From Streptomyces sp. A2-16 (GTDB lineage Bacteria; Actinomycetota; Actinomycetes; Streptomycetales; Streptomycetaceae): a DNA stretch of 64,000 bases. A model generated the notes under the pieces. That model saw nothing but the letters and a program-made list of their open reading frames with translations. It ran no database searches and had not been told where the DNA came from. Positions within the stretch are counted from its first letter, which is position 1; every line of letters starts with the position of its first letter. The stretch covers positions 8,866,001 to 8,930,000 of the forward strand of contig NZ_CP063808.1 in assembly GCF_018128905.1 (NCBI RefSeq). Reading direction: 5' to 3'. Shown here piece by piece: positions 1-64,000 of this stretch. The translations under genes were made by a program, and so were the position numbers.

Positions 1-1
1 G

Positions 2-1132
2 TGCACGGACCCGGACACCGGCAAGACCTTTCCGGCGACCACCGACATCATCAACGCCTCCCTGGCCCGCGGCGGCGCCGGCTGCACGCTCGCGACCTGG
101 CAGAACCTCACCGGCGTCTACATCGACCACTGGATGACGATCGACTTCGCGGGCGTGGTGCGGATGGCGGACGCCATCGGCGGGGTCAACGTCTGTGTGA
201 AGCAGAACGTGTGGGACCGCCCCACGGCCGCGGTGCCCGGCGGCTCCGGGCTGAAGATGCGGGCGGGAACGCACAAGGTCCAGGGCAAGGAGGCCCTGCA
301 GTGGCTGCGCACCCGGCACGCCTGGGGCAGCGACCTGATGCGGGCCAGGGCCCAGCACATGTACCTGAACTCGATGATGCGCACGCTGAAGGGGCAGAAC
401 GTCTTCACGGACACCCCGCGGCTGATGGGTCTCGCCGAGGCGGCCACCAAGTCCCTCCAGGTCTCCGAGGAGATCGGCTCGGTCAAGAAGCTCTACGACC
501 TGGGCATGCAGCTCAAGTCGGTGCCGACGGACCGCATCACCTCGGTGACGATGCCGAACGTGCAGGATCAGCAGAACCGCGATCACGTGGTGCCCGACGG
601 CGCGAACGCCGACAAGCTGTGGGAGATGCTCCGCGACGACGTGGCCCTCGACAAGAACGGCAAGGCGTCCTCGGGCGGGAAGAAGAAGGCCCAGCCCACG
701 AAGGCCCCTTCCGCACCGGACCGCGAGATCGGCGTCCTCGTGCAGAACGCGACGGCGACCTCCACGCTCGGCCCGGTGAGCGGACGGGCGGGCACGCTCG
801 CCCAGGAGCTCGTGCAAAAAGGTTTCTCGCAGGCGTCCAAGGACGCCACGGCGGGGCTCTCCGAGGACCGGACCGTCGTGCGCTACCCGAGCGCGGACCT
901 GGAGGGCGACGCCCAGCGCATCGCCAAGTCCCTGGGAATCCCCATGAGTTCGGTGAAGAAGTCGACCGACGTCTCCGGGGTCACCCTCGTCGTGGGCGCC
1001 GACTGGCGCGAGGGGACGACCTATCCGAAGCGCCCCGAGGCCAAGGCCGGTGACATGCCGGGCAACGTGGACGCCATCAACGGTTCGGACACCGGGCAGT
1101 GCATGGAGGTCTACTGGGTCTACCGCTGGTAG
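2..1132 (+). CDS. LCP family protein (LytR-CpsA-Psr), 5' end missing
   Basis: The frame is open from the window edge, so the N-terminus, membrane anchor and first part of the LCP domain lie outside; 376 residues remain. LCP proteins sit in the membrane with an outside catalytic domain and transfer undecaprenyl-linked glycopolymers onto peptidoglycan. Visible LCP blocks are IDHWMTIDFAGVV, DAIGGV and the arginine motif WLRTRHAWG. A LytR_C domain follows from IGVLVQNAT to VVGADW. The C-terminal 90 residues are nearly identical to the paralogue at 3166-4725, suggesting recent duplication or gene conversion. Same-strand LCP genes follow. Confidence 0.93.
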   Translation, partial: CTDPDTGKTFPATTDIINASLARGGAGCTLATWQNLTGVYIDHWMTIDFAGVVRMADAIGGVNVCVKQNVWDRPTAAVPGGSGLKMRAGTHKVQGKEALQWLRTRHAWGSDLMRARAQHMYLNSMMRTLKGQNVFTDTPRLMGLAEAATKSLQVSEEIGSVKKLYDLGMQLKSVPTDRITSVTMPNVQDQQNRDHVVPDGANADKLWEMLRDDVALDKNGKASSGGKKKAQPTKAPSAPDREIGVLVQNATATSTLGPVSGRAGTLAQELVQKGFSQASKDATAGLSEDRTVVRYPSADLEGDAQRIAKSLGIPMSSVKKSTDVSGVTLVVGADWREGTTYPKRPEAKAGDMPGNVDAINGSDTGQCMEVYWVYRW

Positions 1133-1291
1133 TCGAACGGAACGGGCGGGGGCCGAACGGAGCGGGCCGGGCGTACGTACATACTTACAGGATCGGAGCA
1201 GGAACAACTCACGTCGCTCAAGGCCCAACCGGGCGGATAGTGTGAGCGATCCAGCGATCGCCGCGTGGCCCTGACGGAGGATTCGGACAAC

Positions 1292-3022
1292 GTGGACGCA
1301 CAAGGCCGTGGGCGGGCGGACGACGTCGACCCCGCAGACCAGTGGGTGCTCAATCCGAACACCGGCGAATACGAACTGCGACTGACCCCTTCCGCACCGC
1401 AGTCGGCCGTGCCCGGTCCGCGCAGACCCGCACCCGTACCGAGCAGGACGGGTGCGCCGAGCGCCCGTACGACCACGCCCGTGGCCCCCGGCCGGGACGT
1501 CCCGCCGCCGCGCAGACGGCGGGGCGCGCCGCCCGAGGAACCGCTGCCGGGGCGGCGCGGCCGGCGTCCGGTCAAGCAGAAGTCGAAGGCGAAGAAGGCC
1601 CTGCTGTGGACCGGCGGCACGATGGCGTTCGTCCTGGTCGCCGGTGCCACGACGGGCTACTTCTACCTCAAGCACCTGGAAGGCAACGTCGGCACGACCG
1701 ATGTCGGGGACGCGGCCGCGAGCAACTTCAGCAAGGACGAGGCCTTCAACATCCTCATCATCGGCACCGACAAGCGCACCGGCGCGGGCAACGAGGGCTA
1801 CGGCGACGCGGGCAGCGTCGGCCACGCGGACACCACGATCCTGCTGCACGTCGCCAAGGACCGTTCGAACGCGACCGCGCTCAGCATCCCGCGCGACCTG
1901 ATCGTCGACATACCGGACTGCCAGACCAAGAAGGAGGACGGCTCCGAGACGGTCGTCGCCGGGCTGGACGGCGTCCGCTTCAACCGGAGCCTCGGTGAGG
2001 CCGGCCGGGACGCGGGCTGCACGATGCGCACCGTCGAGGCGGCCACCGGCATCAAGCCGCACCACTTCGTGATGGCCGACTTCAACGCGGTGAAGACCCT
2101 CACCACGGCGGTCGACGGGGTCGAGGTCTGTGTGGAGAAAGCTGTCGACGACAAGAAGTCGAAGCTCGTCCTGCCCGCGGGCAAGTCGACCGTGGAGGGC
2201 GAGCGGGCCCTCGCCTTCGTGCGCACCCGGCACGCCTTCGGCAACGAGGGCGACCTGGACCGGATCAAGGTGCAGCAGCAGTTCCTGGGCTCGCTGATGC
2301 GCAAGATGACCTCCGGCGACACCCTCACCAGCCCCACCAAACTGCTGAAGCTGGCGGAGGCCGCGACCAACGCGCTGACCGTGGACACGGCCATCGGCAA
2401 GGTCGGCACGCTCAAGGACATCGCGCTGGAGCTGAAGAAGGTGCCCACGAAGAACATCAGCTTCATGACGATCCCGGTGGTCGACAACCCCGCCGAGAAG
2501 ATCAAGGCGACGGTGGTGGTCGACGAGGCGAAGGCCCCCGCGATCTTCGAGGCGATCCGGACCGACGTCTCCTTCACCGAGGTCAAGGCCCAGCAGAAGA
2601 AGGAGAAGGCCGAGGTCGCGGCCCGGCTCAAGGGCACCAAGTCCGCCGCGTCCGACGTACGGGTGCGCATCCTCAACGGCGGCGCGGCCGCGGGCAGTGC
2701 CCAGCAGCAGCTCGCCTACCTCCAGACCGAGGCGGGTGTGCTGAAGTCCGACAACGGGGGCAACGCCGAGGCGACGCTGGCGAAGACGACCCTGGAGTAC
2801 GACCCCGACCAGGCCGACCAGGCCCGCCGGCTCGCGGACATCATGGGCCTGTCCGGCTCGGCTCTGAAGCCCGGCAAGAGCGTCACCAACGCCCAGGGCC
2901 TGCCGGCCATGACCCTGACCCTGGGCAAGGACTTCAAGGGCGCGGGTGTGAAGCTCAGTTCGTCCACGGCCGCTCCGAACGTGGACAAGTCCACCGCCGA
3001 CAAGCCGCAGTGCGCGAGCTGA
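1292..3022 (+). CDS. LCP family protein with LytR_C domain
   Basis: A 576-residue membrane-anchored glycopolymer transferase of the LytR-CpsA-Psr family. The GTG at 1292 is chosen because GGAGG lies at 1276-1280; an in-frame GTG at 1265 lacks such a site. Order: Pro/Arg-rich cytoplasmic tail (about 1-100), one transmembrane helix (about 104-125), LCP domain with IGTDKR, HADTT, SIPRDLIVDIP and FVRTRHAFG, then a LytR_C domain (from VRVRILNGG to LTLGKDF). The opening residues DPADQWVLNPNTGEYELRL look conserved rather than random linker. Sits between two paralogues on the same strand. Confidence 0.93.
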   Translation: MDAQGRGRADDVDPADQWVLNPNTGEYELRLTPSAPQSAVPGPRRPAPVPSRTGAPSARTTTPVAPGRDVPPPRRRRGAPPEEPLPGRRGRRPVKQKSKAKKALLWTGGTMAFVLVAGATTGYFYLKHLEGNVGTTDVGDAAASNFSKDEAFNILIIGTDKRTGAGNEGYGDAGSVGHADTTILLHVAKDRSNATALSIPRDLIVDIPDCQTKKEDGSETVVAGLDGVRFNRSLGEAGRDAGCTMRTVEAATGIKPHHFVMADFNAVKTLTTAVDGVEVCVEKAVDDKKSKLVLPAGKSTVEGERALAFVRTRHAFGNEGDLDRIKVQQQFLGSLMRKMTSGDTLTSPTKLLKLAEAATNALTVDTAIGKVGTLKDIALELKKVPTKNISFMTIPVVDNPAEKIKATVVVDEAKAPAIFEAIRTDVSFTEVKAQQKKEKAEVAARLKGTKSAASDVRVRILNGGAAAGSAQQQLAYLQTEAGVLKSDNGGNAEATLAKTTLEYDPDQADQARRLADIMGLSGSALKPGKSVTNAQGLPAMTLTLGKDFKGAGVKLSSSTAAPNVDKSTADKPQCAS

Positions 3023-3080
3023 GGTCCACGGGGGACCGCGAGCCGGTCCCCAGGTCCGGCACAGGTTCGTAGGGCAACCT

Positions 3081-3121
3081 CACGGGCCCGTCGTATGTCT
3101 AAGACGTGCGGCGGGCCCGTG
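3081..3121 (+). terminator. hairpin after the second LCP gene
   Basis: Perfect 10-bp inverted repeat cacgggcccg (3081-3090) and cgggcccgtg (3112-3121) with a 21-nt loop, 59 nt after the LCP stop codon. No T-run follows, which is usual in Streptomyces. The right arm covers a GTG at 3106 that would otherwise be a possible start for the next gene, so it also argues for the later TTG start. Confidence 0.5.
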
Positions 3122-3165
3122 GCATGGCTGCGGGTCCGGTGGGGTGGGTGGGGAGGACAGGAACG

Positions 3166-4725
3166 TTGACAACGCAATACAGCGTGCAGGAAGTCGCTCC
3201 GGAGACAGAGGCGGACGGCGGACCCGGCAGTCGGAGGGCGCCGCGCAAGCACCGGGTGCTCAGATGGTCCGCGGCCACACTGTCGGTGCTGATACTCGCG
3301 GTGGCCGGGACCGGCTACCTCTACTACCGGCACCTGAACTCCAACATCGAGCAGGACGACCTGAACCTGGGCGACAACAAGGTCGCCGAGCCGACGCCGA
3401 ACGCGGCGGGCCAGACCCCGCTGAACATCCTGCTGATCGGGTCCGACGCCCGCGACAGCAAGGAGAACCAGGAACTCGGCGGCGCCAGGGAGACCTTCGG
3501 CTCCACCCCGCTCGCGGATGTGCAGATGCTGCTGCACCTGTCCGCCGACCGCACCAACCTCTCGGTCGTCAGCATGCCCCGCGACACCCTCGTGAAGATC
3601 CCCAAGTGCACCGATCCGGACGACGGCAAGGTGTACGCGGCGAGCAACGGGCGGGCGATGACCAACCAGAGCCTCGGCCACGGCGGCCCGGGCTGCACGG
3701 TGGCCACCTGGCAGGAGCTCACCGGCATCCACATCGACCACTTCATGATGGTCGACTTCTCGGGCGTGGTGTCGATGGCCGACGCCATCGGCGGTGTCCC
3801 GGTCTGCGTGGACGCCAACATCCTGTCGCGGGACAGCCAGGGGCACGGCTCCGGCCTGAAGCTCGAGGAGGGCACCACCTCCGTCAAGGGCAAGCAGGCC
3901 CTGCAGTGGCTGCGCACCCGCTACGGCTTCGAGGACGGCAGCGACCTCGCCCGCGCCAAGGCCCAGCACATGTACATGAACTCGATGGTCCGCGAGCTGC
4001 GTGCCAACGCCACCCTGAGCAGCCCCAACAAGCTGCGCAAGCTCGCCGAGCAGGCCACGAGGGCCATCACGGTCGACTCGGGGCTCGGCACCGTGAAGGA
4101 GCTCTACGACCTCAGCAACGAACTGCGCAAGGTCGAGCCGGAGCGCATCACGATGACGACCATGCCGAACCGATACGTCGGCGCGCGCGTGGAGCCCACC
4201 GAGGACGCCGAGCAGCTGTTCCGGCTGGTGCGCGAGGACATCGCGCTGGACGGCAAGGACGCGAAGAAGGCGACCGCCGAGAAGGCGGAGGAGTCCTCCA
4301 CCGACCCGGCCGCCGCCAAGGACGAGATCGGGGTCCTGGTCCAGAACGGCACCCGCACCAGCGCCCTGGCCGCGGCGAGCGGCCGCGCGAGCACGGTGGC
4401 CGGACTGCTGGCGGAGAAGGGCTACGACAAGGCGGTCTCCGACCGGACGGGGTCCCTGACCGAGGCGAAGACGCTTGTGCGCTACCCGAGCGCCGAGTTG
4501 GAGGGTGATGCCCAGGCGGTCGCCAAGTCCCTGGGCATTCCGCTGAGTTCGGTGAAGAAGTCGACCGATGTCTCCGGGGTCACGCTCGTCGTGGGAGCGG
4601 ACTGGCGCGAGGGTACGACGTACAGGGCGGCCAAGAAGGACGACACCACCCCGAAGACGGCTGAGGCCCTCAACGGGGCGGACGAGTCGGCCTGCATGCA
4701 CGTCAACCCGGGGTTCACCTGGTGA
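3166..4725 (+). CDS. LCP family protein with LytR_C domain
   Basis: A 519-residue LCP glycopolymer:peptidoglycan ligase. TTG at 3166 is chosen because GGAGG is at 3152-3156; an upstream GTG (3106) lies inside a hairpin. One transmembrane helix at about residues 30-52, LCP domain with LIGSDARD, MPRDTLVKIPKC, IDHFMMVDFSGVV and WLRTRYGFE, then LytR_C from IGVLVQNGTRTS. The C-terminal block SSVKKSTDVSGVTLVVGAD is shared exactly with the truncated gene at 2-1132. It ends 6 nt from the convergent glycosyltransferase stop. Confidence 0.93.
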   Translation: MTTQYSVQEVAPETEADGGPGSRRAPRKHRVLRWSAATLSVLILAVAGTGYLYYRHLNSNIEQDDLNLGDNKVAEPTPNAAGQTPLNILLIGSDARDSKENQELGGARETFGSTPLADVQMLLHLSADRTNLSVVSMPRDTLVKIPKCTDPDDGKVYAASNGRAMTNQSLGHGGPGCTVATWQELTGIHIDHFMMVDFSGVVSMADAIGGVPVCVDANILSRDSQGHGSGLKLEEGTTSVKGKQALQWLRTRYGFEDGSDLARAKAQHMYMNSMVRELRANATLSSPNKLRKLAEQATRAITVDSGLGTVKELYDLSNELRKVEPERITMTTMPNRYVGARVEPTEDAEQLFRLVREDIALDGKDAKKATAEKAEESSTDPAAAKDEIGVLVQNGTRTSALAAASGRASTVAGLLAEKGYDKAVSDRTGSLTEAKTLVRYPSAELEGDAQAVAKSLGIPLSSVKKSTDVSGVTLVVGADWREGTTYRAAKKDDTTPKTAEALNGADESACMHVNPGFTW

Positions 4726-4731
4726 TGCGAC

Positions 4732-5760
4732 TCACGCCTCGTTCAGCACCGCGGGCCGGCGCGAGGCGATGACCCGCTTCGCGAGGGAGCGCGGGCTGGT
4801 CAGAAAGCCGTAGCCCCACGACATGTGCATGGTGGCGAGGGCGACGGGGATCTGGAGGCGGGCCTTCAGCGGGAGGCCCTTGCCGGCCGGCAGCGAGCCC
4901 AGCACGATCGCCGCGAGGTAGCCGCCGGGGATCACGAAGCCGAGCGGGGTCAGCGCGGCGCCCACCACGATCCCGGCCGCGATCGCGCACACGGCGGTCG
5001 GCGGGGCGAGGTAGCGCAGGTTGATGGAGCCCTCGTGGTAGCGGGCGACGACGTGCCGCCAGCGGCCGTAGTCCTTGTACTGCTTGGCGAGGGCCTTCAC
5101 GCTCGGCCTCGGGCGGTACGACACCCTGAGCTCGGGCGAGAACCAGATGAGCCCGCCCGCCTCGCGGATCCGGAAGTTGAGCTCCCAGTCCTGGGCGCGG
5201 ATGAACTCCTCGTTGTAGCCGCCCTGTTGCTCCAGCGCCTCGCGCCGGAAGACACCGAGGTAGACCGTCTCGGCCTGCTGGGCCTCGCCGCCGGTGTGGA
5301 AGGCCGCGTTGCCCACACCGATCTTCGAGGTCATGGCGGCGGCGACCGCGTGCTCCCAGTCGTTCTCGCCCTCGGCGTGCATGATGCCGCCGACGTTCTG
5401 CGCGCCGGTCTCCTCCAGGAGCCGTACGGCGGTGGCGATGTAGTTCGGCGAGAGCATGCCGTGCCCGTCGACGCGGACGACGATCGGGTGGCGGGAGGCC
5501 TTGATCGCGGCGTTGAGGGCGGCGGGGGTGCGGCCGGTGGGGTTCGGGACGGTGTGGACGCGGGAGTCCTCGGCCACGAGCCGGGCCGCGATCTCGTCCG
5601 TGCGGTCCGTGGAGGGACCGAGGGCGATCACGACCTCCATCTCACCGGCGTACTCCTGCGCGAGGATCGCTTGGACGGCTCCGCGCAGATGCCGCTCCTC
5701 GTTGAGGACGGGCATGATCACAGATACGGCGGGGAGCCGCACATCGGGCTTGGCGTTCAT
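4732..5760 (-). CDS. family 2 glycosyltransferase, membrane
   Basis: 342 residues. GT2 enzymes move a sugar from a nucleotide donor. The start shows the GT-A fold opening VSVIMPVLNEERHL, then the acidic donor site VVIALGPSTDRTDE, a VRVDGHG motif in the place of DXD, and RAQDWELNFRIREAGG, the acceptor/QxxRW-like region. The C-terminal third (about 250-330) is hydrophobic with two or three membrane segments. Its place between LCP genes suggests it builds part of the envelope polymer these attach. The acceptor and sugar cannot be read from sequence. Confidence 0.88.
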   Translation of the reverse strand: MNAKPDVRLPAVSVIMPVLNEERHLRGAVQAILAQEYAGEMEVVIALGPSTDRTDEIAARLVAEDSRVHTVPNPTGRTPAALNAAIKASRHPIVVRVDGHGMLSPNYIATAVRLLEETGAQNVGGIMHAEGENDWEHAVAAAMTSKIGVGNAAFHTGGEAQQAETVYLGVFRREALEQQGGYNEEFIRAQDWELNFRIREAGGLIWFSPELRVSYRPRPSVKALAKQYKDYGRWRHVVARYHEGSINLRYLAPPTAVCAIAAGIVVGAALTPLGFVIPGGYLAAIVLGSLPAGKGLPLKARLQIPVALATMHMSWGYGFLTSPRSLAKRVIASRRPAVLNEA

Positions 5761-5892
5761 AGGGGGCTCACGTTACCGCGAACGGGGGACACCGATGCGC
5801 CCCGCCCGGGGCGGTGCCGGTCGTCGCAGATCGTATGGGCCTACGGTGCTCAGGATCCCTCGTTCGGCTGTTCCTCGCGGAGGTGTCCCCCC

Positions 5893-7353
5893 ATGCCCGC
5901 CACACCGCCCCGCCCCTCCGCCACCCGTCCCCGCCCGCCGCAGCGCCGGCCCGCCCGGCCACCCGTACGACGGAAACGGCCCCGCTGGGCCATGCGGGCG
6001 GCGACCACGCTGTCCGTCGTCGTGCTGGCCTCCGCCGGGATCGGCCACGCGGTGATGACCAGCCTCGACGCGGACATCGCACGCGTGGACCCCTTCAAGG
6101 ACATGAAGAACCGGCCGCGCGCCGGGCACGGCATGAACGTGCTGCTGGTCGGCACCGACGGGCGCGACAGGATCACCGAGGCCGAACGGCAGAAGTACCG
6201 GCTGGGCGGGGCGCCCTGCCACTGCACCGACACGATCATGATCGTGCACATCTCGGAGGACCGGGAACGGGCGAGCGTGGTGAGCCTGCCGCGGGACTCG
6301 TACGCGATGACGCCGGCGCATGTCGACGGGACCACGGGGGAACGGCACCACGGGCACCCCATCAAGCTCAACGCGGCCTACGCGGAGGGCGGCCCGCAGC
6401 TGACCGTGCGGACCGTGGAGAGCATGACCCATGTGAAGGTCGACCACTATCTGGAGGTCGACTTCACCAGCTTCATGAAGACGGTGGACGTGCTCGGCGG
6501 GGTCGAGATCTGCAACGCCGACCCGCTGAAGGACGCGTACACCGGCCTCGACCTGGCGGCGGGCCGGCACCGGCTGATGGGCGGGCAGGCCCTCCAGTAC
6601 GTCCGCTCCCGGCACGCCGACGGCTCCTCCGACCTCGGCCGGATGAAGCGGCAGCAGCGGTTCCTCGCGGCGCTGATCGAGCGGGCGACGTCGTCCGGGA
6701 TCCTGCTGAACCCGATGAAGTTCCGCGACGTGACCCGGGCCGTGCTCGGCTCCGTGCGCGCCGACAAGGGCTTCGGCACGGACGAGCTGCTCGACCTGGG
6801 CCGGGCGATGCGGAACTTCTCCCCCTCCTCGTCGGAGTTCACGACCGTGCCGATCGGGCAGATGGGATACGCCGTCAAGGGCGTGGGGTCGACCCTGAAG
6901 TGGGACCCGGTGAAGTCGGCGCGGCTGTTCAAGTCGCTGCGCGAGGACCAGCCGCTGGCCGCGTACAAGCCGCGCAGCAAGGCGCTCCTCGTCCCCGTGG
7001 CCCCGCAGCAGATCCGCGTCCAGGTCGAGAACGGCACGGCGACCGGCGGCCTCGGCAAGCGGGTCGACGCGGCGCTGGCGTCGACGGGCTTCCGCACGAC
7101 GGGGAACCCGGTGAACTCCGCCGACCACACCGTCAAGCGCACGGTCGTCGCCTACGACCCCCGCTGGGACCGCTCGGCCCGCTCCCTGTCGGCGGCCCTG
7201 CCCGGCAGCGAGCTGCGGGCGGTGAAGGGCCAGGGGGCGGTGCTGAAGGTGATCGCGGGCACGGACTTCGAACGCGTACGGAAGGTCCGCGCCGAGGACG
7301 AGCTCCAGGGGGAGTTCGGAGTGGTGACGGGGGACGAGGTCGGCTGCGCGTAG
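5893..7353 (+). CDS. LCP family protein with LytR_C domain
   Basis: 486 residues from ATG 5893, which has GGAGG at 5879-5883. The open frame extends far upstream but only as antisense to the glycosyltransferase. Pro/Arg-rich cytoplasmic N-terminus (about 1-34), transmembrane helix (about 35-55), LCP domain with LVGTDGRDR, CTDTIMIVHIS, LPRDSYAM, VDHYLEVDFTSF and YVRSRHADG, then LytR_C from IRVQVENGTA to VIAGTDF. More diverged from the first three genes than they are from each other. Convergent with the thioesterase gene. Confidence 0.92.
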   Translation: MPATPPRPSATRPRPPQRRPARPPVRRKRPRWAMRAATTLSVVVLASAGIGHAVMTSLDADIARVDPFKDMKNRPRAGHGMNVLLVGTDGRDRITEAERQKYRLGGAPCHCTDTIMIVHISEDRERASVVSLPRDSYAMTPAHVDGTTGERHHGHPIKLNAAYAEGGPQLTVRTVESMTHVKVDHYLEVDFTSFMKTVDVLGGVEICNADPLKDAYTGLDLAAGRHRLMGGQALQYVRSRHADGSSDLGRMKRQQRFLAALIERATSSGILLNPMKFRDVTRAVLGSVRADKGFGTDELLDLGRAMRNFSPSSSEFTTVPIGQMGYAVKGVGSTLKWDPVKSARLFKSLREDQPLAAYKPRSKALLVPVAPQQIRVQVENGTATGGLGKRVDAALASTGFRTTGNPVNSADHTVKRTVVAYDPRWDRSARSLSAALPGSELRAVKGQGAVLKVIAGTDFERVRKVRAEDELQGEFGVVTGDEVGCA

Positions 7354-7585
7354 GCGAGGAGCCGGAGTCCGGGTCCGCCGCGGCAGCGGGCACGCGCCCG
7401 CCCGGAGGCCGCGGCCCGGCGCGCGGAGATCGAGGGACCCTCGTCGTGCCCGGTACGGCGTCGGGGGTGGGTGCGCGGGCCGGGACGACGGTGCTGGTGC
7501 GGGAATGCGCCCGCATGCACCGACCGCGCCCGTGCGGAGCGGAGGACCGGCGCCGGAGGCGGTGGGGAGGAGGGGCGGCGACCTG

Positions 7586-8149
7586 TCAGTCCTCGAAGCC
7601 CTCCGCTGCTCGCTTCTCGCGCAGTTCCATGATCGCCCGGCGGCGTGCCAGGCGGTGGGTGCGGCGGATCTGGGCCTCCTGGTAGCGGCGCTTGTCGCGT
7701 TCCGTCTCCGGGAGCACCGGCGGGACCCGGCGCGGCCTGCCCCCGGCGTCGACCGCGGCGAAGACGAGGTAGGCGGAGCCGACCTGGGTGGCGGGCGTGG
7801 ACTCGTTCCAGCGCTCGGCCAGAACCCGCACCCCGACCTCCATCGAGGTCCGGCCGGTCCAGTTGACCTGGGCCTTCACATGGACGAGGTCACCGACCCT
7901 GACCGGCTCCAGGAACGCCATCTCGTCCATGGAGGCGGTGACCGCGGGCCCGCCGCTGTGCCGCCCGGCCACTGCGCCCGCCGCGTCGTCCACAAGCTTC
8001 ATGATCACGCCGCCGTGCACGGTACCGAGGAGGTTGGTGTCGGCCTGGGTCATGATGTGGCTCAGCGTGGTGCGGGACGCCGAGGTGGGCTTGCCCGGGA
8101 TCTCCGGAGTCCCCGGTTCGGCGGGGGTGGCGGTGGCCTGGTCTGTCAT
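7586..8149 (-). CDS. acyl-CoA thioesterase, hotdog fold
   Basis: 187 residues. These enzymes hydrolyse acyl-CoA to free acid and CoA in the cytoplasm. The hotdog helix is read in NLLGTVHGGVIMKLVDDAAG, with HGG and the acidic DD following, and later ASMDEMAFLEPVRVGDLVHV, typical of the YciA/BFIT type acyl-CoA hydrolases. The first 25 residues are Pro/Ala-rich, and the charged C-terminal helix (REAQIRRTHRLARRRA) is of a kind common in Streptomyces homologues. Flanked by LCP genes with no obvious functional link. Confidence 0.88.
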   Translation of the reverse strand: MTDQATATPAEPGTPEIPGKPTSASRTTLSHIMTQADTNLLGTVHGGVIMKLVDDAAGAVAGRHSGGPAVTASMDEMAFLEPVRVGDLVHVKAQVNWTGRTSMEVGVRVLAERWNESTPATQVGSAYLVFAAVDAGGRPRRVPPVLPETERDKRRYQEAQIRRTHRLARRRAIMELREKRAAEGFED

Positions 8150-8267
8150 GCCCCCACCCTATGCCGTGATGACAATCCGGGAATTTGTGTCAGCTTGGCA
8201 ACAGCGCTGCCCTGATTTTCCGACGACCCTTGTATAGGGCACAGCAGGTACCGGCACACTGGGGCGC

Positions 8268-9578
8268 ATGAACGATTGGCCCGAGGGATGGTCCGGCGAC
8301 AACCGCGGAGACCGGTACGGACGCGGCAGCGCGAGCGCACAGCCCGAGAGCGCCCGCGTGATGCGGCAGGTCCGCCGCGGTCAGGCGGCGCCCGGGCAGG
8401 GCGCGTACGGCCGCCAGGGCCCGTCCGCGCCGCCGTACGGCAACGGCGTACCGCAGCAGCAGCCGTCGTACGTCGACGGCCAGGGCTACGGCGGTGACTA
8501 CGACAGCGGCTACAACACCGGTCAGGTCTACGGCAGCCCCGGCGGCGGTGGCTACGACGGCCCCGGCGACCCGGCCGGCGGCCGGGGTCCGCGGCCCGCG
8601 CCGAACTGGCGCAAGCGGATCAAGTGGACCGCGATCGTCGTGATCACCGGGCTGATCGTGACGACCGTCTCCACCTACTTCTGGGCCGACTCCAAGCTCA
8701 ACCGCGAGGTCGACCTGTCCAAGGTCATCGACCGGCCGGAGCAGGGCGACGGCACCAACTACCTGATCGTCGGCTCGGACAGCCGCGCCGGGCTCTCCTC
8801 GGAGCAGAAGAAGCAGCTGCACACCGGCTCCGCCGAGGGCAAGCGCACCGACTCGATGATGATCCTGCACACCGGCAGCAACGGCGACACGCTGATCTCG
8901 CTGCCGCGTGACTCGGACGTGGAGATCCCGACCTTCGTGGGCTCCGAGTCCGGCAAGACGTACAAGGGCACGGGCCGGCACGTGAAGCTGAACGCCGCGT
9001 ACGCCGAGGACGGGCCCGAGCTGCTGGTGCGCACGGTGGAGTTCAACACCGGGCTGCGCATCGACCACTACGTCGAGATCGGCTTCGCGGGCTTCGCGAG
9101 CATCGTGGACGCGGTCGGCGGGGTCGAGATCGACATCGACAAGGGCTTCAAGGACAAGTACTCCGGCGCCGACTTCAAGGCGGGCAAGCAGAAGCTGAAC
9201 GGCGACCAGGCGCTCGCCTTCGTCCGCACCCGGCACGCGTTCGCCGCGTCCGACCTGCAGCGCACCAAGAACCAGCAGAAGTTCCTCGCGGCCCTCGCCC
9301 ACCAGGTGGCCACCCCCGCCACGGTCCTGAACCCCTTCAAGCTCTACCCGACGCTCGGCGCGGGCCTGGACTCGCTCATCGTCGACAAGGACATGGGCCT
9401 GTACGACCTGGGGTCCATGTTCTTCGCGATGAAGGGCGTCAACGGCGGCGACGGCACCTCGCTGAACATGCCGATCTCCGGGTCCAGCGGAGGCAACCTC
9501 GTCTGGGACAAGGCGAAGGTGAAGCAGCTGGTGCAGGAGCTGAACAACGACGAGAAGGTCACGGTCACGGGCAACTGA
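8268..9578 (+). CDS. LCP family protein without LytR_C domain
   Basis: 436 residues, ATG 8268. The cytoplasmic N-terminus (about 1-112) is rich in Gly, Tyr and Gln, followed by a transmembrane helix (about 121-142) and an LCP domain with IVGSDSRAG, KRTDSMMILH, LPRDSDVEIP, IDHYVEIGFAGF and FVRTRHAFA. It ends soon after the LCP domain, so unlike the other four it has no LytR_C extension. Probably the same envelope-ligase chemistry with a different partner or substrate. No strong Shine-Dalgarno sequence is seen (ggggcgc just before the start). Confidence 0.92.
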   Translation: MNDWPEGWSGDNRGDRYGRGSASAQPESARVMRQVRRGQAAPGQGAYGRQGPSAPPYGNGVPQQQPSYVDGQGYGGDYDSGYNTGQVYGSPGGGGYDGPGDPAGGRGPRPAPNWRKRIKWTAIVVITGLIVTTVSTYFWADSKLNREVDLSKVIDRPEQGDGTNYLIVGSDSRAGLSSEQKKQLHTGSAEGKRTDSMMILHTGSNGDTLISLPRDSDVEIPTFVGSESGKTYKGTGRHVKLNAAYAEDGPELLVRTVEFNTGLRIDHYVEIGFAGFASIVDAVGGVEIDIDKGFKDKYSGADFKAGKQKLNGDQALAFVRTRHAFAASDLQRTKNQQKFLAALAHQVATPATVLNPFKLYPTLGAGLDSLIVDKDMGLYDLGSMFFAMKGVNGGDGTSLNMPISGSSGGNLVWDKAKVKQLVQELNNDEKVTVTGN

Positions 9579-9651
9579 GGGCGAGGAGTCACCGTGCGGG
9601 GCCGGTCCGGCGGGCCGGCCCTCTCGTCATGTCCGGCCTGCGCCCACCGCC

Positions 9652-10467
9652 CTACGCCCGCCGCCCGGAGCCGAGCAGCGCGGTGTACGGCAGCACCAAC
9701 CGGCCTTCTCCGTCGGCGAACTCGGCCGCGAGACGGTCGTACTCCCGCCTGATCCGTACGACGGTCTCGGGGCTCTGCGAGGTGACGATCAGCCCGATGG
9801 TGCCGATGCCCGCGGCGGCCCCGCTCCACCACTCCTCGGCGCTGGGGCGGTGCTCCCAGACCACTTCCGCGCACCGGACGTCAGCGAGGCCGGCTTCCGC
9901 GAGCAGCGCCGCGAACCCCTCCGCCGTACGGCCGAAGTCCTCCTCGGGGGCGAGGCGGGGCAGGTGGTCGGGCGGTACCGCCCCCGCGGCCTCGCAGGCC
10001 CGTCCCAGCAGCTCCATGCCGCTCTGGCGGCCTCCGGCCCACACGGTCAGGGCCGTCGTGCCGCCCGGGCGCAGCACCCGCCGCAGCTCCGCCAGCGCGG
10101 TGCGGGGACGGCCGACGTGGTTGAGGACGAAGTTGCCCACGACGGCGTCGAACTCGGCGTCCGCGTAAGGAAGTTCGGGCAGTACGCCGATCCGGGCGTC
10201 GACCCCCGCGGTCCGGGCCGCCGCGACCATTCCGGCGTCGGCGTCCACCGCGCTCACCCGTGCCCCGCGCGCCCCCGCGGCCGAAGCCGCCGTACCGGTG
10301 CCGGTGCCTACGTCCAGGACGCGCGTTCCCGCCCCGACCCCGGCGGCATCCAGCAGGGTCTCCACGGGGTGGGCGCACAGCCGTGCGAAGCTGCCCGCGT
10401 ACGCCTCGGTCCGCCCCGACCACATCGTCCGCTCGGTCGCGTCGAAGGTCTCCGTCGCATCAGTCAT
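9652..10467 (-). CDS. class I SAM-dependent methyltransferase
   Basis: 271 residues from ATG 10467 (MTDATETFDATER). The SAM-binding motif I is VLDVGTGTGTAA, followed by the acidic strand-2 end SAVDADAGM and motif post-I/II region FDAVVGNFVLNHV, as in the UbiE/Methyltransf_11 group that acts on small molecules. The frame continues upstream without a better start. Substrate unknown. It is read towards the LCP gene and downstream of the copper-protein gene on the same strand, 68 nt apart. Confidence 0.85.
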   Translation of the reverse strand: MTDATETFDATERTMWSGRTEAYAGSFARLCAHPVETLLDAAGVGAGTRVLDVGTGTGTAASAAGARGARVSAVDADAGMVAAARTAGVDARIGVLPELPYADAEFDAVVGNFVLNHVGRPRTALAELRRVLRPGGTTALTVWAGGRQSGMELLGRACEAAGAVPPDHLPRLAPEEDFGRTAEGFAALLAEAGLADVRCAEVVWEHRPSAEEWWSGAAAGIGTIGLIVTSQSPETVVRIRREYDRLAAEFADGEGRLVLPYTALLGSGRRA

Positions 10468-10535
10468 GGCGCCAGCCTGCCCAAGGCACGGTCGAGGGCA
10501 CCCAGAAGGGTGCCCCCGACCACGGCCGGCCGGTG

Positions 10536-10898
10536 TCACATCGCCATGCCCGCCATCGCCCGACAGGTCTCCACGCAGCGGCGACACGCCTCGGCGCAGC
10601 GCATCAGCTGGGGATCGTCCGGCATGGACATACACGCCTCGGCGCACATCTCGCACGCCTTGGCGCACATCGCGCACATCTCCGCCGACATGGGCGAGCG
10701 GCGCATCATCATGTCCGCGCACATGCGAGTCATGTCGGCGCAGTCGATGAGCGCGCGCATGATCGGCATCTGCCCCTGGCCGCCCATCTGCATGCAGGAG
10801 CTCATGGTCTCCTCGCAGACGCTGTGGCACTCCATGCACGCCGCCACGCAGTCCTGCATCTCCTTGCTCATCGCGGACATGCTCTCGGCCTGGGTCAT
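10536..10898 (-). CDS. four-helix-bundle copper-storage-like protein (Csp3/DUF326 type)
   Basis: 120 residues from ATG 10898, preceded by AGGAGGAG. It has 16 cysteines and about 25 methionines, the cysteines in CxxxC/CxxC runs along predicted helices (DCVAACMECHSVCEE, EMCAMCAKACEMCAEAC, RCAEACRRCVETC). This is the pattern of the cytosolic Csp copper-storage proteins, where the cysteines line the core of a four-helix bundle and bind many Cu(I) ions. No signal peptide is seen, so a cytoplasmic Csp3-like role is favoured. Metal identity is inferred from the family. Confidence 0.82.
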   Translation of the reverse strand: MTQAESMSAMSKEMQDCVAACMECHSVCEETMSSCMQMGGQGQMPIMRALIDCADMTRMCADMMMRRSPMSAEMCAMCAKACEMCAEACMSMPDDPQLMRCAEACRRCVETCRAMAGMAM

Positions 10899-11029
10899 GG
10901 CTCCTCCTGGGGGACGCGGGAGCCCGGGGCGGGCCCCGTGTCCTTCCGTCCTACGCCCCTGCCCCGCCGGGCGCCATCGGGCGGACGCCAACAATCCACC
11001 CCGAAACACCCCACCCGCATCACGACAAA

Positions 11030-11054
11030 AGCCCCCGGAACACGTCCGGGGGCT
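11030..11054 (-). terminator. rho-independent-like terminator of the acyl-CoA dehydrogenase gene
   Basis: Perfect 10-bp stem agcccccgga / tccgggggct with a 5-nt loop. On the minus strand it is followed directly by TTTTG, so it reads as a terminator for the dehydrogenase gene ending at 11095. Confidence 0.75.
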
Positions 11055-11077
11055 CGGTCGTCGGCCGGTCGGACCGG

Positions 11078-11111
11078 CTACGGCAGGTTGCGCGCTACGG
11101 CAGGTTGCGCG
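11078..11111. repeat. 17-bp perfect tandem duplication at a gene end
   Basis: The 17-mer ctacggcaggttgcgcg occurs twice in a row (11078-11094 and 11095-11111). The second copy holds the last codons and stop (RNLP-stop) of the acyl-CoA dehydrogenase; the first copy repeats the same end just beyond the stop. Confidence 0.9.
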
Positions 11112-12252
11112 CCATGACGATGCGCTGGACCTGGTTCGTGCCCTCGTAGATCTGCGTGATCTTGGCGTCGCGCATCATGCGCTCGACCGGGTAGTCACGG
11201 GTGTAGCCGTAGCCGCCGAGGAGCTGGACGGCGTCCGTGGTGACCTCCATCGCCACGTCCGAGGCGAAGCACTTGGCCGCCGCGCCCTGGAAGGTGAGGT
11301 CCTTGTCGCCGCGCTCGGAGGCGGCCGCGGCCTGGTAGGTCAGGGCGCGGGCGGCGGCGATCTTCATGGCCATGTCGGCGAGCATGAACTGGATGCCCTG
11401 GAAGTCGGCGATGGCCTTGCCGAACTGCTTGCGCTCCTGGACGTAGCCCTTGGCGTAGTCGAGGGCGCCCTGCGCGACACCGAGGGCCTGGGCCGCGATG
11501 GTGATGCGGGTGTGGTCCAGGGTCTTCATCGCGGTGGCGAAGCCGGTGCCCTCCTCGCCGATCATGCGGTCGGCGGGGATGCGGACGTTGTCGAGGTAGA
11601 CCTCGCGGGTCGGGGAGCCCTTGATGCCGAGCTTCTTCTCCGGGGCGCCGAAGGAGACGCCCTCGTCGGACTTCTCGACGACGAACGCCGAAATGCCCTT
11701 GGAGCGCTTGGAGGGGTCCGTCACGGCCATCACCGTGTAGTACTCGGACTCGCCCGCGTTGGTGATCCAGCGCTTGACGCCGTTGAGGATCCAGTGGTCG
11801 CCGTCGCGGACCGCCTTGGTCTTCATGCCGGCCGCGTCGGAGCCCGCGTCGGGCTCGGAGAGGCAGTACGAGAACATGCCCTCGCCCTTGGCGAGCGGGG
11901 TCATGTACTTCTTCTTCAGCTCCTCGGAGCCGGAGAGGATCACCGGCAGGGAGCCCAGCTTGTTCACCGCGGGGATCAGGGAGGAGGAGACGCAGACGCG
12001 CGAGACCTCCTCGATCACGATCACCGTGGCGAGCGCGTCGGCGCCCGCGCCGCCGTACTCCTCGGGGACGTGCACGGCGTGCAGGTCGTTCGCCACCAGT
12101 GCGTCCAGCGCCTCGCGCGGGAAGCGGGCCTCCTCGTCGACCGCGGCGGCGTAGGGCGCGATCTTCGCCTCCGCCAGCGAACGGATGGCGTCCCGGAGCA
12201 TGTCGTGCTCCTCGGACGGGCGGTACAGGTCGAAGTCAGCCGATCCGGCCAA
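11095..12252 (-). CDS. acyl-CoA dehydrogenase
   Basis: 385 residues, the usual length. FAD enzyme that introduces a trans-2,3 double bond into acyl-CoA. Visible: N-terminal helical domain; SYCLSEPDAGSDAAGM, the flavin/substrate loop; WITNAGESEYYTVMA; and the C-terminal signature QLLGGYGYTRDYPVERMMRDAKITQIYEGTNQ (read in two halves), whose glutamate in IYEGT is the catalytic base of short-chain types. Role probably fatty or branched-chain acid breakdown. The 3' end carries a 17-bp duplication. Confidence 0.95.
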   Translation of the reverse strand: MAGSADFDLYRPSEEHDMLRDAIRSLAEAKIAPYAAAVDEEARFPREALDALVANDLHAVHVPEEYGGAGADALATVIVIEEVSRVCVSSSLIPAVNKLGSLPVILSGSEELKKKYMTPLAKGEGMFSYCLSEPDAGSDAAGMKTKAVRDGDHWILNGVKRWITNAGESEYYTVMAVTDPSKRSKGISAFVVEKSDEGVSFGAPEKKLGIKGSPTREVYLDNVRIPADRMIGEEGTGFATAMKTLDHTRITIAAQALGVAQGALDYAKGYVQERKQFGKAIADFQGIQFMLADMAMKIAAARALTYQAAAASERGDKDLTFQGAAAKCFASDVAMEVTTDAVQLLGGYGYTRDYPVERMMRDAKITQIYEGTNQVQRIVMARNLP

Positions 12253-12430
12253 GGTCTCTCACGCTCCAAGGACGCTGCATTGCCTGCGCTAATTACCGTT
12301 AAGTAACTCAAATTTTAGGGGTCCGCCCACGGGAGTGATACGTGAGCTTGGCGACAGCGGGAAAAATGCCCGCCAGACGCTCCGACTATGCTCGGGCGCG
12401 CACAGGCCCGTCCCCCCGTCTGGAGTCTCC

Positions 12431-13774
12431 ATGGCCCTCAAGATCACCGTGATCGGCACCGGCTACCTCGGCGCGACACACGCCGCGGCCATGGCCGAGC
12501 TCGGGTTCGAGGTGCTGGGGCTCGACGTGGTGCCCGAGAAGATCGAGATGCTCCAGCGGGGCGAGGTCCCGATGTTCGAGCCGGGCCTGGAGGACCTGCT
12601 GCGCAAGCATGTCGCCGGGATCGAGGGCTCCACCGGCCGGCTCCGCTTCACCATGGACTTCGCCGAGGCGGGCGCCTTCGGTGACGTGCACTTCGTGTGT
12701 GTGAACACCCCTCAGCGGCACGGCGAGTACGCCTGCGACATGTCGTACGTCGACTCCGCGATCGCCTCGCTCGCCCCGCACCTGACCCGGCCCGCCCTCG
12801 TCGTCGGCAAGTCGACGGTGCCGGTCGGTTCCGCCGACCGGCTGGCCCGCTACCTGGCCGACCACTCCCCCGCGGGCGCGGACGCCGAGCTGGCCTGGAA
12901 CCCGGAGTTCCTGCGCGAGGGGTTCGCGGTGAACGACACGCTGCACCCGGACCGGATCGTGGTCGGTGTGCGCAGCGAGCGCGCGGAGCAGCTGCTGCGC
13001 GAGGTGTACGCGACGCCGCTCGGCGAGGACACGCCGTTCGTGGTGACCGACTTCCCGACGGCCGAGCTGGTGAAGACCTCCGCGAACTCCTTCCTGGCGA
13101 CCAAGATCTCCTTCATCAACGCGATGGCGGAGGTGTGCGAGGCCGCGGACGGCGATGTGGCCAAGCTGGCGGAGGCCATCGGCTACGACGACCGGATCGG
13201 GAAGAAGTTCCTGCGGGCCGGGATCGGCTTCGGCGGCGGCTGCCTGCCGAAGGACATCCGCGCCTTCATGGCCCGTGCGGGAGAGCTCGGTGCCGACCAG
13301 GCGCTGACCTTCCTGCGCGAGATCGACTCGATCAACATGCGCCAGCGCGGTCAGATGGTGGAGCTGGCCCGGCAGATACTGGGCGGCGGGCCGTTCCTCG
13401 GCAAGCGGGTCGCGGTGCTCGGCGCCACCTTCAAGCCCGACTCGGACGACGTCCGGGACTCGCCCGCACTGAACGTCGCCGGGCAGATCCACCTCCAGGG
13501 CGGTCAGGTCACGGTCTACGACCCGAAGGGCATGGACAACGCCCGCCGCCTCTTCCCCACCCTCGGCTACGCCGACACCGCGGTGGACGCGGTCCGGGGC
13601 GCCGACGTCGTGCTCCACCTCACGGAGTGGCGTGAGTTCCGCGAACTGGACCCGGCGGCCCTCGGCGAGGTGGCGGCGGCCAAGGTCGTCCTCGACGGCC
13701 GCAACGCCCTGGACCCGGCCCTGTGGCGCAAGGCGGGCTGGACGTACCGGGCGATGGGGCGGCCGACGGCCTGA
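12431..13774 (+). CDS. UDP-glucose 6-dehydrogenase family protein
   Basis: 447 residues from ATG 12431 with GGAG upstream. Oxidises a UDP-sugar (usually UDP-glucose to UDP-glucuronate) using two NAD+. Rossmann motif GTGYLGATHAAAMAELG at the start, VNTPQ and VGKSTVPVG, then the active-site cysteine loop GFGGGCLPKDIRAF, and the C-terminal NAD/UDP domain with GATFKPDSDDVRDSPAL. It could feed sugar to the envelope polymers handled by the LCP and glycosyltransferase genes upstream; UDP-ManNAc dehydrogenase is a less likely alternative. Confidence 0.93.
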   Translation: MALKITVIGTGYLGATHAAAMAELGFEVLGLDVVPEKIEMLQRGEVPMFEPGLEDLLRKHVAGIEGSTGRLRFTMDFAEAGAFGDVHFVCVNTPQRHGEYACDMSYVDSAIASLAPHLTRPALVVGKSTVPVGSADRLARYLADHSPAGADAELAWNPEFLREGFAVNDTLHPDRIVVGVRSERAEQLLREVYATPLGEDTPFVVTDFPTAELVKTSANSFLATKISFINAMAEVCEAADGDVAKLAEAIGYDDRIGKKFLRAGIGFGGGCLPKDIRAFMARAGELGADQALTFLREIDSINMRQRGQMVELARQILGGGPFLGKRVAVLGATFKPDSDDVRDSPALNVAGQIHLQGGQVTVYDPKGMDNARRLFPTLGYADTAVDAVRGADVVLHLTEWREFRELDPAALGEVAAAKVVLDGRNALDPALWRKAGWTYRAMGRPTA

Positions 13775-13829
13775 GGACGGGCGGCTCCGGACGCAGGACG
13801 GCGTCCGCGCGGGCATGTCTCATGGGTGA

Positions 13830-13868
13830 ACGCCGTTCCGGCCGAGGCTCAGTCGGCCGGAACGGCGT
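13830..13868. terminator. long hairpin between convergent genes
   Basis: Perfect 16-bp stem acgccgttccggccga / tcggccggaacggcgt with a 7-nt loop, placed between the UDP-glucose dehydrogenase (plus) and the CGNR gene (minus). Symmetric, so it can end transcription both ways; no T-run. Confidence 0.7.
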
Positions 13869-13965
13869 CCACGGCCATTCTCCACACCCCCGCCACATTT
13901 CGGGAACCGCTTTCCGAGGAGTTGGGGATGACACCCGTCACCCTGTCCTCTCACTCCCCGTCCTC

Positions 13966-14469
13966 TCACCCTCTGGCCCGGTACCGCCGCATCTTGGCGC
14001 GCGCCCCGCACACCTGCATCGAGCACCAGCGGCCCCGCCCCGCCGGACTCCGGTCGTAGTACGCCCAGTGGCAGTCCACGGCCTCGCAGGCCTTCAGGCG
14101 GCTCCACGTCCCCGCGACCAGTGACTCGGCGACGGCGGCGGCGACGCGGGAGAGCAGCGGCCCGGCGTCGGCGGGAGCGAGGGCGGCCGCGCCGTCGGCC
14201 TCGGCGACCGTGAGCAGCAGCGGCGCGCCCGCCAGCAGCTCCCCCAGCGGCGTCACCGCGCGGTGCGGCGGGTGTCCCGCGTGGGCCAGCAGAGCGACCC
14301 GCAGCGACTCCCGGAGCTCACGCGCCTGCGCCAGCTCCCCCTCGGCGATCCGGAACCGCGCCCGCCCCTCCGCCGAGTCCAGCGCGTCGGCGCCCGACTC
14401 CAGATCCACCGTGTTGACCAGGGACTCGACCAGGACCAGCCCCCCGGGCGCGGGCGATCTCTCACTCAT
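13966..14469 (-). CDS. CGNR zinc-finger regulator (ABATE domain)
   Basis: 167 residues. N-terminal ABATE-type domain (VLVESLVNTVDLESG) and a C-terminal zinc finger with CEAVDCHWAYYDRSPAGR and WCSMQVCGAR, where CGAR replaces the usual CGNR. The family is thought to bind DNA through this finger and a ligand through the N-terminal part. It is divergent from two VOC genes, with a cluster of GTAAC half-sites between, so control of those genes is likely but inferred. Confidence 0.87.
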   Translation of the reverse strand: MSERSPAPGGLVLVESLVNTVDLESGADALDSAEGRARFRIAEGELAQARELRESLRVALLAHAGHPPHRAVTPLGELLAGAPLLLTVAEADGAAALAPADAGPLLSRVAAAVAESLVAGTWSRLKACEAVDCHWAYYDRSPAGRGRWCSMQVCGARAKMRRYRARG

Positions 14470-14506
14470 GACTGCAGGCCACCTAGCTAGGGAATTCCCT
14501 TGCGAC

Positions 14507-14568
14507 GTTACCCCCGATGCGGGAGCATGCGGTAACCGTTACTGGTTACTCGCCTCTACAGGTAACCG
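14507..14568. promoter_or_regulatory. cluster of GTAAC half-sites, candidate operator
   Basis: Between the divergent CGNR regulator and VOC genes lie cgttaccc near 14507, ggtaaccg at 14531, gttact, ggttac at 14544 and again ggtaaccg at 14561. gtaacc (14532-14537) and ggttac (14544-14549) form an inverted repeat with a 6-nt gap, and the ggtaaccg copies are 30 nt apart, roughly three helical turns. This looks like a multi-site operator; the binding protein is inferred. Confidence 0.5.
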
Positions 14569-14586
14569 CGCTTCAAGGAGGAAGCC

Positions 14587-14946
14587 ATGGCCGTAGCCGA
14601 GCTCGGAGCCGTCGTACTGGACTGTCCTGACCCCCGCGCGCTCGCCGGGTTCTACGCCGGTGTCCTCGGCGGGACCGTCGAGGGGGAGGGCGAATGGGTG
14701 GACCTGAAGACCCCGGCCGGACCGTCGCTGGCCTTCCAGGCCGCCCCCGGTTTCGTACCGCCGAAGTGGCCCTCGGCCGACGCCTCGCAGCAGTTCCACC
14801 TGGACCTGACCGTCCCGGACCTGGACGCCGCCGAGAAGGAGGTGCTGGCCCTCGGGGCGAAGCCGCTGGACACCGAGGACCGCTCCCGCACCTTCCGTGT
14901 GTACGCCGACCCGGCGGGGCACCCGTTCTGCCTCTGCGCCTGCTGA
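14587..14946 (+). CDS. VOC/glyoxalase-like protein 1
   Basis: 119 residues with aaggagg just before ATG 14587. Single vicinal-oxygen-chelate domain: LGAVVLDCPDPRALAGFYAGVLGG at the start (read in two parts), QQFHLDLTV and the end YADPAGHPFCLC. These Glyoxalase_6-like proteins bind small ligands or metals; no clear catalytic assignment can be made. The pairing with a close copy 28 nt downstream and a divergent CGNR regulator suggests a resistance or detoxification unit. Confidence 0.85.
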   Translation: MAVAELGAVVLDCPDPRALAGFYAGVLGGTVEGEGEWVDLKTPAGPSLAFQAAPGFVPPKWPSADASQQFHLDLTVPDLDAAEKEVLALGAKPLDTEDRSRTFRVYADPAGHPFCLCAC

Positions 14947-14974
14947 ACCGCCCGCCGAACAGGAGGAAGCTCTC

Positions 14975-15358
14975 GTGACCGTCGCACGTTTCCGTTCCGT
15001 CGTGCTCGACTGCCCCGACCCCCGCGCGCTCGCCCGCTTCTACGCCGGCATCGTGGGCGGCACCCCGGAGGACGACGACCCCGACTGGGTCGTCCTGCGC
15101 GTCCCAGGCGGCCCCCGGCTGGCCTTCCAGAGCGCGCCGGGACTCACCCCGCCGGAGTGGCCGCGGGCGGATCGCAACTCCCAGCAGTTCCACCTGGACT
15201 TCGACGGCGGGTCCACATGGGAGGAGATCGACGCGGCCGAGGCCAGGGTGCTGGAGCTGGGCGCGCGGCTGCTGCACGCCGAGGACAAGGAGGACTTCCG
15301 GGTCTACGCGGACCCGGCCGGCCACCCCTTCTGCCTCTGCCGGATCGACCCGGTGTAG
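14975..15358 (+). CDS. VOC/glyoxalase-like protein 2 (tandem copy)
   Basis: 127 residues from GTG 14975, with AGGAGGA at 14961-14967. It repeats the same landmarks as its neighbour: VVLDCPDPRALARFYAGIVGG, QQFHLDFDGG and VYADPAGHPFCLC, so the two arose by tandem duplication. It has a short extra acidic segment (EDDDPDW). VOC proteins often work as dimers, so the two could form a heterodimer. Function unknown. Confidence 0.85.
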   Translation: MTVARFRSVVLDCPDPRALARFYAGIVGGTPEDDDPDWVVLRVPGGPRLAFQSAPGLTPPEWPRADRNSQQFHLDFDGGSTWEEIDAAEARVLELGARLLHAEDKEDFRVYADPAGHPFCLCRIDPV

Positions 15359-15486
15359 CGCCGGCCGTCATCCGCCGGTCCGGCGATCCGCCGAGGCGAC
15401 CCGTGCCGGACCGGCCCTGAGCCCCGGGCGGCGGCGCCGGCCGGCCGCCCGGGCTCGCGCTCACGCGTGACCGGATCGATTCCGCA

Positions 15487-15588
15487 CCGCGAAGATCGCC
15501 GGGCCGCCCGGCCGGGCCGTCCCACCCGCCACCGGATCGGTCCCGCACCGCGCCGTCCGCTAGCCGTCCAGCCCGGCGATCTTCGCGG
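15487..15588. repeat. 18-bp inverted repeat spanning the end of the dipeptidase-like gene
   Basis: ccgcgaagatcgccgggc (15487-15504) is the exact reverse complement of 15571-15588, with a 66-nt loop. The right arm encodes the last residues (TAKIAG) of the minus-strand dipeptidase-like protein, so the left arm is an inverted copy of that gene end. Inside the loop region cggatcg-type and ccgcaccgcg words are also directly repeated. Confidence 0.75.
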
Positions 15589-16672
15589 TGGACGGCTCGC
15601 GTCGCTGCTGTGCCGCTCTCGCGGTGAAGTCGGACTCGCGCAGCACCCGCTGGACGTTGCCCCAGGTCAGCAGCGCGAGGTCGGCCTCGTCCCAGTCACG
15701 GCGCAGGAGTTCGGCGACGAGGTGCGGGTAGCAGGAGGCGTCGCCGAGTTCCTGCGGGTGGGCGGTGCCGGCGTCGTAGGTGCCGGACAGACCCACGCAC
15801 TCGGCGCCCGCGACCGCGCGCACATGGTCGAGATGGTCGGCGACGTCCCGGACCGTCGGGCCGGTCTGCTCGGCGGTCAGCGGCACCATGCACAGGCCCT
15901 TGGCGGCGCCCAGCTCGGCGAGCAGGTCGTCGGGCAGGTTCGCGGGGTGGGGGCGCAGGGCGCGGGCCGCGGAGCGGGTGAACAGCAGGGGCGCCTTGGA
16001 CACCGCGAGGGCCCGCCGGATGGTGGCCTCGGAGGCACCGGAGAGGTCGGGGAGGACTCCCAGCCGGTTCATCTCGCGCAGCACCTCCTCGCCGAACCGG
16101 GTGAGCCCGGCCTCGCTCGCCCAGGACACCCCGGACAGCGTGAGGGCGCGCAGACCGAGAGCGTGCAGGGAGCGCAGGATGCCGAGCGAGTCGCCGAGGG
16201 CGGCGGCACCGGCGGGGCCGAGCAGGACGGCGGCGCGTCCGCAGTTGCGGGCGTCGGTGGTCTCCCCCGCGGTGCGGGCCAGGCGCAGCCCCTCGGGATG
16301 GTTCCGTACGACCGTCTTCACCAGGTCGAGCTGCTCCAGGGTGGCGCCGACGGCACGGTCCCCGTCGAGCCCCTCGGGCAGGTGCAGCGACCACATCAGG
16401 GCGCCCACGTGTCCCTCCCTGAGCCTCGGCACATCGGTGTCCACGGCGCTCTCGCCGAGCTCCAGGTCGAACCAGGGCAGGTGCCGCAGGGCCCAGGGCA
16501 GTCCGCTGTAACCGTCGGCGACGGGGTGGGCGGCGAGAATCGCGCGGGCGCGCTCCAGGGGCTCGGCGTCCGGGTCGGAGACGGGCGTGTACAGCTCCGG
16601 CACGGCGTCGAAGAGCTGGGGCAGCTCCTCGACGCCGGCCGGGGGGTGCAGTTCGTCCTGGAGATCTGCCAT
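15560..16672 (-). CDS. M19 dipeptidase-like protein lacking metal ligands (pseudoenzyme)
   Basis: 370 residues from ATG 16672 (MADLQDELHP). Clearly homologous to the M19 dipeptidase downstream on the same strand, but every metal or catalytic position I can align is changed: DGHND is DGYSG, GAEGGHS is GPAGAAA, LTHND is LTLSG, DLSHV is DLSGA, FSHSS is FTRSA and GGDYDG is SGTYDA. The fold core and surface segments (LPWALR, HPANLPDD, DHLDHVRAVAG) stay. It should not be a zinc peptidase; a binding or regulatory role is possible. No frameshift is present, so it is maintained. Confidence 0.85.
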   Translation of the reverse strand: MADLQDELHPPAGVEELPQLFDAVPELYTPVSDPDAEPLERARAILAAHPVADGYSGLPWALRHLPWFDLELGESAVDTDVPRLREGHVGALMWSLHLPEGLDGDRAVGATLEQLDLVKTVVRNHPEGLRLARTAGETTDARNCGRAAVLLGPAGAAALGDSLGILRSLHALGLRALTLSGVSWASEAGLTRFGEEVLREMNRLGVLPDLSGASEATIRRALAVSKAPLLFTRSAARALRPHPANLPDDLLAELGAAKGLCMVPLTAEQTGPTVRDVADHLDHVRAVAGAECVGLSGTYDAGTAHPQELGDASCYPHLVAELLRRDWDEADLALLTWGNVQRVLRESDFTARAAQQRREPSTAKIAGLDG

Positions 16673-16823
16673 GACGGGCTCCGTACGTCGTGATCTTCCT
16701 GATCGCCGTACGGTCACCGTCGCACGGAGCGCGAGGGGCTTCCTGGTGGGCGGGGCGTTCGGGGGTACGGCCGTCCGGGCGCCGTGGGCCGCCCCGCCAC
16801 CAGGTCGAAGGTGCCGCGGGAGC

Positions 16824-18011
16824 TCAGCCGTCGAGCTCGGAGAGGGTCGCGTTGGACGGCCCCCGCGTGGCCTGGAGGTCGCGTGCCACGTCCTCCGCCG
16901 CGCCCAGTACCCGCACCGCGTTCTGCCAGGTGAGCTTGGCGAGGTCGGTGCGCGACCAGCCGCGGTCCAGGAGCTCGGCGATGAGGTTCGGGTAGCCGGA
17001 GACGTCGTTCAGGCCGTCGGGGGTGAAGGCCGTGCCGTCGTAGTCGCCGCCGATGCCGAGGTGGTCCACGCCGGCCACCTCGCGCATGTGGTCCAGGTGG
17101 TCGGCGACCGTCGCGACCGTGGCGACGGGGCGCGGGGTGCGCTCCTCGAAGGCGCGGTGCACCTTCATCGCCTCGGGGGTCGTCGCGAGGTGGTGGAAGC
17201 CGTGCTCGCGCATGTTCTCGTCGGCCGCGGCCGTCCAGTCGACGGCGGCCTGGAGGACGAACTTCGGGACGAAGGTCACCATGGCCATGCCGCCGTTGGA
17301 CGGCAGGCGTTCGAGGACGTCGTCCGGGATGTTGCGCGGGTGGTCGCACACGGCGCGCGAGGAGGAGTGCGAGAAGATCACCGGCGCCTCGCTCGCGTCC
17401 AGCGCGTCCCGCATGGTCGTCGCCGCCACGTGCGAGAGGTCCACGAGCATGCCCTCGCGGTTCATCTCCCGGACCACCGCGCGGCCGAAGGCCGAGAGCC
17501 CTCCGACGCCGGGTTCGTCCGTCGCCGAGTCCGCCCAGTCCACGTTGTCGTTGTGGGTGAGGGTCATGTAGCGCACGCCGAGCGCGTACAACGCGCGTAG
17601 CGTGGCAAGGGAGTTGGCGATCGAATGACCGCCTTCGGCCCCCATGAGCGAGGCGATGCGGCCCTGTGCGCGCGCCGCCTCCATGTCCGCGGCGGTGAGC
17701 GCGGCCCGCAGCTCCGCCGGGTACCGCGCGATCAACTGCCGTACGCAGTCGATCTGTTCCAGCGTCGCCGGCACCGCGTCGGGCAGGTCCGAGCGGACGT
17801 ACACCGACCAGTACTGCGCGCCGACCCCGCCGGCCCTCAGGCGTGCCAGGTCGGTGTGCAGGTGGGCCGACTGGTCCGTGGCGATGTCACGGGCGTCGAG
17901 GTCGTAGCGGACCTGTTCGCGCAGCGCCCAGGGCAGGTCGTTGTGGCCGTCGACGACCGGAAACTCGCGCAGGAGTTCCCGGGCCGTCCCCAGCGTTCCC
18001 GCGGCCGTCAC
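16824..18011 (-). CDS. membrane-dipeptidase family enzyme (peptidase M19)
   Basis: 395 residues. Binuclear zinc enzyme of the renal dipeptidase group that hydrolyses dipeptides. All ligands are present: DGHNDLPW (H23, D25), MGAEGGHSI (bridging Glu), [32 protein letters not shown] and GIGGDYDG. The GTG start (18011) overlaps the purE stop by four bases, so it is translationally coupled to purE and probably part of a purK-purE-dipeptidase operon. No signal peptide is seen, so it is probably cytoplasmic. Confidence 0.94.
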
Positions 18012-18529
18012 TTGCCGAAGCCGAAGCCGTTGGAGCCCTCGACCTTGGACCGCAGGCGCTTGCCCTTCTCGGTGGCCTGGTCGTTCAGTTCCTGCTGGAA
18101 CTCCCGCATCCGGCCGAGGAGTTCCTCGTCGTGGGCGGCGAGGATGCGGGCCGCGAGCAGACCGGCGTTGCGGGCGCCGGCGACGGAGACGGTCGCGACC
18201 GGGACGCCGGCCGGCATCTGCACGATGGAGAGCAACGAGTCCATGCCGTCGAGGTACTTCAGCGGCACCGGGACGCCGATGACGGGGAGGGGGGTGACGG
18301 AGGCGAGCATGCCCGGGAGGTGGGCGGCTCCGCCGGCCCCCGCGATGATGACCTTCAGGCCGCGCTCGGCCGCCTGCTCGCCGTACGCGATCATCTCGCG
18401 CGGCATCCGGTGCGCGGAGACGACGTCGACCTCGTACTCGACCTCGAACTCGTCGAGGGCCTGCGCGGCGGCCTCCATGACGGGCCAGTCGGAGTCCGAA
18501 CCCATGACGATGCCAACAACGGGGCTCAT
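18008..18529 (-). CDS. purE: N5-carboxyaminoimidazole ribonucleotide mutase PurE
   Basis: 173 residues. Converts N5-CAIR to CAIR in purine synthesis, following PurK. The family opening [22 protein letters not shown] with its active-site histidine, and [14 protein letters not shown] are all clear. The start ATG (18529) overlaps the purK stop in an ATGA, and its own stop overlaps the dipeptidase start. Family proteins are usually about 160-175 residues, so it is complete. The last 20 residues are a basic tail. Confidence 0.97.
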
Positions 18530-19665
18530 TCGGTGATCGTGCCTCTCAGGTAGCCGGCAGCGTGACGTGCGCGTTCGAGAACGTCGTCCAGGTCGTCGCC
18601 GTAGGTGTTGACGTGGCCGACCTTGCGGCCGGGCTTCACGTCCTTGCCGTACATGTGGATCTTCAGCTTGGGGTCGCGGGCCATGCAGTGCAGGTACGCG
18701 GAGTACATGTCGGGGAAGTCGCCGCCGAGGACGTTGACCATGACGGTCCACTTCGCGCGGGGGCGCGGGTCGCCGAGCGGGAGGTCGAGGACGGCCCGGA
18801 CGTGGTTGGCGAACTGGGAGGTGATCGCGCCGTCCTGCGTCCAGTGCCCGGAGTTGTGCGGGCGCATCGCGAGTTCGTTGACGAGGATGCGGCCGTCGCG
18901 GGTCTGGAACAGCTCGACGGCGAGGTGGCCGACGACGTCCAACTCCTTGGCGATGCTGAGCGCCATCTCCTCGGCCCTGAGCGCGAGGGCCTCGTCGAGC
19001 TCGGGCGCGGGGGCGATCACGGTGTCGCAGACGCCGTTCACCTGCTGGGACTCGACGACCGGGTAGGCGACGGCCTGGCCGTGCGGCGACCGTACGACGT
19101 TGGCGGCGAGCTCGCGGACGTAGTCGACCTTCTCCTCGGCGAGGACGGGCACTCCGGCCCGGAAGGGGTCCGCGGCCTCCTCGGCGGAGTCGACCACCCA
19201 CACGCCCTTGCCGTCGTAGCCGCCGCGGACGGTCTTGAGGACGACGGGGAAACCGTCGCCCTCGGCCGCGAACGCGGCGACGTCCGCCGGGTCGCTCACG
19301 ATCCGGTGCCGTGGGCACGGCACGCCGATCGCGTCGAGCCGCGCCCGCATCACGCCCTTGTCCTGGGCGTGCACGAGCGCGTCGGGGCCGGGGCGCACGG
19401 GGATGCCGTCCGCCTCCAGGGCTCTGAGGTGCTCGGTGGGTACGTGTTCGTGATCGAAGGTGATCACGTCGCAGCCCTTCGCGAACTCGCGGAGCGTGTC
19501 GAGGTCGCGATAGTCGCCGATGACGACATCGCTCACCACCTGCGCCGCGGAATCCTGAGGGGTGTCACTGAGAAGCTTGAACCTGATGCCGAGCGGGATG
19601 CCTGCTTCGTGTGTCATACGCGCGAGCTGGCCCCCGCCGACCATGCCGACTACCGGGAACGTCAC
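18526..19665 (-). CDS. purK: N5-carboxyaminoimidazole ribonucleotide synthase PurK
   Basis: 379 residues from GTG 19665 ([17 protein letters not shown]). ATP-grasp enzyme that carboxylates AIR with bicarbonate and ATP. Seen: N-terminal [32 protein letters not shown] (ATP-grasp glycine loop), and the metal/phosphate end [15 protein letters not shown]. The frame stays open upstream but without a convincing start. First gene of the purK-purE-dipeptidase operon, divergent from the GtrA gene with a 178-nt gap. Confidence 0.96.
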
Positions 19666-19843
19666 GACGACAGGGTATCGGTCACGCCACGGCGGCCGGA
19701 TTCCGCGCCTCTTACCGGTCCTCTTACCAGCTTGTTTCCCTGTGTGTGAGTTCATCCACAGGCAACGGGTAGAGGGGATGGTTAGCATGAGTGAGTTGAC
19801 GAAATCACTCGACTGACCGACCCGACTGGGGGACTGTACAACC

Positions 19844-20362
19844 ATGGGACATGGTTCCTCAGGGCTGCGAAGGATCGTTCGCGAGGTCGCCAAATTCGGT
19901 GCGGTGGGCGGCGCGGGGCTCCTCGTCAACCTCGTCGTCTTCAACCTCGTCCGCCATCTCACCGAGCTTCCGGTGGTCCGGGCGAGCGTGATCGCCACGG
20001 TCGTGGCGATCATCTTCAACTACATAGGGTTCCGTTACTTCACGTACCGCGACCGCGACAAGAGCGGCCGTACGAAGGAACTGACCCTGTTCCTGCTGTT
20101 CAGCGTGGTCGGCCTGGTCATCGAGAACGGCATTCTGTACGCCGCCACCTACGGCTTCGGCTGGGACAGCCCGCTGCAGAGCAACATCTTCAAGTTCGTC
20201 GGCATCGGCATCGCGACCCTCTTCCGCTTCTGGTCCTACCGCAGCTGGGTCTTCAAGACCCTCCCGGCCCGCGAGGCCGTGGCGAGCGCGGAGTCCTTCC
20301 TGGAGGAAGCGGAGCAGGCGGCGAGCAGCAAGCCGACCCGGCCCAAGCAGCGGGTGCTCTGA
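19844..20362 (+). CDS. GtrA family membrane protein
   Basis: 172 residues with four hydrophobic segments (about 18-36, 47-67, 82-104, 117-138), the GtrA/DPMS_TM layout. Conserved features are KFGAVGGAG, the second-helix region IIFNYIGFRYFTYRD, and FKFVGIGIATLFRFWSYRSWVFK. Such proteins help place lipid-linked sugars across the membrane for glycan assembly. The C-terminus is a charged cytoplasmic tail. A gggggac site precedes the ATG. It fits the cell-envelope theme of the window's start. Confidence 0.9.
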   Translation: MGHGSSGLRRIVREVAKFGAVGGAGLLVNLVVFNLVRHLTELPVVRASVIATVVAIIFNYIGFRYFTYRDRDKSGRTKELTLFLLFSVVGLVIENGILYAATYGFGWDSPLQSNIFKFVGIGIATLFRFWSYRSWVFKTLPAREAVASAESFLEEAEQAASSKPTRPKQRVL

Positions 20363-21046
20363 ACTCCGTCCACGCGCACGGGCTCGGGCGCACCGAGGGA
20401 CATCCCCGACACCGGCTCGGCGCCCGGCCCTCCTGAGCGTCCCTGGGGACCGCGAGAAGCCGGCTGGACCGGAGCCCAGGCGTCCGACGCCGTGCGACAG
20501 GCCTCTCGAAGCCGAGGGCCCGCGCCCGGCATCGAGGCGGTGGGTCCACGGCGCAGACCCCTGGTCGACGGACAGCGCGATCACCAGCCGCTTCGCCCAC
20601 CATGCCCGCGCGCTCCCGGACCTCCCGCTCGGCGATCCGGCGCCTGCACAGCGTCCCGCGCCACGAACCGGCCCGGTCCGGGCCAGACCCGGCTGCCGGG
20701 AGGCCCTGCGATATCGACCCGTCCGCGCACCGCCCCCGTCAGCACACCACCCGACACCCGCCTCAAAGCCGCACGGCCCGCGCCACGAACCGGCCCGGGG
20801 CCCCGCCCCACGTCCAACTGCCGCCAGGCCCTGCACACCGACGCCGTCAGCGCCCCGCCCGCCACGCGCCCCGAACCGGCCCAGGGCTCCGCCCACGTCC
20901 GGCTGCCGACAAGCCCCGCACACCGCCCGACACACGCCTCGAAGCCGCGCGACCCGCGCCCCGGCGTACGCCCCTACGGCCCGCCCGCCAGGTCGGCCCC
21001 GTCGGGGCGGCACTCGGCCCCGTCGTGGCGCGCGGGGCTCCGTGGG
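20363..21046. other. 684-nt gene-free tract with degenerate direct repeats
   Basis: No credible gene. Related blocks recur: cacgaaccggcccgg-type words at 20661, 20781 and 20871; ctgccg..aggccctgc at about 20692, 20818 and 20903; and cctc.aagccg...gcccgcgcc at about 20500, 20760 and 20937. The order is kept in the last three units but lengths differ (about 120 and 90 nt), as in an old tandem repeat that has decayed. It separates the convergent GtrA and histidine kinase genes. Confidence 0.6.
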
Positions 21047-22321
21047 TCAGCGGACCATGGGCTCGTCGTCGTCCAGGGGTGTCGACTTCAGGGGGGTGCG
21101 GGAGAGGAAGAGGCCGAAGACCGGGGGTTGGGCCTGGAGCATCTCCAGGCGGCCGCCGTCGGCCTCCGCAAGGTCCCGGGCCACCGCGAGGCCGATGCCC
21201 GTGGAGTTGCGGCCGCTGATCGTGCGTTCGAAGATGCGGGCGCCGAGGTCGGCGGGGACCCCGGGTCCCTCGTCGGTGACCTCGATGACGGCCTGGTTGC
21301 CGGTGACGCGGGTGCGCAGCGCCACCGTGCCACCGCCGTGCATGAGGGAGTTCTCGATCAGCGCGGCCAGCACCTGGGCCACCGCGCCCGGCGTGCCGAC
21401 GGCCGTGAGGTGCCGTTTGCCCGAGCTCACGATCGCCCGGCCCGCACTGCGGTACGCCGGCCGCCACTCGGCGAGCTGCTGCTGGATGACCTCGTCGAGG
21501 TCGAAGGTGACGGCGTTGCCGGCCCGCGGGTCACGGGAGTTCGTCAGCAGCCGCTCGACCACGTCCGTCAGCCGCTCCACCTGGGTCAGCGCGACGTTCG
21601 CCTCCTCCTTCACCGTGTCCGGGTCGTCGGTGAGGGTGATCTCCTCGAGCCGCATCGACAGGGCGGTCAGCGGTGTGCGCAGCTGGTGGGAGGCGTCGGC
21701 GGCCAGGCGCCGTTCCGCCGTGAGCATGCGGGCGATGCGCTCGGCGGAGGAGTCCAGGACGTCGGCGACCCGGTCCAGCTCGGGGACGCCGTACCGCTTG
21801 TGCCGGGGTCGCGGGTCGCCCGAGCCGAGGCGTTCCGCGGTCTCGGCGAGGTCGGTCAGCGGCGAGGCCAGCTTGTTGGCCTGGCGGATCGCGAGCAGCA
21901 CCGCGGCGATCACCGCGAGCAGCGCCACGAGCCCGATGATCAGGAGGGTTCGGCCCACCTCCCGGGTCACCGAGGAGCGCGGCTCCTGCACGGTGACCGT
22001 CTCGCCCTCCTCGCCCTTCTCGGTGGAGCTGATGACCTCACCGGAGGGCCTGGTGCCGACCTCGATCGGATCCTTCCCGGGGATCCGGATCACGGCGTAC
22101 CGTTCCTGCGCGACCTGGTCGCGCAGGATCTCGGTGGTCACGTCCTCCGCGGCGAAGAGCCGGCTGTCCACGATCCCGGCCAGCCGGATCGCCTCGGAGT
22201 CGACCCGCTCCTGAGCGCTGTTGCTGATGGTGCGGGTCTCGACGATGACGAGGGAGACGCCGAAGACGGCGATCACCACGAGCACCACGGCGAGCGTGGA
22301 CTGGATCAGTCGACGGCGCAT
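21047..22321 (-). CDS. two-component sensor histidine kinase
   Basis: 424 residues. Two transmembrane helices (about 7-27 and 124-146) enclose a roughly 95-residue extracytoplasmic sensor region; a HAMP-like linker follows. The phosphoacceptor is His212 in ADASHQLRTPLTAL, then the ATPase has the N-box IENSLMHGG, DEGPGVP, and a shortened end GIGLAVARDLAEADGG. The ATG lies 47 nt downstream of the response-regulator stop, same strand, so they form a pair. The signal sensed is unknown. Confidence 0.94.
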   Translation of the reverse strand: MRRRLIQSTLAVVLVVIAVFGVSLVIVETRTISNSAQERVDSEAIRLAGIVDSRLFAAEDVTTEILRDQVAQERYAVIRIPGKDPIEVGTRPSGEVISSTEKGEEGETVTVQEPRSSVTREVGRTLLIIGLVALLAVIAAVLLAIRQANKLASPLTDLAETAERLGSGDPRPRHKRYGVPELDRVADVLDSSAERIARMLTAERRLAADASHQLRTPLTALSMRLEEITLTDDPDTVKEEANVALTQVERLTDVVERLLTNSRDPRAGNAVTFDLDEVIQQQLAEWRPAYRSAGRAIVSSGKRHLTAVGTPGAVAQVLAALIENSLMHGGGTVALRTRVTGNQAVIEVTDEGPGVPADLGARIFERTISGRNSTGIGLAVARDLAEADGGRLEMLQAQPPVFGLFLSRTPLKSTPLDDDEPMVR

Positions 22322-22368
22322 GTCCTCTTACCTGCTAGACGGATACCCCCGACCAACGCCCCGGGGGT

Positions 22369-23046
22369 TCAGCTCTTCTCGAAGCGGAAGCCCACGCCTC
22401 GTACCGTCGCGATGTACCGGGGGTTGGCCGCGTCGTCGCCGAGCTTCTTGCGCAGCCAGGAGATGTGCATGTCGAGGGTCTTGGTCGACGACCACCACGT
22501 GGTGTCCCAGACCTCGCGCATCAGCTGGTCCCTGGTCACCACGCGGCCGGCGTCCCGCACCAGCACCCGCAGCAGGTCGAACTCCTTGGCGGTGAGCTGG
22601 AGTTCCTCGTCGCCCATCCACGCCCGGTGCGACTCGACGTCGATGCGCACCCCGTGGGTGGCGGGCGGCTGCGCCGGCTCGGCTGCGCCGCGCCGCAGCA
22701 GCGCCCGGACCCGGGCGAGCAGTTCGGCGAGCCGGAAGGGCTTGGTCACGTAGTCGTCGGCGCCCGCGTCGAGCCCGACGACGGTGTCCACCTCGTCGGC
22801 GCGCGCGGTCAGGATGAGGATCGGTACGGCGTGGCCCTCGGCGCGCAGTCGGCGGGCCACCTCGAGGCCGTCCATGCCGGGCAGACCCAGGTCGAGAACG
22901 ACCAGGTCGATGCCGCCCTGCATTCCGGCGTCGAGTGCGGTGGGACCGTCCTCACGCACCTCGACCTCGTACCCTTCCCGGCGCAGGGCGCGGGCCAGCG
23001 GCTCCGAAATGGACGCATCGTCCTCGGCGAGCAGTACACGGGTCAT
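22369..23046 (-). CDS. OmpR/PhoB-type response regulator
   Basis: 225 residues from ATG 23046 (MTRVLLAEDD). Receiver domain with acidic pocket EDD (8-10), phosphoacceptor Asp52 in LVVLDLGLPGMDG, Thr80 and Lys102 (TKPF). C-terminal winged helix from about 130 with LTAKEFDLLRVL and the recognition/wing region STKTLDMHISWLRKKLG. DNA-binding regulator paired with the downstream kinase. It is divergent from the POT transporter, which is one plausible target but not shown. Confidence 0.95.
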   Translation of the reverse strand: MTRVLLAEDDASISEPLARALRREGYEVEVREDGPTALDAGMQGGIDLVVLDLGLPGMDGLEVARRLRAEGHAVPILILTARADEVDTVVGLDAGADDYVTKPFRLAELLARVRALLRRGAAEPAQPPATHGVRIDVESHRAWMGDEELQLTAKEFDLLRVLVRDAGRVVTRDQLMREVWDTTWWSSTKTLDMHISWLRKKLGDDAANPRYIATVRGVGFRFEKS

Positions 23047-23342
23047 GAGCTGATGGTAGACCGCTCTTGACAGATGCTGGGGTGTGATCGCAACCCCATG
23101 ATTCTTACCTTTCATGGATCCGGTGTGAACCTGTGAGTGTGGGGTGCCAATCCTGTAAGGGCCTTGGATTTCGGGTGTACGGTTCCTCGGTCACCTGTGA
23201 TTCAGCTCTCAAGTCCTTCCATTTCCGTCAGTATCCTGTCGTATGGTGAATCAATGCCTGTCGCATCGTGGGGACCTTTGGCGCGTATCTGTCGCTGAAG
23301 GTCTCTTTTGTGTGCGGTAATCCCCACCAGCAAGGAACGACC

Positions 23343-24839
23343 ATGGCGTCCAGCCTGACGAAGGACTCGGTGACTCCGGGCACCCCCGGTTCCGACACAG
23401 CCTTCTTCGGCCACCCCCGCGGACTGGCCACCCTCTTCATGACCGAGATGTGGGAGAGGTTCTCCTACTACGGCATGAGGGCTCTGCTCCCGCTGTACCT
23501 CGTCGCCCCCGGCGGCCTGCACCTCAGCGCCGCGACCGCGACCGCGATCTACTCCGTGTACGTGTCGCTGGTGTACCTGCTCGCGATGCCGGGCGGCTGG
23601 TTCGGCGACCGCGTGTGGGGCCCCCGCAAGACCGTCGCCGTCGCCGGTGCGGTGATCATGCTCGGTCACCTCACGCTGGCGCTGCCCTCCTCGGGCACCT
23701 TCTACGCCGGCCTCGGCCTGGTCGCGATCGGCTCCGGTCTGCTGAAGGCCAACATCTCCACGATGGTCGGCCACCTCTACGAGGGCCCGGACGACGCCCG
23801 CCGCGACGGCGGCTTCACCGTCTTCTACATGGGCATCAACCTCGGCGCCTTCGCCGCGCCGCTGGTCATCGGCACCATCGGCGAGAACGTCAGCTGGCAC
23901 CTGGGCTTCGCCCTCGCCGCGGTCGGCATGGCCCTGGGTCTCGCCCAGTTCCTGATCGGCAGCCGCCACCTGGCCGACCGCTCCAGCGTCGTCCCGACGC
24001 CGCTGTCCCCCGTGGAGAAGGCCGCCACCCTGCGCAAGGCCGCGATCTGGGCCGGCATCGCCGTCGTCTTCTACGCGATCGTCGGCTTCTCCGGCCACTA
24101 CACGCTGAACTGGATCCTGGTCCCGCTGACCCTGCTCGGCGTGATCATCCCGGTGATGGTCCTGGCCAACATCAAGCGCGACAAGGACCTGGACCGCACC
24201 GAGCAGAAGTCGATGTCCGCGTACATCTGGTTCTTCGTCGCCGCGGCCGTGTTCTGGATGATCTACGACCAGGGCGGCTCGACCCTGTCGATCTTCGCCG
24301 AGTCCTCCGCCGAGAACAGCGTCCTGGGCTGGACGTTCCCGGTCTCCTGGTACCAGTCGGTCAACCCCGTCCTCATCATGGCGCTGGCCCCGGTCTTCGC
24401 CTGGTTCTGGCTGGCGCTGAACCGGCGCGGCAAGGAGCCGAGCACCGCTGTGAAGTTCGCCTCGGGCCTGGTGCTCGTCGGTGCGTCCTTCTTCGTGTTC
24501 CTCGCGCCGCTGGCCATCGCGGACGGTGGCCACAAGGCCGCCGCGATGTGGCTGGTCGCGATCTACTTCGTGCAGACCGTGGGTGAGCTGCTGCTGTCCC
24601 CGGTGGGCCTCTCGGTGACCACGAAGATGGCTCCCGCGAAGTACGCCTCGCAGATGATGGGCGTCTGGTTCCTGGCGGTGACCGCTGGTGACGCGACGAC
24701 CGGGTTGCTGTCCATCGCCGGGGTCGACCTCAACAAGACCGGCGTGGTGGCTCTGGAGGCCACGCTCGCCGTGCTCGCCGGTGTCGCGGTGTGGATGTAC
24801 CGCAACCGGGTCAAGGAGCTCATGGGCAGCGTGCGCTGA
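23343..24839 (+). CDS. POT/PTR2 family proton-dependent oligopeptide transporter
   Basis: 498 residues from ATG 23343 (aaggaacgacc before it). Imports di- and tripeptides with protons across the cell membrane. The family signature EMWERFSYYGMRALLPLYL is at residues about 38-56 including the ExxER motif, and the second signature FTVFYMGINLGAFAAPL is present. Twelve or more hydrophobic segments are spread to the end. In another frame an upstream start exists but has no ribosome site. Divergent from the response regulator. Confidence 0.94.
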   Translation: MASSLTKDSVTPGTPGSDTAFFGHPRGLATLFMTEMWERFSYYGMRALLPLYLVAPGGLHLSAATATAIYSVYVSLVYLLAMPGGWFGDRVWGPRKTVAVAGAVIMLGHLTLALPSSGTFYAGLGLVAIGSGLLKANISTMVGHLYEGPDDARRDGGFTVFYMGINLGAFAAPLVIGTIGENVSWHLGFALAAVGMALGLAQFLIGSRHLADRSSVVPTPLSPVEKAATLRKAAIWAGIAVVFYAIVGFSGHYTLNWILVPLTLLGVIIPVMVLANIKRDKDLDRTEQKSMSAYIWFFVAAAVFWMIYDQGGSTLSIFAESSAENSVLGWTFPVSWYQSVNPVLIMALAPVFAWFWLALNRRGKEPSTAVKFASGLVLVGASFFVFLAPLAIADGGHKAAAMWLVAIYFVQTVGELLLSPVGLSVTTKMAPAKYASQMMGVWFLAVTAGDATTGLLSIAGVDLNKTGVVALEATLAVLAGVAVWMYRNRVKELMGSVR

Positions 24840-24861
24840 CACGACGTGCACGGAAAACCGC

Positions 24862-24895
24862 GGGGCGTCGGGATCCTGGTGGATCTCGACGCCCC
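24862..24895 (+). terminator. hairpin after the peptide transporter
   Basis: ggggcgtcg (24862-24870) pairs with cgacgcccc (24887-24895); outside it aaaccg and tcggttt continue the match. On the plus strand the hairpin ends in TTT. It lies 23 nt after the transporter stop and also before the end of the convergent surface-protein gene. Confidence 0.7.
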
Positions 24896-24929
24896 GTCGG
24901 TTTCTGTGGGGTGCGCGGTCCCGCGCGCC

Positions 24930-26240
24930 TCAGAGCCTCCTGCGCCTGGGCATGAACGTGAAGATCGCGCCGCCCAGCAGCAGTGCCGTCCCTGCCACCA
25001 GACCCAGCGCCTTCAGCGCCGCGTGGTCGTCCGCGCCGGTCGCGGCCAGGCCGCCGCTGGTCGACGTACCGGACGACGATCCGCCGGAGCCCGACGAACC
25101 GCCCGACGCCCCGCCCTCCTGCTCCTCCGTGGTCAGGGTCAGGGAGACGGTCGTGCTGTCCGGCTTGCAGGTCGTGGTCGTGCCCAGGGCCTCGATCGTC
25201 AGGACACCCGGCGACAGCGTCGACTCACCCGTCGCACCCGGCTTGTACGTGCCCGTCATGTCCGGGATCTCTATCGGATCGCCCGACTTGATGGCCGCGG
25301 AGTTGGTGGGTCCCTCGACATGGACCGAGCCCTTGTCGTCGCCGCCCAGGGTCACCTCCATGGAGGGCTTGACCGAGTCGGCGGGGATGTCGGCGGGGCT
25401 GTCCATCGGGGAGTTCTTGAACTGCACGGTGAGGCCGTAACTGCCGCCGTCCTTCTTGGCGTTGATCTGGATCGTGGAGGTGGCCTTCTTCTCGCCGAGG
25501 GGCGACTGGCAGGTGTAGGGGATGTCGACCGCCTTGCCCGTGAAGTCGGTCTGGCCGTCGTCCGAGGACTTGGTCGGGCTCGGCGTCGGACTAGCCGTGT
25601 CGGTCGGCGTCGGGGTGGCGCTGTCCGTGGGATCCGAGGTCGGTGTGGGTGTCGGGGTCGACGAACCGTCTCCCTGCGCCACTTCGACCGTCCCCGCCGC
25701 CGGCACCGTCTGCGTCGGCGTGCACACCGTGTTCGTGCCCATCGCGTTCACCGTGTACGCGCCCGGCGTCAGCGTCACCTGCCCGGCCGCCGTCAGCTTC
25801 AGCGTGCCCTTCATGTCGGACAGCACCATGGCGCCGCCCTTGGGGATGGCCGGGTTCTCGCGCGGACCGGACATCGCGAGGTCGGCGGTCTGGGCGCCGC
25901 TCACCTTCAGCGTGCCGGTCGGCTGGACCGAATTGGCGGGCAGATCGATGATGTCGGGGTTTTTCGAGGCGGCCTGGGTGAACTTCCACACCACGTCGAT
26001 CTCGTCCCCGACCTTCGCGTCCGCAGGCGCGGTGATCTCGACCTTGGTGGTGCCGTCGACGGGGTCGAGCCCGACGCCCGCGGGCGGTACGCACCGGGTC
26101 GCGAACGACACCTCGGCGGCCTGGGCGGGTCCGGCGGCGAGGCCCAGCACCAGGCCCGTGCCGACCAGTACCAGCGCCGCACCCGCCGCGCTCGCTCGTC
26201 TCGGCCCGCCGGCTGGTGGGACTCTCCTTCGCATGCTCAC
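24930..26240 (-). CDS. secreted surface protein with two repeated domains and an LAATG sorting signal
   Basis: 436 residues. GTG 26240 is chosen because it overlaps the upstream stop in a GTGA and has AGAGAGGG 7 nt before it. Signal peptide to about residue 40 (AGPAQAAE). Two copies of an about 130-residue domain follow, each starting with a cysteine (SFATRC, IPYTCQSP) and ending with GTTTTC or GTNTVC; a Thr/Pro/Ser linker separates them. The end has LAATG, a hydrophobic stretch and RRRRL, which fits class E sortase anchoring. Function unknown. Confidence 0.85.
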   Translation of the reverse strand: MSMRRRVPPAGGPRRASAAGAALVLVGTGLVLGLAAGPAQAAEVSFATRCVPPAGVGLDPVDGTTKVEITAPADAKVGDEIDVVWKFTQAASKNPDIIDLPANSVQPTGTLKVSGAQTADLAMSGPRENPAIPKGGAMVLSDMKGTLKLTAAGQVTLTPGAYTVNAMGTNTVCTPTQTVPAAGTVEVAQGDGSSTPTPTPTSDPTDSATPTPTDTASPTPSPTKSSDDGQTDFTGKAVDIPYTCQSPLGEKKATSTIQINAKKDGGSYGLTVQFKNSPMDSPADIPADSVKPSMEVTLGGDDKGSVHVEGPTNSAAIKSGDPIEIPDMTGTYKPGATGESTLSPGVLTIEALGTTTTCKPDSTTVSLTLTTEEQEGGASGGSSGSGGSSSGTSTSGGLAATGADDHAALKALGLVAGTALLLGGAIFTFMPRRRRL

Positions 26241-27328
26241 GTGGAACCCTCTCTGGTGGGAGTCGTGGGACTCGTCGGGCTGTCGTCGTGCGGTGCGGAG
26301 AGCCGGCCACCGACCGCGCCCGGATCTGCGTCCGGGGTGAACCACGGCAGGGTGGACGTCGGGGTGGCCGCGTGCGCGGCCGTGGAGGGCTTGAACCCCG
26401 GCAGGCGCAGGGCGAGTTCGGGCAGCCGCAGTCCGCGGTGCCGGATGCCTCCGGCCGGCCGTGGCCGTACCCGGTCCACCACCGCCATGCCGATGCGGAA
26501 CAGCGCCGCGGGCACCACCAGGCAGACCAGGATCCAGAACAGGGTCACGCCCCAGGGCCGGCCCACGCCCCAGGGCTGCTCGGCCAGCACCTTGCCGCCG
26601 TACTTCAGCGACACGGTGTACTCGCCGTGCGCGCCGCCGGTCAGCTCGACGGGCAGTTCGATGCGCGCCTTCCCGCCCGGCCGGATCGTGCCGCGCCACT
26701 GCTGTTCCTCCCACTGCGGGGCGAACACGCCGTGCGCGGTGCCGACTTGGAAGACCGGGTTCCTGATGTCGGAGGTGCCGACGTTGCCGACGGTGAAGAC
26801 GAGGGTGCGGGCGGGGGGCGCCCCGAACCAGGTCAGCAGGGAGCCGGAGCCGTCGAGCCGGGTGTCGGTGAGGACGGACAGCCGCCCGCCGCCCGTGTCC
26901 GCGGGCAGCGGTTCCACGGCGTGCCCGGCCACCTGGAAGATCGCGTCGGCCTCGGCCTTCGCCCCGGTCACGGTGGCCACGTGCACCACACAGGGGCAGG
27001 GCACCGGCGGCTCGGCGACGGGCAGCTTCCTGCTGAAGTGCCCCTTCGCGTCCGTGGTGACGGCCCGACCGTCCGCGTTGGCGCAGGAGTTGGTGCCGCC
27101 GGGCACCCCGCGCGAGGGCACCGCCTGGCCGCAGACCAGGATCATCAGCAGCGCCCGCGCCCGCCATCCGCTGCCGCTCACGGTGATCGAACCGCCGGTC
27201 CCCGCCTGGGCCTTGGACAGCTCCACCGTCGGCCTGTCGGCCGCGGTCGCCGTCCCCGCCAGGGGTGCGAACAGCAGCGCGAGCACCGCCACCAGCACCG
27301 CCCACCGCGCCTTGCCGCTCGGGCTCAC
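26237..27328 (-). CDS. exported membrane protein of unknown function, coupled to surface proteins
   Basis: 363 residues from GTG 27328. Signal peptide (WAVLVAVLALLFAPLAGTATAA), then two beta-rich extracellular regions: one from VELSKAQAGTGGSITVSGSGW with four cysteines (MILVCGQ, NSCAN, PCPC), one resembling an Ig-like repeat (TLVFTVGNVGTSDI). A transmembrane helix (TLFWILVCLVVPAALFRIGM) and a Pro-rich cytoplasmic tail end it. Its stop overlaps the next start (GTGA). Possibly a partner that holds or presents the two sorted proteins; not recognised as a named family. Confidence 0.75.
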   Translation of the reverse strand: MSPSGKARWAVLVAVLALLFAPLAGTATAADRPTVELSKAQAGTGGSITVSGSGWRARALLMILVCGQAVPSRGVPGGTNSCANADGRAVTTDAKGHFSRKLPVAEPPVPCPCVVHVATVTGAKAEADAIFQVAGHAVEPLPADTGGGRLSVLTDTRLDGSGSLLTWFGAPPARTLVFTVGNVGTSDIRNPVFQVGTAHGVFAPQWEEQQWRGTIRPGGKARIELPVELTGGAHGEYTVSLKYGGKVLAEQPWGVGRPWGVTLFWILVCLVVPAALFRIGMAVVDRVRPRPAGGIRHRGLRLPELALRLPGFKPSTAAHAATPTSTLPWFTPDADPGAVGGRLSAPHDDSPTSPTTPTREGST

Positions 27329-27555
27329 GTCGTCGCTCCCGTCAACTCGGCCTCCGTACACGGGGATTCGGGCGCGCGTCCGGCCGTACGAGGCCCTCGA
27401 CGCCGTACGCCGGACGAACCGCCCCCGGCCGGCACGCCGTCGGGCGCACCGGGCGACCCGTCGACGGCACGGTCCGGCGGGTCCGGCGCGGGTGGGACAC
27501 GGGTGGGGGACGGCATGGGCGGCTCCAGCTGTCGTACGAGAGCGGACCGGGCCGC

Positions 27556-28248
27556 TCAGCGGCGCGCGCGGGCCGTCTGGTTGCGCCGGGTCAGCCACAG
27601 CGCGCCCGCCGCACCCGCGAGCAGCACCGTGCCGCCGAGCGTGCCGAGGGCGATCGCCGAGTCCGCAGGGCCGGTCTGCGGGAGGGCGGCGCCCTCGTCG
27701 CTGCCGCTGTCGCTCCGGGTGCCGCCGGAGGAGCCCGAGGCGGCGGTGACGTCGAGGGTCAGTGCGGCGCCGGGGCTGTTGGTCGGCGTGCAGGTGGTCG
27801 TCGTACCGAGCGCCTTGATGGTGAGGACGCCCGGCGTGAAGGTGACCTTGCCGGACTTCTTCGGGGTGTAGGTCCCGGTCAGGTCGTTGATCTTGATGGG
27901 GGTGTTGGCGGGGACGACGGCCTGGTTGGCGGGGCCCGTCACGTTCATCGTCCCGCTGTCCGCGCCGCCCAGCTTGATGGTGGCGCTCGGGTTCATCGCG
28001 CCCTTGCCGAGATCGACCGGGCTGGACGACACGCCCTTCTGCCACGACATGGTGATCTTGTAGCCGGCGCCGCTCTTGACGCCCTCGATGTCGATGGGCG
28101 AGACGGCGCTCTTGTCCCCGATCGGCGTCTTGCACTGGTAGTTGACGTTCACGACCTCGGCACGGGCAGCGGGGGCGGCCATCAGCACCGCCGAGCCGGC
28201 CAGAGCCGCGACGGACGCGAGCGCGGCGGTTCGTTTCGGGTACGACAC
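27556..28248 (-). CDS. secreted surface protein with LPQTG sorting signal
   Basis: 230 residues from GTG 28248, with ggggag 7 nt upstream. Signal peptide ends near AAPAARA-E (residue 30). One domain (about 31-165) is related to the repeated domain of the 24930-26240 protein: VNYQCKTPIG, LGGADSG, VTGPAN, INDLTGTYTP, LTIKALGTTTTC. Then a Ser/Gly linker, LPQTG, a hydrophobic helix and RRNQTARARR, a classical sortase signal. It heads the set on this strand. Role unknown, probably a cell-wall or adhesion component. Confidence 0.85.
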   Translation of the reverse strand: MSYPKRTAALASVAALAGSAVLMAAPAARAEVVNVNYQCKTPIGDKSAVSPIDIEGVKSGAGYKITMSWQKGVSSSPVDLGKGAMNPSATIKLGGADSGTMNVTGPANQAVVPANTPIKINDLTGTYTPKKSGKVTFTPGVLTIKALGTTTTCTPTNSPGAALTLDVTAASGSSGGTRSDSGSDEGAALPQTGPADSAIALGTLGGTVLLAGAAGALWLTRRNQTARARR

Positions 28249-28380
28249 GGTTCCGCTCCCCTTACTCGTTCCTGACGGCACATCAGATCGGCCGTCAAGG
28301 TACGCCGGGGCACCGGAGGAAGGAAGAGAAAGTAAGTGTCGGAACTGTGGGGACGGCTCCGGGTGAACACCGCGGGGATG

Positions 28381-28875
28381 CTAGGCGGGTGCTCCGAGCT
28401 CCGCCCACACGGTCTTGCCGATCAGCCCGGGAGCCCGTACGACTCCCCAGTCCAGGCAGAGCCGCTGCACGATGAACATGCCGTGCCCGCCGGGCCGTCC
28501 CGCCCGGTGCGGAGTGCGCGGCGCGGGCTGTCCGGTCCCCCGGTCCGAGACCTCGAGCCGGATCACCTTGTTGTCGCAGGAGATCTGCAGCTGGTCCGGG
28601 CCCTCCGCGTGCAGGCAGGCGTTCGTCACCAGCTCGGAGACGACCAGCAGCACGTCCTCCGCCGCGGCCCGCCGGTCGGCGGACGCCGCCGGCAGCCATC
28701 CCCACGCGTGCAGTGCCTGCCGGGTGAAGTCGCGTGCGAGCGGGACGACCCCGCTCTCCCCCTCGAAGCTCAGCCGACGGACCTGCCGTCCCGTCGGCAC
28801 CTCGGCTTCGCCGCCAGGCTCCACGCTGGGCTCCGGGTCACGGTCGCCCGGCGAGTAGGGCCGGGTGGTGCTCAT
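28381..28875 (-). CDS. anti-sigma factor-type ATP-binding protein (RsbW/HATPase_c_2)
   Basis: 164 residues. GHKL ATPase of the serine-kinase anti-sigma group: N-box EDVLLVVSELVTNACLHA, G1 box EVSDRGTGQP and G2 GGHGMFIVQRLCLDWG. Such proteins bind a SigB-type sigma factor and phosphorylate a STAS antagonist. The first 35 residues are an acidic, Pro-rich extension. A STAS protein and a SigB-family sigma factor lie next to it, so partner switching is the natural reading. Confidence 0.88.
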   Translation of the reverse strand: MSTTRPYSPGDRDPEPSVEPGGEAEVPTGRQVRRLSFEGESGVVPLARDFTRQALHAWGWLPAASADRRAAAEDVLLVVSELVTNACLHAEGPDQLQISCDNKVIRLEVSDRGTGQPAPRTPHRAGRPGGHGMFIVQRLCLDWGVVRAPGLIGKTVWAELGAPA

Positions 28876-29101
28876 CAGCGCTTCACCTCACCGATTCACC
28901 GGTTCACGATTCAAAACGTCACTGCATGGTCGCTCACCGAACAGTCAGTACGGATGTCTCCTGCCCGGGCGGACCGGTGGAACACCCCCGCATTCGGGAC
29001 GTTTGTCCGCCACGAGAGGTGTGACACCCGCTGGACACCGGCCGCACAAGACGAACGGGGCCACCAACGGGACCGCCGCGGCCGCCGCCCGGGTCACCGC
29101 C

Positions 29102-29482
29102 TCAGCCGCCGGTCTCGCCGGCCAGGGCCTCCTCCAGCGTGTCGTGCACGGTGAAGACCGCGTCGGCCCCCGTGATCTCGAAGACCCGCGCCACGACCGG
29201 CAGCATGCCCGCCAGATGCACGCCACCCCCCGCCGCCTCGGCCTTCAGCCGCGCCCCCAGCAGCACATTCAGTCCGGTGGAGTCACAGAACTCCAGCCGT
29301 GTGCAGTCGACGACAAGCCGGCTCTTCCCTTTGGCGAGGCATTCCTCGAGTGGCTCACGCAACAAATCGGCCGTGTGGTGATCCAACTCACCTGCTGGAG
29401 TCACGACGGCACTGGAGCCCTCTTGCCGCACCTCAACCAGAAGCCGGCCAGACTGTGCGCTGCCGACCGTCCCGCGGTCCAT
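29102..29482 (-). CDS. STAS-domain anti-sigma factor antagonist
   Basis: 126 residues, single STAS domain. The phosphorylatable serine is Ser68 in EFCDSTGLNVLLGAR, and the opening VTPAGELDHHTADLL is typical. When unphosphorylated it would bind the ATP-binding anti-sigma factor encoded downstream and free the sigma factor. It is divergent from the sigma gene with about 250 nt between. Confidence 0.9.
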   Translation of the reverse strand: MDRGTVGSAQSGRLLVEVRQEGSSAVVTPAGELDHHTADLLREPLEECLAKGKSRLVVDCTRLEFCDSTGLNVLLGARLKAEAAGGGVHLAGMLPVVARVFEITGADAVFTVHDTLEEALAGETGG

Positions 29483-29732
29483 GCCGTCTCTCTCTCCCGA
29501 CGTCGTGGCTGCTGATGACGCCCTCGAACACTACGCCTTCTCCACACCCTCCGACACCCGAACAATCACCCACAAACGGACATAACCACACAGAACACAC
29601 TTGCGGTCGTGTCGGGGAACCGGGTAGGGCTAGTAGAGACACGTACTCGACACGGCCGGCTTTGGAGGCGCCGCACACCGCAGTGCACGAACTGGCTTCG
29701 GCAGCCATATGCCGAGAACGATGGAGGACATC

Positions 29733-30635
29733 ATGTCACCCCGGCTCGACGCCTCGCATACCCATCAGGCGACGTCGACATCCCCCCCGGAACATCTGGA
29801 TCCCATCGAGCAGGACAGCGAAGGCGATGTGCTCGCCGGGCTTCCGGAGATCCCACCGTTCGAAGAGGTGGGGGCGGTGGACGCACGAGCGCTCTCCAAG
29901 ACCCTCTTCGCGCGCCTGGAGTCGCTGGAGGAGGGCACGCACGAGTACTCGTACGTCCGCAACACGCTCGTCGAACTGAACCTCGCCCTGGTCAAGTTCG
30001 CCGCCTCCCGGTTCCGCTCCCGCAGTGAGCCGATGGAGGACATCATCCAGGTCGGCACCATCGGCCTGATCAAGGCGATCGACCGCTTCGAACTCAGCCG
30101 TGGTGTGGAGTTCCCCACCTTCGCGATGCCAACCATCGTGGGCGAGATCAAGCGCTTCTTCCGCGACACGTCCTGGTCGGTGCGGGTGCCGCGCCGTCTT
30201 CAGGAGCTCCGGCTCGACCTGGCCAAGGCCGGCGACGAACTGGCCCAGAAGCTCGACCGCGCCCCCACCGTGGCCGAGCTCGCCGAGCGCCTCGGGCTGT
30301 CGAAGGAGGAGGTCGTCGAGGGAATGGCGGCGTCCAACGCGTACACCGCCTCCTCGCTGGACGCCCAGCCCGAGGAGGACGACTCCGAGGGCGCGCTGGC
30401 CGACCGCATCGGCTACGAGGACCACGGGCTCGAGGGCATCGAGTACGTCGAGTCCCTGAAGCCGCTGATCGCCGAGCTCCCCTCCCGGGACCGCCAGATC
30501 CTCTCGCTGCGCTTCGTCGCGGGCATGACCCAGTCGGAGATCGGCGACGAGCTCGGCATCTCCCAGATGCATGTCTCGCGGCTGCTGTCGCGGACTCTGG
30601 TACGACTGCGCAAGGGCCTGACCGTCGAGGAGTGA
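29733..30635 (+). CDS. SigB/SigF-family RNA polymerase sigma factor
   Basis: 300 residues from ATG 29733, chosen for GGAGG at 29723-29727; an in-frame start at 29709 lacks one. Regions 2, 3 and 4 are complete: MEDIIQVGTIGLIKAIDRFE and GVEFPTFAMPTIVGEIKRFF (region 2), VRVPRRLQEL and the region 3 helices, then ELPSRDRQILSLRFVAGMTQSEIG and SQMHVSRLLSR (region 4). With the anti-sigma and STAS genes it resembles the S. coelicolor sigI locus, by memory of gene order only. Likely a stress sigma factor. Confidence 0.95.
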   Translation: MSPRLDASHTHQATSTSPPEHLDPIEQDSEGDVLAGLPEIPPFEEVGAVDARALSKTLFARLESLEEGTHEYSYVRNTLVELNLALVKFAASRFRSRSEPMEDIIQVGTIGLIKAIDRFELSRGVEFPTFAMPTIVGEIKRFFRDTSWSVRVPRRLQELRLDLAKAGDELAQKLDRAPTVAELAERLGLSKEEVVEGMAASNAYTASSLDAQPEEDDSEGALADRIGYEDHGLEGIEYVESLKPLIAELPSRDRQILSLRFVAGMTQSEIGDELGISQMHVSRLLSRTLVRLRKGLTVEE

Positions 30636-30655
30636 CACCTCGGCACCACTGACCT

Positions 30656-30697
30656 GCGCGTGTGCCCGGTGTCCGGTGGGACACCGGGCACACGCGC
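30656..30697. terminator. 19-bp hairpin after the sigma factor gene
   Basis: gcgcgtgtgcccggtgtcc (30656-30674) and its exact complement at 30679-30697 with a 4-nt loop. It begins 21 nt past the sigma stop. There is no T-run. Very stable, so it should end transcription or protect the 3' end of the sigma mRNA. Confidence 0.8.
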
Positions 30698-30801
30698 GGG
30701 CGGGCCCCTCGTGTTACTCGGAGAAACCCTTTCCCCAACGGTTCGCTTCCCCCACTATGGTCCCTCACAGACTGGCCGGTACGTCAGGAGGAGGGTGCGC
30801 A

Positions 30802-32406
30802 ATGGCGCGTGCCGACGGGGCCGGGGACGGTGTGCGCGCCGGAAATCACCACGACGCGTCCGACGCCCGGCTCACCCAGCTGCTGCGCGCCGACACGGGC
30901 ACCGCGTACGCGGCCCTCCTCGAGCTCCGCGCCCGCCACCAGCCCTCGGTCCTCGCCTACGCCCGGCTGTGCACCGCCGGGGAGAGCGGCGCCCGGCAGC
31001 TGGCCGCGCAGACCTTCACCCTCGCGGCCCGGGAGACGGCCCGCGGGGTCGACCCCGGCGTCCCCTGGCGCCACCGGCTCCTGCTGCTGACGGCCCGGTC
31101 GGCGGCGGCCTGGGCCGGGGACGCGCGGGCGGCGGGCCTGGACCCGAACGTCCTCCTGCTCCTGAACACCGCGGGGCCCGGCGGCCCGGTGCCGCCCATG
31201 CTCACCGCCTTCGAGTCCCTGCCGGCCCGCACCCAGGGCCTCGTCTGGTACGGCCTGGTGGAGGCCGAGCCCGAGTCCCGCACCGCCGGCCACCTGGGCG
31301 TCACCCGCGAGGACGTGGTCTACGGCACGGAGGGGGCCCTGCAGGCCCTGGCCCGGGAATGTCTGCGACTGCGCCTCGCCGCCTCGGACGATCCCCAGTG
31401 CGCGGACTTCCGCCGCCTCATCGAGGAGTCCGTACGACCGGACAGCCCCCGCGCCAGCACCGACCTGCACACCCACATGAGCCACTGCCCGCACTGCGCG
31501 GCGGCCCACGCGGAGCTGTGCGCGCTGCGGGACACCCCGCGGGCGGCCCTGGCGGAGGGGCTGCTGCCGTGGGGCGGGACGGCGTACGCGGGGTCGCGGC
31601 AGGGCACGGGCGAGCCGGGGCCGGAGAAGGGCGCGGACGGACCGGGGGTGGGCCGGGGCGCGGGTGTGCCGGGGGCGGGGCGGCGTGCGATGTCGCGGGC
31701 GCCGTCGGGCACCTGGCCGCGGCCGCGTCGGCTCGTGCTGGCGTCGGCGGCGCTGGGGGTGGCACTGGCGCCGCTGCTGGTGTTCCTGGTGGCGCAGGGC
31801 GGCGAATCGTCCTCCGGGGCGGCGTCACCTCCGGCGTCCGCTCCGGGCGGCGGCGCGCTGCCGGGTCCGCCCCAGGTGACGGTGACGGCGACGCTCACGC
31901 CCTCCCCCTCGCCGTCCCGGTCCGCCACCAGCAGGCCGCCGTCGCCCTCGCCGTCGAGGAGCACGGCACCGCCGCGGAAGGCGAGCCCGCCCCCGTTCCG
32001 CGCGCCGGGCGGCGCCTACGCCCAGGTGGTCAACGTCTCCACGGCGCGCTGCCTGGACGTCTCCGGCGACTTCGACAACGGCGCGGACGTCGTCACGGCC
32101 CCCTGCTCCTCGGCCGGCTCCCAGCGCTGGCGTGTCGACACCGCGCGCGGAGTCCTCCAGTCCGCGGCCGACCCCGACTTCTGTCTCGACAGCCGCGGTG
32201 ACGTCGACAAGGGCCTCGGCATCTGGTCCTGCGACTCGGTCGAGGGCGACAACGGCGACAACCTGCGCTTCACGGTCGACCCCGACGGGGTGATCCGCCC
32301 GGCGATCGCCATCGCGACGGGCCTGACGCCGGGAGGCGGGGGCGGGGTCTCACTGGAGCCGCTGACCGGGGGTGCGGAGCAGCGGTGGCGGGCGGGGGCG
32401 AGGTAA
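30802..32406 (+). CDS. membrane protein: sigma-like region, ZAS motif, helix and extracellular ricin lectin
   Basis: 534 residues from ATG 30802 with AGGAGGAG upstream. Residues about 20-200 resemble a degenerate ECF-type sigma factor (LRARHQPSVLAYARL like region 2; FESLPARTQGLVWYGL like region 4). A zinc anti-sigma motif H-x3-C-x2-C follows (H225, C229, C232). Then a Gly/Pro linker, one transmembrane helix (about 311-331), a Ser/Pro/Thr linker and a ricin-type beta-trefoil (about 407-534) with CLDVSGDFDNGADVV and QRWR repeats. Topology places the lectin outside and the sigma/ZAS part inside, suggesting a sugar-sensing regulator; function unproven. Confidence 0.82.
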   Translation: MARADGAGDGVRAGNHHDASDARLTQLLRADTGTAYAALLELRARHQPSVLAYARLCTAGESGARQLAAQTFTLAARETARGVDPGVPWRHRLLLLTARSAAAWAGDARAAGLDPNVLLLLNTAGPGGPVPPMLTAFESLPARTQGLVWYGLVEAEPESRTAGHLGVTREDVVYGTEGALQALARECLRLRLAASDDPQCADFRRLIEESVRPDSPRASTDLHTHMSHCPHCAAAHAELCALRDTPRAALAEGLLPWGGTAYAGSRQGTGEPGPEKGADGPGVGRGAGVPGAGRRAMSRAPSGTWPRPRRLVLASAALGVALAPLLVFLVAQGGESSSGAASPPASAPGGGALPGPPQVTVTATLTPSPSPSRSATSRPPSPSPSRSTAPPRKASPPPFRAPGGAYAQVVNVSTARCLDVSGDFDNGADVVTAPCSSAGSQRWRVDTARGVLQSAADPDFCLDSRGDVDKGLGIWSCDSVEGDNGDNLRFTVDPDGVIRPAIAIATGLTPGGGGGVSLEPLTGGAEQRWRAGAR

Positions 32407-32427
32407 CGGGGGCCCGTCGTCCTGCCG

Positions 32428-32799
32428 TTACGGCTTGCCGATGTCCACGACCCACACTCCCGTACCGTCATAGGCGTCCGGCGTCGCGGTCAGGATCTGC
32501 CCTTCGACAGTGCCGGAGGCGGCGGCGTAAACCGCGTGGCCGAACGGCCAGTCCAGACCGGCGGACACGACCTGTTCGACGGCAGCGGCCCCCGCAAAGT
32601 CGAGCGTCAGGAACTCCAAACCCGGCAGGGCTCCGACATGGGCTGCCACACCGGGCCGCTCCAGGCTGGCTGCGACGAGGCACAGGGCAGGAACATGCGC
32701 TCGCTGGGCCGGATCGTCGACCTCCACGACTGCCAGCCCTGACAGCAGCCGGTGCCCACGACAGAGGGCAAGGACCGCGGTGTGATCCAGAATGATCAC
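32428..32799 (-). CDS. PIN-like toxin candidate (VapC-like)
   Basis: 123 residues. The GTG start (32799) overlaps the antitoxin stop by four bases. PIN-like landmarks: an N-terminal aspartate (IILDHTAVLALCRG) and a late block GHAVYAAASGTVEGQILTATPDAY in the place of the usual DALIAAxA...LLTxD. The central acidic positions are poorly kept, so nuclease activity is uncertain. VapC toxins cut RNA; here the assignment rests mainly on size and pairing. Confidence 0.65.
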   Translation of the reverse strand: MIILDHTAVLALCRGHRLLSGLAVVEVDDPAQRAHVPALCLVAASLERPGVAAHVGALPGLEFLTLDFAGAAAVEQVVSAGLDWPFGHAVYAAASGTVEGQILTATPDAYDGTGVWVVDIGKP

Positions 32800-33059
32800 C
32801 TACGACTCCCCACTTGGCCGGAGGCGATCGCCGCCCGCCAATCCTGTGCCTCCCGCACGTCGTCCTCGGTGAAGTCCTCGCGCAGGTGGGCGCGCACATA
32901 GGCCACCGCCCGAGCCGTCCGCTCGGCACGCTCGACCTCAGTGGGCGTGGCGGCGACAACCCGCTCGACGTATGCCCGCGTACTCAAGCCCCGCTCTTCT
33001 GCCAGCATGCGAAGGCGGTCCCTTATTGATTCGCTGATCTTGATCGTGGTGTCAGCCAT
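32796..33059 (-). CDS. ribbon-helix-helix antitoxin candidate (VapB-like)
   Basis: 87 residues from ATG 33059 (MADTTIKISES). The N-terminal TIKISESIRDRLRMLAEERGLS fits a ribbon-helix-helix DNA-binding fold, followed by an acidic helical tail that would wrap the toxin. Stop overlaps the toxin start (GTGA). An earlier ATG gives five more residues; no clear ribosome site decides. Probably represses its own operon, as is normal for the family. Confidence 0.72.
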   Translation of the reverse strand: MADTTIKISESIRDRLRMLAEERGLSTRAYVERVVAATPTEVERAERTARAVAYVRAHLREDFTEDDVREAQDWRAAIASGQVGSRR

Positions 33060-33091
33060 AGACGGAGAATACATCTGAATACCTGAGTGGG

Positions 33092-33604
33092 TCAGCCCTT
33101 ACGGCGAGTCCTGTACGCGTCGAGGTCCTTGAACGCCACTTCGATGGCGCGCTTTAGGTGGTTGCCCGCATGCATGCGCCGCTCCATCCGGGCCTCACGC
33201 TCTTCGACGGAATATTCGGTCGGCGCCGGCCCGGCCACCGCAAGGTACTTGGCAAGCCTCGACTCCAGTTCTCGCGCGCACAACTGCAGTGGCTGGGGCA
33301 GCCGGTCAGGAGCCAACTCAGCCTTCACCTGCAGATCACGCAAGGGCTTGAGGTCAACCTCCGACACCACTTGCCCAAGTACCCGATGCCCCTCCAGATT
33401 GATTTCGTCGACCAGTGCCTTGAAGTCACGCACTGCCTCAGCCGCCCGATCCTGGTAGCGATCGCCCCGCCCGATCCGGTGGATAAGCAGGGACAACGCC
33501 AGAGGGAGCAGGAGGGTTGCCGCCCAGGGTAGCCACCCTCCTGGCGGTGCCCCAGCGGCGAGATCGCCCCCGCTGATGGCCGATGAGGCGACCTGTAGGC
33601 CCAC
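33092..33604 (-). CDS. hypothetical membrane-anchored protein
   Basis: 170 residues from GTG 33604. Not recognised. A single hydrophobic helix near the N-terminus (GWLPWAATLLLPLALSLLIH, about 23-42) is followed by a charged, mostly helical cytoplasmic or extracellular domain rich in Glu, Arg and Leu (YSVEEREARMERRMHAGNHL). It lies just upstream of the toxin-antitoxin pair on the same strand within a lower-GC islet, so it may be a cargo gene. Confidence 0.6.
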   Translation of the reverse strand: MGLQVASSAISGGDLAAGAPPGGWLPWAATLLLPLALSLLIHRIGRGDRYQDRAAEAVRDFKALVDEINLEGHRVLGQVVSEVDLKPLRDLQVKAELAPDRLPQPLQLCARELESRLAKYLAVAGPAPTEYSVEEREARMERRMHAGNHLKRAIEVAFKDLDAYRTRRKG

Positions 33605-33803
33605 CTAATGCTCCTGTGCGTCCGAAAGAGGAGCCAAGGAGCCAATACGCACCTCCGTGGCTAGATAGTCGAAGACGATACCCAAGTACGCGCTTCTGCA
33701 TGGCCGTTCGGCCGTCAGATCGTGAACCAGGAACGCTTCAAGGCATCTTTAGCGCTCCAGTGGCTCCCCCGCCCTGGAAAAGCACACCTACTGCGCGGAC
33801 GAC

Positions 33804-33831
33804 GAGCAAAGTGCGGGCCCCGCACTTGCTC
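33804..33831 (-). terminator. hairpin after the DndB-like gene
   Basis: gagcaaagtgcgg (33804-33816) pairs with ccgcacttgctc (33820-33831) around a gcc loop with one bulged A. On the minus strand it starts 9 nt beyond the DndB-like stop codon, so it reads as its terminator. Confidence 0.6.
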
Positions 33832-33839
33832 TCATCCTG

Positions 33840-35093
33840 CTACGCGTCTTGGCCGAACCGGATCCATCGGTACCTCTCCGACTCCGGATCCTCCAGGGCC
33901 GTTGCCGTGCGCGAACCCGAATCCTTGACGCCCCCCGCCAGAGAGAAGGTTCCGTTACTGGTGCGCTTGCCGCAGATGCCGTCCCAGTACTTGGGGTCCC
34001 TGGCCCACTGGACACCCTTGAGTAGCTCCATGAGCTCGTTCAGACTCCGATGTGGAGCGGCGGCCCAGGGCATGGACCGGTGGGCGACGGCGCCCAGCGC
34101 GGCGAACACCGCTGGGGCCGCGATGACATGCCGGGTCCGGTCCGCGAAACAAAAGGCGAACTCGTCGAAGAGCAGGCCGAGGACCTCTGCGATGGACTCC
34201 TCGGCCTGCTCCCGGTCACAGTGCTGAGGCAGGTCATGGATCGATCCGCTCGTCCGCTCGAAGCCGGCTTTGCCGAAGATCGCAGTCACCACGAACGAAC
34301 GCAGCGTGGACAAGGTCATCCATGCGTGGTCAGCGGCCTTCAGTTGTCGCTGCCGCACGGCGATCAGTTCCTCCAACAAGACCGCCTCGCCCGACTCGGG
34401 GTCCACGACGGACATCGTCGCCAGGAGTGCGTTCGCGATCTGGGTCGCCTTGTTCAGTGAGTCCGAGGCCAGGGCCACGTTCTTGTTGGGGACGACACCG
34501 AGCAGGTTGCGATCGTGGAAGATCTGCCTGGCTGCGCTCAGTTCGATGCCGTGGTAGATCTCCACTCCGACCGTCCGCCCGTTGACCTGCTGTGCCGTCA
34601 CGCCGTAGGCGGCGGGGTCGTCCAGAAGCAAAAAGTGCGCCAGGTGCTGGGTCTCCGCATCGACCAGCACCCCGGTCACCGAGTACGGCAGATAGACCAG
34701 GTGATCGACGCCGAAGGGGCTCCTTGCCTTGACGGTGGTCAACTGATCGTCGGTCCACAGCGCAAAAGGCGGAGTCGCCCAGTGCTCGCCACGCTCACCC
34801 CGTATGACGTTCGCCAGGTAACGGGCATAGTCCTTGGCGTTCTCCGCCTTCTTCGTGGACTTGATGACGCGCTGCACCTGAGTACGCACATCGGCCTGTC
34901 GCTGCACCTCAGGGGAGAGAGCCTGGAGCACGCGCACGTTCTCCGAGAGCCGTGGATCGGGCACGATCTGCCGCAGCTTGCCCCAGGGCATGCTTGCCAG
35001 AAGCCGAGTAGGGCTCATTTGTAGGACTCGCAGTGGTTCGCCGAGCCCCGGGTCGATTTCGTCCACGTACTCTGCAGCCAGATGTTCGGCCAC
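33840..35093 (-). CDS. DndB-like (DGQHR-type) protein
   Basis: 417 residues from GTG 35093, preceded by ggagagggg; the frame is open to 35171 without a ribosome site. The mid-region resembles DNA sulfur-modification DndB/DGQHR proteins: VDAETQHLAHFLLLDD in the position of the DGQHR signature, and RQIFHDRNLLGVVPNKNVALASD like the DndB 'FxDxN' segment. The DGQHR residues themselves are altered. DndB regulates phosphorothioation genes, but no dndA/C/D/E genes are visible here. Sits in the accessory islet next to hutI. Assignment is by pattern only. Confidence 0.58.
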   Translation of the reverse strand: MAEHLAAEYVDEIDPGLGEPLRVLQMSPTRLLASMPWGKLRQIVPDPRLSENVRVLQALSPEVQRQADVRTQVQRVIKSTKKAENAKDYARYLANVIRGERGEHWATPPFALWTDDQLTTVKARSPFGVDHLVYLPYSVTGVLVDAETQHLAHFLLLDDPAAYGVTAQQVNGRTVGVEIYHGIELSAARQIFHDRNLLGVVPNKNVALASDSLNKATQIANALLATMSVVDPESGEAVLLEELIAVRQRQLKAADHAWMTLSTLRSFVVTAIFGKAGFERTSGSIHDLPQHCDREQAEESIAEVLGLLFDEFAFCFADRTRHVIAAPAVFAALGAVAHRSMPWAAAPHRSLNELMELLKGVQWARDPKYWDGICGKRTSNGTFSLAGGVKDSGSRTATALEDPESERYRWIRFGQDA

Positions 35094-35212
35094 AGGCCGC
35101 CCCTCTCCACTCAACCGACGTCGAGGCCACGAGATGTCCGGCCCGGACCCGAATGACCCAAGCGTAGTCAACGTCAGTCAACTGCGGGGGGACTATGGGG
35201 CAACTGCGGGGA

Positions 35213-36430
35213 TCACCCTGCTACACGCACGCCCTTCCGCCACACCCCGCTGACCAGCGGCACCCCCGGCCGGTACGCCAGGTGCACATGGCTCGGGGCG
35301 TCCAGGAGGATCAGGTCGGCCCGGGCGCCCGGGGTGAGGCGGCCGATGTCCTCGCGGCGCAGGGCGGCCGCTCCGCCCGCCGTGGCCGACCAGACCGCCT
35401 CGTCGGGGGTCATCCCCATGTCGCGCACCGCGAGGGCGACGCAGAAGGGGACGGAGGAGGTGAAGGAGGAGCCCGGGTTGCAGTCCGTGGACAGGGCGAC
35501 GGTGACGCCGGCGTCCAGGAGGCGGCGGGCGTCCGGCCACTCGGCGCGCGTGGAGAACTCCGCGCCGGGCAGGAGCGTGGCGACCGTACGGCTGTTCGCC
35601 AGGGCGTCCACGTCCTCGGCGGTGAGGTGGGTGCAGTGGTCGGCGCTGGCCGCGTCGAGTTCCACCGCCAGCTGCACACCGGGGCCGTAGGAGAGCTGGT
35701 TGGCGTGGATGCGGGGGTGCAGGCCCTTCGCCCGGCCCGCCGTGAGGATCGCGCGGGCCTGGTCGCCGTCGAAGGCGCCCTTCTCGCAGAAGACGTCGAT
35801 CCAGCGGGCGTACGGGGCGCAGGCGTCGAGCATCTCGCCGGTGACCAGCGCCACATAGGCGGCCGGGTCGTCGGCGTGGTCTGGCGACACGATGTGGGCG
35901 CCGAGGTAGGTGACCTCGTCGGTGTGGGCGGCGGCGATGCGCAGGGCGCGGGCCTCGTCCTCGACGGTCAGGCCGTAGCCGGACTTGGTCTCGAAGGTGG
36001 TCGTGCCCTGGCGGAGGGCCTCAGCGAGGTAGCGGGTGAGGTTGCGTTCGAGTTCGGCGTCCGTGGCGGCCCGGGTCGCGGCGACCGTCGTGCGGATGCC
36101 GCCCGCGCTGTAAGCCCGACCGGACATGCGGGCGTTGAACTCCTGGGTGCGGTCGCCCGCGAAGACGAGGTGGCTGTGGGAGTCGACGAAGCCGGGGAGG
36201 ACCGCCCGGCCACCTGCGTCGACCCGATTGTCAGTGGCGGGTGCTTTGCTTTGATCACCGGTCCACACGACGCGGTCGCCCTCGATGGCGATCGCCGCGT
36301 CCTGGACCAGTCCGAGGGGGGATCCGTCACCTAGGGAGGGGTCGTTGGTGACCAGGGCGGCGATGTTGGTGATGAGCGTGCTTGCGGTGCTCGCGGAGTG
36401 GGCGGGGCTGACGTTCGTCGCGTTGCTCAT
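35213..36430 (-). CDS. hutI: imidazolonepropionase HutI
   Basis: 405 residues from ATG 36430 (MSNATNVSP). Opens the ring of 4-imidazolone-5-propionate to give formiminoglutamate. Amidohydrolase landmarks: [21 protein letters not shown] with the HxH metal site, [29 protein letters not shown] and [14 protein letters not shown]. Last gene of the hut operon, 74 nt after hutF. The frame stays open far upstream but only as antisense or overlap of hutF. Confidence 0.95.
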
Positions 36431-36504
36431 GGCGTCCTCGGTGGCCTGGTCGGCGGTGGGGGCGGGTTCGGGGGCGGGCCGCCGCGGGGGCGGGCGGCCC
36501 GGAG

Positions 36505-37842
36505 TCATCCGTGCAGCGCCGCGACGGCGTCCGCGAGGGCTCTCGGCACATCCGGCACCAGCGCGTGCACCCCGTCCCGGACGACGTGCCGGCCTCCCAC
36601 GACCGTGTGCGACACGTCCGCTGCCGACGCGGCGAATACGGCCGTCTCGGCCCCGAGCCGCGGAAGCGGCCCTGCCGTCCTGACCGAGTCGAGGGCGATG
36701 GTGGTGAAGTCGGCGAGCGCGCCGGGCTCCAGGGTGCCCGCGCCGTCCCAGCCGAGGGCCGCGTGGCCGTCGGCCGAGGCCGCCCGCAGGAGGGCCGCAG
36801 CCGTCCAGTGACCTCGTCTGCGGGTGCGCAGGCGCTCGTTGAGCTCCATCGCGCGTGCCTCTTCGAGGAGGTCGATGACGGCGTGGCTGTCGGAGCCGAG
36901 GGACAGCGGTGAGCCCGCCTGCTGGAGGGCCACGGCCGGTCCGATGCCGTCGGCGAGGTCCCGCTCGGTCGTCGGGCACATGCAGGTGCCGGTGCCGCTG
37001 CCACCGATCAGGGCGATGTCCTCGTCGGTGAGGTGGGTGTTGTGGACGCCGGTGGTGCGCGGCCCGAGGACACCGTGATCGGCGAGCAGCCGGGTCGGCG
37101 TGCAGCCGTGGGCGGCGCGGCAGGCGTCGTTCTCGGCGGTCTGCTCGGACAGGTGGACGTGGAGCGGGGCCCGCCGCTCCTCGGCCCAGCGCGCCACGGT
37201 CGCCAACTGCCCGGCGGGCACGGCCCGTACGGAGTGGATCGCCGCACCGATCCTCGCGTGATCCCGGTCCTTGAGAACTGAACAGCGTTCGGCCCAGGCC
37301 TGTGCGGTGCCGTCGGAGAAGCGCCGCTGATGGGTGTCGGGGGGCTGTCCGAAGCCGGAGGAGAGATAGGCGGTGTCGAGGAGGGTGATGCGGATGCCTG
37401 CTTCGGCGGCGGCCTCGATCAGCGCCTCGCCCATGGCGTTGGGGTCGGCGTAGGGGGTGCCGCCGGGGGCGTGGTGCAGGTAGTGGAACTCGCCGACCGC
37501 CGTGACCCCCGCCAGTGCCATCTCCGCGTAGACGGCACGGGCGAGGTCGCGGTAGGTGTCCGGGGTGAGCCGGTCGGCGGTGGCGTACATGACCTCGCGC
37601 CAGGTCCAGAAGGTCCCGGAGCCGACCTGGACGGTGGAGCGCAGGGCCCGGTGGAAGGCGTGCGAGTGGGTGTTGGCCAGGCCCGGGAGCGTCAGTCCGC
37701 GCAGGATCTCGGCGCCGGGGGGCGGGGCCTCGGTGCCGGTGCGGACGGTGGTGACGCGGCCGTCCGCCACGTCCAGCGCCACGCCCGGCTCGACGTGGGT
37801 GTCGAGCCAGGCGTGCTCCAGCCAGTACGTCTTCGCTGTCAC
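36505..37842 (-). CDS. hutF: formimidoylglutamate deiminase HutF
   Basis: 445 residues. Converts N-formimidoyl-L-glutamate to N-formyl-L-glutamate and ammonia. GTG start (37842) overlaps the M20 gene stop by four bases. Amidohydrolase sites: [35 protein letters not shown] and [16 protein letters not shown]. The family's EFHYLHH is present in [12 protein letters not shown]. Its presence means histidine is degraded by the deiminase route through N-formylglutamate. Confidence 0.93.
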
Positions 37843-39104
37843 CTGCAGGCCAGCCCTTCCAGTACGTCGGCGAGCGCGAGGACTCCGGCCACGCAGTCGT
37901 CCTCGGCGGCGAACTCCGCCGGGGAGTGCGAGACGCCGGTGGGGTTGCGCACGAACAGCATGGCGGTCGGGATGCTCCCGGAGAGGATCCCGGCGTCGTG
38001 TCCGGCGCCGGTCCCCAGGACGGGCACGGTGAGATCGGTGTCGGTGCCCAGGATGCGGGCGAGCTCGTCGCGCAGGGCGTGGTCGAACTCGACGACGGGG
38101 GTGAAGGACTCCCGGACGATGTCGAGGGCGATGCCGTGGGCGTCGGCGTACTCGCGGGCCGCCTTCTCGATGCCGCCGACCACCTGGTCGAGGCTCTCCT
38201 GGTCGGCGGCGCGGGAGTCGAGCCAGCCGCGCACCAGGGAGGGGATGGCGTTGACTCCGTTCGGCTCGACGGCGATCTTGCCGAAGGTGGCGACGGCACC
38301 GGCGAGTTCGGCCTCGCGGCGGGCCGCGAGCACGGTCTCGGCGTACGACAGCATGGGGTCGCGCCGGTCCACCAGGCGAGTGGTCCCGGCGTGGTTGGCC
38401 TCGCCCCGGAAGTCGAACCGCCAACGCCCGTGCGGCCAGATGGCACTGGCGATACCGACCCGGTCGCCGGAGAGGTCCAGCGCCCTGCCCTGCTCGACGT
38501 GGAGTTCGACGAAGGCGCCGATGCGGGCGAGCCGCTCGGGGTCGGCTCCGATGCCGTCGGGGTCGTAGCCGGCGGACTCCATGGCCCGTGGCAGCGTGAC
38601 GCCGTCCCCGTCGGTCAGCCGGTGCGCCTGCTCGACGGTGAGCTGCCCCGCGGTGAGCCGGGACCCGACGCAGGCGAGCCCGAAGCGGGCGCCCTCCTCG
38701 TCACCGAAGTTGACGAGGGCGAGGGGCTTGGTGAACTCGGCCCGCCGCGCCCGGAGTTCGTCGAGCGCGGCGAAGGAGGACACGACTCCGAGGGGGCCGT
38801 CGAAGGCGCCCCCGTCGGGCACGGAGTCGAGGTGCGAGCCGGTGACGACGGCGTCCCCGGCCGTGGGGTCCCCGAGCCAGGCCCACTGGTTGCCGTTCCG
38901 GTCCACCTCGTAGGTCAGTCCGCGGGCTTCGGCCTGTTCCCTGAACCAGGCCCGGCACTCGGCGTCGGGCCCGGTCCAGGCGAAGCGGCGGTAGCCGTGG
39001 GATTCGGGGTGCCGGCCGATGGTGCGCAGCTCGCCCCACATGGCGTGGAAGGAGCGGCCCGACCCGGTTCCGGCCGGCGCCGAGGAGTTCCCGCAATCCG
39101 TCAC
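37839..39104 (-). CDS. M20 amidohydrolase (allantoate amidohydrolase-like), candidate N-formylglutamate hydrolase
   Basis: 421 residues, GTG 39104 overlapping the hutU stop. Dinuclear-metal M20 enzyme of the allantoate/N-carbamoyl amino acid amidohydrolase group: [40 protein letters not shown] and the late GVSHSPAEF supply the ligands. Sequence alone suggests an N-carbamoyl-type substrate, but coupling on both sides to hutU and hutF suggests it removes the formyl group of N-formylglutamate, since no HutG is nearby. That role is inferred. Confidence 0.9.
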
Positions 39105-40765
39105 GCCGAGTCACCTTCGCGCATCGGGACCCGCACGCCCCGCTCGTCGGCGACGGACTCCGCGATGTCGTACCCGGCGTCCACGTGCCGGATGACGCCC
39201 ATGCCGGGGTCGTTGGTCAGCACCCGCCGGACCTTCTCGCCCGCCAGCTTGGTGCCGTCGGCCACGGAGACCTGGCCTGCGTGGATGGACCGCCCCATGC
39301 CGACGCCGCCGCCGTGGTGCAGGGACACCCAGGAGGCGCCCGAGGCCACGTTGACCATGGCGTTCAGCAGCGGCCAGTCCGCGATCGCGTCGGACCCGTC
39401 GAGCATGGCCTCGGTCTCGCGGTACGGGGAGGCGACGGAGCCGCAGTCGAGGTGGTCGCGCCCGATCGCCAGCGGTGCCGCGAGCTCGCCGCTCGCCACC
39501 ATGTCGTTGAAGCGCTCGCCGGCCTTGTCGCGCTCGCCGTAGCCGAGCCAGCAGATCCGGGCGGGGAGGCCCTGGAAGTGGACCCGTTCCCCGGCCATCT
39601 TGATCCAGCGGGCGAGGGACTCGTTCTCGGGGAAGAGCTCCAGGATCGCCTTGTCGGTCTTGGCGATGTCGGAGGCCTCACCGGACAGCGCGGCCCAGCG
39701 GAAGGGGCCCTTGCCCTCGCAGAACAGCGGCCGGATGTAGGCGGGCACGAACCCGGGGAAGGCGAACGCCCGCTCGTACCCGGCGAGCTGGGCCTCGCCG
39801 CGGATGGAGTTGCCGTAGTCGAAGACCTCGGCGCCGGCGTCCATGAAGCCGACCATGGCCTCGACGTGGCGGGCCATCGACTCGCGGGCCCGGGTGGTGA
39901 AGCCCGCCGGGTCCTTGGCGGCGGCGTCGGCCATGTCCTCGAAGGCGATGCCCGTCGGCAGGTAGGCCAGCGGGTCGTGCGCCGAGGTCTGGTCGGTGAC
40001 GATGTCGATGGGCGCGCCTTCGGCGAGCATGCGCGGCAGCAGCTCGGCGGCGTTGCCCAGCAGGCCGATGGAGAGCGGGCGGCGGGCGTCCCGGGCCTCG
40101 ACGGCGAGCTGGAGGGCGTGCTCCAGGCTGTCGGCCTTCACGTCCAGGTAGCGGTGCTCGATGCGGCGCTCGATGGCGCGCGGGTCGCAGTCGATACAGA
40201 TCGCCACACCGTCGTTCATGGTGACCGCGAGGGGCTGGGCGCCGCCCATGCCGCCGAGGCCGGCGGTGAGGGTGATCGTGCCGGCGAGGGTGCCGTTGAA
40301 CTTCTTCGCGGCGACGGCGGAGAAGGTCTCGTAGGTGCCCTGGAGGATGCCCTGGGTGCCGATGTAGATCCAGGAACCGGCGGTCATCTGGCCGTACATG
40401 GTCAGGCCGAGGGCCTCCAGGCGGCGGAACTCCTCCCAGTTGGCCCAGTCGCCGACGAGGTTGGAGTTGGCGATCAGGACACGCGGGGCCCACTCGTGGG
40501 TCTGCATGACGCCGACCGGGCGGCCGGACTGGACCAGCATGGTCTCGTCCTGCTTGAGGGTGCGCAGGGTGCGGACCATGGCGTCGAAGGAGCGCCAGTC
40601 GCGGGCGGCCTTGCCGGTGCCGCCGTAGACGACGAGCTTGTCGGGGTGTTCGGCGACCTCGGGGTCCAGGTTGTTCTGCAGCATCCGCAGGGCGGCTTCC
40701 TGCTGCCATCCCAGGGCGCTCAGTTCCGTACCGCGCGGCGCTCGTACGGGGCGGGGTCCTGACAT
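39101..40765 (-). CDS. hutU: urocanate hydratase HutU
   Basis: 554 residues from ATG 40765, with AGGAGG 7 nt before it. Adds water to urocanate to form imidazolonepropionate, using tightly bound NAD+. Family blocks: [45 protein letters not shown] (NAD loop), and the active-site cysteine region near the end [16 protein letters not shown]. First gene of the hut operon, transcribed from a promoter at 40829-40857. Confidence 0.97.
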
Positions 40766-40828
40766 GGTCTGCCTCCTGGGGACTGTGCCGCGGATGGCCG
40801 CGTGCCGGTTGTTGCTGCCGATATTCAC

Positions 40829-40857
40829 ATCCTGGCTTTCTGAATAGAACTAGTCAA
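40829..40857 (-). promoter_or_regulatory. housekeeping promoter of the hut operon
   Basis: On the minus strand TTGACT (40852-40857) and CAGGAT (40829-40834) are separated by exactly 17 nt, a good match to the Streptomyces HrdB consensus. Transcription would start near 40822, about 57 nt before hutU. The spacer contains ttctattcagaa, a small inverted repeat that could hold a repressor; that part is a guess. Confidence 0.65.
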
Positions 40858-40936
40858 TACGTTCTCGCGTCAGCGTCGGTGGGGCAGGGATGTTTCGCTG
40901 GACATCCGAGGCGCGGGTGGCAAGGAGGACGGGGAC

Positions 40937-42313
40937 GTGATGGACGAGTACGACAGCACCGGTGAAGGGCGGGCCGCCCGCCGGGACGAGGCGGTGCGGG
41001 CGGCCGTGGAGCAGGGTCTGCTGGGGCCGGACTCCCCCGTCGTCGGGCTTCTCGACGTCACCGGCATCCGGGAGTCGGCGGCGGAGCTGCGCGCGGCCTT
41101 CGACGAGGTCACCGCGCCGGGTACCCCGGTGCTGCACGCGTTCGCGGTGAAGGCCGCCCCGCTCGTGCCGGTGCTGAGGCTGCTGCGCGAGGAGGGCATC
41201 GGCGCGGAGGTGGCGAGCCCGGGCGAACTCGCGCTGGCGCGCGCCGCGGGGCTGCCACCGGCCTTGACCGTGCTCGACTCGCCCGCCAAGACACCGGCCG
41301 AGCTCAGGGAGGCGCTGGCGCTGGGGATCGCCGTCAACGCGGACAACCCGCAGGAGCTGGACCGCATCGACGCCCTGATGCGTTCGGCCGTCAGCCGCTC
41401 CCCGCTGGGGATCCGGGTCAATCCGCAGATCGGCGGCGGTTCCATCGGCTCGACCTCCACGGCCACGGCCACCTCGAAGTTCGGGGTGGCGCTGCGGGAC
41501 GAGGGGGCGCGCGAGTGGGTCGTGCGGGCCTTCCTCGACCGGCCCTGGCTGAACCGGCTGCACGCGCACACCGGCTCGCAGGGCATCCCGCTCTCCCTGA
41601 TGATCCAGGGAGTCGCGGAGACGTACGCGCTGGCCGAGGAGATCAACCGGAGCATCGGGCGGCCGCAGATCGACACGATCGACATAGGCGGCGGGCTGCC
41701 GGTGAACTTCGCCTCGGACGTGACGGCACCGACGTACCGGGAGTACGCGCGGGCGCTCAGGGAGGCGGTGCCGGGGCTGTTCGACGGGCGGTACGGGCTG
41801 GTCACCGAGTTCGGCCGGTCGCTGCTGGCCAAGCACGGCACGATCGTGGCGCGGGTGGAGTACGCCAAGAGCGCGGGCGGGCGGCCGGTCGCGGTGACGC
41901 ACGCGGGTGTGCAGGTGGCGACGCGGACGGTGTACGTGCCGGGGTCGTGGCCGCTGAGGATCGCGGCGTACGACGGCAAGGGGCGCCCCAAGAGCGGGCC
42001 CGAGGTGGTGCAGGACGTGGCCGGACCGGCCTGTTTCGCGGGCGACCTGCTGGCCGAGGGGCGCGCGCTGCCGCTTCTGGAGCAGGGGGACCACGCGGCG
42101 GCGCTGGACACGGGCGCGTACTACTTCGCGCACCACTACGCGTACAACTCGCTGGCCCGGCCGGGCATCTACGGCTTCGTCCCCGACCCGCAGGCGGGAG
42201 GGGTTCGCTTCGCGACCGTGCGGGATCCCCAGACGATCGCCTCGATCGTGGCCGAATCCGGAGGGGCGCACGTCGGTGCGCTCACCACCCTGCACGCGCC
42301 CGGGAGCCATTGA
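40937..42313 (+). CDS. fold type III PLP enzyme (amino-acid decarboxylase-like)
   Basis: 458 residues; GTG 40937 with AGGAGG 8 nt upstream (an ATG follows at once). Alanine-racemase-type TIM barrel of the DAP/ornithine decarboxylase group: HAFAVKAAPLVPVLRLL carries the PLP lysine, HAHTGSQG, DTIDIGGGLPVNF and EFGRSLLAKHG the phosphate and substrate sites, and GAYYFAHHYAYNSL the C-terminal domain; the usual decarboxylase cysteine is not obvious near GPACFAGD. Divergent from hutU, so shared regulation is possible. Substrate unknown. Confidence 0.85.
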   Translation: MMDEYDSTGEGRAARRDEAVRAAVEQGLLGPDSPVVGLLDVTGIRESAAELRAAFDEVTAPGTPVLHAFAVKAAPLVPVLRLLREEGIGAEVASPGELALARAAGLPPALTVLDSPAKTPAELREALALGIAVNADNPQELDRIDALMRSAVSRSPLGIRVNPQIGGGSIGSTSTATATSKFGVALRDEGAREWVVRAFLDRPWLNRLHAHTGSQGIPLSLMIQGVAETYALAEEINRSIGRPQIDTIDIGGGLPVNFASDVTAPTYREYARALREAVPGLFDGRYGLVTEFGRSLLAKHGTIVARVEYAKSAGGRPVAVTHAGVQVATRTVYVPGSWPLRIAAYDGKGRPKSGPEVVQDVAGPACFAGDLLAEGRALPLLEQGDHAAALDTGAYYFAHHYAYNSLARPGIYGFVPDPQAGGVRFATVRDPQTIASIVAESGGAHVGALTTLHAPGSH

Positions 42314-42482
42314 CACGCACCGACGGATCGAGTGATCAATGTGCCCGTGAACAAGGCAAGTTGACCCACTCTAGCCACCCTGAGCATGTTCCACCGGAAA
42401 ATGCCAGATCCCTCACCCCTCGCGCACACGTTGCGTAGTTTCGGCGTCACTCAGCCGAACCCCAGGCGGGAGGGGAGCCACG

Positions 42483-42896
42483 GTGCAGGGAATCGACGAG
42501 TGCCTGCTGGAAGCCATGCGGCTGCCGGGTGCGCGGGGGGCCGCGCTGGTCGACTGGACGAGCGGGCTGGCCCTGGGCGCCGTGGGGGAATCCCCCGGCG
42601 GCGACCAGGAGGCGGCCGCCGCGGAGGCCGCCGAGCTCGCCCGGCTCGCCGCCGAGCAGCGCGCCTTCGCCTCCGAGAGCCAGGCCGCCGAGGAGGGGGA
42701 CGCCGGGGACGAACCGGACCCTCCGGTCGAGGACCTCATCCTCAGCAACCGGGACAGCTACCACGTCCTCAGGTTCGTGCCGACGTCCTTCGACAGCAGC
42801 GTGTTCCTGCACCTGTGGCTGGCCCGCGCGGAGGGCAACCTCGCGCTGGCCCGGATCCGGCTCGGTGAGATGGCCGGACGGCTGGAGCTCGGATGA
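42483..42896 (+). CDS. Roadblock/LC7 domain protein 1
   Basis: 137 residues, GTG 42483 with gggagggg before it. Roadblock fold: ARGAALVDWTSGLALG near the start and the helix-strand end VFLHLWLARAEGNLALARIRLGE. An acidic Ala/Glu-rich insertion of about 45 residues splits the domain. Roadblock proteins usually regulate small GTPases of the MglB type. Its stop overlaps the next start (ATGA), making a coupled set with three more genes. Confidence 0.8.
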   Translation: MQGIDECLLEAMRLPGARGAALVDWTSGLALGAVGESPGGDQEAAAAEAAELARLAAEQRAFASESQAAEEGDAGDEPDPPVEDLILSNRDSYHVLRFVPTSFDSSVFLHLWLARAEGNLALARIRLGEMAGRLELG

Positions 42897-43831
42897 CGAC
42901 GGTCCGCACCACGCCCGCCACCCCGCCGCCCCGGCTGCCGGTGCGCGACAAGGCGGCCGCCCTGGACCGCGGCTGGGGCGGGGTCTCGCCGATGCTGACC
43001 CGGCTGGCCGCCGAGCGCGCCACCGGTGTCCTGGTGCGCGAGCGCGGCACCCTGCACCTCGCCGACGGCAAGGTGGTGCACGCCGAGAGTCCGGCCGCTC
43101 CCGGCGCCGACGTCCTGCTCGCCGCGCACGGCACGCTGGACGCCGACGTGTGGCGGCAGGCCCTGGCCGAGAGCATCGCGAGCACCGGGAGCGCCGGTAC
43201 CGGGGTGCGCCGCCTGACCGGCGCCGAGGCCGTGCACCGGGCGGGCCGCCGGCTGGTCGCGGGCGGGCTGCTCACCCCGGGCGCCCTGGAGATGTGCCGG
43301 CTGACCGCGCTGTACGACGCCGCCTACTTCGCCCTCTCCCCGAGCAGCACCCCGGGCCGCTTCCGCTACGGCTCCGAGGACGGACCGGTCGAGCCCGCAG
43401 ACGAGCCCGACGGCCCCGGCCACACCCCCGGCGTCCCGCACCCCGTCCCGGTCGCGGACCTGGAGCGGGAGACCCTGCGCCGCCGGGACCTGCTCCACCA
43501 CATCTGGCCCGACGCCCTGCCCGACGAGGTGCCGCTGACCCGTGAGTACCGCCCCGCGCCCCCGCTGCTCCCGGCCCGGCGACAGGCCGTGCTGGCCCGC
43601 GTCGACGGTGTCCGCACGGCGTCGGAGATCGCCCGCGAGCTGGGCCGCCCGGCCTTCCACACCCTGGTGGACGTACGGCGGCTGGTGGCGGCCGGAGTGG
43701 TATCGCCCCGCCCGCCGGTGTCCCTCACCGACCCTCGGACCGGACCGCCGGGCGAGGGTTCCCCCCTGGAGCCCGTCGATCCCCACGTCACCTTGCTGAA
43801 GAGGCTCAGGGATGCGCTGGAGGCCCTTTGA
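42893..43831 (+). CDS. DUF4388-like protein with C-terminal winged-helix region
   Basis: 312 residues, coupled to the preceding Roadblock gene. The first part (LAAERATGVLVRERGTLHLADGKVVHAES) has the DUF4388/PATAN-like pattern found in signalling adaptors. The C-terminal part (QAVLARVDGVRTASEIARELG, then FHTLVDVRRLVAAGVV) looks like a winged helix. Probably an adaptor linking Roadblock proteins to an output; no catalytic motif is visible. Confidence 0.65.
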   Translation: MTTVRTTPATPPPRLPVRDKAAALDRGWGGVSPMLTRLAAERATGVLVRERGTLHLADGKVVHAESPAAPGADVLLAAHGTLDADVWRQALAESIASTGSAGTGVRRLTGAEAVHRAGRRLVAGGLLTPGALEMCRLTALYDAAYFALSPSSTPGRFRYGSEDGPVEPADEPDGPGHTPGVPHPVPVADLERETLRRRDLLHHIWPDALPDEVPLTREYRPAPPLLPARRQAVLARVDGVRTASEIARELGRPAFHTLVDVRRLVAAGVVSPRPPVSLTDPRTGPPGEGSPLEPVDPHVTLLKRLRDALEAL

Positions 43832-43865
43832 GCGGCAGCGGACCCGCGCCGAGAGGAGAGACCTG

Positions 43866-44387
43866 ATGGCAGCAGCTCAGGACGCGATCCTGGAGGAGCT
43901 GCGCCGGCTCAGAGCCCGGGTGCCACAACTCACCGGCGCTCTCGCGGCCGACACGGACGGTCTCGTCCTGGCCCAGGACACCCCGGGCGTCGACCCGGAG
44001 ACGGTGGCCGCGCTCACCGGGGCCACCCGGACGCTCGCCGTCCAGCTGGCCGACGAGACCGGCCAGGGAGACCTGCGCGAACTCCTCGTACGGGGCGTGT
44101 ACGGCTACGTCGCCACGTACCCGGCGGGCGCCGGGGCCGTCGTCACGCTGCTCGCGCAGGACCGGGTCAACGTCGGCCGCCTCCATCTGGAGGGCCGGCG
44201 GGCGGGGGCCCGAATCGGGGAGCTCGTCGCCAGCGCGGCCACCGAGCCCGCACAAGCCATCGCGAAGGCGCCCGCGAAACCCGCTCCGGCCCGCGCCAGA
44301 GCGGCCCGCACGTCCCGGGCCAAGCCCGTGGACACCCGCGCCGCGGCCACCGCACCGACGGCGGCCCGCACCACCACCGAAAGTTGA
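43866..44387 (+). CDS. Roadblock/LC7 domain protein 2
   Basis: 173 residues from ATG 43866, preceded by gagaggagag. Roadblock domain about 1-115 (LTGALAADTDGLVLAQD, AGAVVTLLAQDRVNVGRLHLEGR) and an Ala/Lys/Arg/Thr-rich tail of about 55 residues (AKAPAKPAPARARAARTSRAK) like a histone-H1 tail that could bind nucleic acid or an acidic partner. Part of the four-gene set. Confidence 0.78.
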   Translation: MAAAQDAILEELRRLRARVPQLTGALAADTDGLVLAQDTPGVDPETVAALTGATRTLAVQLADETGQGDLRELLVRGVYGYVATYPAGAGAVVTLLAQDRVNVGRLHLEGRRAGARIGELVASAATEPAQAIAKAPAKPAPARARAARTSRAKPVDTRAAATAPTAARTTTES

Positions 44388-44408
44388 GAGAACCGAGGAG
44401 ACACAGTC

Positions 44409-44783
44409 ATGGCCAACACCGAAACAGCACTGAAGGAGGCCCTCGCCTCCATCGAGGGCGCGACCGGCGTCGCCCTCGTCGACTACACCAGCGGCATGGC
44501 GCTCGGCACCATGGGCGGCAGCAAGGGCTTCGACCTGAACGTGGCCGCCGCCGGCAACACCGACGTGGTCCGCGCCAAGATGCGCACGATGGAGCACCTC
44601 GGGCTCAAGGGGCAGATCGAGGACATCCTGATCACCCTGTCCGACCAGTACCACCTGATCCGTCTGATCAGTGGACGCGGGGGCAACGGCCTCTTCCTCT
44701 ACCTGGTCCTGGACGCCAAGCGGTCCAACCTCGCCATGGCCCGCCACCAGCTGCGGTCCATCGAGAACGACCTGGAGGTGTGA
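44409..44783 (+). CDS. Roadblock/LC7 domain protein 3
   Basis: 124 residues with gaggag upstream of ATG 44409. A compact Roadblock domain: GATGVALVDYTSGMALGTMGG, DILITLSDQYHLIRLI and GLFLYLVLDAKRSNLAMARH. Closest in pattern to the first Roadblock protein of the set (VALVDYTSGMALG against AALVDWTSGLALG), so these two may be duplicates. Last gene of the set, facing a convergent membrane protein gene. Confidence 0.85.
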   Translation: MANTETALKEALASIEGATGVALVDYTSGMALGTMGGSKGFDLNVAAAGNTDVVRAKMRTMEHLGLKGQIEDILITLSDQYHLIRLISGRGGNGLFLYLVLDAKRSNLAMARHQLRSIENDLEV

Positions 44784-44826
44784 CCCCGGACCACCCGCTC
44801 CACCCGTTCCACCGGAACCACCCGTT

Positions 44827-45420
44827 CTAGACGAGTGTCGTGGTGCGGCGGCGCGCGCCTCCAGGGGCCGCGTCGCCCGCCGCGATTCCCGTGCTGCGGT
44901 ACGCCTTGACCGCCTTGCCGGCCGGGCGTCCGCCGTTCGCGGCGAGCCAGTCCACCCGCACCCACAGGAGCGCGTCCCCGTCCCGCTCGCGCCGCCCGAG
45001 CCAGGCGGCCTTGAGCGCGAGGCCCGTACCGCACCCGGCGAGCAGCAGGCCGCCCGCGACGGGCACGGCGAAGTTGCAGCCCAGGGCGACCAGCCAGGCC
45101 GACAGCAGCCACCAGCGGTGTCCGCGGCGCCAGTTGCGCACGCTGACCGCGCGGTCCTGGAGCACGTCGTGCTTCCCGGCCCGGGCGGCGACCCGTCCCA
45201 GCGTGGTGTACCGCCTGCGGCGGCCGTACGACACCACGGCCACCGCGACGACGAACAGCGCGGCGCCCGCCATCACCCCGATCCGGCGGCCGGTCAGCCC
45301 CGGAATCAGCAGCCCGACGCCCGCCGCGAGCACTCCGAGCCACCACAGGGGTGCGGCCCCGGCGCGCACGACGACGGCCACCCGAGCCAGCCCCTGAGCC
45401 CTGCGATCTGCGCGTGCCAC
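44827..45420 (-). CDS. hypothetical membrane protein
   Basis: 197 residues from GTG 45420 with ggagg upstream. Not recognised. Four hydrophobic segments in two pairs (about 22-42, 46-64, 103-121, 123-140) with Arg-rich loops between, and an Arg/Ala-rich C-terminus. Convergent with the Roadblock operon. Confidence 0.65.
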   Translation of the reverse strand: MARADRRAQGLARVAVVVRAGAAPLWWLGVLAAGVGLLIPGLTGRRIGVMAGAALFVVAVAVVSYGRRRRYTTLGRVAARAGKHDVLQDRAVSVRNWRRGHRWWLLSAWLVALGCNFAVPVAGGLLLAGCGTGLALKAAWLGRRERDGDALLWVRVDWLAANGGRPAGKAVKAYRSTGIAAGDAAPGGARRRTTTLV

Positions 45421-45519
45421 GTCCTGCCTCCTTGTCGTCCCGGCACAGTCCTGCTGGGCGGGGAGGCTAGTGGGCGAACGTGAGACGAGTCTGAAAAAAC
45501 GCCGCCGGGAGGAGGCCGG

Positions 45520-46371
45520 CTACTCCACGAAGAGTCCTCGTGCCGCCGCCCGCGCGTCGAACTCCTCGAGGCGGGCCTGCGCGTCCGGCAGGTCGTCGCA
45601 CATCGCCTCCAGCAGCACCCGGCCCAGGAGCATCGGCGCGCAGGCGGTGTCGAAGGCGAGCCCGGTGCCGACGGCGGCGGGCAGCAGGAGGTCGGAGACC
45701 TTGGCGACCGGCGCGAAGGCGGAGTCGGCGACCGTGACGACGGTCAGCCCCGCCTCCTTGGCGTAGGCGAGGGTGTCCACGACCTCGCGCGGATGCCGGG
45801 GCAGCGCGAAGCACAGCAGGGCCGAGGCGCCCGCGCGGACGGCGGCGTCGATGCGGTCGTGGATCATCGTGCCGCCCTCGTGGAGCAGCCGTACGTCCGG
45901 ATGGACCTTGGCGGCGAAGTACGCGAAGCCGTAGGCCTGGGAGGCGGCGGCCCGCAGGCCGAGCACCGGCAGGGGGCGGGAGGCCGCGAGCAGCCGGCCG
46001 GCCTTCTGCACCGGGCGGGGGTCGGCGAGGACCTCCGCCAGATGCCTGAGGTTCTCGATCTCGGCCTCGACGGCCTGCTGGTACTCGTTGTACGAGGCCG
46101 AGTCCGCCGTCTGCTCGGCCGGCGCGACCTCGCGCAGGTGCCTGCGCAGCGCGGGGTAGCCGTCGAAGCCGAGGGCGACGGCGAAGCGGGTGACGGAGGG
46201 CTGGCTGACCCCGGCGAGCTCGGCCAGCTCCACGCTGGACAGGAACGGCACGTCGGCTGCCCTGCGCACCATGCTGTGCGCGATGCGCCGCTGGGTCGGC
46301 GTGAGCCGGTGCCCCTCGAACAGTGTCTGAAGCCGTCCCGCGGGAGTGTCCGCCACACCCATGTCGCTCAT
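45520..46371 (-). CDS. RpiR/MurR-family transcriptional regulator
   Basis: 283 residues from ATG 46371. N-terminal HTH_6 domain (LTPTQRRIAHSMVRRAADVPFLSSVELAELAGVSQPSVTRFAVALG, read in parts) and a C-terminal SIS sugar-phosphate domain with SRPLPVLGLRAAASQAYGFA and LLCFALPRHPREVVDTL. Start overlaps the ammonia-lyase-like stop (ATGA), so it is coupled to that gene and may sense one of its metabolites or an imported substrate. Confidence 0.9.
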   Translation of the reverse strand: MSDMGVADTPAGRLQTLFEGHRLTPTQRRIAHSMVRRAADVPFLSSVELAELAGVSQPSVTRFAVALGFDGYPALRRHLREVAPAEQTADSASYNEYQQAVEAEIENLRHLAEVLADPRPVQKAGRLLAASRPLPVLGLRAAASQAYGFAYFAAKVHPDVRLLHEGGTMIHDRIDAAVRAGASALLCFALPRHPREVVDTLAYAKEAGLTVVTVADSAFAPVAKVSDLLLPAAVGTGLAFDTACAPMLLGRVLLEAMCDDLPDAQARLEEFDARAAARGLFVE

Positions 46372-47888
46372 GCCTCGATCCCCCTCCAGATGTCCGTGAA
46401 CCGGTCGAGCAGTGCGGCCGCCGCCGTCACGTCGCCCGTGAGCGGCCGGTCGGCCGTGTCCTCCTCCAGCACCGCCTCGGCGAGTTCCAGCGCGCGGCCC
46501 ACCGGCAGTTCCGGGTCGGGCCGCAGGTCGCGCTGGCGCAGCGCCCGTACGGCGGCGACGAGTTCGCAGCCGACGACGAGACGGTACGCGCCGCACGCGC
46601 GCAGTGTCTGACGGGCGGCGAGCGAGGCGAAGCTGGCCTGTTCCTCGACGCCTCGGGAGAGTACAGCGTGCCCGAGGGAGGCGGGCGCGGAGAAGGCCCG
46701 CAGGTCGCCGAGGGCGGCTCCGGCGGCGTACTCCAGGATCATCACGCCGGAGGAGGCGGGCTCCGGGTCGGCGAGGAAGGGCCTGAGGCGGGTGAAGGCG
46801 GGCTCGTTGAGCGTGGAGAGCCGGGATGTGGACAGGCGCGCGACCTGGGTGAGGGCGAGCCTGAAGTGGTCCAGGGCGAGGGCGAGTTGGGCCTGGTAGA
46901 AGCCGCCGTGGTGGTAGGCGGCCATGTCCTCGGGGGAGATGAGGGGGTTCTCGGCGGCCGCGTTGATCTCGATCGCGAGGACCTCCTCCAGGGCGTCGGC
47001 GGCGTCATGGGCGGGGCCGTGGATCTGGGGCAGGCACCGGAAGCCGTACGGGTCCTGGATGCGGCCGAGCGGTGGGGTGGGCCGGTCCTCGGCGCCGATC
47101 AGTTTCCGCATCCGCCGGGCCACTTCGGCGGAGCCACGGTGCGGGCGGGCGGTGTGCACGGGGGCGGCGTACGCCTCGTGCGAGCCGTCCACGGCCAGCA
47201 GGGAGAGCGCCCCGACGACCTGCGTGGCCTCGATCAGGCCGCGCAGTTCGTGCAGGGCGAGGGCGGCCTGTCCGAGGGTGAGGGCGTTGCTGCTGATGAA
47301 GGCGAGGGCGTCGTTGTTGTCGAGGGGCTGGGGCCGGGGTGCGCCGACGACGCCCCGCCACGGGTGTTCCCCGGTGAGCGCCAGCCCCGCCTGGGCCAGC
47401 GCCGCGATGTCCCCGGTGCCGACCGAACCGAACTCGTTGACGACCGGGTACGCCCCGTTCTCCAGCGCCTCGCACAGGGCGGTCACCACCGTCGGCCGCA
47501 GCCCGGCCCCGCCCGCGAGGAGCTGGTTGGTGCGGACCGCGAGCATCGCGCGGACCTGTCGGGCCGGGAGTTCCTCACCAATGGCGCCGGCGTGGCTGCG
47601 CAGCAGCCGCAGTCCGTGCTCGGCGGCCGCGTCGGTGGGTACGTCCTCGTTCCGGTTGGCGCCCACTCCGGTCGAGCGGCCGTAGACGCGTCCGGTCGCG
47701 GCGATCTGGCGGGCGGCGTCCCAGGACTCCGTCACGCGCTTCATCGCCTCGGTCCCGGGCACCGGTCGCGCGCTTCCGTCGGCGAGACGGGTGACGTCCG
47801 CGACACCGAGTCCGATCCCGTCGAGGACCACCAGACCGGTGTGCCCGGTGGCGACGGGATCCGGCGTGTCCACGATCCGAGACGACAT
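46368..47888 (-). CDS. histidine/aromatic ammonia-lyase family protein with altered MIO triad
   Basis: 506 residues from ATG 47888 with ggggag 10 nt upstream. Homologue of HutH/PAL, which eliminate ammonia using an MIO group made from Ala-Ser-Gly. Here the site reads GSVGTGDIAALA, giving Gly157-Thr158-Gly159 instead of ASG. Other active-site features remain: YGRSTGVG, SHAGAIGEEL, QDPYGFRCLPQ and SRGVEEQASFASL; the usual NGTQ is SSNA. It lacks the central serine, so a normal MIO group is doubtful. Not hutH of the hut operon; possibly a different lyase. Confidence 0.85.
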   Translation of the reverse strand: MSSRIVDTPDPVATGHTGLVVLDGIGLGVADVTRLADGSARPVPGTEAMKRVTESWDAARQIAATGRVYGRSTGVGANRNEDVPTDAAAEHGLRLLRSHAGAIGEELPARQVRAMLAVRTNQLLAGGAGLRPTVVTALCEALENGAYPVVNEFGSVGTGDIAALAQAGLALTGEHPWRGVVGAPRPQPLDNNDALAFISSNALTLGQAALALHELRGLIEATQVVGALSLLAVDGSHEAYAAPVHTARPHRGSAEVARRMRKLIGAEDRPTPPLGRIQDPYGFRCLPQIHGPAHDAADALEEVLAIEINAAAENPLISPEDMAAYHHGGFYQAQLALALDHFRLALTQVARLSTSRLSTLNEPAFTRLRPFLADPEPASSGVMILEYAAGAALGDLRAFSAPASLGHAVLSRGVEEQASFASLAARQTLRACGAYRLVVGCELVAAVRALRQRDLRPDPELPVGRALELAEAVLEEDTADRPLTGDVTAAAALLDRFTDIWRGIEA

Positions 47889-48029
47889 AGAGCCCAAACT
47901 CCCCTCAATGCGGACACTTGATCTTGCTTGTCGGTCATCAGTTACCTCGGATTAACACCGAACCGTTGACAACCTATTCAGCTACCAAGAACTCTGCATG
48001 ACGTTATACAGCCGGGCAAGGGACATCTC

Positions 48030-49076
48030 ATGATCCAGTTCGACGCGGTCCACAAGCGCTTCCCCAACGGCACGACAGCCGTGCACGACCTGACCCTCGA
48101 CATGCCGGAAGGCGGCGTGACCGTCCTCGTCGGATCCTCCGGTTGCGGCAAGACGACCACCCTCAGGATGATCAACCGGATGGTCGAACCGACCTCCGGC
48201 ACCATCAAGGTCGGCGGCAAGGACGTCACCGACCAGGACGCGGCCGAACTGCGCCGCTCCATCGGCTACGTCATCCAGCAGTCGGGCCTCTTCCCGCACC
48301 GCACGGTGCTGGACAACATCGCCACCGTCCCGCTGCTGCTCGGCCACGGCCGCAAGAAGGCCCGGGCCCGGGCGGCGGAACTGCTGGAGACCGTAGGCCT
48401 GAGCGCCGAGGCCGGCAAGCGGTACCCGCACCAGCTCTCCGGCGGCCAGCAGCAGCGCGTCGGCGTCGCCCGCGCCCTCGCCGCCGACCCGCCGGTGCTG
48501 CTCATGGACGAACCCTTCGGCGCGGTCGACCCGGTGGTGCGCACCCAGCTCCAGGACGAACTGCTCAGACTCCAGAAGGAGTTGAACAAGACCATCGTCT
48601 TCGTCACGCACGACGTCGACGAGGCCGTCCGGCTCGGCGACCGCATCGCGATCTTCCGCACCGGCGGCCACCTCGTCCAGTGCGCCCCGCCCGCCGAACT
48701 CCTCGCCCGCCCCGCCGACGACTTCGTGGCCGACTTCCTCGGCGCCGAGCGCGGCCTGAAGCTCCTCTCGCTGAAGTCCCTCGCCGAGGTCCCCCAGGGC
48801 CCGGCCCCGGACGGCGGCGCCTGGACCCTCGTACGCGACGAAGCCGGAAAGCCGACGCACTGGCGCTCGGCGGAAGGCGCGGAAGCCCTCGACATCCCCC
48901 TGCGGCCGCTCGGGGACGGCGACTCGCTGCTCGCCGCCCTCGACGAGTCGGTGGCCTCCCCCACCGGCCTGGTCGCCCGCGTCGACGCCGACGGCGTCCT
49001 GACCGGGGTCACCTCCCGCGACGACATCCACCGGCACGCGGGCCTGGCGCACACGGAAGCCCGGGTGGCCGCATGA
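48030..49076 (+). CDS. glycine betaine/choline-type ABC transporter ATP-binding protein
   Basis: 348 residues. Walker A GSSGCGKTT, Q-loop IQQSGLFPH, signature LSGGQQQR, Walker B VLLMDEPFGAVD and H-loop VTHDVDEA. The C-terminal extension (about 240-348) has remains of CBS-type sequence (LVARVDADGVLTGVTSRDDI), as in OpuA/OpuC ATPases that gate on ionic strength. First gene of a four-gene import operon, coupled to the first permease (ATGA). Divergent from the ammonia-lyase gene. Confidence 0.93.
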   Translation: MIQFDAVHKRFPNGTTAVHDLTLDMPEGGVTVLVGSSGCGKTTTLRMINRMVEPTSGTIKVGGKDVTDQDAAELRRSIGYVIQQSGLFPHRTVLDNIATVPLLLGHGRKKARARAAELLETVGLSAEAGKRYPHQLSGGQQQRVGVARALAADPPVLLMDEPFGAVDPVVRTQLQDELLRLQKELNKTIVFVTHDVDEAVRLGDRIAIFRTGGHLVQCAPPAELLARPADDFVADFLGAERGLKLLSLKSLAEVPQGPAPDGGAWTLVRDEAGKPTHWRSAEGAEALDIPLRPLGDGDSLLAALDESVASPTGLVARVDADGVLTGVTSRDDIHRHAGLAHTEARVAA

Positions 49077-49714
49077 CCATCGACTGGTCGTGGATCTCCG
49101 GCCACACCGACGACCTGACCACCCTCACGGTCTCCCACCTCCAGGCGGCCCTCAGCGCCGTTTTCCTCGGCCTGCTGATCAGCCTGCCCCTGGCCGTGGT
49201 CGCCCACCGGATCCGCCCTCTGCGCGGATTCCTGCTCGGGCTCTCGAACGTCCTGTTCACGATCCCGTCCATCGCGATCTTCGTGCTCCTGCTGCCGGTC
49301 AGCGGCCTGACCAGGACCACGACCGTGATCGGCCTGACCGTCTACACCCTGGTCGTCCTGCTGCGGAACACCGTCGAGGGCCTCGACTCGGTCCCCGCGA
49401 GGACGAAGGAGGCGGCGAAGGCCATGGGCACCCGGCCCCTGCGCACCCTCCTCACCGTGGAACTCCCCCTCGCGCTCCCCGTGATCATGGCGGGTGTGCG
49501 GATCGCGACCGTCATGTCGATCTCCCTCGTCTCGGTCGCCACCTACATCGGCGACGGCGGCCTCGGCCAGCTCTTCACCGACGGCTTCCAGCGCGACTTC
49601 CCGACCCCGGTGATCGTGGGCGTGGTCCTCACGCTCCTGCTCGCCGTGGTCGCGGACGCCCTGCTGGTGGCCCTCCAGTACGTCCTGACCCCCTGGCGGC
49701 GGAGGCGAGCCTGA
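49073..49714 (+). CDS. ABC transporter permease (OpuCB-like)
   Basis: 213 residues from ATG 49073 overlapping the ATPase stop. Five or six transmembrane helices and the BPD_transp_1 coupling loop EAAKAMGTRPLRTLLTVELPLALP. The N-terminal RIRPLRGFLLGLSNVLFTIPS and VYTLVVLLRNTVEGLDSVP are typical of quaternary-amine permeases. Acts with the second permease as a heterodimer. Confidence 0.92.
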   Translation: MTIDWSWISGHTDDLTTLTVSHLQAALSAVFLGLLISLPLAVVAHRIRPLRGFLLGLSNVLFTIPSIAIFVLLLPVSGLTRTTTVIGLTVYTLVVLLRNTVEGLDSVPARTKEAAKAMGTRPLRTLLTVELPLALPVIMAGVRIATVMSISLVSVATYIGDGGLGQLFTDGFQRDFPTPVIVGVVLTLLLAVVADALLVALQYVLTPWRRRRA

Positions 49715-49715
49715 C

Positions 49716-50378
49716 ATGTACGAACTCATCAAGAACCTCGGCTCCTGGCTGACCAGCGGCTCCCAGTGGGCCGGCACCGACGGCATCGCCCACCGGCTCG
49801 CCGAACACCTCCAGTACTCGCTCCTGGCGACCCTCGTCGCCGCCGCGATCGGCCTGCCCCTCGGCCTGCTGATCGGCCACACCGGCAAGGGCGCCTTCGT
49901 CGCGATCAACCTCGCGTCCTTCGGCCGCGCCCTGCCCACCGTCGGCCTGGTCGTGCTGGTCTTCCTCGCCGGCGGCCTGTCCATGCTCCCGGTCTACGTC
50001 GCCCTCGTCGCCCTCGCGGTCCCGGCGATCGTCACCAACACCTACGCCGGCATGACCGCCGTCGACCCCGATGTCAAGGACGCCGCCCGCGGCCAGGGCA
50101 TGCGCGGCCACCAGGTCCTGTTCCAGGTCGAGCTGCCCCTCGCGCTCCCCCTGATCATGACCGGCCTGCGCCTGGCACTGATCCAGGTCGTCGCCACCGC
50201 AACCATCGCCGCCTACGTCTCCTTCGGGGGCCTGGGCCGCTACGTCTTCGACGGCCTCGCCCAGCGCGACCTCGTGCAGGTCCTCGGCGGGGCGGTGCTG
50301 GTCGCCGTGATCGCCGTCGCCCTCGACCTGCTGCTCTCCGGCCTCCAGCGCTTCCTCTTCCGCCACCGCACTGCCTAA
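49716..50378 (+). CDS. ABC transporter permease (OpuCD-like)
   Basis: 220 residues, ATG 49716 one base after the previous stop. Homologue of the first permease with the coupling loop DVKDAARGQGMRGHQVLFQVELPLALP (read in parts) and ASFGRALPTVGLVVLVF, AYVSFGGLGRYVFDGLAQRD. Five or six membrane helices. Completes the membrane channel. Confidence 0.92.
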   Translation: MYELIKNLGSWLTSGSQWAGTDGIAHRLAEHLQYSLLATLVAAAIGLPLGLLIGHTGKGAFVAINLASFGRALPTVGLVVLVFLAGGLSMLPVYVALVALAVPAIVTNTYAGMTAVDPDVKDAARGQGMRGHQVLFQVELPLALPLIMTGLRLALIQVVATATIAAYVSFGGLGRYVFDGLAQRDLVQVLGGAVLVAVIAVALDLLLSGLQRFLFRHRTA

Positions 50379-50389
50379 GGACCCCTCCG

Positions 50390-51328
50390 ATGAACCGTCG
50401 CACCCTCCTCGGCGCCCTCGCCGGAGCAGCCGTCACCGTCCCCGCCCTCTCCGCCTGCTCCAGCGGCATCACCTCGCTCGACGGCGGCGGCACCACCTCC
50501 GGCGGCAGCGGCTCCAGCAAGGGCGGAGTCACCATCGGCACCGCCAACTTCACCGAGAACCAGGTCCTCGGCTACCTGTACGCGGCCGTGCTCCAGCAGG
50601 CCGGCGTCAAGGTGAAGGTCCGCCCCAACCTCGGCACCCGCGAGATCGTGATCCCCGCCCTCAAGGCGGGCGACATCGACCTCCTTCCCGAGTACCAGGG
50701 CGCCCTCCTCAACTACCTCGCCCCCAAGGACGCCTCCGCCGAGCCCGGCACCATGCAGAACGCCCTCACCCTGGCCCTGCCCACCGGCCTCCAGGTCCTC
50801 CCGTACGGCCAGGCGGCCGACTCCGACTGCTTCGTCGTCACCCGCGCCACCGCGAAGAAGTACGGTCTCGTCACCCTCGCCGACCTCGCCAAGCGGAACG
50901 GCGAGCTGGTCATCGGCGCAGCGCCCGAGGTGAAGAAGCGCCGGGTGGGCGCGGTCGGCCTCAAGGACGTGTACGGCGTCGAGTTCAAGGAGTTCAAGTC
51001 CCTCGACTCGGACGGCCCGCTCGTCAAGGGCGCCCTGAAGAAGGGCGACGTGGACGTGGCGAACCTCTTCACCACCGACACCGACATCGCCGCCAACGAC
51101 TGGGTGGTGCTGACCGACCCCAAGAACCTCATCCCCAGCCAGCACATCGTCCCTCTCATCGCCGACCGCAAGGCCGACGACACCGTCCGCAAGGCCCTCG
51201 CCCGCCTCGGAAACATCCTCACCACCGCCCAGCTCACCCAGCTCAACAGCCAGGTGGACAACGACAAGAAGGACCCCGAGGACGTGGCGAACGCCTACGC
51301 GAAGCAGCACGGACTGACCACGGGCTGA
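50390..51328 (+). CDS. lipoprotein substrate-binding protein, OpuAC type
   Basis: 312 residues from ATG 50390. Signal peptide with lipobox LSAC, lipid anchor Cys23, followed by a Ser/Gly linker. Binding domain opens with VTIGTANFTENQVLGYLYAAVLQ and contains LGTREIVIPALKAGDIDLLPEYQGALLNY, the quaternary-amine SBP pattern, and SQHIVPLIA. Last gene of the importer; the ligand is probably glycine betaine, choline or a related amine, but not decided by sequence. Confidence 0.92.
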   Translation: MNRRTLLGALAGAAVTVPALSACSSGITSLDGGGTTSGGSGSSKGGVTIGTANFTENQVLGYLYAAVLQQAGVKVKVRPNLGTREIVIPALKAGDIDLLPEYQGALLNYLAPKDASAEPGTMQNALTLALPTGLQVLPYGQAADSDCFVVTRATAKKYGLVTLADLAKRNGELVIGAAPEVKKRRVGAVGLKDVYGVEFKEFKSLDSDGPLVKGALKKGDVDVANLFTTDTDIAANDWVVLTDPKNLIPSQHIVPLIADRKADDTVRKALARLGNILTTAQLTQLNSQVDNDKKDPEDVANAYAKQHGLTTG

Positions 51329-51338
51329 CCTGGGAGGG

Positions 51339-51360
51339 GCCCCCGCCGCAACAGGGGGGC
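51339..51360 (+). terminator. possible terminator of the ABC importer operon
   Basis: gccccc (51339-51344) can pair with gggggc (51355-51360), 10 nt after the binding-protein stop. Short stem and no T-run, so only a weak call. Confidence 0.35.
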
Positions 51361-51404
51361 TAACCCCAGTGCAGCGGGCCCTCCGGCTGCCTACCGTGGG
51401 TTCC

Positions 51405-51848
51405 ATGACCGGAATGGACGCGCGGGACCCCGAACTCAAGAAGGAACTCGACGCCACCCTGCAGGCCCGCAGGGAACTGGGCGAGGAGTACGAGTCCGCG
51501 CTGGTCGACTCGTTCCTGGAGAAGGTCGACCAGCGGATCGACGGCGCCGTGGACCGACGGCTGCGCCGGCAGCTCGCCGAGCAGCAGATGGTGACGGCCC
51601 GCAGCGCCCGCTCGCCCAGGCCCACCGACTCCTTCGGCGAACGCTTCGGCTTCGGCATCGTCTCCCTGGTGCTGGCGATCCCGCTCTCCGGGATCGGCGC
51701 CGGCGTCGCCCACCTGCCCGGCCTGCTGGTCACCTGGCTCGGCATCGTCGGCGTCAACGCCTTCCAGGCCCTGCGCCTCAACCCCGACCTCTTCCGCGGC
51801 GGCCGGCGCACCGGGCCGACCTCCCAGGACAGCGACTGGGAGGGCTGA
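51405..51848 (+). CDS. hypothetical small membrane protein
   Basis: 147 residues from ATG 51405. Not recognised as a named family. Charged helical N-terminal half (ELKKELDATLQARRELGEEY, KVDQRIDGAVDRRLRRQLAEQQ) with coiled-coil character, then two hydrophobic segments (about 84-104 and 108-124) and a short polar tail. No good ribosome site, but TACCGT lies 7 nt before the ATG, so a leaderless transcript is possible. Confidence 0.7.
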   Translation: MTGMDARDPELKKELDATLQARRELGEEYESALVDSFLEKVDQRIDGAVDRRLRRQLAEQQMVTARSARSPRPTDSFGERFGFGIVSLVLAIPLSGIGAGVAHLPGLLVTWLGIVGVNAFQALRLNPDLFRGGRRTGPTSQDSDWEG

Positions 51849-51856
51849 CCCGGCGC

Positions 51857-52621
51857 TCACACCTGCGCGGTCGGCAGCACCATGACCTGGCGCAGGTTGA
51901 CGTGCCGGGGCCGGCTGGTGACGTAGGCGACGAGGTCGGCGAGCTCTGCGGCCGCCAGCGCGCCCATCGCCTCGAACATCCCGCCGATCTGCTCCCGCAG
52001 CCCGTCGTTGTCGATGTGCGTGGCCAGTTCGGTCTCCGTCAGCCCCGGCTCGATGTTGGTCACCCGCACACCCCGCGGCCCGAACTCGTTGCGCAGCAGC
52101 GCCGAGAGATGGGTGACGGCGGCCTTCGTCGCCCCGTACACGGCGTAGTTGGTGAAGCCGGTGATGTGCGCGCCGATGGAGGAGACGTTGACCAGGTCCG
52201 CGCTGCGCCCCTGCTCGGCCGCCTCGTACAGGTCGCCGGCGAACGCGCCGATGATCCGCAGGACACCGGTGACATTGGTGTCGATCATCCGCTGCCACTC
52301 GTCGACGCGGGCGTCCGCGATCGGGTTCGGCAGCATCACCCCGGCGTTGTTCACCACCAGGTCGACGCTCCCGTAGGCCGCGTGGACGCTCTCCACGGCG
52401 GCCGCCACGGACGCGTCGTCGGTGACGTCGGCGACCACCGCCAGCGCCTGTCCGCCGTCGGCCCGGATCTTCCCGGCCACCGCGTCCAGCCGCTCACCGC
52501 GGCGCGCGAGCAGCGCGACCCGGGCTCCCTGCGCGGCCAGCAGCACGGCGACCGCCTCACCGATCCCGCTCGCGGCCCCGGTGACGACCGCGGTACGCCC
52601 TGAAAGGTTCTCGTACGACAT
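51857..52621 (-). CDS. short-chain dehydrogenase/reductase
   Basis: 254 residues from ATG 52621. Classical SDR: TGAASGIGEAVAV cofactor loop, NNAGVM, Ser in VSSIGAH and the YxxxK pair in YAVYGATKAA. NAD(P)-dependent oxidoreductase of unknown substrate. An arginine after the second strand (LLARRGERL) suggests NADPH. Divergent from an XRE regulator, which probably controls it. Confidence 0.93.
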   Translation of the reverse strand: MSYENLSGRTAVVTGAASGIGEAVAVLLAAQGARVALLARRGERLDAVAGKIRADGGQALAVVADVTDDASVAAAVESVHAAYGSVDLVVNNAGVMLPNPIADARVDEWQRMIDTNVTGVLRIIGAFAGDLYEAAEQGRSADLVNVSSIGAHITGFTNYAVYGATKAAVTHLSALLRNEFGPRGVRVTNIEPGLTETELATHIDNDGLREQIGGMFEAMGALAAAELADLVAYVTSRPRHVNLRQVMVLPTAQV

Positions 52622-52772
52622 GGAGTTGCTCCTCGGATGGGATGTCCGCCGGGGTGCTGTCCCCGGCCTCGTTCTCACCCTGCGCCGGTCTCGCGGCCCT
52701 ACCCAGGGATGTGTTTTTCCTGGGTCTGGCAGTACCAGGTTCCGCGGCCCCGGCTCCCCTATGCTCGACCGC

Positions 52773-53627
52773 ATGGACGGGGACCTCGGAGATTTCCTGC
52801 GCTCGCGTCGCGCTCGCATCCAGCCGGAGGAAGTGGGGCTGCCCTCGCACGGCCGGCGCCGGGTGCCCGGGCTGCGCCGCGAGGAGGTGGCGCAGCTGGC
52901 CGGAGTGAGCGTGGACTACTACATCCGGCTGGAACAGGGCCGGGGTCCCGGGAGCACCTCCCGGACGAAGTCCGCGGGAGTGTCGGACGCCGTCCTGGAC
53001 GCCATCGCCCGTGTGCTGCGTCTGGACGAGACTGAGCACGCCTATCTGCACGCCGTGGCCCGGCCGCCCAAGACGGCCGAGCGCAGGCGCTCCGCGCCCC
53101 GCGTCCGTCCCGGGATCCAGCTGCTGCTCGACAGCATGGAGCGCACCCCGGCCTTCGTCCTCGGCCCCGCCATGGACGTCCTGGCCTGGAACGCCCTGGC
53201 CGACGCCGTGCTCGGGTTCAGCCGCATCGCCCCCGCCCACCGCAACACCGCGCTTCAGCTCTTCCTCGACCCCGGGACCCACGACCTGTACCCGGACTGG
53301 GCCGCGGTCGCCGCGCAGACCGTCGCCCACCTGCGGCTGGGCGCCGGCTCCCACCCCGAGGACCGGCGACTGCGCGAGGTCGTCGGGGAACTCTCCCTGA
53401 AGAGCGAGGACTTCCGCCGACTGTGGGCCGACCACCAGGTCAAGGCGTGCATGTACGGCGTCAAACGGGTCCGGCACCCGCTGGCGGGCCTGCTGACCCT
53501 GCCGTACGAATCCCTGGTCCTGCCGGAGACCCCGGACCGGACGCTCGTGGCATATACCCCGGAACCGGGCTCGGAGACCGCGGAGAGGCTGACGCTGCTG
53601 GGCAGTTGGGCCAGTACGGGCGCCTAG
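52773..53627 (+). CDS. XRE-family regulator with MmyB-like ligand domain
   Basis: 284 residues from ATG 52773; TATGCT (52760-52765) lies 7 nt before it and no ribosome site is present, so the mRNA may be leaderless. ATG 52761 in frame would overlap that -10 element. HTH: VPGLRREEVAQLAGVSVDYYIRLEQGRG. C-terminal MmyB-type domain: ERTPAFVLGPAMDVLAWNALADA and HPLAGLLTLPYESLVLP, which binds a lipid-like ligand in known members. Likely regulates the divergent SDR gene. Confidence 0.9.
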   Translation: MDGDLGDFLRSRRARIQPEEVGLPSHGRRRVPGLRREEVAQLAGVSVDYYIRLEQGRGPGSTSRTKSAGVSDAVLDAIARVLRLDETEHAYLHAVARPPKTAERRRSAPRVRPGIQLLLDSMERTPAFVLGPAMDVLAWNALADAVLGFSRIAPAHRNTALQLFLDPGTHDLYPDWAAVAAQTVAHLRLGAGSHPEDRRLREVVGELSLKSEDFRRLWADHQVKACMYGVKRVRHPLAGLLTLPYESLVLPETPDRTLVAYTPEPGSETAERLTLLGSWASTGA

Positions 53628-53965
53628 GAAGAGCCTGGAAAGAGATGTGCGCGGGGACCGCCGCACCCCCGTTACCGGGGGGCGGGACGACGGCGGTCCC
53701 CGCGAAGGACGTCGACCGGGTCAGGCCGGGTCTCACGTCCGGCGTCCATGGAGGTCCGGGAGCCGCTCCGGAGGTCCTTGGACGTTCGGCGTCGGCCGGG
53801 GCGGGGAGCCGCTCCCGCCCTGCCGACACCCACTACTGTGCCGAACCCGTGTTAAGCGTGTGCTGCGCGGACGTGACGCCCTCGTACCAGTTCCGCGAAG
53901 TCCACCCATTCGGTAGGAAACCGCAAGTCCGCCGCCGGCACCCCGGGTTCACCGGACGTTCACCG
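53628..53965. other. 338-nt convergent intergenic region
   Basis: No credible gene between the convergent XRE and cystathionine beta-synthase genes. It holds a GC-rich imperfect hairpin near 53797-53821 (gggcggggag with ctcccgccc, one bulge) that may end transcription from one or both sides. Nothing else was recognised. Confidence 0.5.
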
Positions 53966-55354
<1,389 letters not shown>

Positions 55355-55516
55355 CGTTGTCTCCGGATGCTTGCAAAAGAAGTGGTCCTAGTGGTCCAGC
55401 CAGCCTATGGCCTGTTCGGGCGCCATGACGGCCGATCACTCCCCGTTGGGATTGGGCCACGGTCCGTGCGGGGCAAGGAGTGGGTGTAGCGGGTACGACG
55501 GAGGTGGCGGCAACGT

Positions 55517-56548
55517 ATGACGAGCATGTCGAGGGCGAGGGTGGCCCGTCGGATCGCGGCCGGCGCGGCGTACGGCGGCGGCGGGATCGGCCTGGTCGGC
55601 GCGGCGGCCATGGGTCTGCTGCTGGCGGAGGTGCGGCTGGCGAGACGGCAGGTGGGCAACGGCACGACGCCGCACGTCCCGCAGGCCGAGGGCCGGTACG
55701 GCCATGTCTACGCCGCCCTCGGTGATCCGCCGCTGCGCCTGACGATGCTGGGCGACTCCACGGCCGCGGGCCAGGGGGTGCACCGGGCGGGCCAGACACC
55801 GGGCGCGCTGCTGGCGTCCGGGCTGGCGGCGGTGGCGGAGCGCCCGGTCGAACTCCGCAATGTGGCTCTGCCCGGGGCCACCTCGGACGATCTGGAGCGT
55901 CAGGTGGCGCTGACGCTCTCGGATCCCGACCTGGTCCCGGACGTCTGCGTGATCATGATCGGTGCGAACGACGTGACGCACCGGATGCCGGCGACGCGTT
56001 CGGTGCGCCATCTGTCCTCGGCGGTACGGCGGCTGCGCACGGCCGGTGCCGAGGTCGTGGTCGGCACCTGTCCCGACCTGGGCACGATCGAGCCGGTGCA
56101 ACAGCCGTTGCGGTGGCTGGCCCGCCGGGCCTCGCGTCAGTTGGCGGCGGCGCAGACGATCGGCGCGGTGGAGCAGGGCGGTCGCACGGTGTCGCTGGGC
56201 GACCTGCTGGGCCCGGAGTTCGAGGCGAATCCGCGCGAGCTGTTCGGCCCCGACCACTACCACCCCTCGGCGGAGGGCTACGCGACGGCCGCGATGGCGG
56301 TGCTGCCGACGGTCTGTGCGGCCCTGAGCCTGTGGCCGGCCGACGAGGACCGCCCGGACATCTCCCGCCGCGAGGGTTTCCTACCGGTGGCGCGTGCGGC
56401 GGCGGAAGCCGCGTCGGAGGCGGGCACCGAAGTCGCGGCCGCGATGCCCACGGGCCCGACAGGCCCGTGGGCCCTGCTGAAGCGGCGACGCAGGCGCCGG
56501 GTCAAGGAGGCAGAACCGTCACCCACCAGCACGACGGGCGCCCAGTGA
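55517..56548 (+). CDS. SGNH/GDSL-type hydrolase, membrane-anchored
   Basis: 343 residues. N-terminal hydrophobic segment (YGGGGIGLVGAAAMGLLLAEV) as signal anchor. SGNH blocks are complete: block I LTMLGDSTAAGQG with the serine, the Gly in NVALPGATSDDL, GANDVT, and DHYHPS with Asp-His. Esterase or lipase of unknown substrate, probably facing outside. The C-terminus is a basic tail (KRRRRRRVKE). The gene is followed by a repeat-bearing noncoding region. Confidence 0.88.
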   Translation: MTSMSRARVARRIAAGAAYGGGGIGLVGAAAMGLLLAEVRLARRQVGNGTTPHVPQAEGRYGHVYAALGDPPLRLTMLGDSTAAGQGVHRAGQTPGALLASGLAAVAERPVELRNVALPGATSDDLERQVALTLSDPDLVPDVCVIMIGANDVTHRMPATRSVRHLSSAVRRLRTAGAEVVVGTCPDLGTIEPVQQPLRWLARRASRQLAAAQTIGAVEQGGRTVSLGDLLGPEFEANPRELFGPDHYHPSAEGYATAAMAVLPTVCAALSLWPADEDRPDISRREGFLPVARAAAEAASEAGTEVAAAMPTGPTGPWALLKRRRRRRVKEAEPSPTSTTGAQ

Positions 56549-56896
56549 CGAGCACGGGGCCGGAGACGCCCTGCCCGACGGGCGCGCGGTGACGAATGCC
56601 GGGCCGGAGACGGGCGTGCCGTCAACGGCGTCGGTTCGGGGACTCCCAGCCCGTCCGGCGTTTGAGGACGAGGCCCTTGGGTCGATGGGGGCCTGGGGGC
56701 GCAGCCCCCAGGACGCCCGCCCCCACCGACCCGCGCCACGACCGGCCCACGCCCCGACCCGCTCAATCGCCGGAGGCCAAAGCAAGCGCTTAGACATAGG
56801 TCACACCGCCACCCCCGTGACCCAGGCCATACGTCCGGGTAACTTCCCAAGGAGCCCCGTCCAGGAAGAACAATTCCGTACGCCAATGGAGCCGTG
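56549..56896. other. 348-nt intergenic region with a dispersed-repeat-like element
   Basis: No gene. Just after the SGNH stop, cggggccggagacg-type and gacgggcg-type words recur loosely. From 56648 to about 56776 lies a repeat-like element described separately. The end (56800-56890) holds the start region of the thiolase gene, with GGAG at 56888-56891. Confidence 0.55.
56648..56776. repeat. dispersed Streptomyces intergenic repeat element
   Basis: Left end gtccggcgtttgaggac (56653-56669) and right end gctcaatcgccggagg (56761-56776) are imperfect inverted repeats sharing ctcaa-cgccgga. Inside is a perfect hairpin cctgggggc-gca-gcccccagg (56692-56712). From memory, ccgtccggcgtttgagga and gggggcgcagccccc occur in many Streptomyces intergenic regions; not checked here. 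It contains no gene and could be a MITE-like element or a 3' structured RNA. Confidence 0.6.
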
Positions 56897-58117
56897 ATGC
56901 CCGAAGCCGTGATCGTCTCGACCGCCCGCTCCCCCATCGGCCGCGCTGTCAAGGGCTCGCTCAAGGACCTGCGCCCCGACGACCTCACCGCCACGATCAT
57001 CCAGGCCGCCCTCGCCAAGGTCCCCGAGCTGGACCCGCGCGACATCGACGACCTGATGCTCGGCTGCGGCCTGCCCGGCGGTGAGCAGGGGTACAACCTG
57101 GGCCGTATCGTCGCCGTGCAGATGGGCATGGACCACCTGCCCGGCTGCACGATCACCCGCTACTGCTCCTCCTCGCTGCAGACGAGCCGCATGGCCCTGC
57201 ACGCCATCAAGGCCGGCGAGGGCGACGTCTTCATCTCGGCCGGCGTCGAGATGGTCTCCCGCTACGCCAAGGGCAGCTCGGACGGTCTGCCGGGCACCAC
57301 GAACCCGCTCTTCGACGAGGCCCAGGCCCGCACCGCCGCCACCGCCGCGTCCGAGGGTTCCACCTGGCACGACCCGCGCGAGGACGGTCTGCTCCCCGAC
57401 CCGTACATCGCCATGGGTCAGACCGCCGAGAACCTGGCCCGCGTCAAGGGCGTCACTCGTCAGGACATGGACGAGTTCGGCGTCCGCTCGCAGAACCTCG
57501 CCGAGGAAGCCATCAAGAACGGTTTCTGGGAGCGCGAGATCACCCCGGTGACGCTGCCCGACGGCACGGTGGTCAGCAAGGACGACGGCCCCCGCGCGGG
57601 CGTCACCCTCGAGGGCGTGCAGGGTCTGAAGCCGGTCTTCCGCCCCGACGGTCTCGTCACGGCCGGCAACTGCTGCCCGCTCAACGACGGTGCCGCAGCA
57701 GTCGTGATCATGTCCGACACCAAGGCCCGCGAGCTCGGCCTCACCCCGCTCGCCCGCATCGTGTCGACCGGTGTCTCGGGCCTGTCCCCCGAGATCATGG
57801 GCCTCGGCCCGGTCGACGCGAGCAACCAGGCGCTGCGCCGCGCCGGTCTCACCATCGACGACATCGACCTGGTCGAGATCAACGAGGCGTTCGCCGCCCA
57901 GGTGATCCCCTCGTACCGCGACCTGAACATCCCGCTGGAGAAGCTGAACGTGAACGGTGGCGCGATCGCCGTCGGCCACCCCTTCGGCATGACCGGCGCC
58001 CGCATCACCGGCACGCTCATCAACTCCCTCCAGTTCCACGACAAGCAGTTCGGTCTGGAGACCATGTGCGTGGGCGGCGGCCAGGGCATGGCGATGGTCA
58101 TCGAGCGTCTGAGCTAG
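56897..58117 (+). CDS. acetyl-CoA C-acetyltransferase (thiolase)
   Basis: 406 residues from ATG 56897 with GGAG 5 nt upstream. Thiolase N- and C-terminal halves: catalytic Cys90 in TRYCSSSLQTSRMAL, NEAFAAQVIPSY, GGAIAVGHPFGMTGAR with the histidine, and the second cysteine in ETMCVGGGQGMA. Condenses or cleaves acyl-CoA, either in beta-oxidation or in acetoacetyl-CoA formation. Degradative FadA type is slightly favoured. A 35-nt hairpin follows. Confidence 0.95.
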   Translation: MPEAVIVSTARSPIGRAVKGSLKDLRPDDLTATIIQAALAKVPELDPRDIDDLMLGCGLPGGEQGYNLGRIVAVQMGMDHLPGCTITRYCSSSLQTSRMALHAIKAGEGDVFISAGVEMVSRYAKGSSDGLPGTTNPLFDEAQARTAATAASEGSTWHDPREDGLLPDPYIAMGQTAENLARVKGVTRQDMDEFGVRSQNLAEEAIKNGFWEREITPVTLPDGTVVSKDDGPRAGVTLEGVQGLKPVFRPDGLVTAGNCCPLNDGAAAVVIMSDTKARELGLTPLARIVSTGVSGLSPEIMGLGPVDASNQALRRAGLTIDDIDLVEINEAFAAQVIPSYRDLNIPLEKLNVNGGAIAVGHPFGMTGARITGTLINSLQFHDKQFGLETMCVGGGQGMAMVIERLS

Positions 58118-58172
58118 CAGGCGCCGAAGCGTCAACACTCCGTATCCGTACGGGAACTCGCTGTCACTCTTT

Positions 58173-58207
58173 GGCCCAGAACCCAGGAAACTCCAAGGTT
58201 CTGGGCC
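58173..58207 (+). terminator. hairpin after the thiolase gene
   Basis: ggcccagaacc (58173-58183) pairs exactly with ggttctgggcc (58197-58207), loop 13 nt, followed by gattt. It lies 55 nt after the thiolase stop. Confidence 0.7.
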
Positions 58208-58405
58208 GATTTGTGATCCAATCTCCCTCAGGATGTGACCTATCTCCCTTCCGGAAGGGATTTACGCAGGTCAGAGCCGTTTCACCACTAAACCCCGGGC
58301 CCAAAGTCCTGTCCGTTTCGTGACGTTACGCACTGACAGCTGGATAGTCCGCCCTTCAAGCTGATGTAGGAAGTCGGGGGTCGACTTTGAACCGGGAGTA
58401 CGTCA

Positions 58406-59188
58406 GTGAGCGCCATGCCGATCGCCTTGTTGGTCACCACGGCCGCCACGGGCGCCGTGGGCGTCGCCGTCCTGCGCACCCTCATGGTGCTGCGCCGACA
58501 GGTCGCCGCCCTGCACACCGAGCTCGCCAGGAACAACACCGCGCCCGTACGGGGTCTCGTACCGGCCGCCCGCCCCGCCGCTGACGTCGACGAGATACGC
58601 GCCGCCGTGGCCGAGGCCCTCGCCGAGGAGCGCGAGCGCGAGCTCGCCGAGGCGCGGGCCTTCTGGGCGGCCCAGGAGGCCCGTGACGCCTCCGACGCAC
58701 CCTCGCTGCTCGGTCTGCCCGACAGCGATCTGTTCCTGCCCCGGCAGGCCGATTTCGTGGGCCTGGAGCCGGTGTCGGAGCCGACCGTCGACCTGGACGA
58801 GTTCGCGGGCGACTCCCCAGAGCTGGCCGCGGCCCGCCGCCGGCACCCGAGCCACCCGGACTTCGTCCCGGTCGGTTCACCCGTCGTGAACGACCATGAA
58901 CGCACGGTGGCGACGCTGGAGGAGCTGGCCGCCTCCGGCACCGAGCTCGCCGACGTCCGCCCGGGCCCGCTCGGCACCCTCGACGTCTATGTCTTCGCCG
59001 ACGGCACGACACTCTGCATGACCCCGGGCCACCGCGAGACGGCGGAACGCCTCTCGGCGGCCCTCCGCGCCGGCGAAACCCCGGTGCTGCTGGGCGGCTC
59101 GGGCATCTCGGGCGCGTACACGCTGACCTTCGCGTGCGGCGAGGAGAACGTCTACATCCTGGCCGACCGGGTCATAGCGTCCCTGTAG
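58406..59188 (+). CDS. hypothetical protein with N-terminal membrane anchor
   Basis: 260 residues from GTG 58406 with gggag 7-9 nt upstream. Not recognised. An N-terminal hydrophobic helix (IALLVTTAATGAVGVAVL) is followed by a coiled-coil-like Glu/Ala stretch (IRAAVAEALAEERERELAEARAF), an acidic linker, and a C-terminal globular domain of about 100 residues (LGTLDVYVFADGTTLCMTPGHRETAERLSAAL, read in parts). A conserved Streptomyces protein is likely from its stable codon pattern. Confidence 0.72.
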   Translation: MSAMPIALLVTTAATGAVGVAVLRTLMVLRRQVAALHTELARNNTAPVRGLVPAARPAADVDEIRAAVAEALAEERERELAEARAFWAAQEARDASDAPSLLGLPDSDLFLPRQADFVGLEPVSEPTVDLDEFAGDSPELAAARRRHPSHPDFVPVGSPVVNDHERTVATLEELAASGTELADVRPGPLGTLDVYVFADGTTLCMTPGHRETAERLSAALRAGETPVLLGGSGISGAYTLTFACGEENVYILADRVIASL

Positions 59189-59191
59189 GAG

Positions 59192-59503
59192 TCACACTCC
59201 GGCACGCTGCTGGGCCTGCGCCACCAGCTCCAGCGCTTCTTCCACTTGGCCCTCGTCCGTCAGGACGAGGGCCAAGTCGTGCACGGCCACGGTGATTTGG
59301 TCGGCGGCGGCGAACATCCCCGCGTCCGGCATCTCGCGCGGAGCGGTCCCCGGCTCCTCCAGAACCTGCGTCCGGCGGGCGAACTCGCGGGCCAGGCCCA
59401 GCGCCTCGGCGGCCGCACCCCGTTGCAGCCGGCTCTGCGGCGCGGCCCGCAGACGGTCGGCGAAGTGGTCCACAGCCCGGGTCAGACGTGTCGTATCAGC
59501 CAC
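59192..59503 (-). CDS. small conserved hypothetical protein
   Basis: 103 residues, 3 nt from the convergent neighbour's stop. Mostly helical with no membrane segment; Ala, Arg, Glu and Leu rich (RAVDHFADRLRAAPQSRLQRG, HDLALVLTDEGQVEEALELVAQAQQ). Function unknown. Confidence 0.72.
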   Translation of the reverse strand: MADTTRLTRAVDHFADRLRAAPQSRLQRGAAAEALGLAREFARRTQVLEEPGTAPREMPDAGMFAAADQITVAVHDLALVLTDEGQVEEALELVAQAQQRAGV

Positions 59504-59607
59504 CCGGCAACCGTACGCGTCCCACCGGGACTGTTGCCAACAGGCGAACGCTCAGGCACGGTGACCTGAAGGACCGGCTTACATCCCCTTTGCGTCCGGA
59601 GGCGCCG

Positions 59608-59838
59608 ATGTCCCACGTCCTCTCCGAGGAGACCCACCGCAACATGCTCGCCCGCATTCCCCACTGCACCGGTCGTGAAGTGTCCGACTGGCTCCGCACC
59701 GTCGACGAAGGCCCAGCCCTCTTCCGCTTCGAGGAAAAGGTCAGCTGGCTCCGCCACGAACACAACCTCGCGTACGGCCACGCCAAGGCGATCATCCACG
59801 AGTACGACCTGAGGAGGGCCGCGCGCAGGTACTTCTGA
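59608..59838 (+). CDS. DUF4287 family small protein
   Basis: 76 residues from ATG 59608 with GGAGG upstream. Contains HCTGREVSDWLRTVDEGPA and FEEKVSWLRHEHNLAYGHAKAIIHEYDLRRA, read in parts, matching the DUF4287 pattern of small helical proteins. Function not known. Followed at once by a strong bidirectional terminator. Confidence 0.75.
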   Translation: MSHVLSEETHRNMLARIPHCTGREVSDWLRTVDEGPALFRFEEKVSWLRHEHNLAYGHAKAIIHEYDLRRAARRYF

Positions 59839-59852
59839 GCTGCGCACATGCC

Positions 59853-59883
59853 GAAGGGCCCCCGGTTCGACCGGGGGCCCTTC
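59853..59883. terminator. strong bidirectional hairpin terminator
   Basis: gaagggcccccggt (59853-59866) and its exact complement accgggggcccttc (59870-59883) around a tcg loop, between the convergent DUF4287 and Bax-inhibitor genes. Confidence 0.85.
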
Positions 59884-59902
59884 GCCGTACGACCGTCGAG
59901 GA

Positions 59903-60796
59903 CTAGTCGTTGCTGTTGAGGATCGCGATGAGGCGCAGGAACTCCATGTAGATCCAGACCAGCGTCAGCGTCAGACCGAACGCCGCCAGCCAGGCCTCCT
60001 CCTTCGGCGCACCGTAGGCGATGCCGTCCTCGACCTGCTTGAAGTCGAGGGCGAGGAAGCACGCGCCGAGCAGGACGCCGATGATGCCGAACAGGATGCC
60101 GAGGCCGCCGCTGCGGAAGCCGAGACCGTCGCCGCCGCCGAAGGCGGCGAAGAGCAGGTTGACGACCATCAGCAGCATGAAGCCGAGCGCGGCCGCCATG
60201 ACGAAGCCGTAGAACCGTCGGTTGACGCGGATCCAGCCGGCCTTGTACGCCACGAGCACGGCGGCGAAGACCGCCAGTGTGCCGATGACGGCCTGCATGG
60301 CCGCACCGCTCGCGATGCGGTTGTCGACGATGCTGGAGATCACGCCGAGGAACACGCCCTCGAACGCGGCGTACGACACGATCAGCGCGGGCGTGGCCGT
60401 GCGCTTGAAGGACTGGACGAGCGCCAGGACCATGCCGATGACCGCGGCGCCGATGCCGATGCCGTACGAGCGGCCGATGTTGGCGTCGTCGACGGGCAGC
60501 AGCGCCCAGGAGAGCGCGGCGGTGACGATCAGGATGCCGAGCGTAGTGCCGGTGCGCATGACGACGTCGTCCATCGTCATCCGGCCGGTGGTCACCGGGG
60601 CCTGCGGCGGCGCTCCCTGCTGCAGGTCCTGCTGGGCGTAGGGGTTGGTCGCGTACGGGTTGCCCTGCGGCTGCGCGTAGGGGCTGCCCTGCGTGCCCAC
60701 GGCTGCTCCCCCGGCCTGCGGCGCGGTGTTGAAGCCCGCGTAGCCGTTGTCGCGGCTGAACCCCCGTCGCGAGAAGACCGGGTTGCTGCTCCTCAT
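59903..60796 (-). CDS. Bax inhibitor-1/YccA family membrane protein
   Basis: 297 residues. N-terminal Gly/Gln/Tyr/Pro-rich cytoplasmic region (about 1-70, QPQGNPYATNPYAQQ), then seven hydrophobic segments with the family features NRRFYGFVMAAALGF and LDFKQVEDGIAYGAPKEEAWLAAFGL, where acidic residues line the pore. Members form a pH-sensitive calcium leak channel in other bacteria. The cellular role here is unknown. Confidence 0.92.
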   Translation of the reverse strand: MRSSNPVFSRRGFSRDNGYAGFNTAPQAGGAAVGTQGSPYAQPQGNPYATNPYAQQDLQQGAPPQAPVTTGRMTMDDVVMRTGTTLGILIVTAALSWALLPVDDANIGRSYGIGIGAAVIGMVLALVQSFKRTATPALIVSYAAFEGVFLGVISSIVDNRIASGAAMQAVIGTLAVFAAVLVAYKAGWIRVNRRFYGFVMAAALGFMLLMVVNLLFAAFGGGDGLGFRSGGLGILFGIIGVLLGACFLALDFKQVEDGIAYGAPKEEAWLAAFGLTLTLVWIYMEFLRLIAILNSND

Positions 60797-60944
60797 TTCA
60801 CTCCTCCATGGCCACCGTGTGTGGACCTTGCCTCAAGAGTAATGGGTAGGCAAAGGAATGACCCTAGTGCTTGAGGAGGATCTTCCCTCGTTGTGCTGGC
60901 CAACACGCTACGCGCGGGCGTGATTCCCGGCACCGGAGGGGCCC

Positions 60945-62120
60945 TCATCCGAAGGCGAAGCCGGTGTACCCCTCGGCGAGGTCGGTCTCGGCGGCCCGCG
61001 ACCCGGCGATCCGCTCCAGCCGGGCCAGCTGCATCCGGTCCTCGAAGGGAGTGGCGTCGGGCGCCCGGTGCAGGAGGCCCGTCATGTCGTACGAGAACCG
61101 TTCGGCCTGCCAGACCCGGCGCAGGCAGGTCTCGGAGTAGGCGTCCAGGCGTTCGGCCGAACCGGTCTCCTTCTGGTGCGTCAGCGCCCTCGCGAAGGTC
61201 ACGACGTCCCCCACGGCGAGGTTCAGGCCCTTGGCGCCGGTCGGCGGGACGATGTGGGCCGCGTCACCGGCGAGGAAGAGCCGGCCGTGGCGCATGGGCT
61301 CGTGGACGTAGGAGCGCATGGGGGTGACGGACTTCTGGGTGATCGGGCCGCGCTCGAGGGTCCAGTCGTCGTCCGTCTCGAAGCGCCGCTCCAGCTCGTC
61401 CCAGATCTCCTCGTCGCCCCAGCTCTCGGCGTCCGTTCCCTCGGGGACCTGGAGGTAGAGGCGGGAGACGGACGGGGAGCGCATGGACAGCAGGGCGAAG
61501 CCGCGGTCGTGGCGGGCGTAGACGAGTTCGTCGTGGGAGGGCGGGACGTCGGCGAGGATGCCGAGCCATGAGAAGGGGTACGTCCGCTCGAAGACCTTGG
61601 TCAGTTCGGCGGGAATCGCCTTCCTCGCGACGCCCCAGAAGCCGTCGCAGCCGACGACGTACTCGCACTCCAGGACGTCCTCGCGGCCCTCGTGCCGGAA
61701 GCGGACGCGCGGGTTGTCGGTGTCGGCACCCTCGACGGCCAGGGCCTCCGCCTCGAACAGCAGGGGGCCGCCGTCCTTCAGCTGGAGGGCGATGAGGTCC
61801 TTGCAGACCTCGGTCTGGGCGTAGACCATCACGGACCGGCCGCCGGTGAGGGCAGGGAAGTCGACGCGGTGGCGCTGCCGCGCGTAGCGCAGCTCGATGC
61901 CGTCGTGGTTCAGCCCCTCGCGGTCCATGCGCTCGCCGGCGCCGGCCGCGCGCAGCACGTCGACCGTGCCCTGCTCCAGGATCCCGGCGCGCTGGCGCTG
62001 CTCGACGTAGGCGCGGTCGTGGCTCTCCAGGACGACCGAGTCGATGCCGGCGCGGTGGAGGAGCCGGGCGAGGAGGAGGCCGGCGGGGCCGGCTCCGATG
62101 ATGCCGACGGTGGTACGCAT
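60945..62120 (-). CDS. pobA: 4-hydroxybenzoate 3-monooxygenase PobA
   Basis: 391 residues, matching the usual 390-394. FAD/NADPH enzyme that makes protocatechuate from 4-hydroxybenzoate. GIIGAGPAGLLLARLL (FAD-binding), QRQRAGILEQGTVDVL, the DG motif VGCDGFWGVARK and GD motif LAGDAAHIVPPTGAKGLNLA are all typical of PobA. From ATG 62120. An inverted repeat upstream (62175-62192) may be its operator. Links to protocatechuate ring cleavage, whose genes are not in the window. Confidence 0.94.
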   Translation of the reverse strand: MRTTVGIIGAGPAGLLLARLLHRAGIDSVVLESHDRAYVEQRQRAGILEQGTVDVLRAAGAGERMDREGLNHDGIELRYARQRHRVDFPALTGGRSVMVYAQTEVCKDLIALQLKDGGPLLFEAEALAVEGADTDNPRVRFRHEGREDVLECEYVVGCDGFWGVARKAIPAELTKVFERTYPFSWLGILADVPPSHDELVYARHDRGFALLSMRSPSVSRLYLQVPEGTDAESWGDEEIWDELERRFETDDDWTLERGPITQKSVTPMRSYVHEPMRHGRLFLAGDAAHIVPPTGAKGLNLAVGDVVTFARALTHQKETGSAERLDAYSETCLRRVWQAERFSYDMTGLLHRAPDATPFEDRMQLARLERIAGSRAAETDLAEGYTGFAFG

Positions 62121-62174
62121 CGAGCGTTCCCTTCGGAGGGCTGGGGTACTGGCCGCCATTGCGGATGTTCGCAC

Positions 62175-62192
62175 AGTGAAGTTTTTTTCACT
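62175..62192. promoter_or_regulatory. inverted repeat upstream of pobA, candidate operator
   Basis: agtgaa (62175-62180) and ttcact (62187-62192) form a perfect 6+6 inverted repeat across a T-rich spacer, 55-72 nt before the pobA start. Imperfect extension to cacagtgaa and ttcacttgaatgtg gives a wider symmetric shape. The regulator is unknown; IclR-type PobR is a common controller of this gene. Confidence 0.45.
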
Positions 62193-62289
62193 TGAATGTG
62201 CCGAGTTTGCGCCCAGGGACTGCCGATGTCAACGGTCAGCGCGGCCGTCCGGCCCGCGGGTGGCTGCCGCGGGCCGGACGGCCGACGGG

Positions 62290-62967
62290 TCAGCGGCCGG
62301 GCCAGCCGTCCAGGTGGCGGCGCATGGTGACGTCCTCCTGCGCATCGCCCTTCGGGGCGTCGGCCACGGCGTCCCGGAGGACGGAGTTGACCTCGGCGGC
62401 GAGGGCGTCGGCCCGGGTGCGCAGGTCGGTCGCGGGGACGTCGGAGCGGGTCAGCGCGTCCAGCCTGCGTTGGATGTCGGCGAGTTGGCGGCGGTGGGCC
62501 GAGTCGAGGGTGAGCGGGGTGGGCGTGGAGACCACGAACTGGTAGGCGCCGGCCAGGGTCTGGCAGCCGGTGCAGCTCTTGTTGGTGGCGTCGCTGAGGT
62601 TCACGGCGTTCAGGCGGGTGTGCTCACCCGCGATGGTGACGATCTGGAACGACAGCGCGACCGAACGGCAGGCGTCGTCGGCGGTGCAGCCCGAGGAGAC
62701 CGCGTTGGCCTGGTTGCGCACGGAGGCGGCGTTCACCTTGCCGAACTGGCGGATGGTGAAGGAGTCCTTCTCCTCCTCGTGGTCGAGCCGGTCGGCGTGG
62801 CTGAAGACATGGTCCGACGCGACGGCGACCTTGGTGGCGGCCCCGCCGGTGGCCGCCTGCGCCGGTACGGCGGTCGCCACACCGGCGACACCGGCGGCGA
62901 ACAGCCCCACGCGAACGGCACGTCGGGTGAACGGGGTGGAGGTACGGGGTTTTCGGTGGCTGCTCAA
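62290..62967 (-). CDS. secreted protein of unknown function
   Basis: 225 residues. N-terminal signal peptide with twin arginine (FTRRAVRVGLFAAGVAGVATAVPAQAA), possibly Tat-dependent. The mature part is not recognised: a short acidic stretch (DRLDHEEEKDSF), a conserved-looking cysteine pair SGCTADDACRSV and another KSCTGCQTLAG, then a helical tail. The four cysteines may form two disulphides outside the cell. Followed by a repeat-rich region. Confidence 0.8.
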   Translation of the reverse strand: MSSHRKPRTSTPFTRRAVRVGLFAAGVAGVATAVPAQAATGGAATKVAVASDHVFSHADRLDHEEEKDSFTIRQFGKVNAASVRNQANAVSSGCTADDACRSVALSFQIVTIAGEHTRLNAVNLSDATNKSCTGCQTLAGAYQFVVSTPTPLTLDSAHRRQLADIQRRLDALTRSDVPATDLRTRADALAAEVNSVLRDAVADAPKGDAQEDVTMRRHLDGWPGR

Positions 62968-63006
62968 GGAATCTCCTCGGGTGGTGGATCAGTAGGGATG
63001 TGGGGG

Positions 63007-63097
63007 TGCGGGTGGCCTGGATGCGGGTTGTCGGAGTGCGGGGGGCCTGGATGCGGGTTGTCGGAGTGCGGGGGGGGGCCTGGATGCGGGTGGCCCG
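63007..63097. repeat. 30-bp tandem repeat, about 3 copies
   Basis: Units start at 63007, 63037 and 63067: gtgcggg-gcctggatgcggg followed by ttgtcgga, the third unit 2 bp longer and drifting at its end. Minus-strand reading gives His-Pro-Gly-Pro-Pro repeats but no start or gene context supports coding. Confidence 0.8.
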
Positions 63098-63265
63098 GCT
63101 GCGGGGAGGGCGACGAGGAGGGGCCCGGAACCGGCCGTGACGCCGGGCGCCGGGCCCGCGGGCGGCCGGGACGAGGCCCGAGCGCCGACCCGCGTGAGGA
63201 CCACACACGCGGGTCGGCGCAGACCGCCGGACCACCGGGCCGCGGGGCAAGGGCCGAAGGCCCCC

Positions 63266-63620
63266 TCGGGCCAGATCCGCCGACCGGACCGCTTGACGCG
63301 GATCGACCGGCCCCGACCCCAGGCCCCAGGCCACCGGCCCTTGACCCTCGTCCCTCCTCCCTCGGAAGGCGCTGCCCGACCTCGCCCTCCTCGGGCCAGA
63401 TCCGCCGACCGGACCGCTTGATGCGAATCGACCGGCCCCGACCCCAGGCCCCAGGCCACCGGCCCTTGACCCTCGTCCCTCCTCCCTCGGAAGGAGCTGC
63501 CCGACCTCGCCCTCCTCGGGCCAGATCCGCCGACCGGACCGCTTGACGCGAATCGACCGGCCCCGGCCCTCGGCCCCGGGCCCCGGCTCCCGGCCCCGGA
63601 AAGAGCTGCCCGACCCGCCG
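63266..63620. repeat. 125-bp tandem repeat, two full and one partial copy
   Basis: Copies begin at 63266, 63391 and 63516, exactly 125 bp apart, each opening tcgggccagatccgcc. The first two differ at only about three positions. The third keeps about the first 60 bp and then, after a GC-rich replacement, the end word gagctgcccgacc. 125 is not a multiple of three, which argues against coding. Near-identity suggests recent amplification. Confidence 0.9.
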
Positions 63621-63904
63621 TCCGTGGGATGCGAGGCCCCTCTCCCCGCTCCCGCCCGGCCCCGGCCCCACGCAGGTGGTCCGGCAGGACGCCCCCTTCC
63701 GGGAGGGATCTGGCCGGCCCCCGTGGCGGGAGCCGGCCGTGGCGGGCCGAGGGTCTGCCTCGGGTGGGGCGGACGGTTCCTCCCGGGCCCCGGACCCGGC
63801 CCCGGCCCCGGTGTCCGGGAAGCCCGGCGGCCGGGTCGCCGCCGTCCCCTCCTCGATGCCCGGGCCGGAAGCCTGCGCGGCCGGTCCGTCTCCGTCCCGC
63901 CCCC

Positions 63905-64000
63905 TCAGGACGCCCCGGGTGTTCCGCTGGCCGGCGGTGGGGAGGGGGTGTCCGCCGGGGACGCCGGGATGCTCTCCGACGGGATCGGGGACGGGGCCTG
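63905..64000 (-). CDS. 3' end of a Pro/Ser-rich gene entering from the right edge
   Basis: Reading the minus strand from the last base gives 31 codons then TGA (63905-63907): QAPSPIPSESIPASP then ADTPSPPPASGTPGAS. The Pro/Ser/Thr/Glu content resembles the tail or linker of a secreted or membrane protein. No start lies in the window, so the gene begins outside. Simple composition leaves some doubt that it is coding. Confidence 0.4.
   Translation of the reverse strand, partial: QAPSPIPSESIPASPADTPSPPPASGTPGAS

What the first reader, a model, noticed from the sequence alone, without database searches (positions are those of the whole stretch)
30802..32406. One protein joins a sigma-like region, a zinc anti-sigma motif, a membrane helix and an external ricin lectin
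The order read in sequence is an ECF-sigma-like part, H-x3-C-x2-C, linker, one helix, linker, beta-trefoil. This puts sugar binding outside and transcription-factor-like parts inside on a single chain, and it follows a SigB-family sigma gene and its partner-switch set. A direct sugar-to-transcription sensor is a possible reading.
Basis: partly seen in the sequence, partly recalled or inferred. Interest (0 to 1): 0.62.

Follow-up and report, generated by a model that had tools for sequence, protein, structure and literature searches.

The report
Membrane sugar-sensor with a worn-down sigma domain
A Streptomyces membrane protein joins a worn-down gene-switch (sigma) domain, its zinc-binding inhibitor and an outside sugar-binding domain; the build is of a known type, but here the sigma half has lost residues that its intact relatives keep.

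Summary
The 534-residue protein at 30802-32406 has a divergent two-region sigma-like part (about 20-192), a zinc anti-sigma motif (C200/H225/C229/C232), one membrane helix (about 312-330), a Pro/Ser linker and a ricin-type lectin (406-529). The architecture and the sugar-to-transcription idea are already in print for ECF52 (SCO4117). What differs is the sigma half. It is clearly sigma-derived (43 of 43 orthologs score 61-85 bits against a profile of intact fusions; shuffles reach 8), but Pfam does not see it, and the region 2.2 acidic residue (polymerase contact, by recall) is gone in 43 of 43. It falls on one side of a 99/99 split with relatives that keep the zinc motif but mostly lack that residue, with ricin, CBM2 or LamG modules outside. 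It is still under selection (omega 0.45). The gene lies beside sigI in 37 of 38 other Streptomyces genomes with a close ortholog. But prsI, arsI and sigI stand complete in 40 of 40 loci fetched that lack it, and a strong hairpin separates the two genes. So SigI does not need it, and a direct sigma role for it is unproven and somewhat disfavoured.

The parts
30802..32406 (+). P0001: sigma-like / zinc anti-sigma / membrane helix / ricin lectin fusion, 534 aa
30859..31131 (+). sigma region 2-like part (residues 20-110), region 2.2 acidic residues replaced (Q66, Q70)
31210..31377 (+). sigma region 4-like part (residues 137-192), RAR motif of intact relatives replaced
31384..31551 (+). zinc-binding anti-sigma-like domain (residues 195-250; C200, H225, C229, C232)
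   Evidence: some intact relatives hit zf-HC2 here
31735..31791 (+). single membrane helix (residues 312-330)
   Evidence: hydropathy peak 2.56
31795..32007 (+). Pro/Ser/Thr-rich outer linker (residues 332-402), poorly conserved
32008..32400 (+). ricin-type beta-trefoil lectin domain (residues 403-533; Pfam match 406-529)
   Evidence: Pfam PF00652
30655..30698 (+). 20-pair hairpin between sigI and P0001, likely terminator (no T run)
   Evidence: -46.6 kcal/mol, z -7.14
29709..30635 (+). sigI ortholog, SigB-family sigma factor
   Evidence: TIGR02980 E 8.1e-93; locus layout
29102..29482 (-). arsI-like anti-anti-sigma factor (STAS)
28381..28875 (-). prsI-like anti-sigma factor (RsbW-type ATPase domain)
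35213..36400 (-). gene conserved on the other side of P0001 (hutI-like; name recalled, limits approximate)
   Evidence: synteny

Best explanation
P0001 is a one-protein membrane sensor derived from fused ECF sigma/anti-sigma factors. Outside, the ricin-type lectin on a flexible Pro/Ser stalk binds a glycan (specificity unknown). Inside, a zinc anti-sigma domain holds a sigma-shaped domain. The likely signal path, as proposed in print for ECF52, is that glycan binding changes or cleaves the protein so that the inner module is set free or re-exposed. Because the sigma half of P0001 has lost the region 2.2 acidic residues and the region 4.2 RAR motif that intact relatives keep, I think it more likely acts through protein contacts (holding or releasing a zinc anti-sigma surface, or titrating another regulator) than as a stand-alone promoter-recognising sigma factor. 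Shown: domain order, sigma ancestry, loss of those residues, selection on the folded parts, a conserved but not obligate place beside sigI. Inferred: glycan ligand, signalling direction, release step, output.
For: Sigma ancestry: profile-profile 99.6% over residues 17-252 with plasmid fusions that carry Pfam Sigma70_r2 and r4_2; the A1 profile hits ECF SigE in the PDB at 8.8e-5; profiles with shuffle controls. Erosion: D at position 66 in 0 of 43 close orthologs, 0 of 8 intermediates, 4 of 14 other chromosomal relatives (three of these four lie on the intact side of the tree), 9 of 9 plasmid-borne Pfam-positive or stand-alone rows, 0 of 3 plasmid Pfam-negative rows. R at position 180: 0 of 43 close orthologs, 9 of 9 plasmid intact rows. 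Pfam sigma hit in 0 of 21 eroded-side proteins scanned and in 11 of 11 fused intact-side proteins scanned. Split 99/99. Zinc CHCC kept in 77 of 77 rows. Selection: omega sigma-like 0.45 (0.35-0.59), lectin 0.29 (0.19-0.44), cytoplasmic linker 0.70 (0.43-1.09); 42 orthologs keep 68% mean identity in the sigma part and 67% in the lectin.
Against: No binding or transcription data. Residue loss does not prove loss of sigma activity: the 4.2 segment's mean net charge is only a little lower (+1.1 against +2.0), 9 of 43 orthologs still have E at position 70 and 4 of 43 R at 178. The 4.2 loss is not clade-wide: R180 is kept in 4 of 8 intermediates and 13 of 14 other chromosomal relatives, most of them on the eroded side. 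In other eroded-side groups (L092 and L093 types) the sigma part is more conserved than the last 150 residues, as in intact fusions. Zinc retention is partly selection bias, since the search profile covered the zinc domain. AlphaFold models are poor (pLDDT 45.8 for residues 1-254; 39.4 for the lectin). The tree carries a long-branch warning. The residue roles are recalled, not tested.
Confidence: 0.55

Rival explanations
1. It is a working, diverged ECF sigma factor held at the membrane by its own zinc anti-sigma domain and freed by proteolysis when the lectin binds sugar (the published ECF52 model).
For: Same domain order as SCO4117; both sigma regions traceable; sigma part as conserved as the lectin; charge of the 4.2 segment only a little lower than in intact relatives.
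Against: Region 2.2 acid and 4.2 RAR residues lost in P0001 and its close orthologs while intact relatives keep them; no Pfam sigma hit at E 10; the sigma half is under much weaker constraint than the neighbouring true sigma gene (omega 0.45 against 0.06-0.14 in 9 of 10 sigI pairs, 0.25 in the tenth).
Confidence: 0.27
2. It is a functional part of the SigI partner-switching system, for example a membrane input that feeds ArsI or PrsI.
For: Directly downstream of sigI in 37 of 38 other genomes with a close ortholog and in two more distant ones, L084 and L085; 4 of 4 loci; label clustered on the SigI/ArsI tree, so mostly inherited in place.
Against: 40 of 40 sigI loci fetched that lack the gene keep prsI, arsI and sigI; 8 changes of presence on the tree, at least 6 forced by starred branches; in G132 the ortholog lies elsewhere; hairpin between the genes in 3 of the 4 loci folded; a paper calls sigI monocistronic in S. 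coelicolor; hutI on the other side is about as constant (35 of 38), so general gene order can explain the adjacency; zinc anti-sigma domains are known for ECF, not SigB-type, partners (recalled).
Confidence: 0.1
3. A decaying relic: a fusion protein on its way to loss.
For: Repeated absence at the same junction; weaker constraint than sigI.
Against: No stop inside the matched part in any of the 39 close rows, open frames of 465-778 aa; omega well below 1 in the sigma-like part and the lectin; 60 of 173 sigma-part columns at least 95% conserved in 42 orthologs.
Confidence: 0.08

Closest known systems
ECF52 sigma factors (SCO4117 of S. coelicolor)
   Same: Order sigma - zinc finger - membrane helix - proline-rich stretch - carbohydrate-binding module (PMC5826349). 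Locus L101 (NPCBM, sigma, zf-HC2, TetR gene upstream) fits the published SCO4117/atrA description.
   Different: Ricin lectin in place of NPCBM; sigma part not recognised by Pfam; P0001 lies on the other side of the tree's 99/99 split.
ECF53 sigma factors
   Same: Also described as C-terminal anti-sigma fusions with membrane helices and, for some, sugar-acting domains (PMC8999054 and PMC10766802, passages).
   Different: No ECF53 reference sequence could be compared; membership not testable here.
Streptomyces plasmid sigma-zinc-ricin fusions (L001-L003, L008)
   Same: Ricin-type lectin, zinc motif and Pfam sigma regions, annotated sigma-70 family; helix peak in 3 of the 4 (not L001).
   Different: They are among 9 rows that all keep D66, E70, R178 and R180; of 43 P0001-type orthologs 0, 9, 4 and 0 do.
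SigI/PrsI/ArsI system
   Same: Neighbouring genes, same layout.
   Different: P0001 looks like a separate transcription unit by sequence and is missing from 40 of 40 further sigI loci that I fetched because no close ortholog was listed there.

Membership tests
ECF52/ECF53-type fused sigma factors | Functional ECF regions 2 and 4 | tested here: inconclusive
   Homology clear; Pfam sigma not met at E 10; key residues lost. Activity not testable.
ECF52/ECF53-type fused sigma factors | C-terminal zinc anti-sigma domain, membrane helix, Pro-rich stretch and carbohydrate-binding module on one chain | tested here: met
ECF52 | Groups with SCO4117-type sequences | tested here: not met
   The SCO4117-like L101 falls on the other side of a 99/99 split; L101's identity rests on its architecture and a TetR gene upstream, not on SCO4117 itself.
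ECF53 | Groups with ECF53 reference sequences | not testable with these tools
   No reference sequence fetched; the id tried for the classification paper is not held.
ZAS anti-sigma domains | C/H-x(n)-H-x3-C-x2-C zinc ligands | tested here: met
   43 of 43 close orthologs; Pfam zf-HC2 itself does not hit P0001.
Ricin_B_lectin | Pfam gathering score | tested here: met
   51.6 bits, cut-off 29.
Ricin_B_lectin | Binds a carbohydrate | not testable with these tools
   QRW motifs of two of three subdomains kept in 5 of 5, but the last one varies (QQW, RRW, QHW, LW) in some of the further orthologs; the motif's meaning is recalled.
SigI partner-switch system | Constant part of the locus | tested here: not met
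   40 of 40 fetched sigI loci without a close ortholog beside them keep prsI, arsI and sigI and hold no family member.

The most novel reading that the evidence does not exclude
Streptomyces carries a large clade of membrane glycan receptors built from fused ECF sigma factors whose sigma half has been turned from a transcription factor into a tethered signalling or decoy domain ('pseudo-sigma'), with the zinc anti-sigma clamp kept and the outer sugar-binding module swapped between ricin, CBM2 and LamG types. (Odds lowered from 0.40 on re-check, because most eroded-side relatives other than the sigI-locus group keep the second R of the region 4.2 RAR motif.)
Probability: 0.35. Interest if true: 0.62.

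Novelty: new variant of a known kind. Interest (0 to 1): 0.42.

Why it matters
Pseudoenzymes are well known, but a family of pseudo-sigma factors fused to their own inhibitors and to sugar-binding receptors would be a new use of the sigma fold, in bacteria that live on polysaccharides. The existence of relatives with intact sigma residues makes the question testable by direct comparison. If instead the worn-down domain still works as a sigma factor, it would show how little of the classical polymerase contact is needed.

Tried and rejected
Rejected: chance resemblance of the N-terminal part (shuffle controls); a weak match to zinc deaminases (8wlx, E 0.0077), which covers residues 207-282 around the H-x3-C-x2-C motif; phage or viral origin (no match at E 1e-5 in phages; no relative among viral contigs by exact peptide words); SigI operon membership.

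Led nowhere: AlphaFold models of residues 1-254 and of the lectin (pLDDT 45.8 and 39.4). The Foldseek search with the first gave ECF sigma chains at ranks 1-9 but no match at E 0.001 or better, so I count it as weak. The search for related loci on genome contigs found 4 orthologs, fewer than the 38 other genomes, as it needs exact peptide words. Paper searches (listings seen) showed no paper on this protein or on an eroded-sigma clade; this holds for the open-access library only, and SCO3069 as the S. coelicolor name is recalled. One entry (L075) used wrong coordinates and is not counted. The 40 sigI loci were chosen by hand from the list, not all of them; one (L114, G132) is from a genome whose ortholog lies elsewhere, and three (L128, L140, L141) from genomes with an intermediate relative elsewhere. 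L061 and L085 are cut by contig ends and were left out of the tree; L061 was left out (42 rows) but stays in the 43, and L085 in the 8. L052 and L069 were left out of the tree.

Full report
Observation. The frame at 30802-32406 encodes 534 residues with a GGAGGAGG just before the ATG. Pfam sees only the ricin lectin at 406-529; at E 10 the first 257 residues give no family at all. The motif C200-x24-H225-x3-C229-x2-C232 and one hydrophobic stretch at 312-330 are present.

Is the sigma part real? A tblastn search with residues 1-253 found 11 Streptomyces plasmid records at 31-37% identity; the ten with annotation call the gene a sigma-70 family sigma factor. Three of these proteins were scanned and carry Sigma70_r2, Sigma70_r4_2 and a ricin-type lectin. 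Profile comparison of the P0001 orthologs with them gives 99.6% over residues 17-252. A profile of the mixed alignment finds ECF SigE in the PDB at E 8.8e-5. With the zinc domain cut away, a profile of nine intact relatives scores P0001 at 69.1 bits, while the best of 2000 shuffles has 10.7; a profile of the five non-Streptomyces ones alone still gives E 1.7e-6. With twelve training sequences, all 43 close orthologs score 61-85 bits, 22 other eroded-side relatives 50-116, the best of 2359 reported shuffles (of 2600 made) 8.0, and intact relatives left out in turn 154-254. The part is sigma-derived, but strongly diverged.

What has been lost. In the alignment, position 66 (the acidic residue of region 2.2, by recall equivalent to D403 of E. 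coli sigma-70, a core-polymerase contact) is D in 0 of 43 close orthologs, 0 of 8 intermediate relatives, 4 of 14 other chromosomal relatives, 9 of 9 plasmid rows of the intact kind (one a stand-alone gene) and 0 of 3 plasmid rows without a Pfam sigma hit. Position 180 (second R of the RAR motif in region 4.2) is R in 0 of 43, 4 of 8, 13 of 14, 9 of 9 and 0 of 3. Thus the 2.2 loss is nearly general outside the intact group, while the 4.2 loss is a mark of P0001's own group and a few others; this counts against a clade-wide loss of DNA binding. Position 70 is still E in 9 of 43, position 178 R in 4 of 43. The segment matching region 2.4 has mean net charge +1.7 in the orthologs against +4.4 in the nine; the 4.2 segment +1.1 against +2.0, a small difference. 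The zinc ligands are kept in 77 of 77 rows, though the search profile covered that domain.

Where it belongs. A tree of 43 rows splits at 99/99 into a side with recognisable sigma domains (12 rows, among them L101, which matches the published ECF52 protein SCO4117 by its NPCBM module and a TetR gene upstream) and a side with eroded sigma domains (31 rows), whose scanned members carry ricin, CBM2 (L093, L099) or LamG (L012, L013, L102) modules. Pfam finds a sigma region in 11 of 11 fused proteins scanned on the first side and in 0 of 21 proteins scanned on the second (limits E 1 or 0.01). One row of the second side (L093) keeps D66. The tool warns of long branches, so the order inside the second side is not safe.

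Selection. From seven pairs of five orthologs omega is 0.45 (0.35-0.59) in the sigma-like part, 0.44 (0.22-0.85) in the zinc domain, 0.29 (0.19-0.44) in the lectin, 0.43 (0.30-0.64) in the outer linker and 0.70 (0.43-1.09) in the cytoplasmic linker. The neighbouring sigI has 0.06-0.14 in nine of ten pairs and 0.25 in the closest pair. Across 42 orthologs mean identity is 68% in the sigma part, 73% in the zinc domain, 67% in the lectin, 44-45% in the linkers. In the intact ricin fusions L001-L003 the sigma part is more conserved than the last 150 residues (74-84% against 68-72%); the same holds for the eroded-side groups of L092 and L093, while L086/L087 are level and L088/L089 reversed. So the relaxed pattern is seen in P0001's group, not in every eroded-side group. 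The sigma-like part of P0001 is kept, not decaying.

Surroundings. The genes at 28381-30635 match the layout described for S. coelicolor prsI, arsI and sigI, where sigI is called monocistronic (PMC8346170, passages seen). A 20-pair hairpin (-46.6 kcal/mol, z -7.14) lies between sigI and P0001, with comparable ones in L004 and L006 but not in L007. Of 150 Streptomyces genomes, 39 including the window's own have a close ortholog (343 bits or more). In 37 of the 38 others it lies directly downstream of sigI (in L069 only part of sigI matched), and also in two more distant ones, L084 and L085; the exception is G132 (L052), whose sigI locus lacks it. hutI is in the fetched stretch in 35 of the 38. 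A sigI ortholog at E 1.2e-135 or better is found in 135 of 150 genomes (my count). I fetched 40 sigI loci with no close ortholog listed beside them: 40 of 40 keep prsI, arsI and sigI, 35 of 40 have hutI in the stretch, and 0 of 40 hold any member of the family by its profile. On a tree of SigI plus ArsI (39 loci with, 40 without), presence needs 8 changes, at least 6 forced by starred branches, against 26-27 for shuffled labels: probably an old resident of this junction, lost several times. SigI evidently stands without it.

Literature. ECF52 proteins are described as sigma, zinc finger, membrane region, proline-rich stretch and carbohydrate-binding module, and release of the sigma domain through proteolysis or conformational change driven by the sugar module is proposed there, citing Pinto and Mascher 2016, which I did not read (PMC5826349: abstract, passages and Discussion seen; PMC8999054 and PMC10766802: passages seen). 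From a strain with a truncated SCO4117 the authors conclude that the sigma domain itself can modulate development. The searches listed nothing on an eroded-sigma clade.

Conclusion. Identity and anatomy are secure. The sensor model is inherited from the cousins. The new point is that this protein and many relatives keep the zinc clamp and the sugar module while sigma residues are worn down, most of all in P0001's own group, so the output may have changed. I give 0.55 to a glycan sensor whose sigma-like half no longer acts as a normal sigma factor and 0.27 to a still working sigma factor.

Noticed in passing
window 33840-35171 (-), with 33092-33604 (-): A DndB-like gene (Pfam DndB E 4.3e-7; PADLOC DndB E 0.0023) and a small unknown gene sit between P0001 and hutI in the window; no match to them in L004-L007.
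   Followed up: partly
window 32428-33074 (-): A two-gene pair that looks like a small toxin-antitoxin module by eye (weak ribbon-helix-helix hits only) directly after P0001; also in L006 (92-94% identical) but no match in L004, L005, L007.
   Followed up: partly
window 30768-30787: The leader of P0001 holds a stretch (CAGACTG-CCGGTACGTCAG, one variable place) unchanged in 5 of 5 orthologs including the distant L007; no explanation.
   Followed up: no
L093 (G000:C1:2651862-2652497) and L092 (G000:C1:3819685-3820323): The window's own genome holds at least two more members of the eroded-sigma side, one with a CBM2 cellulose-binding module, one with a ricin lectin and a Gly-rich tail.
   Followed up: partly
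L012, L013: LamG-type members lie just downstream of an MHYT-domain gene on two different plasmids.
   Followed up: no
L010:4862-5482: A stand-alone short sigma gene with the zinc motif but no helix or lectin lies next to a full fusion, possibly a truncated duplicate.
   Followed up: no
window 26240-27400 (-): A protein with a sub-threshold neocarzinostatin-like match (23.8 bits, cut-off 25), near a secreted-looking protein at 27556-28281.
   Followed up: no
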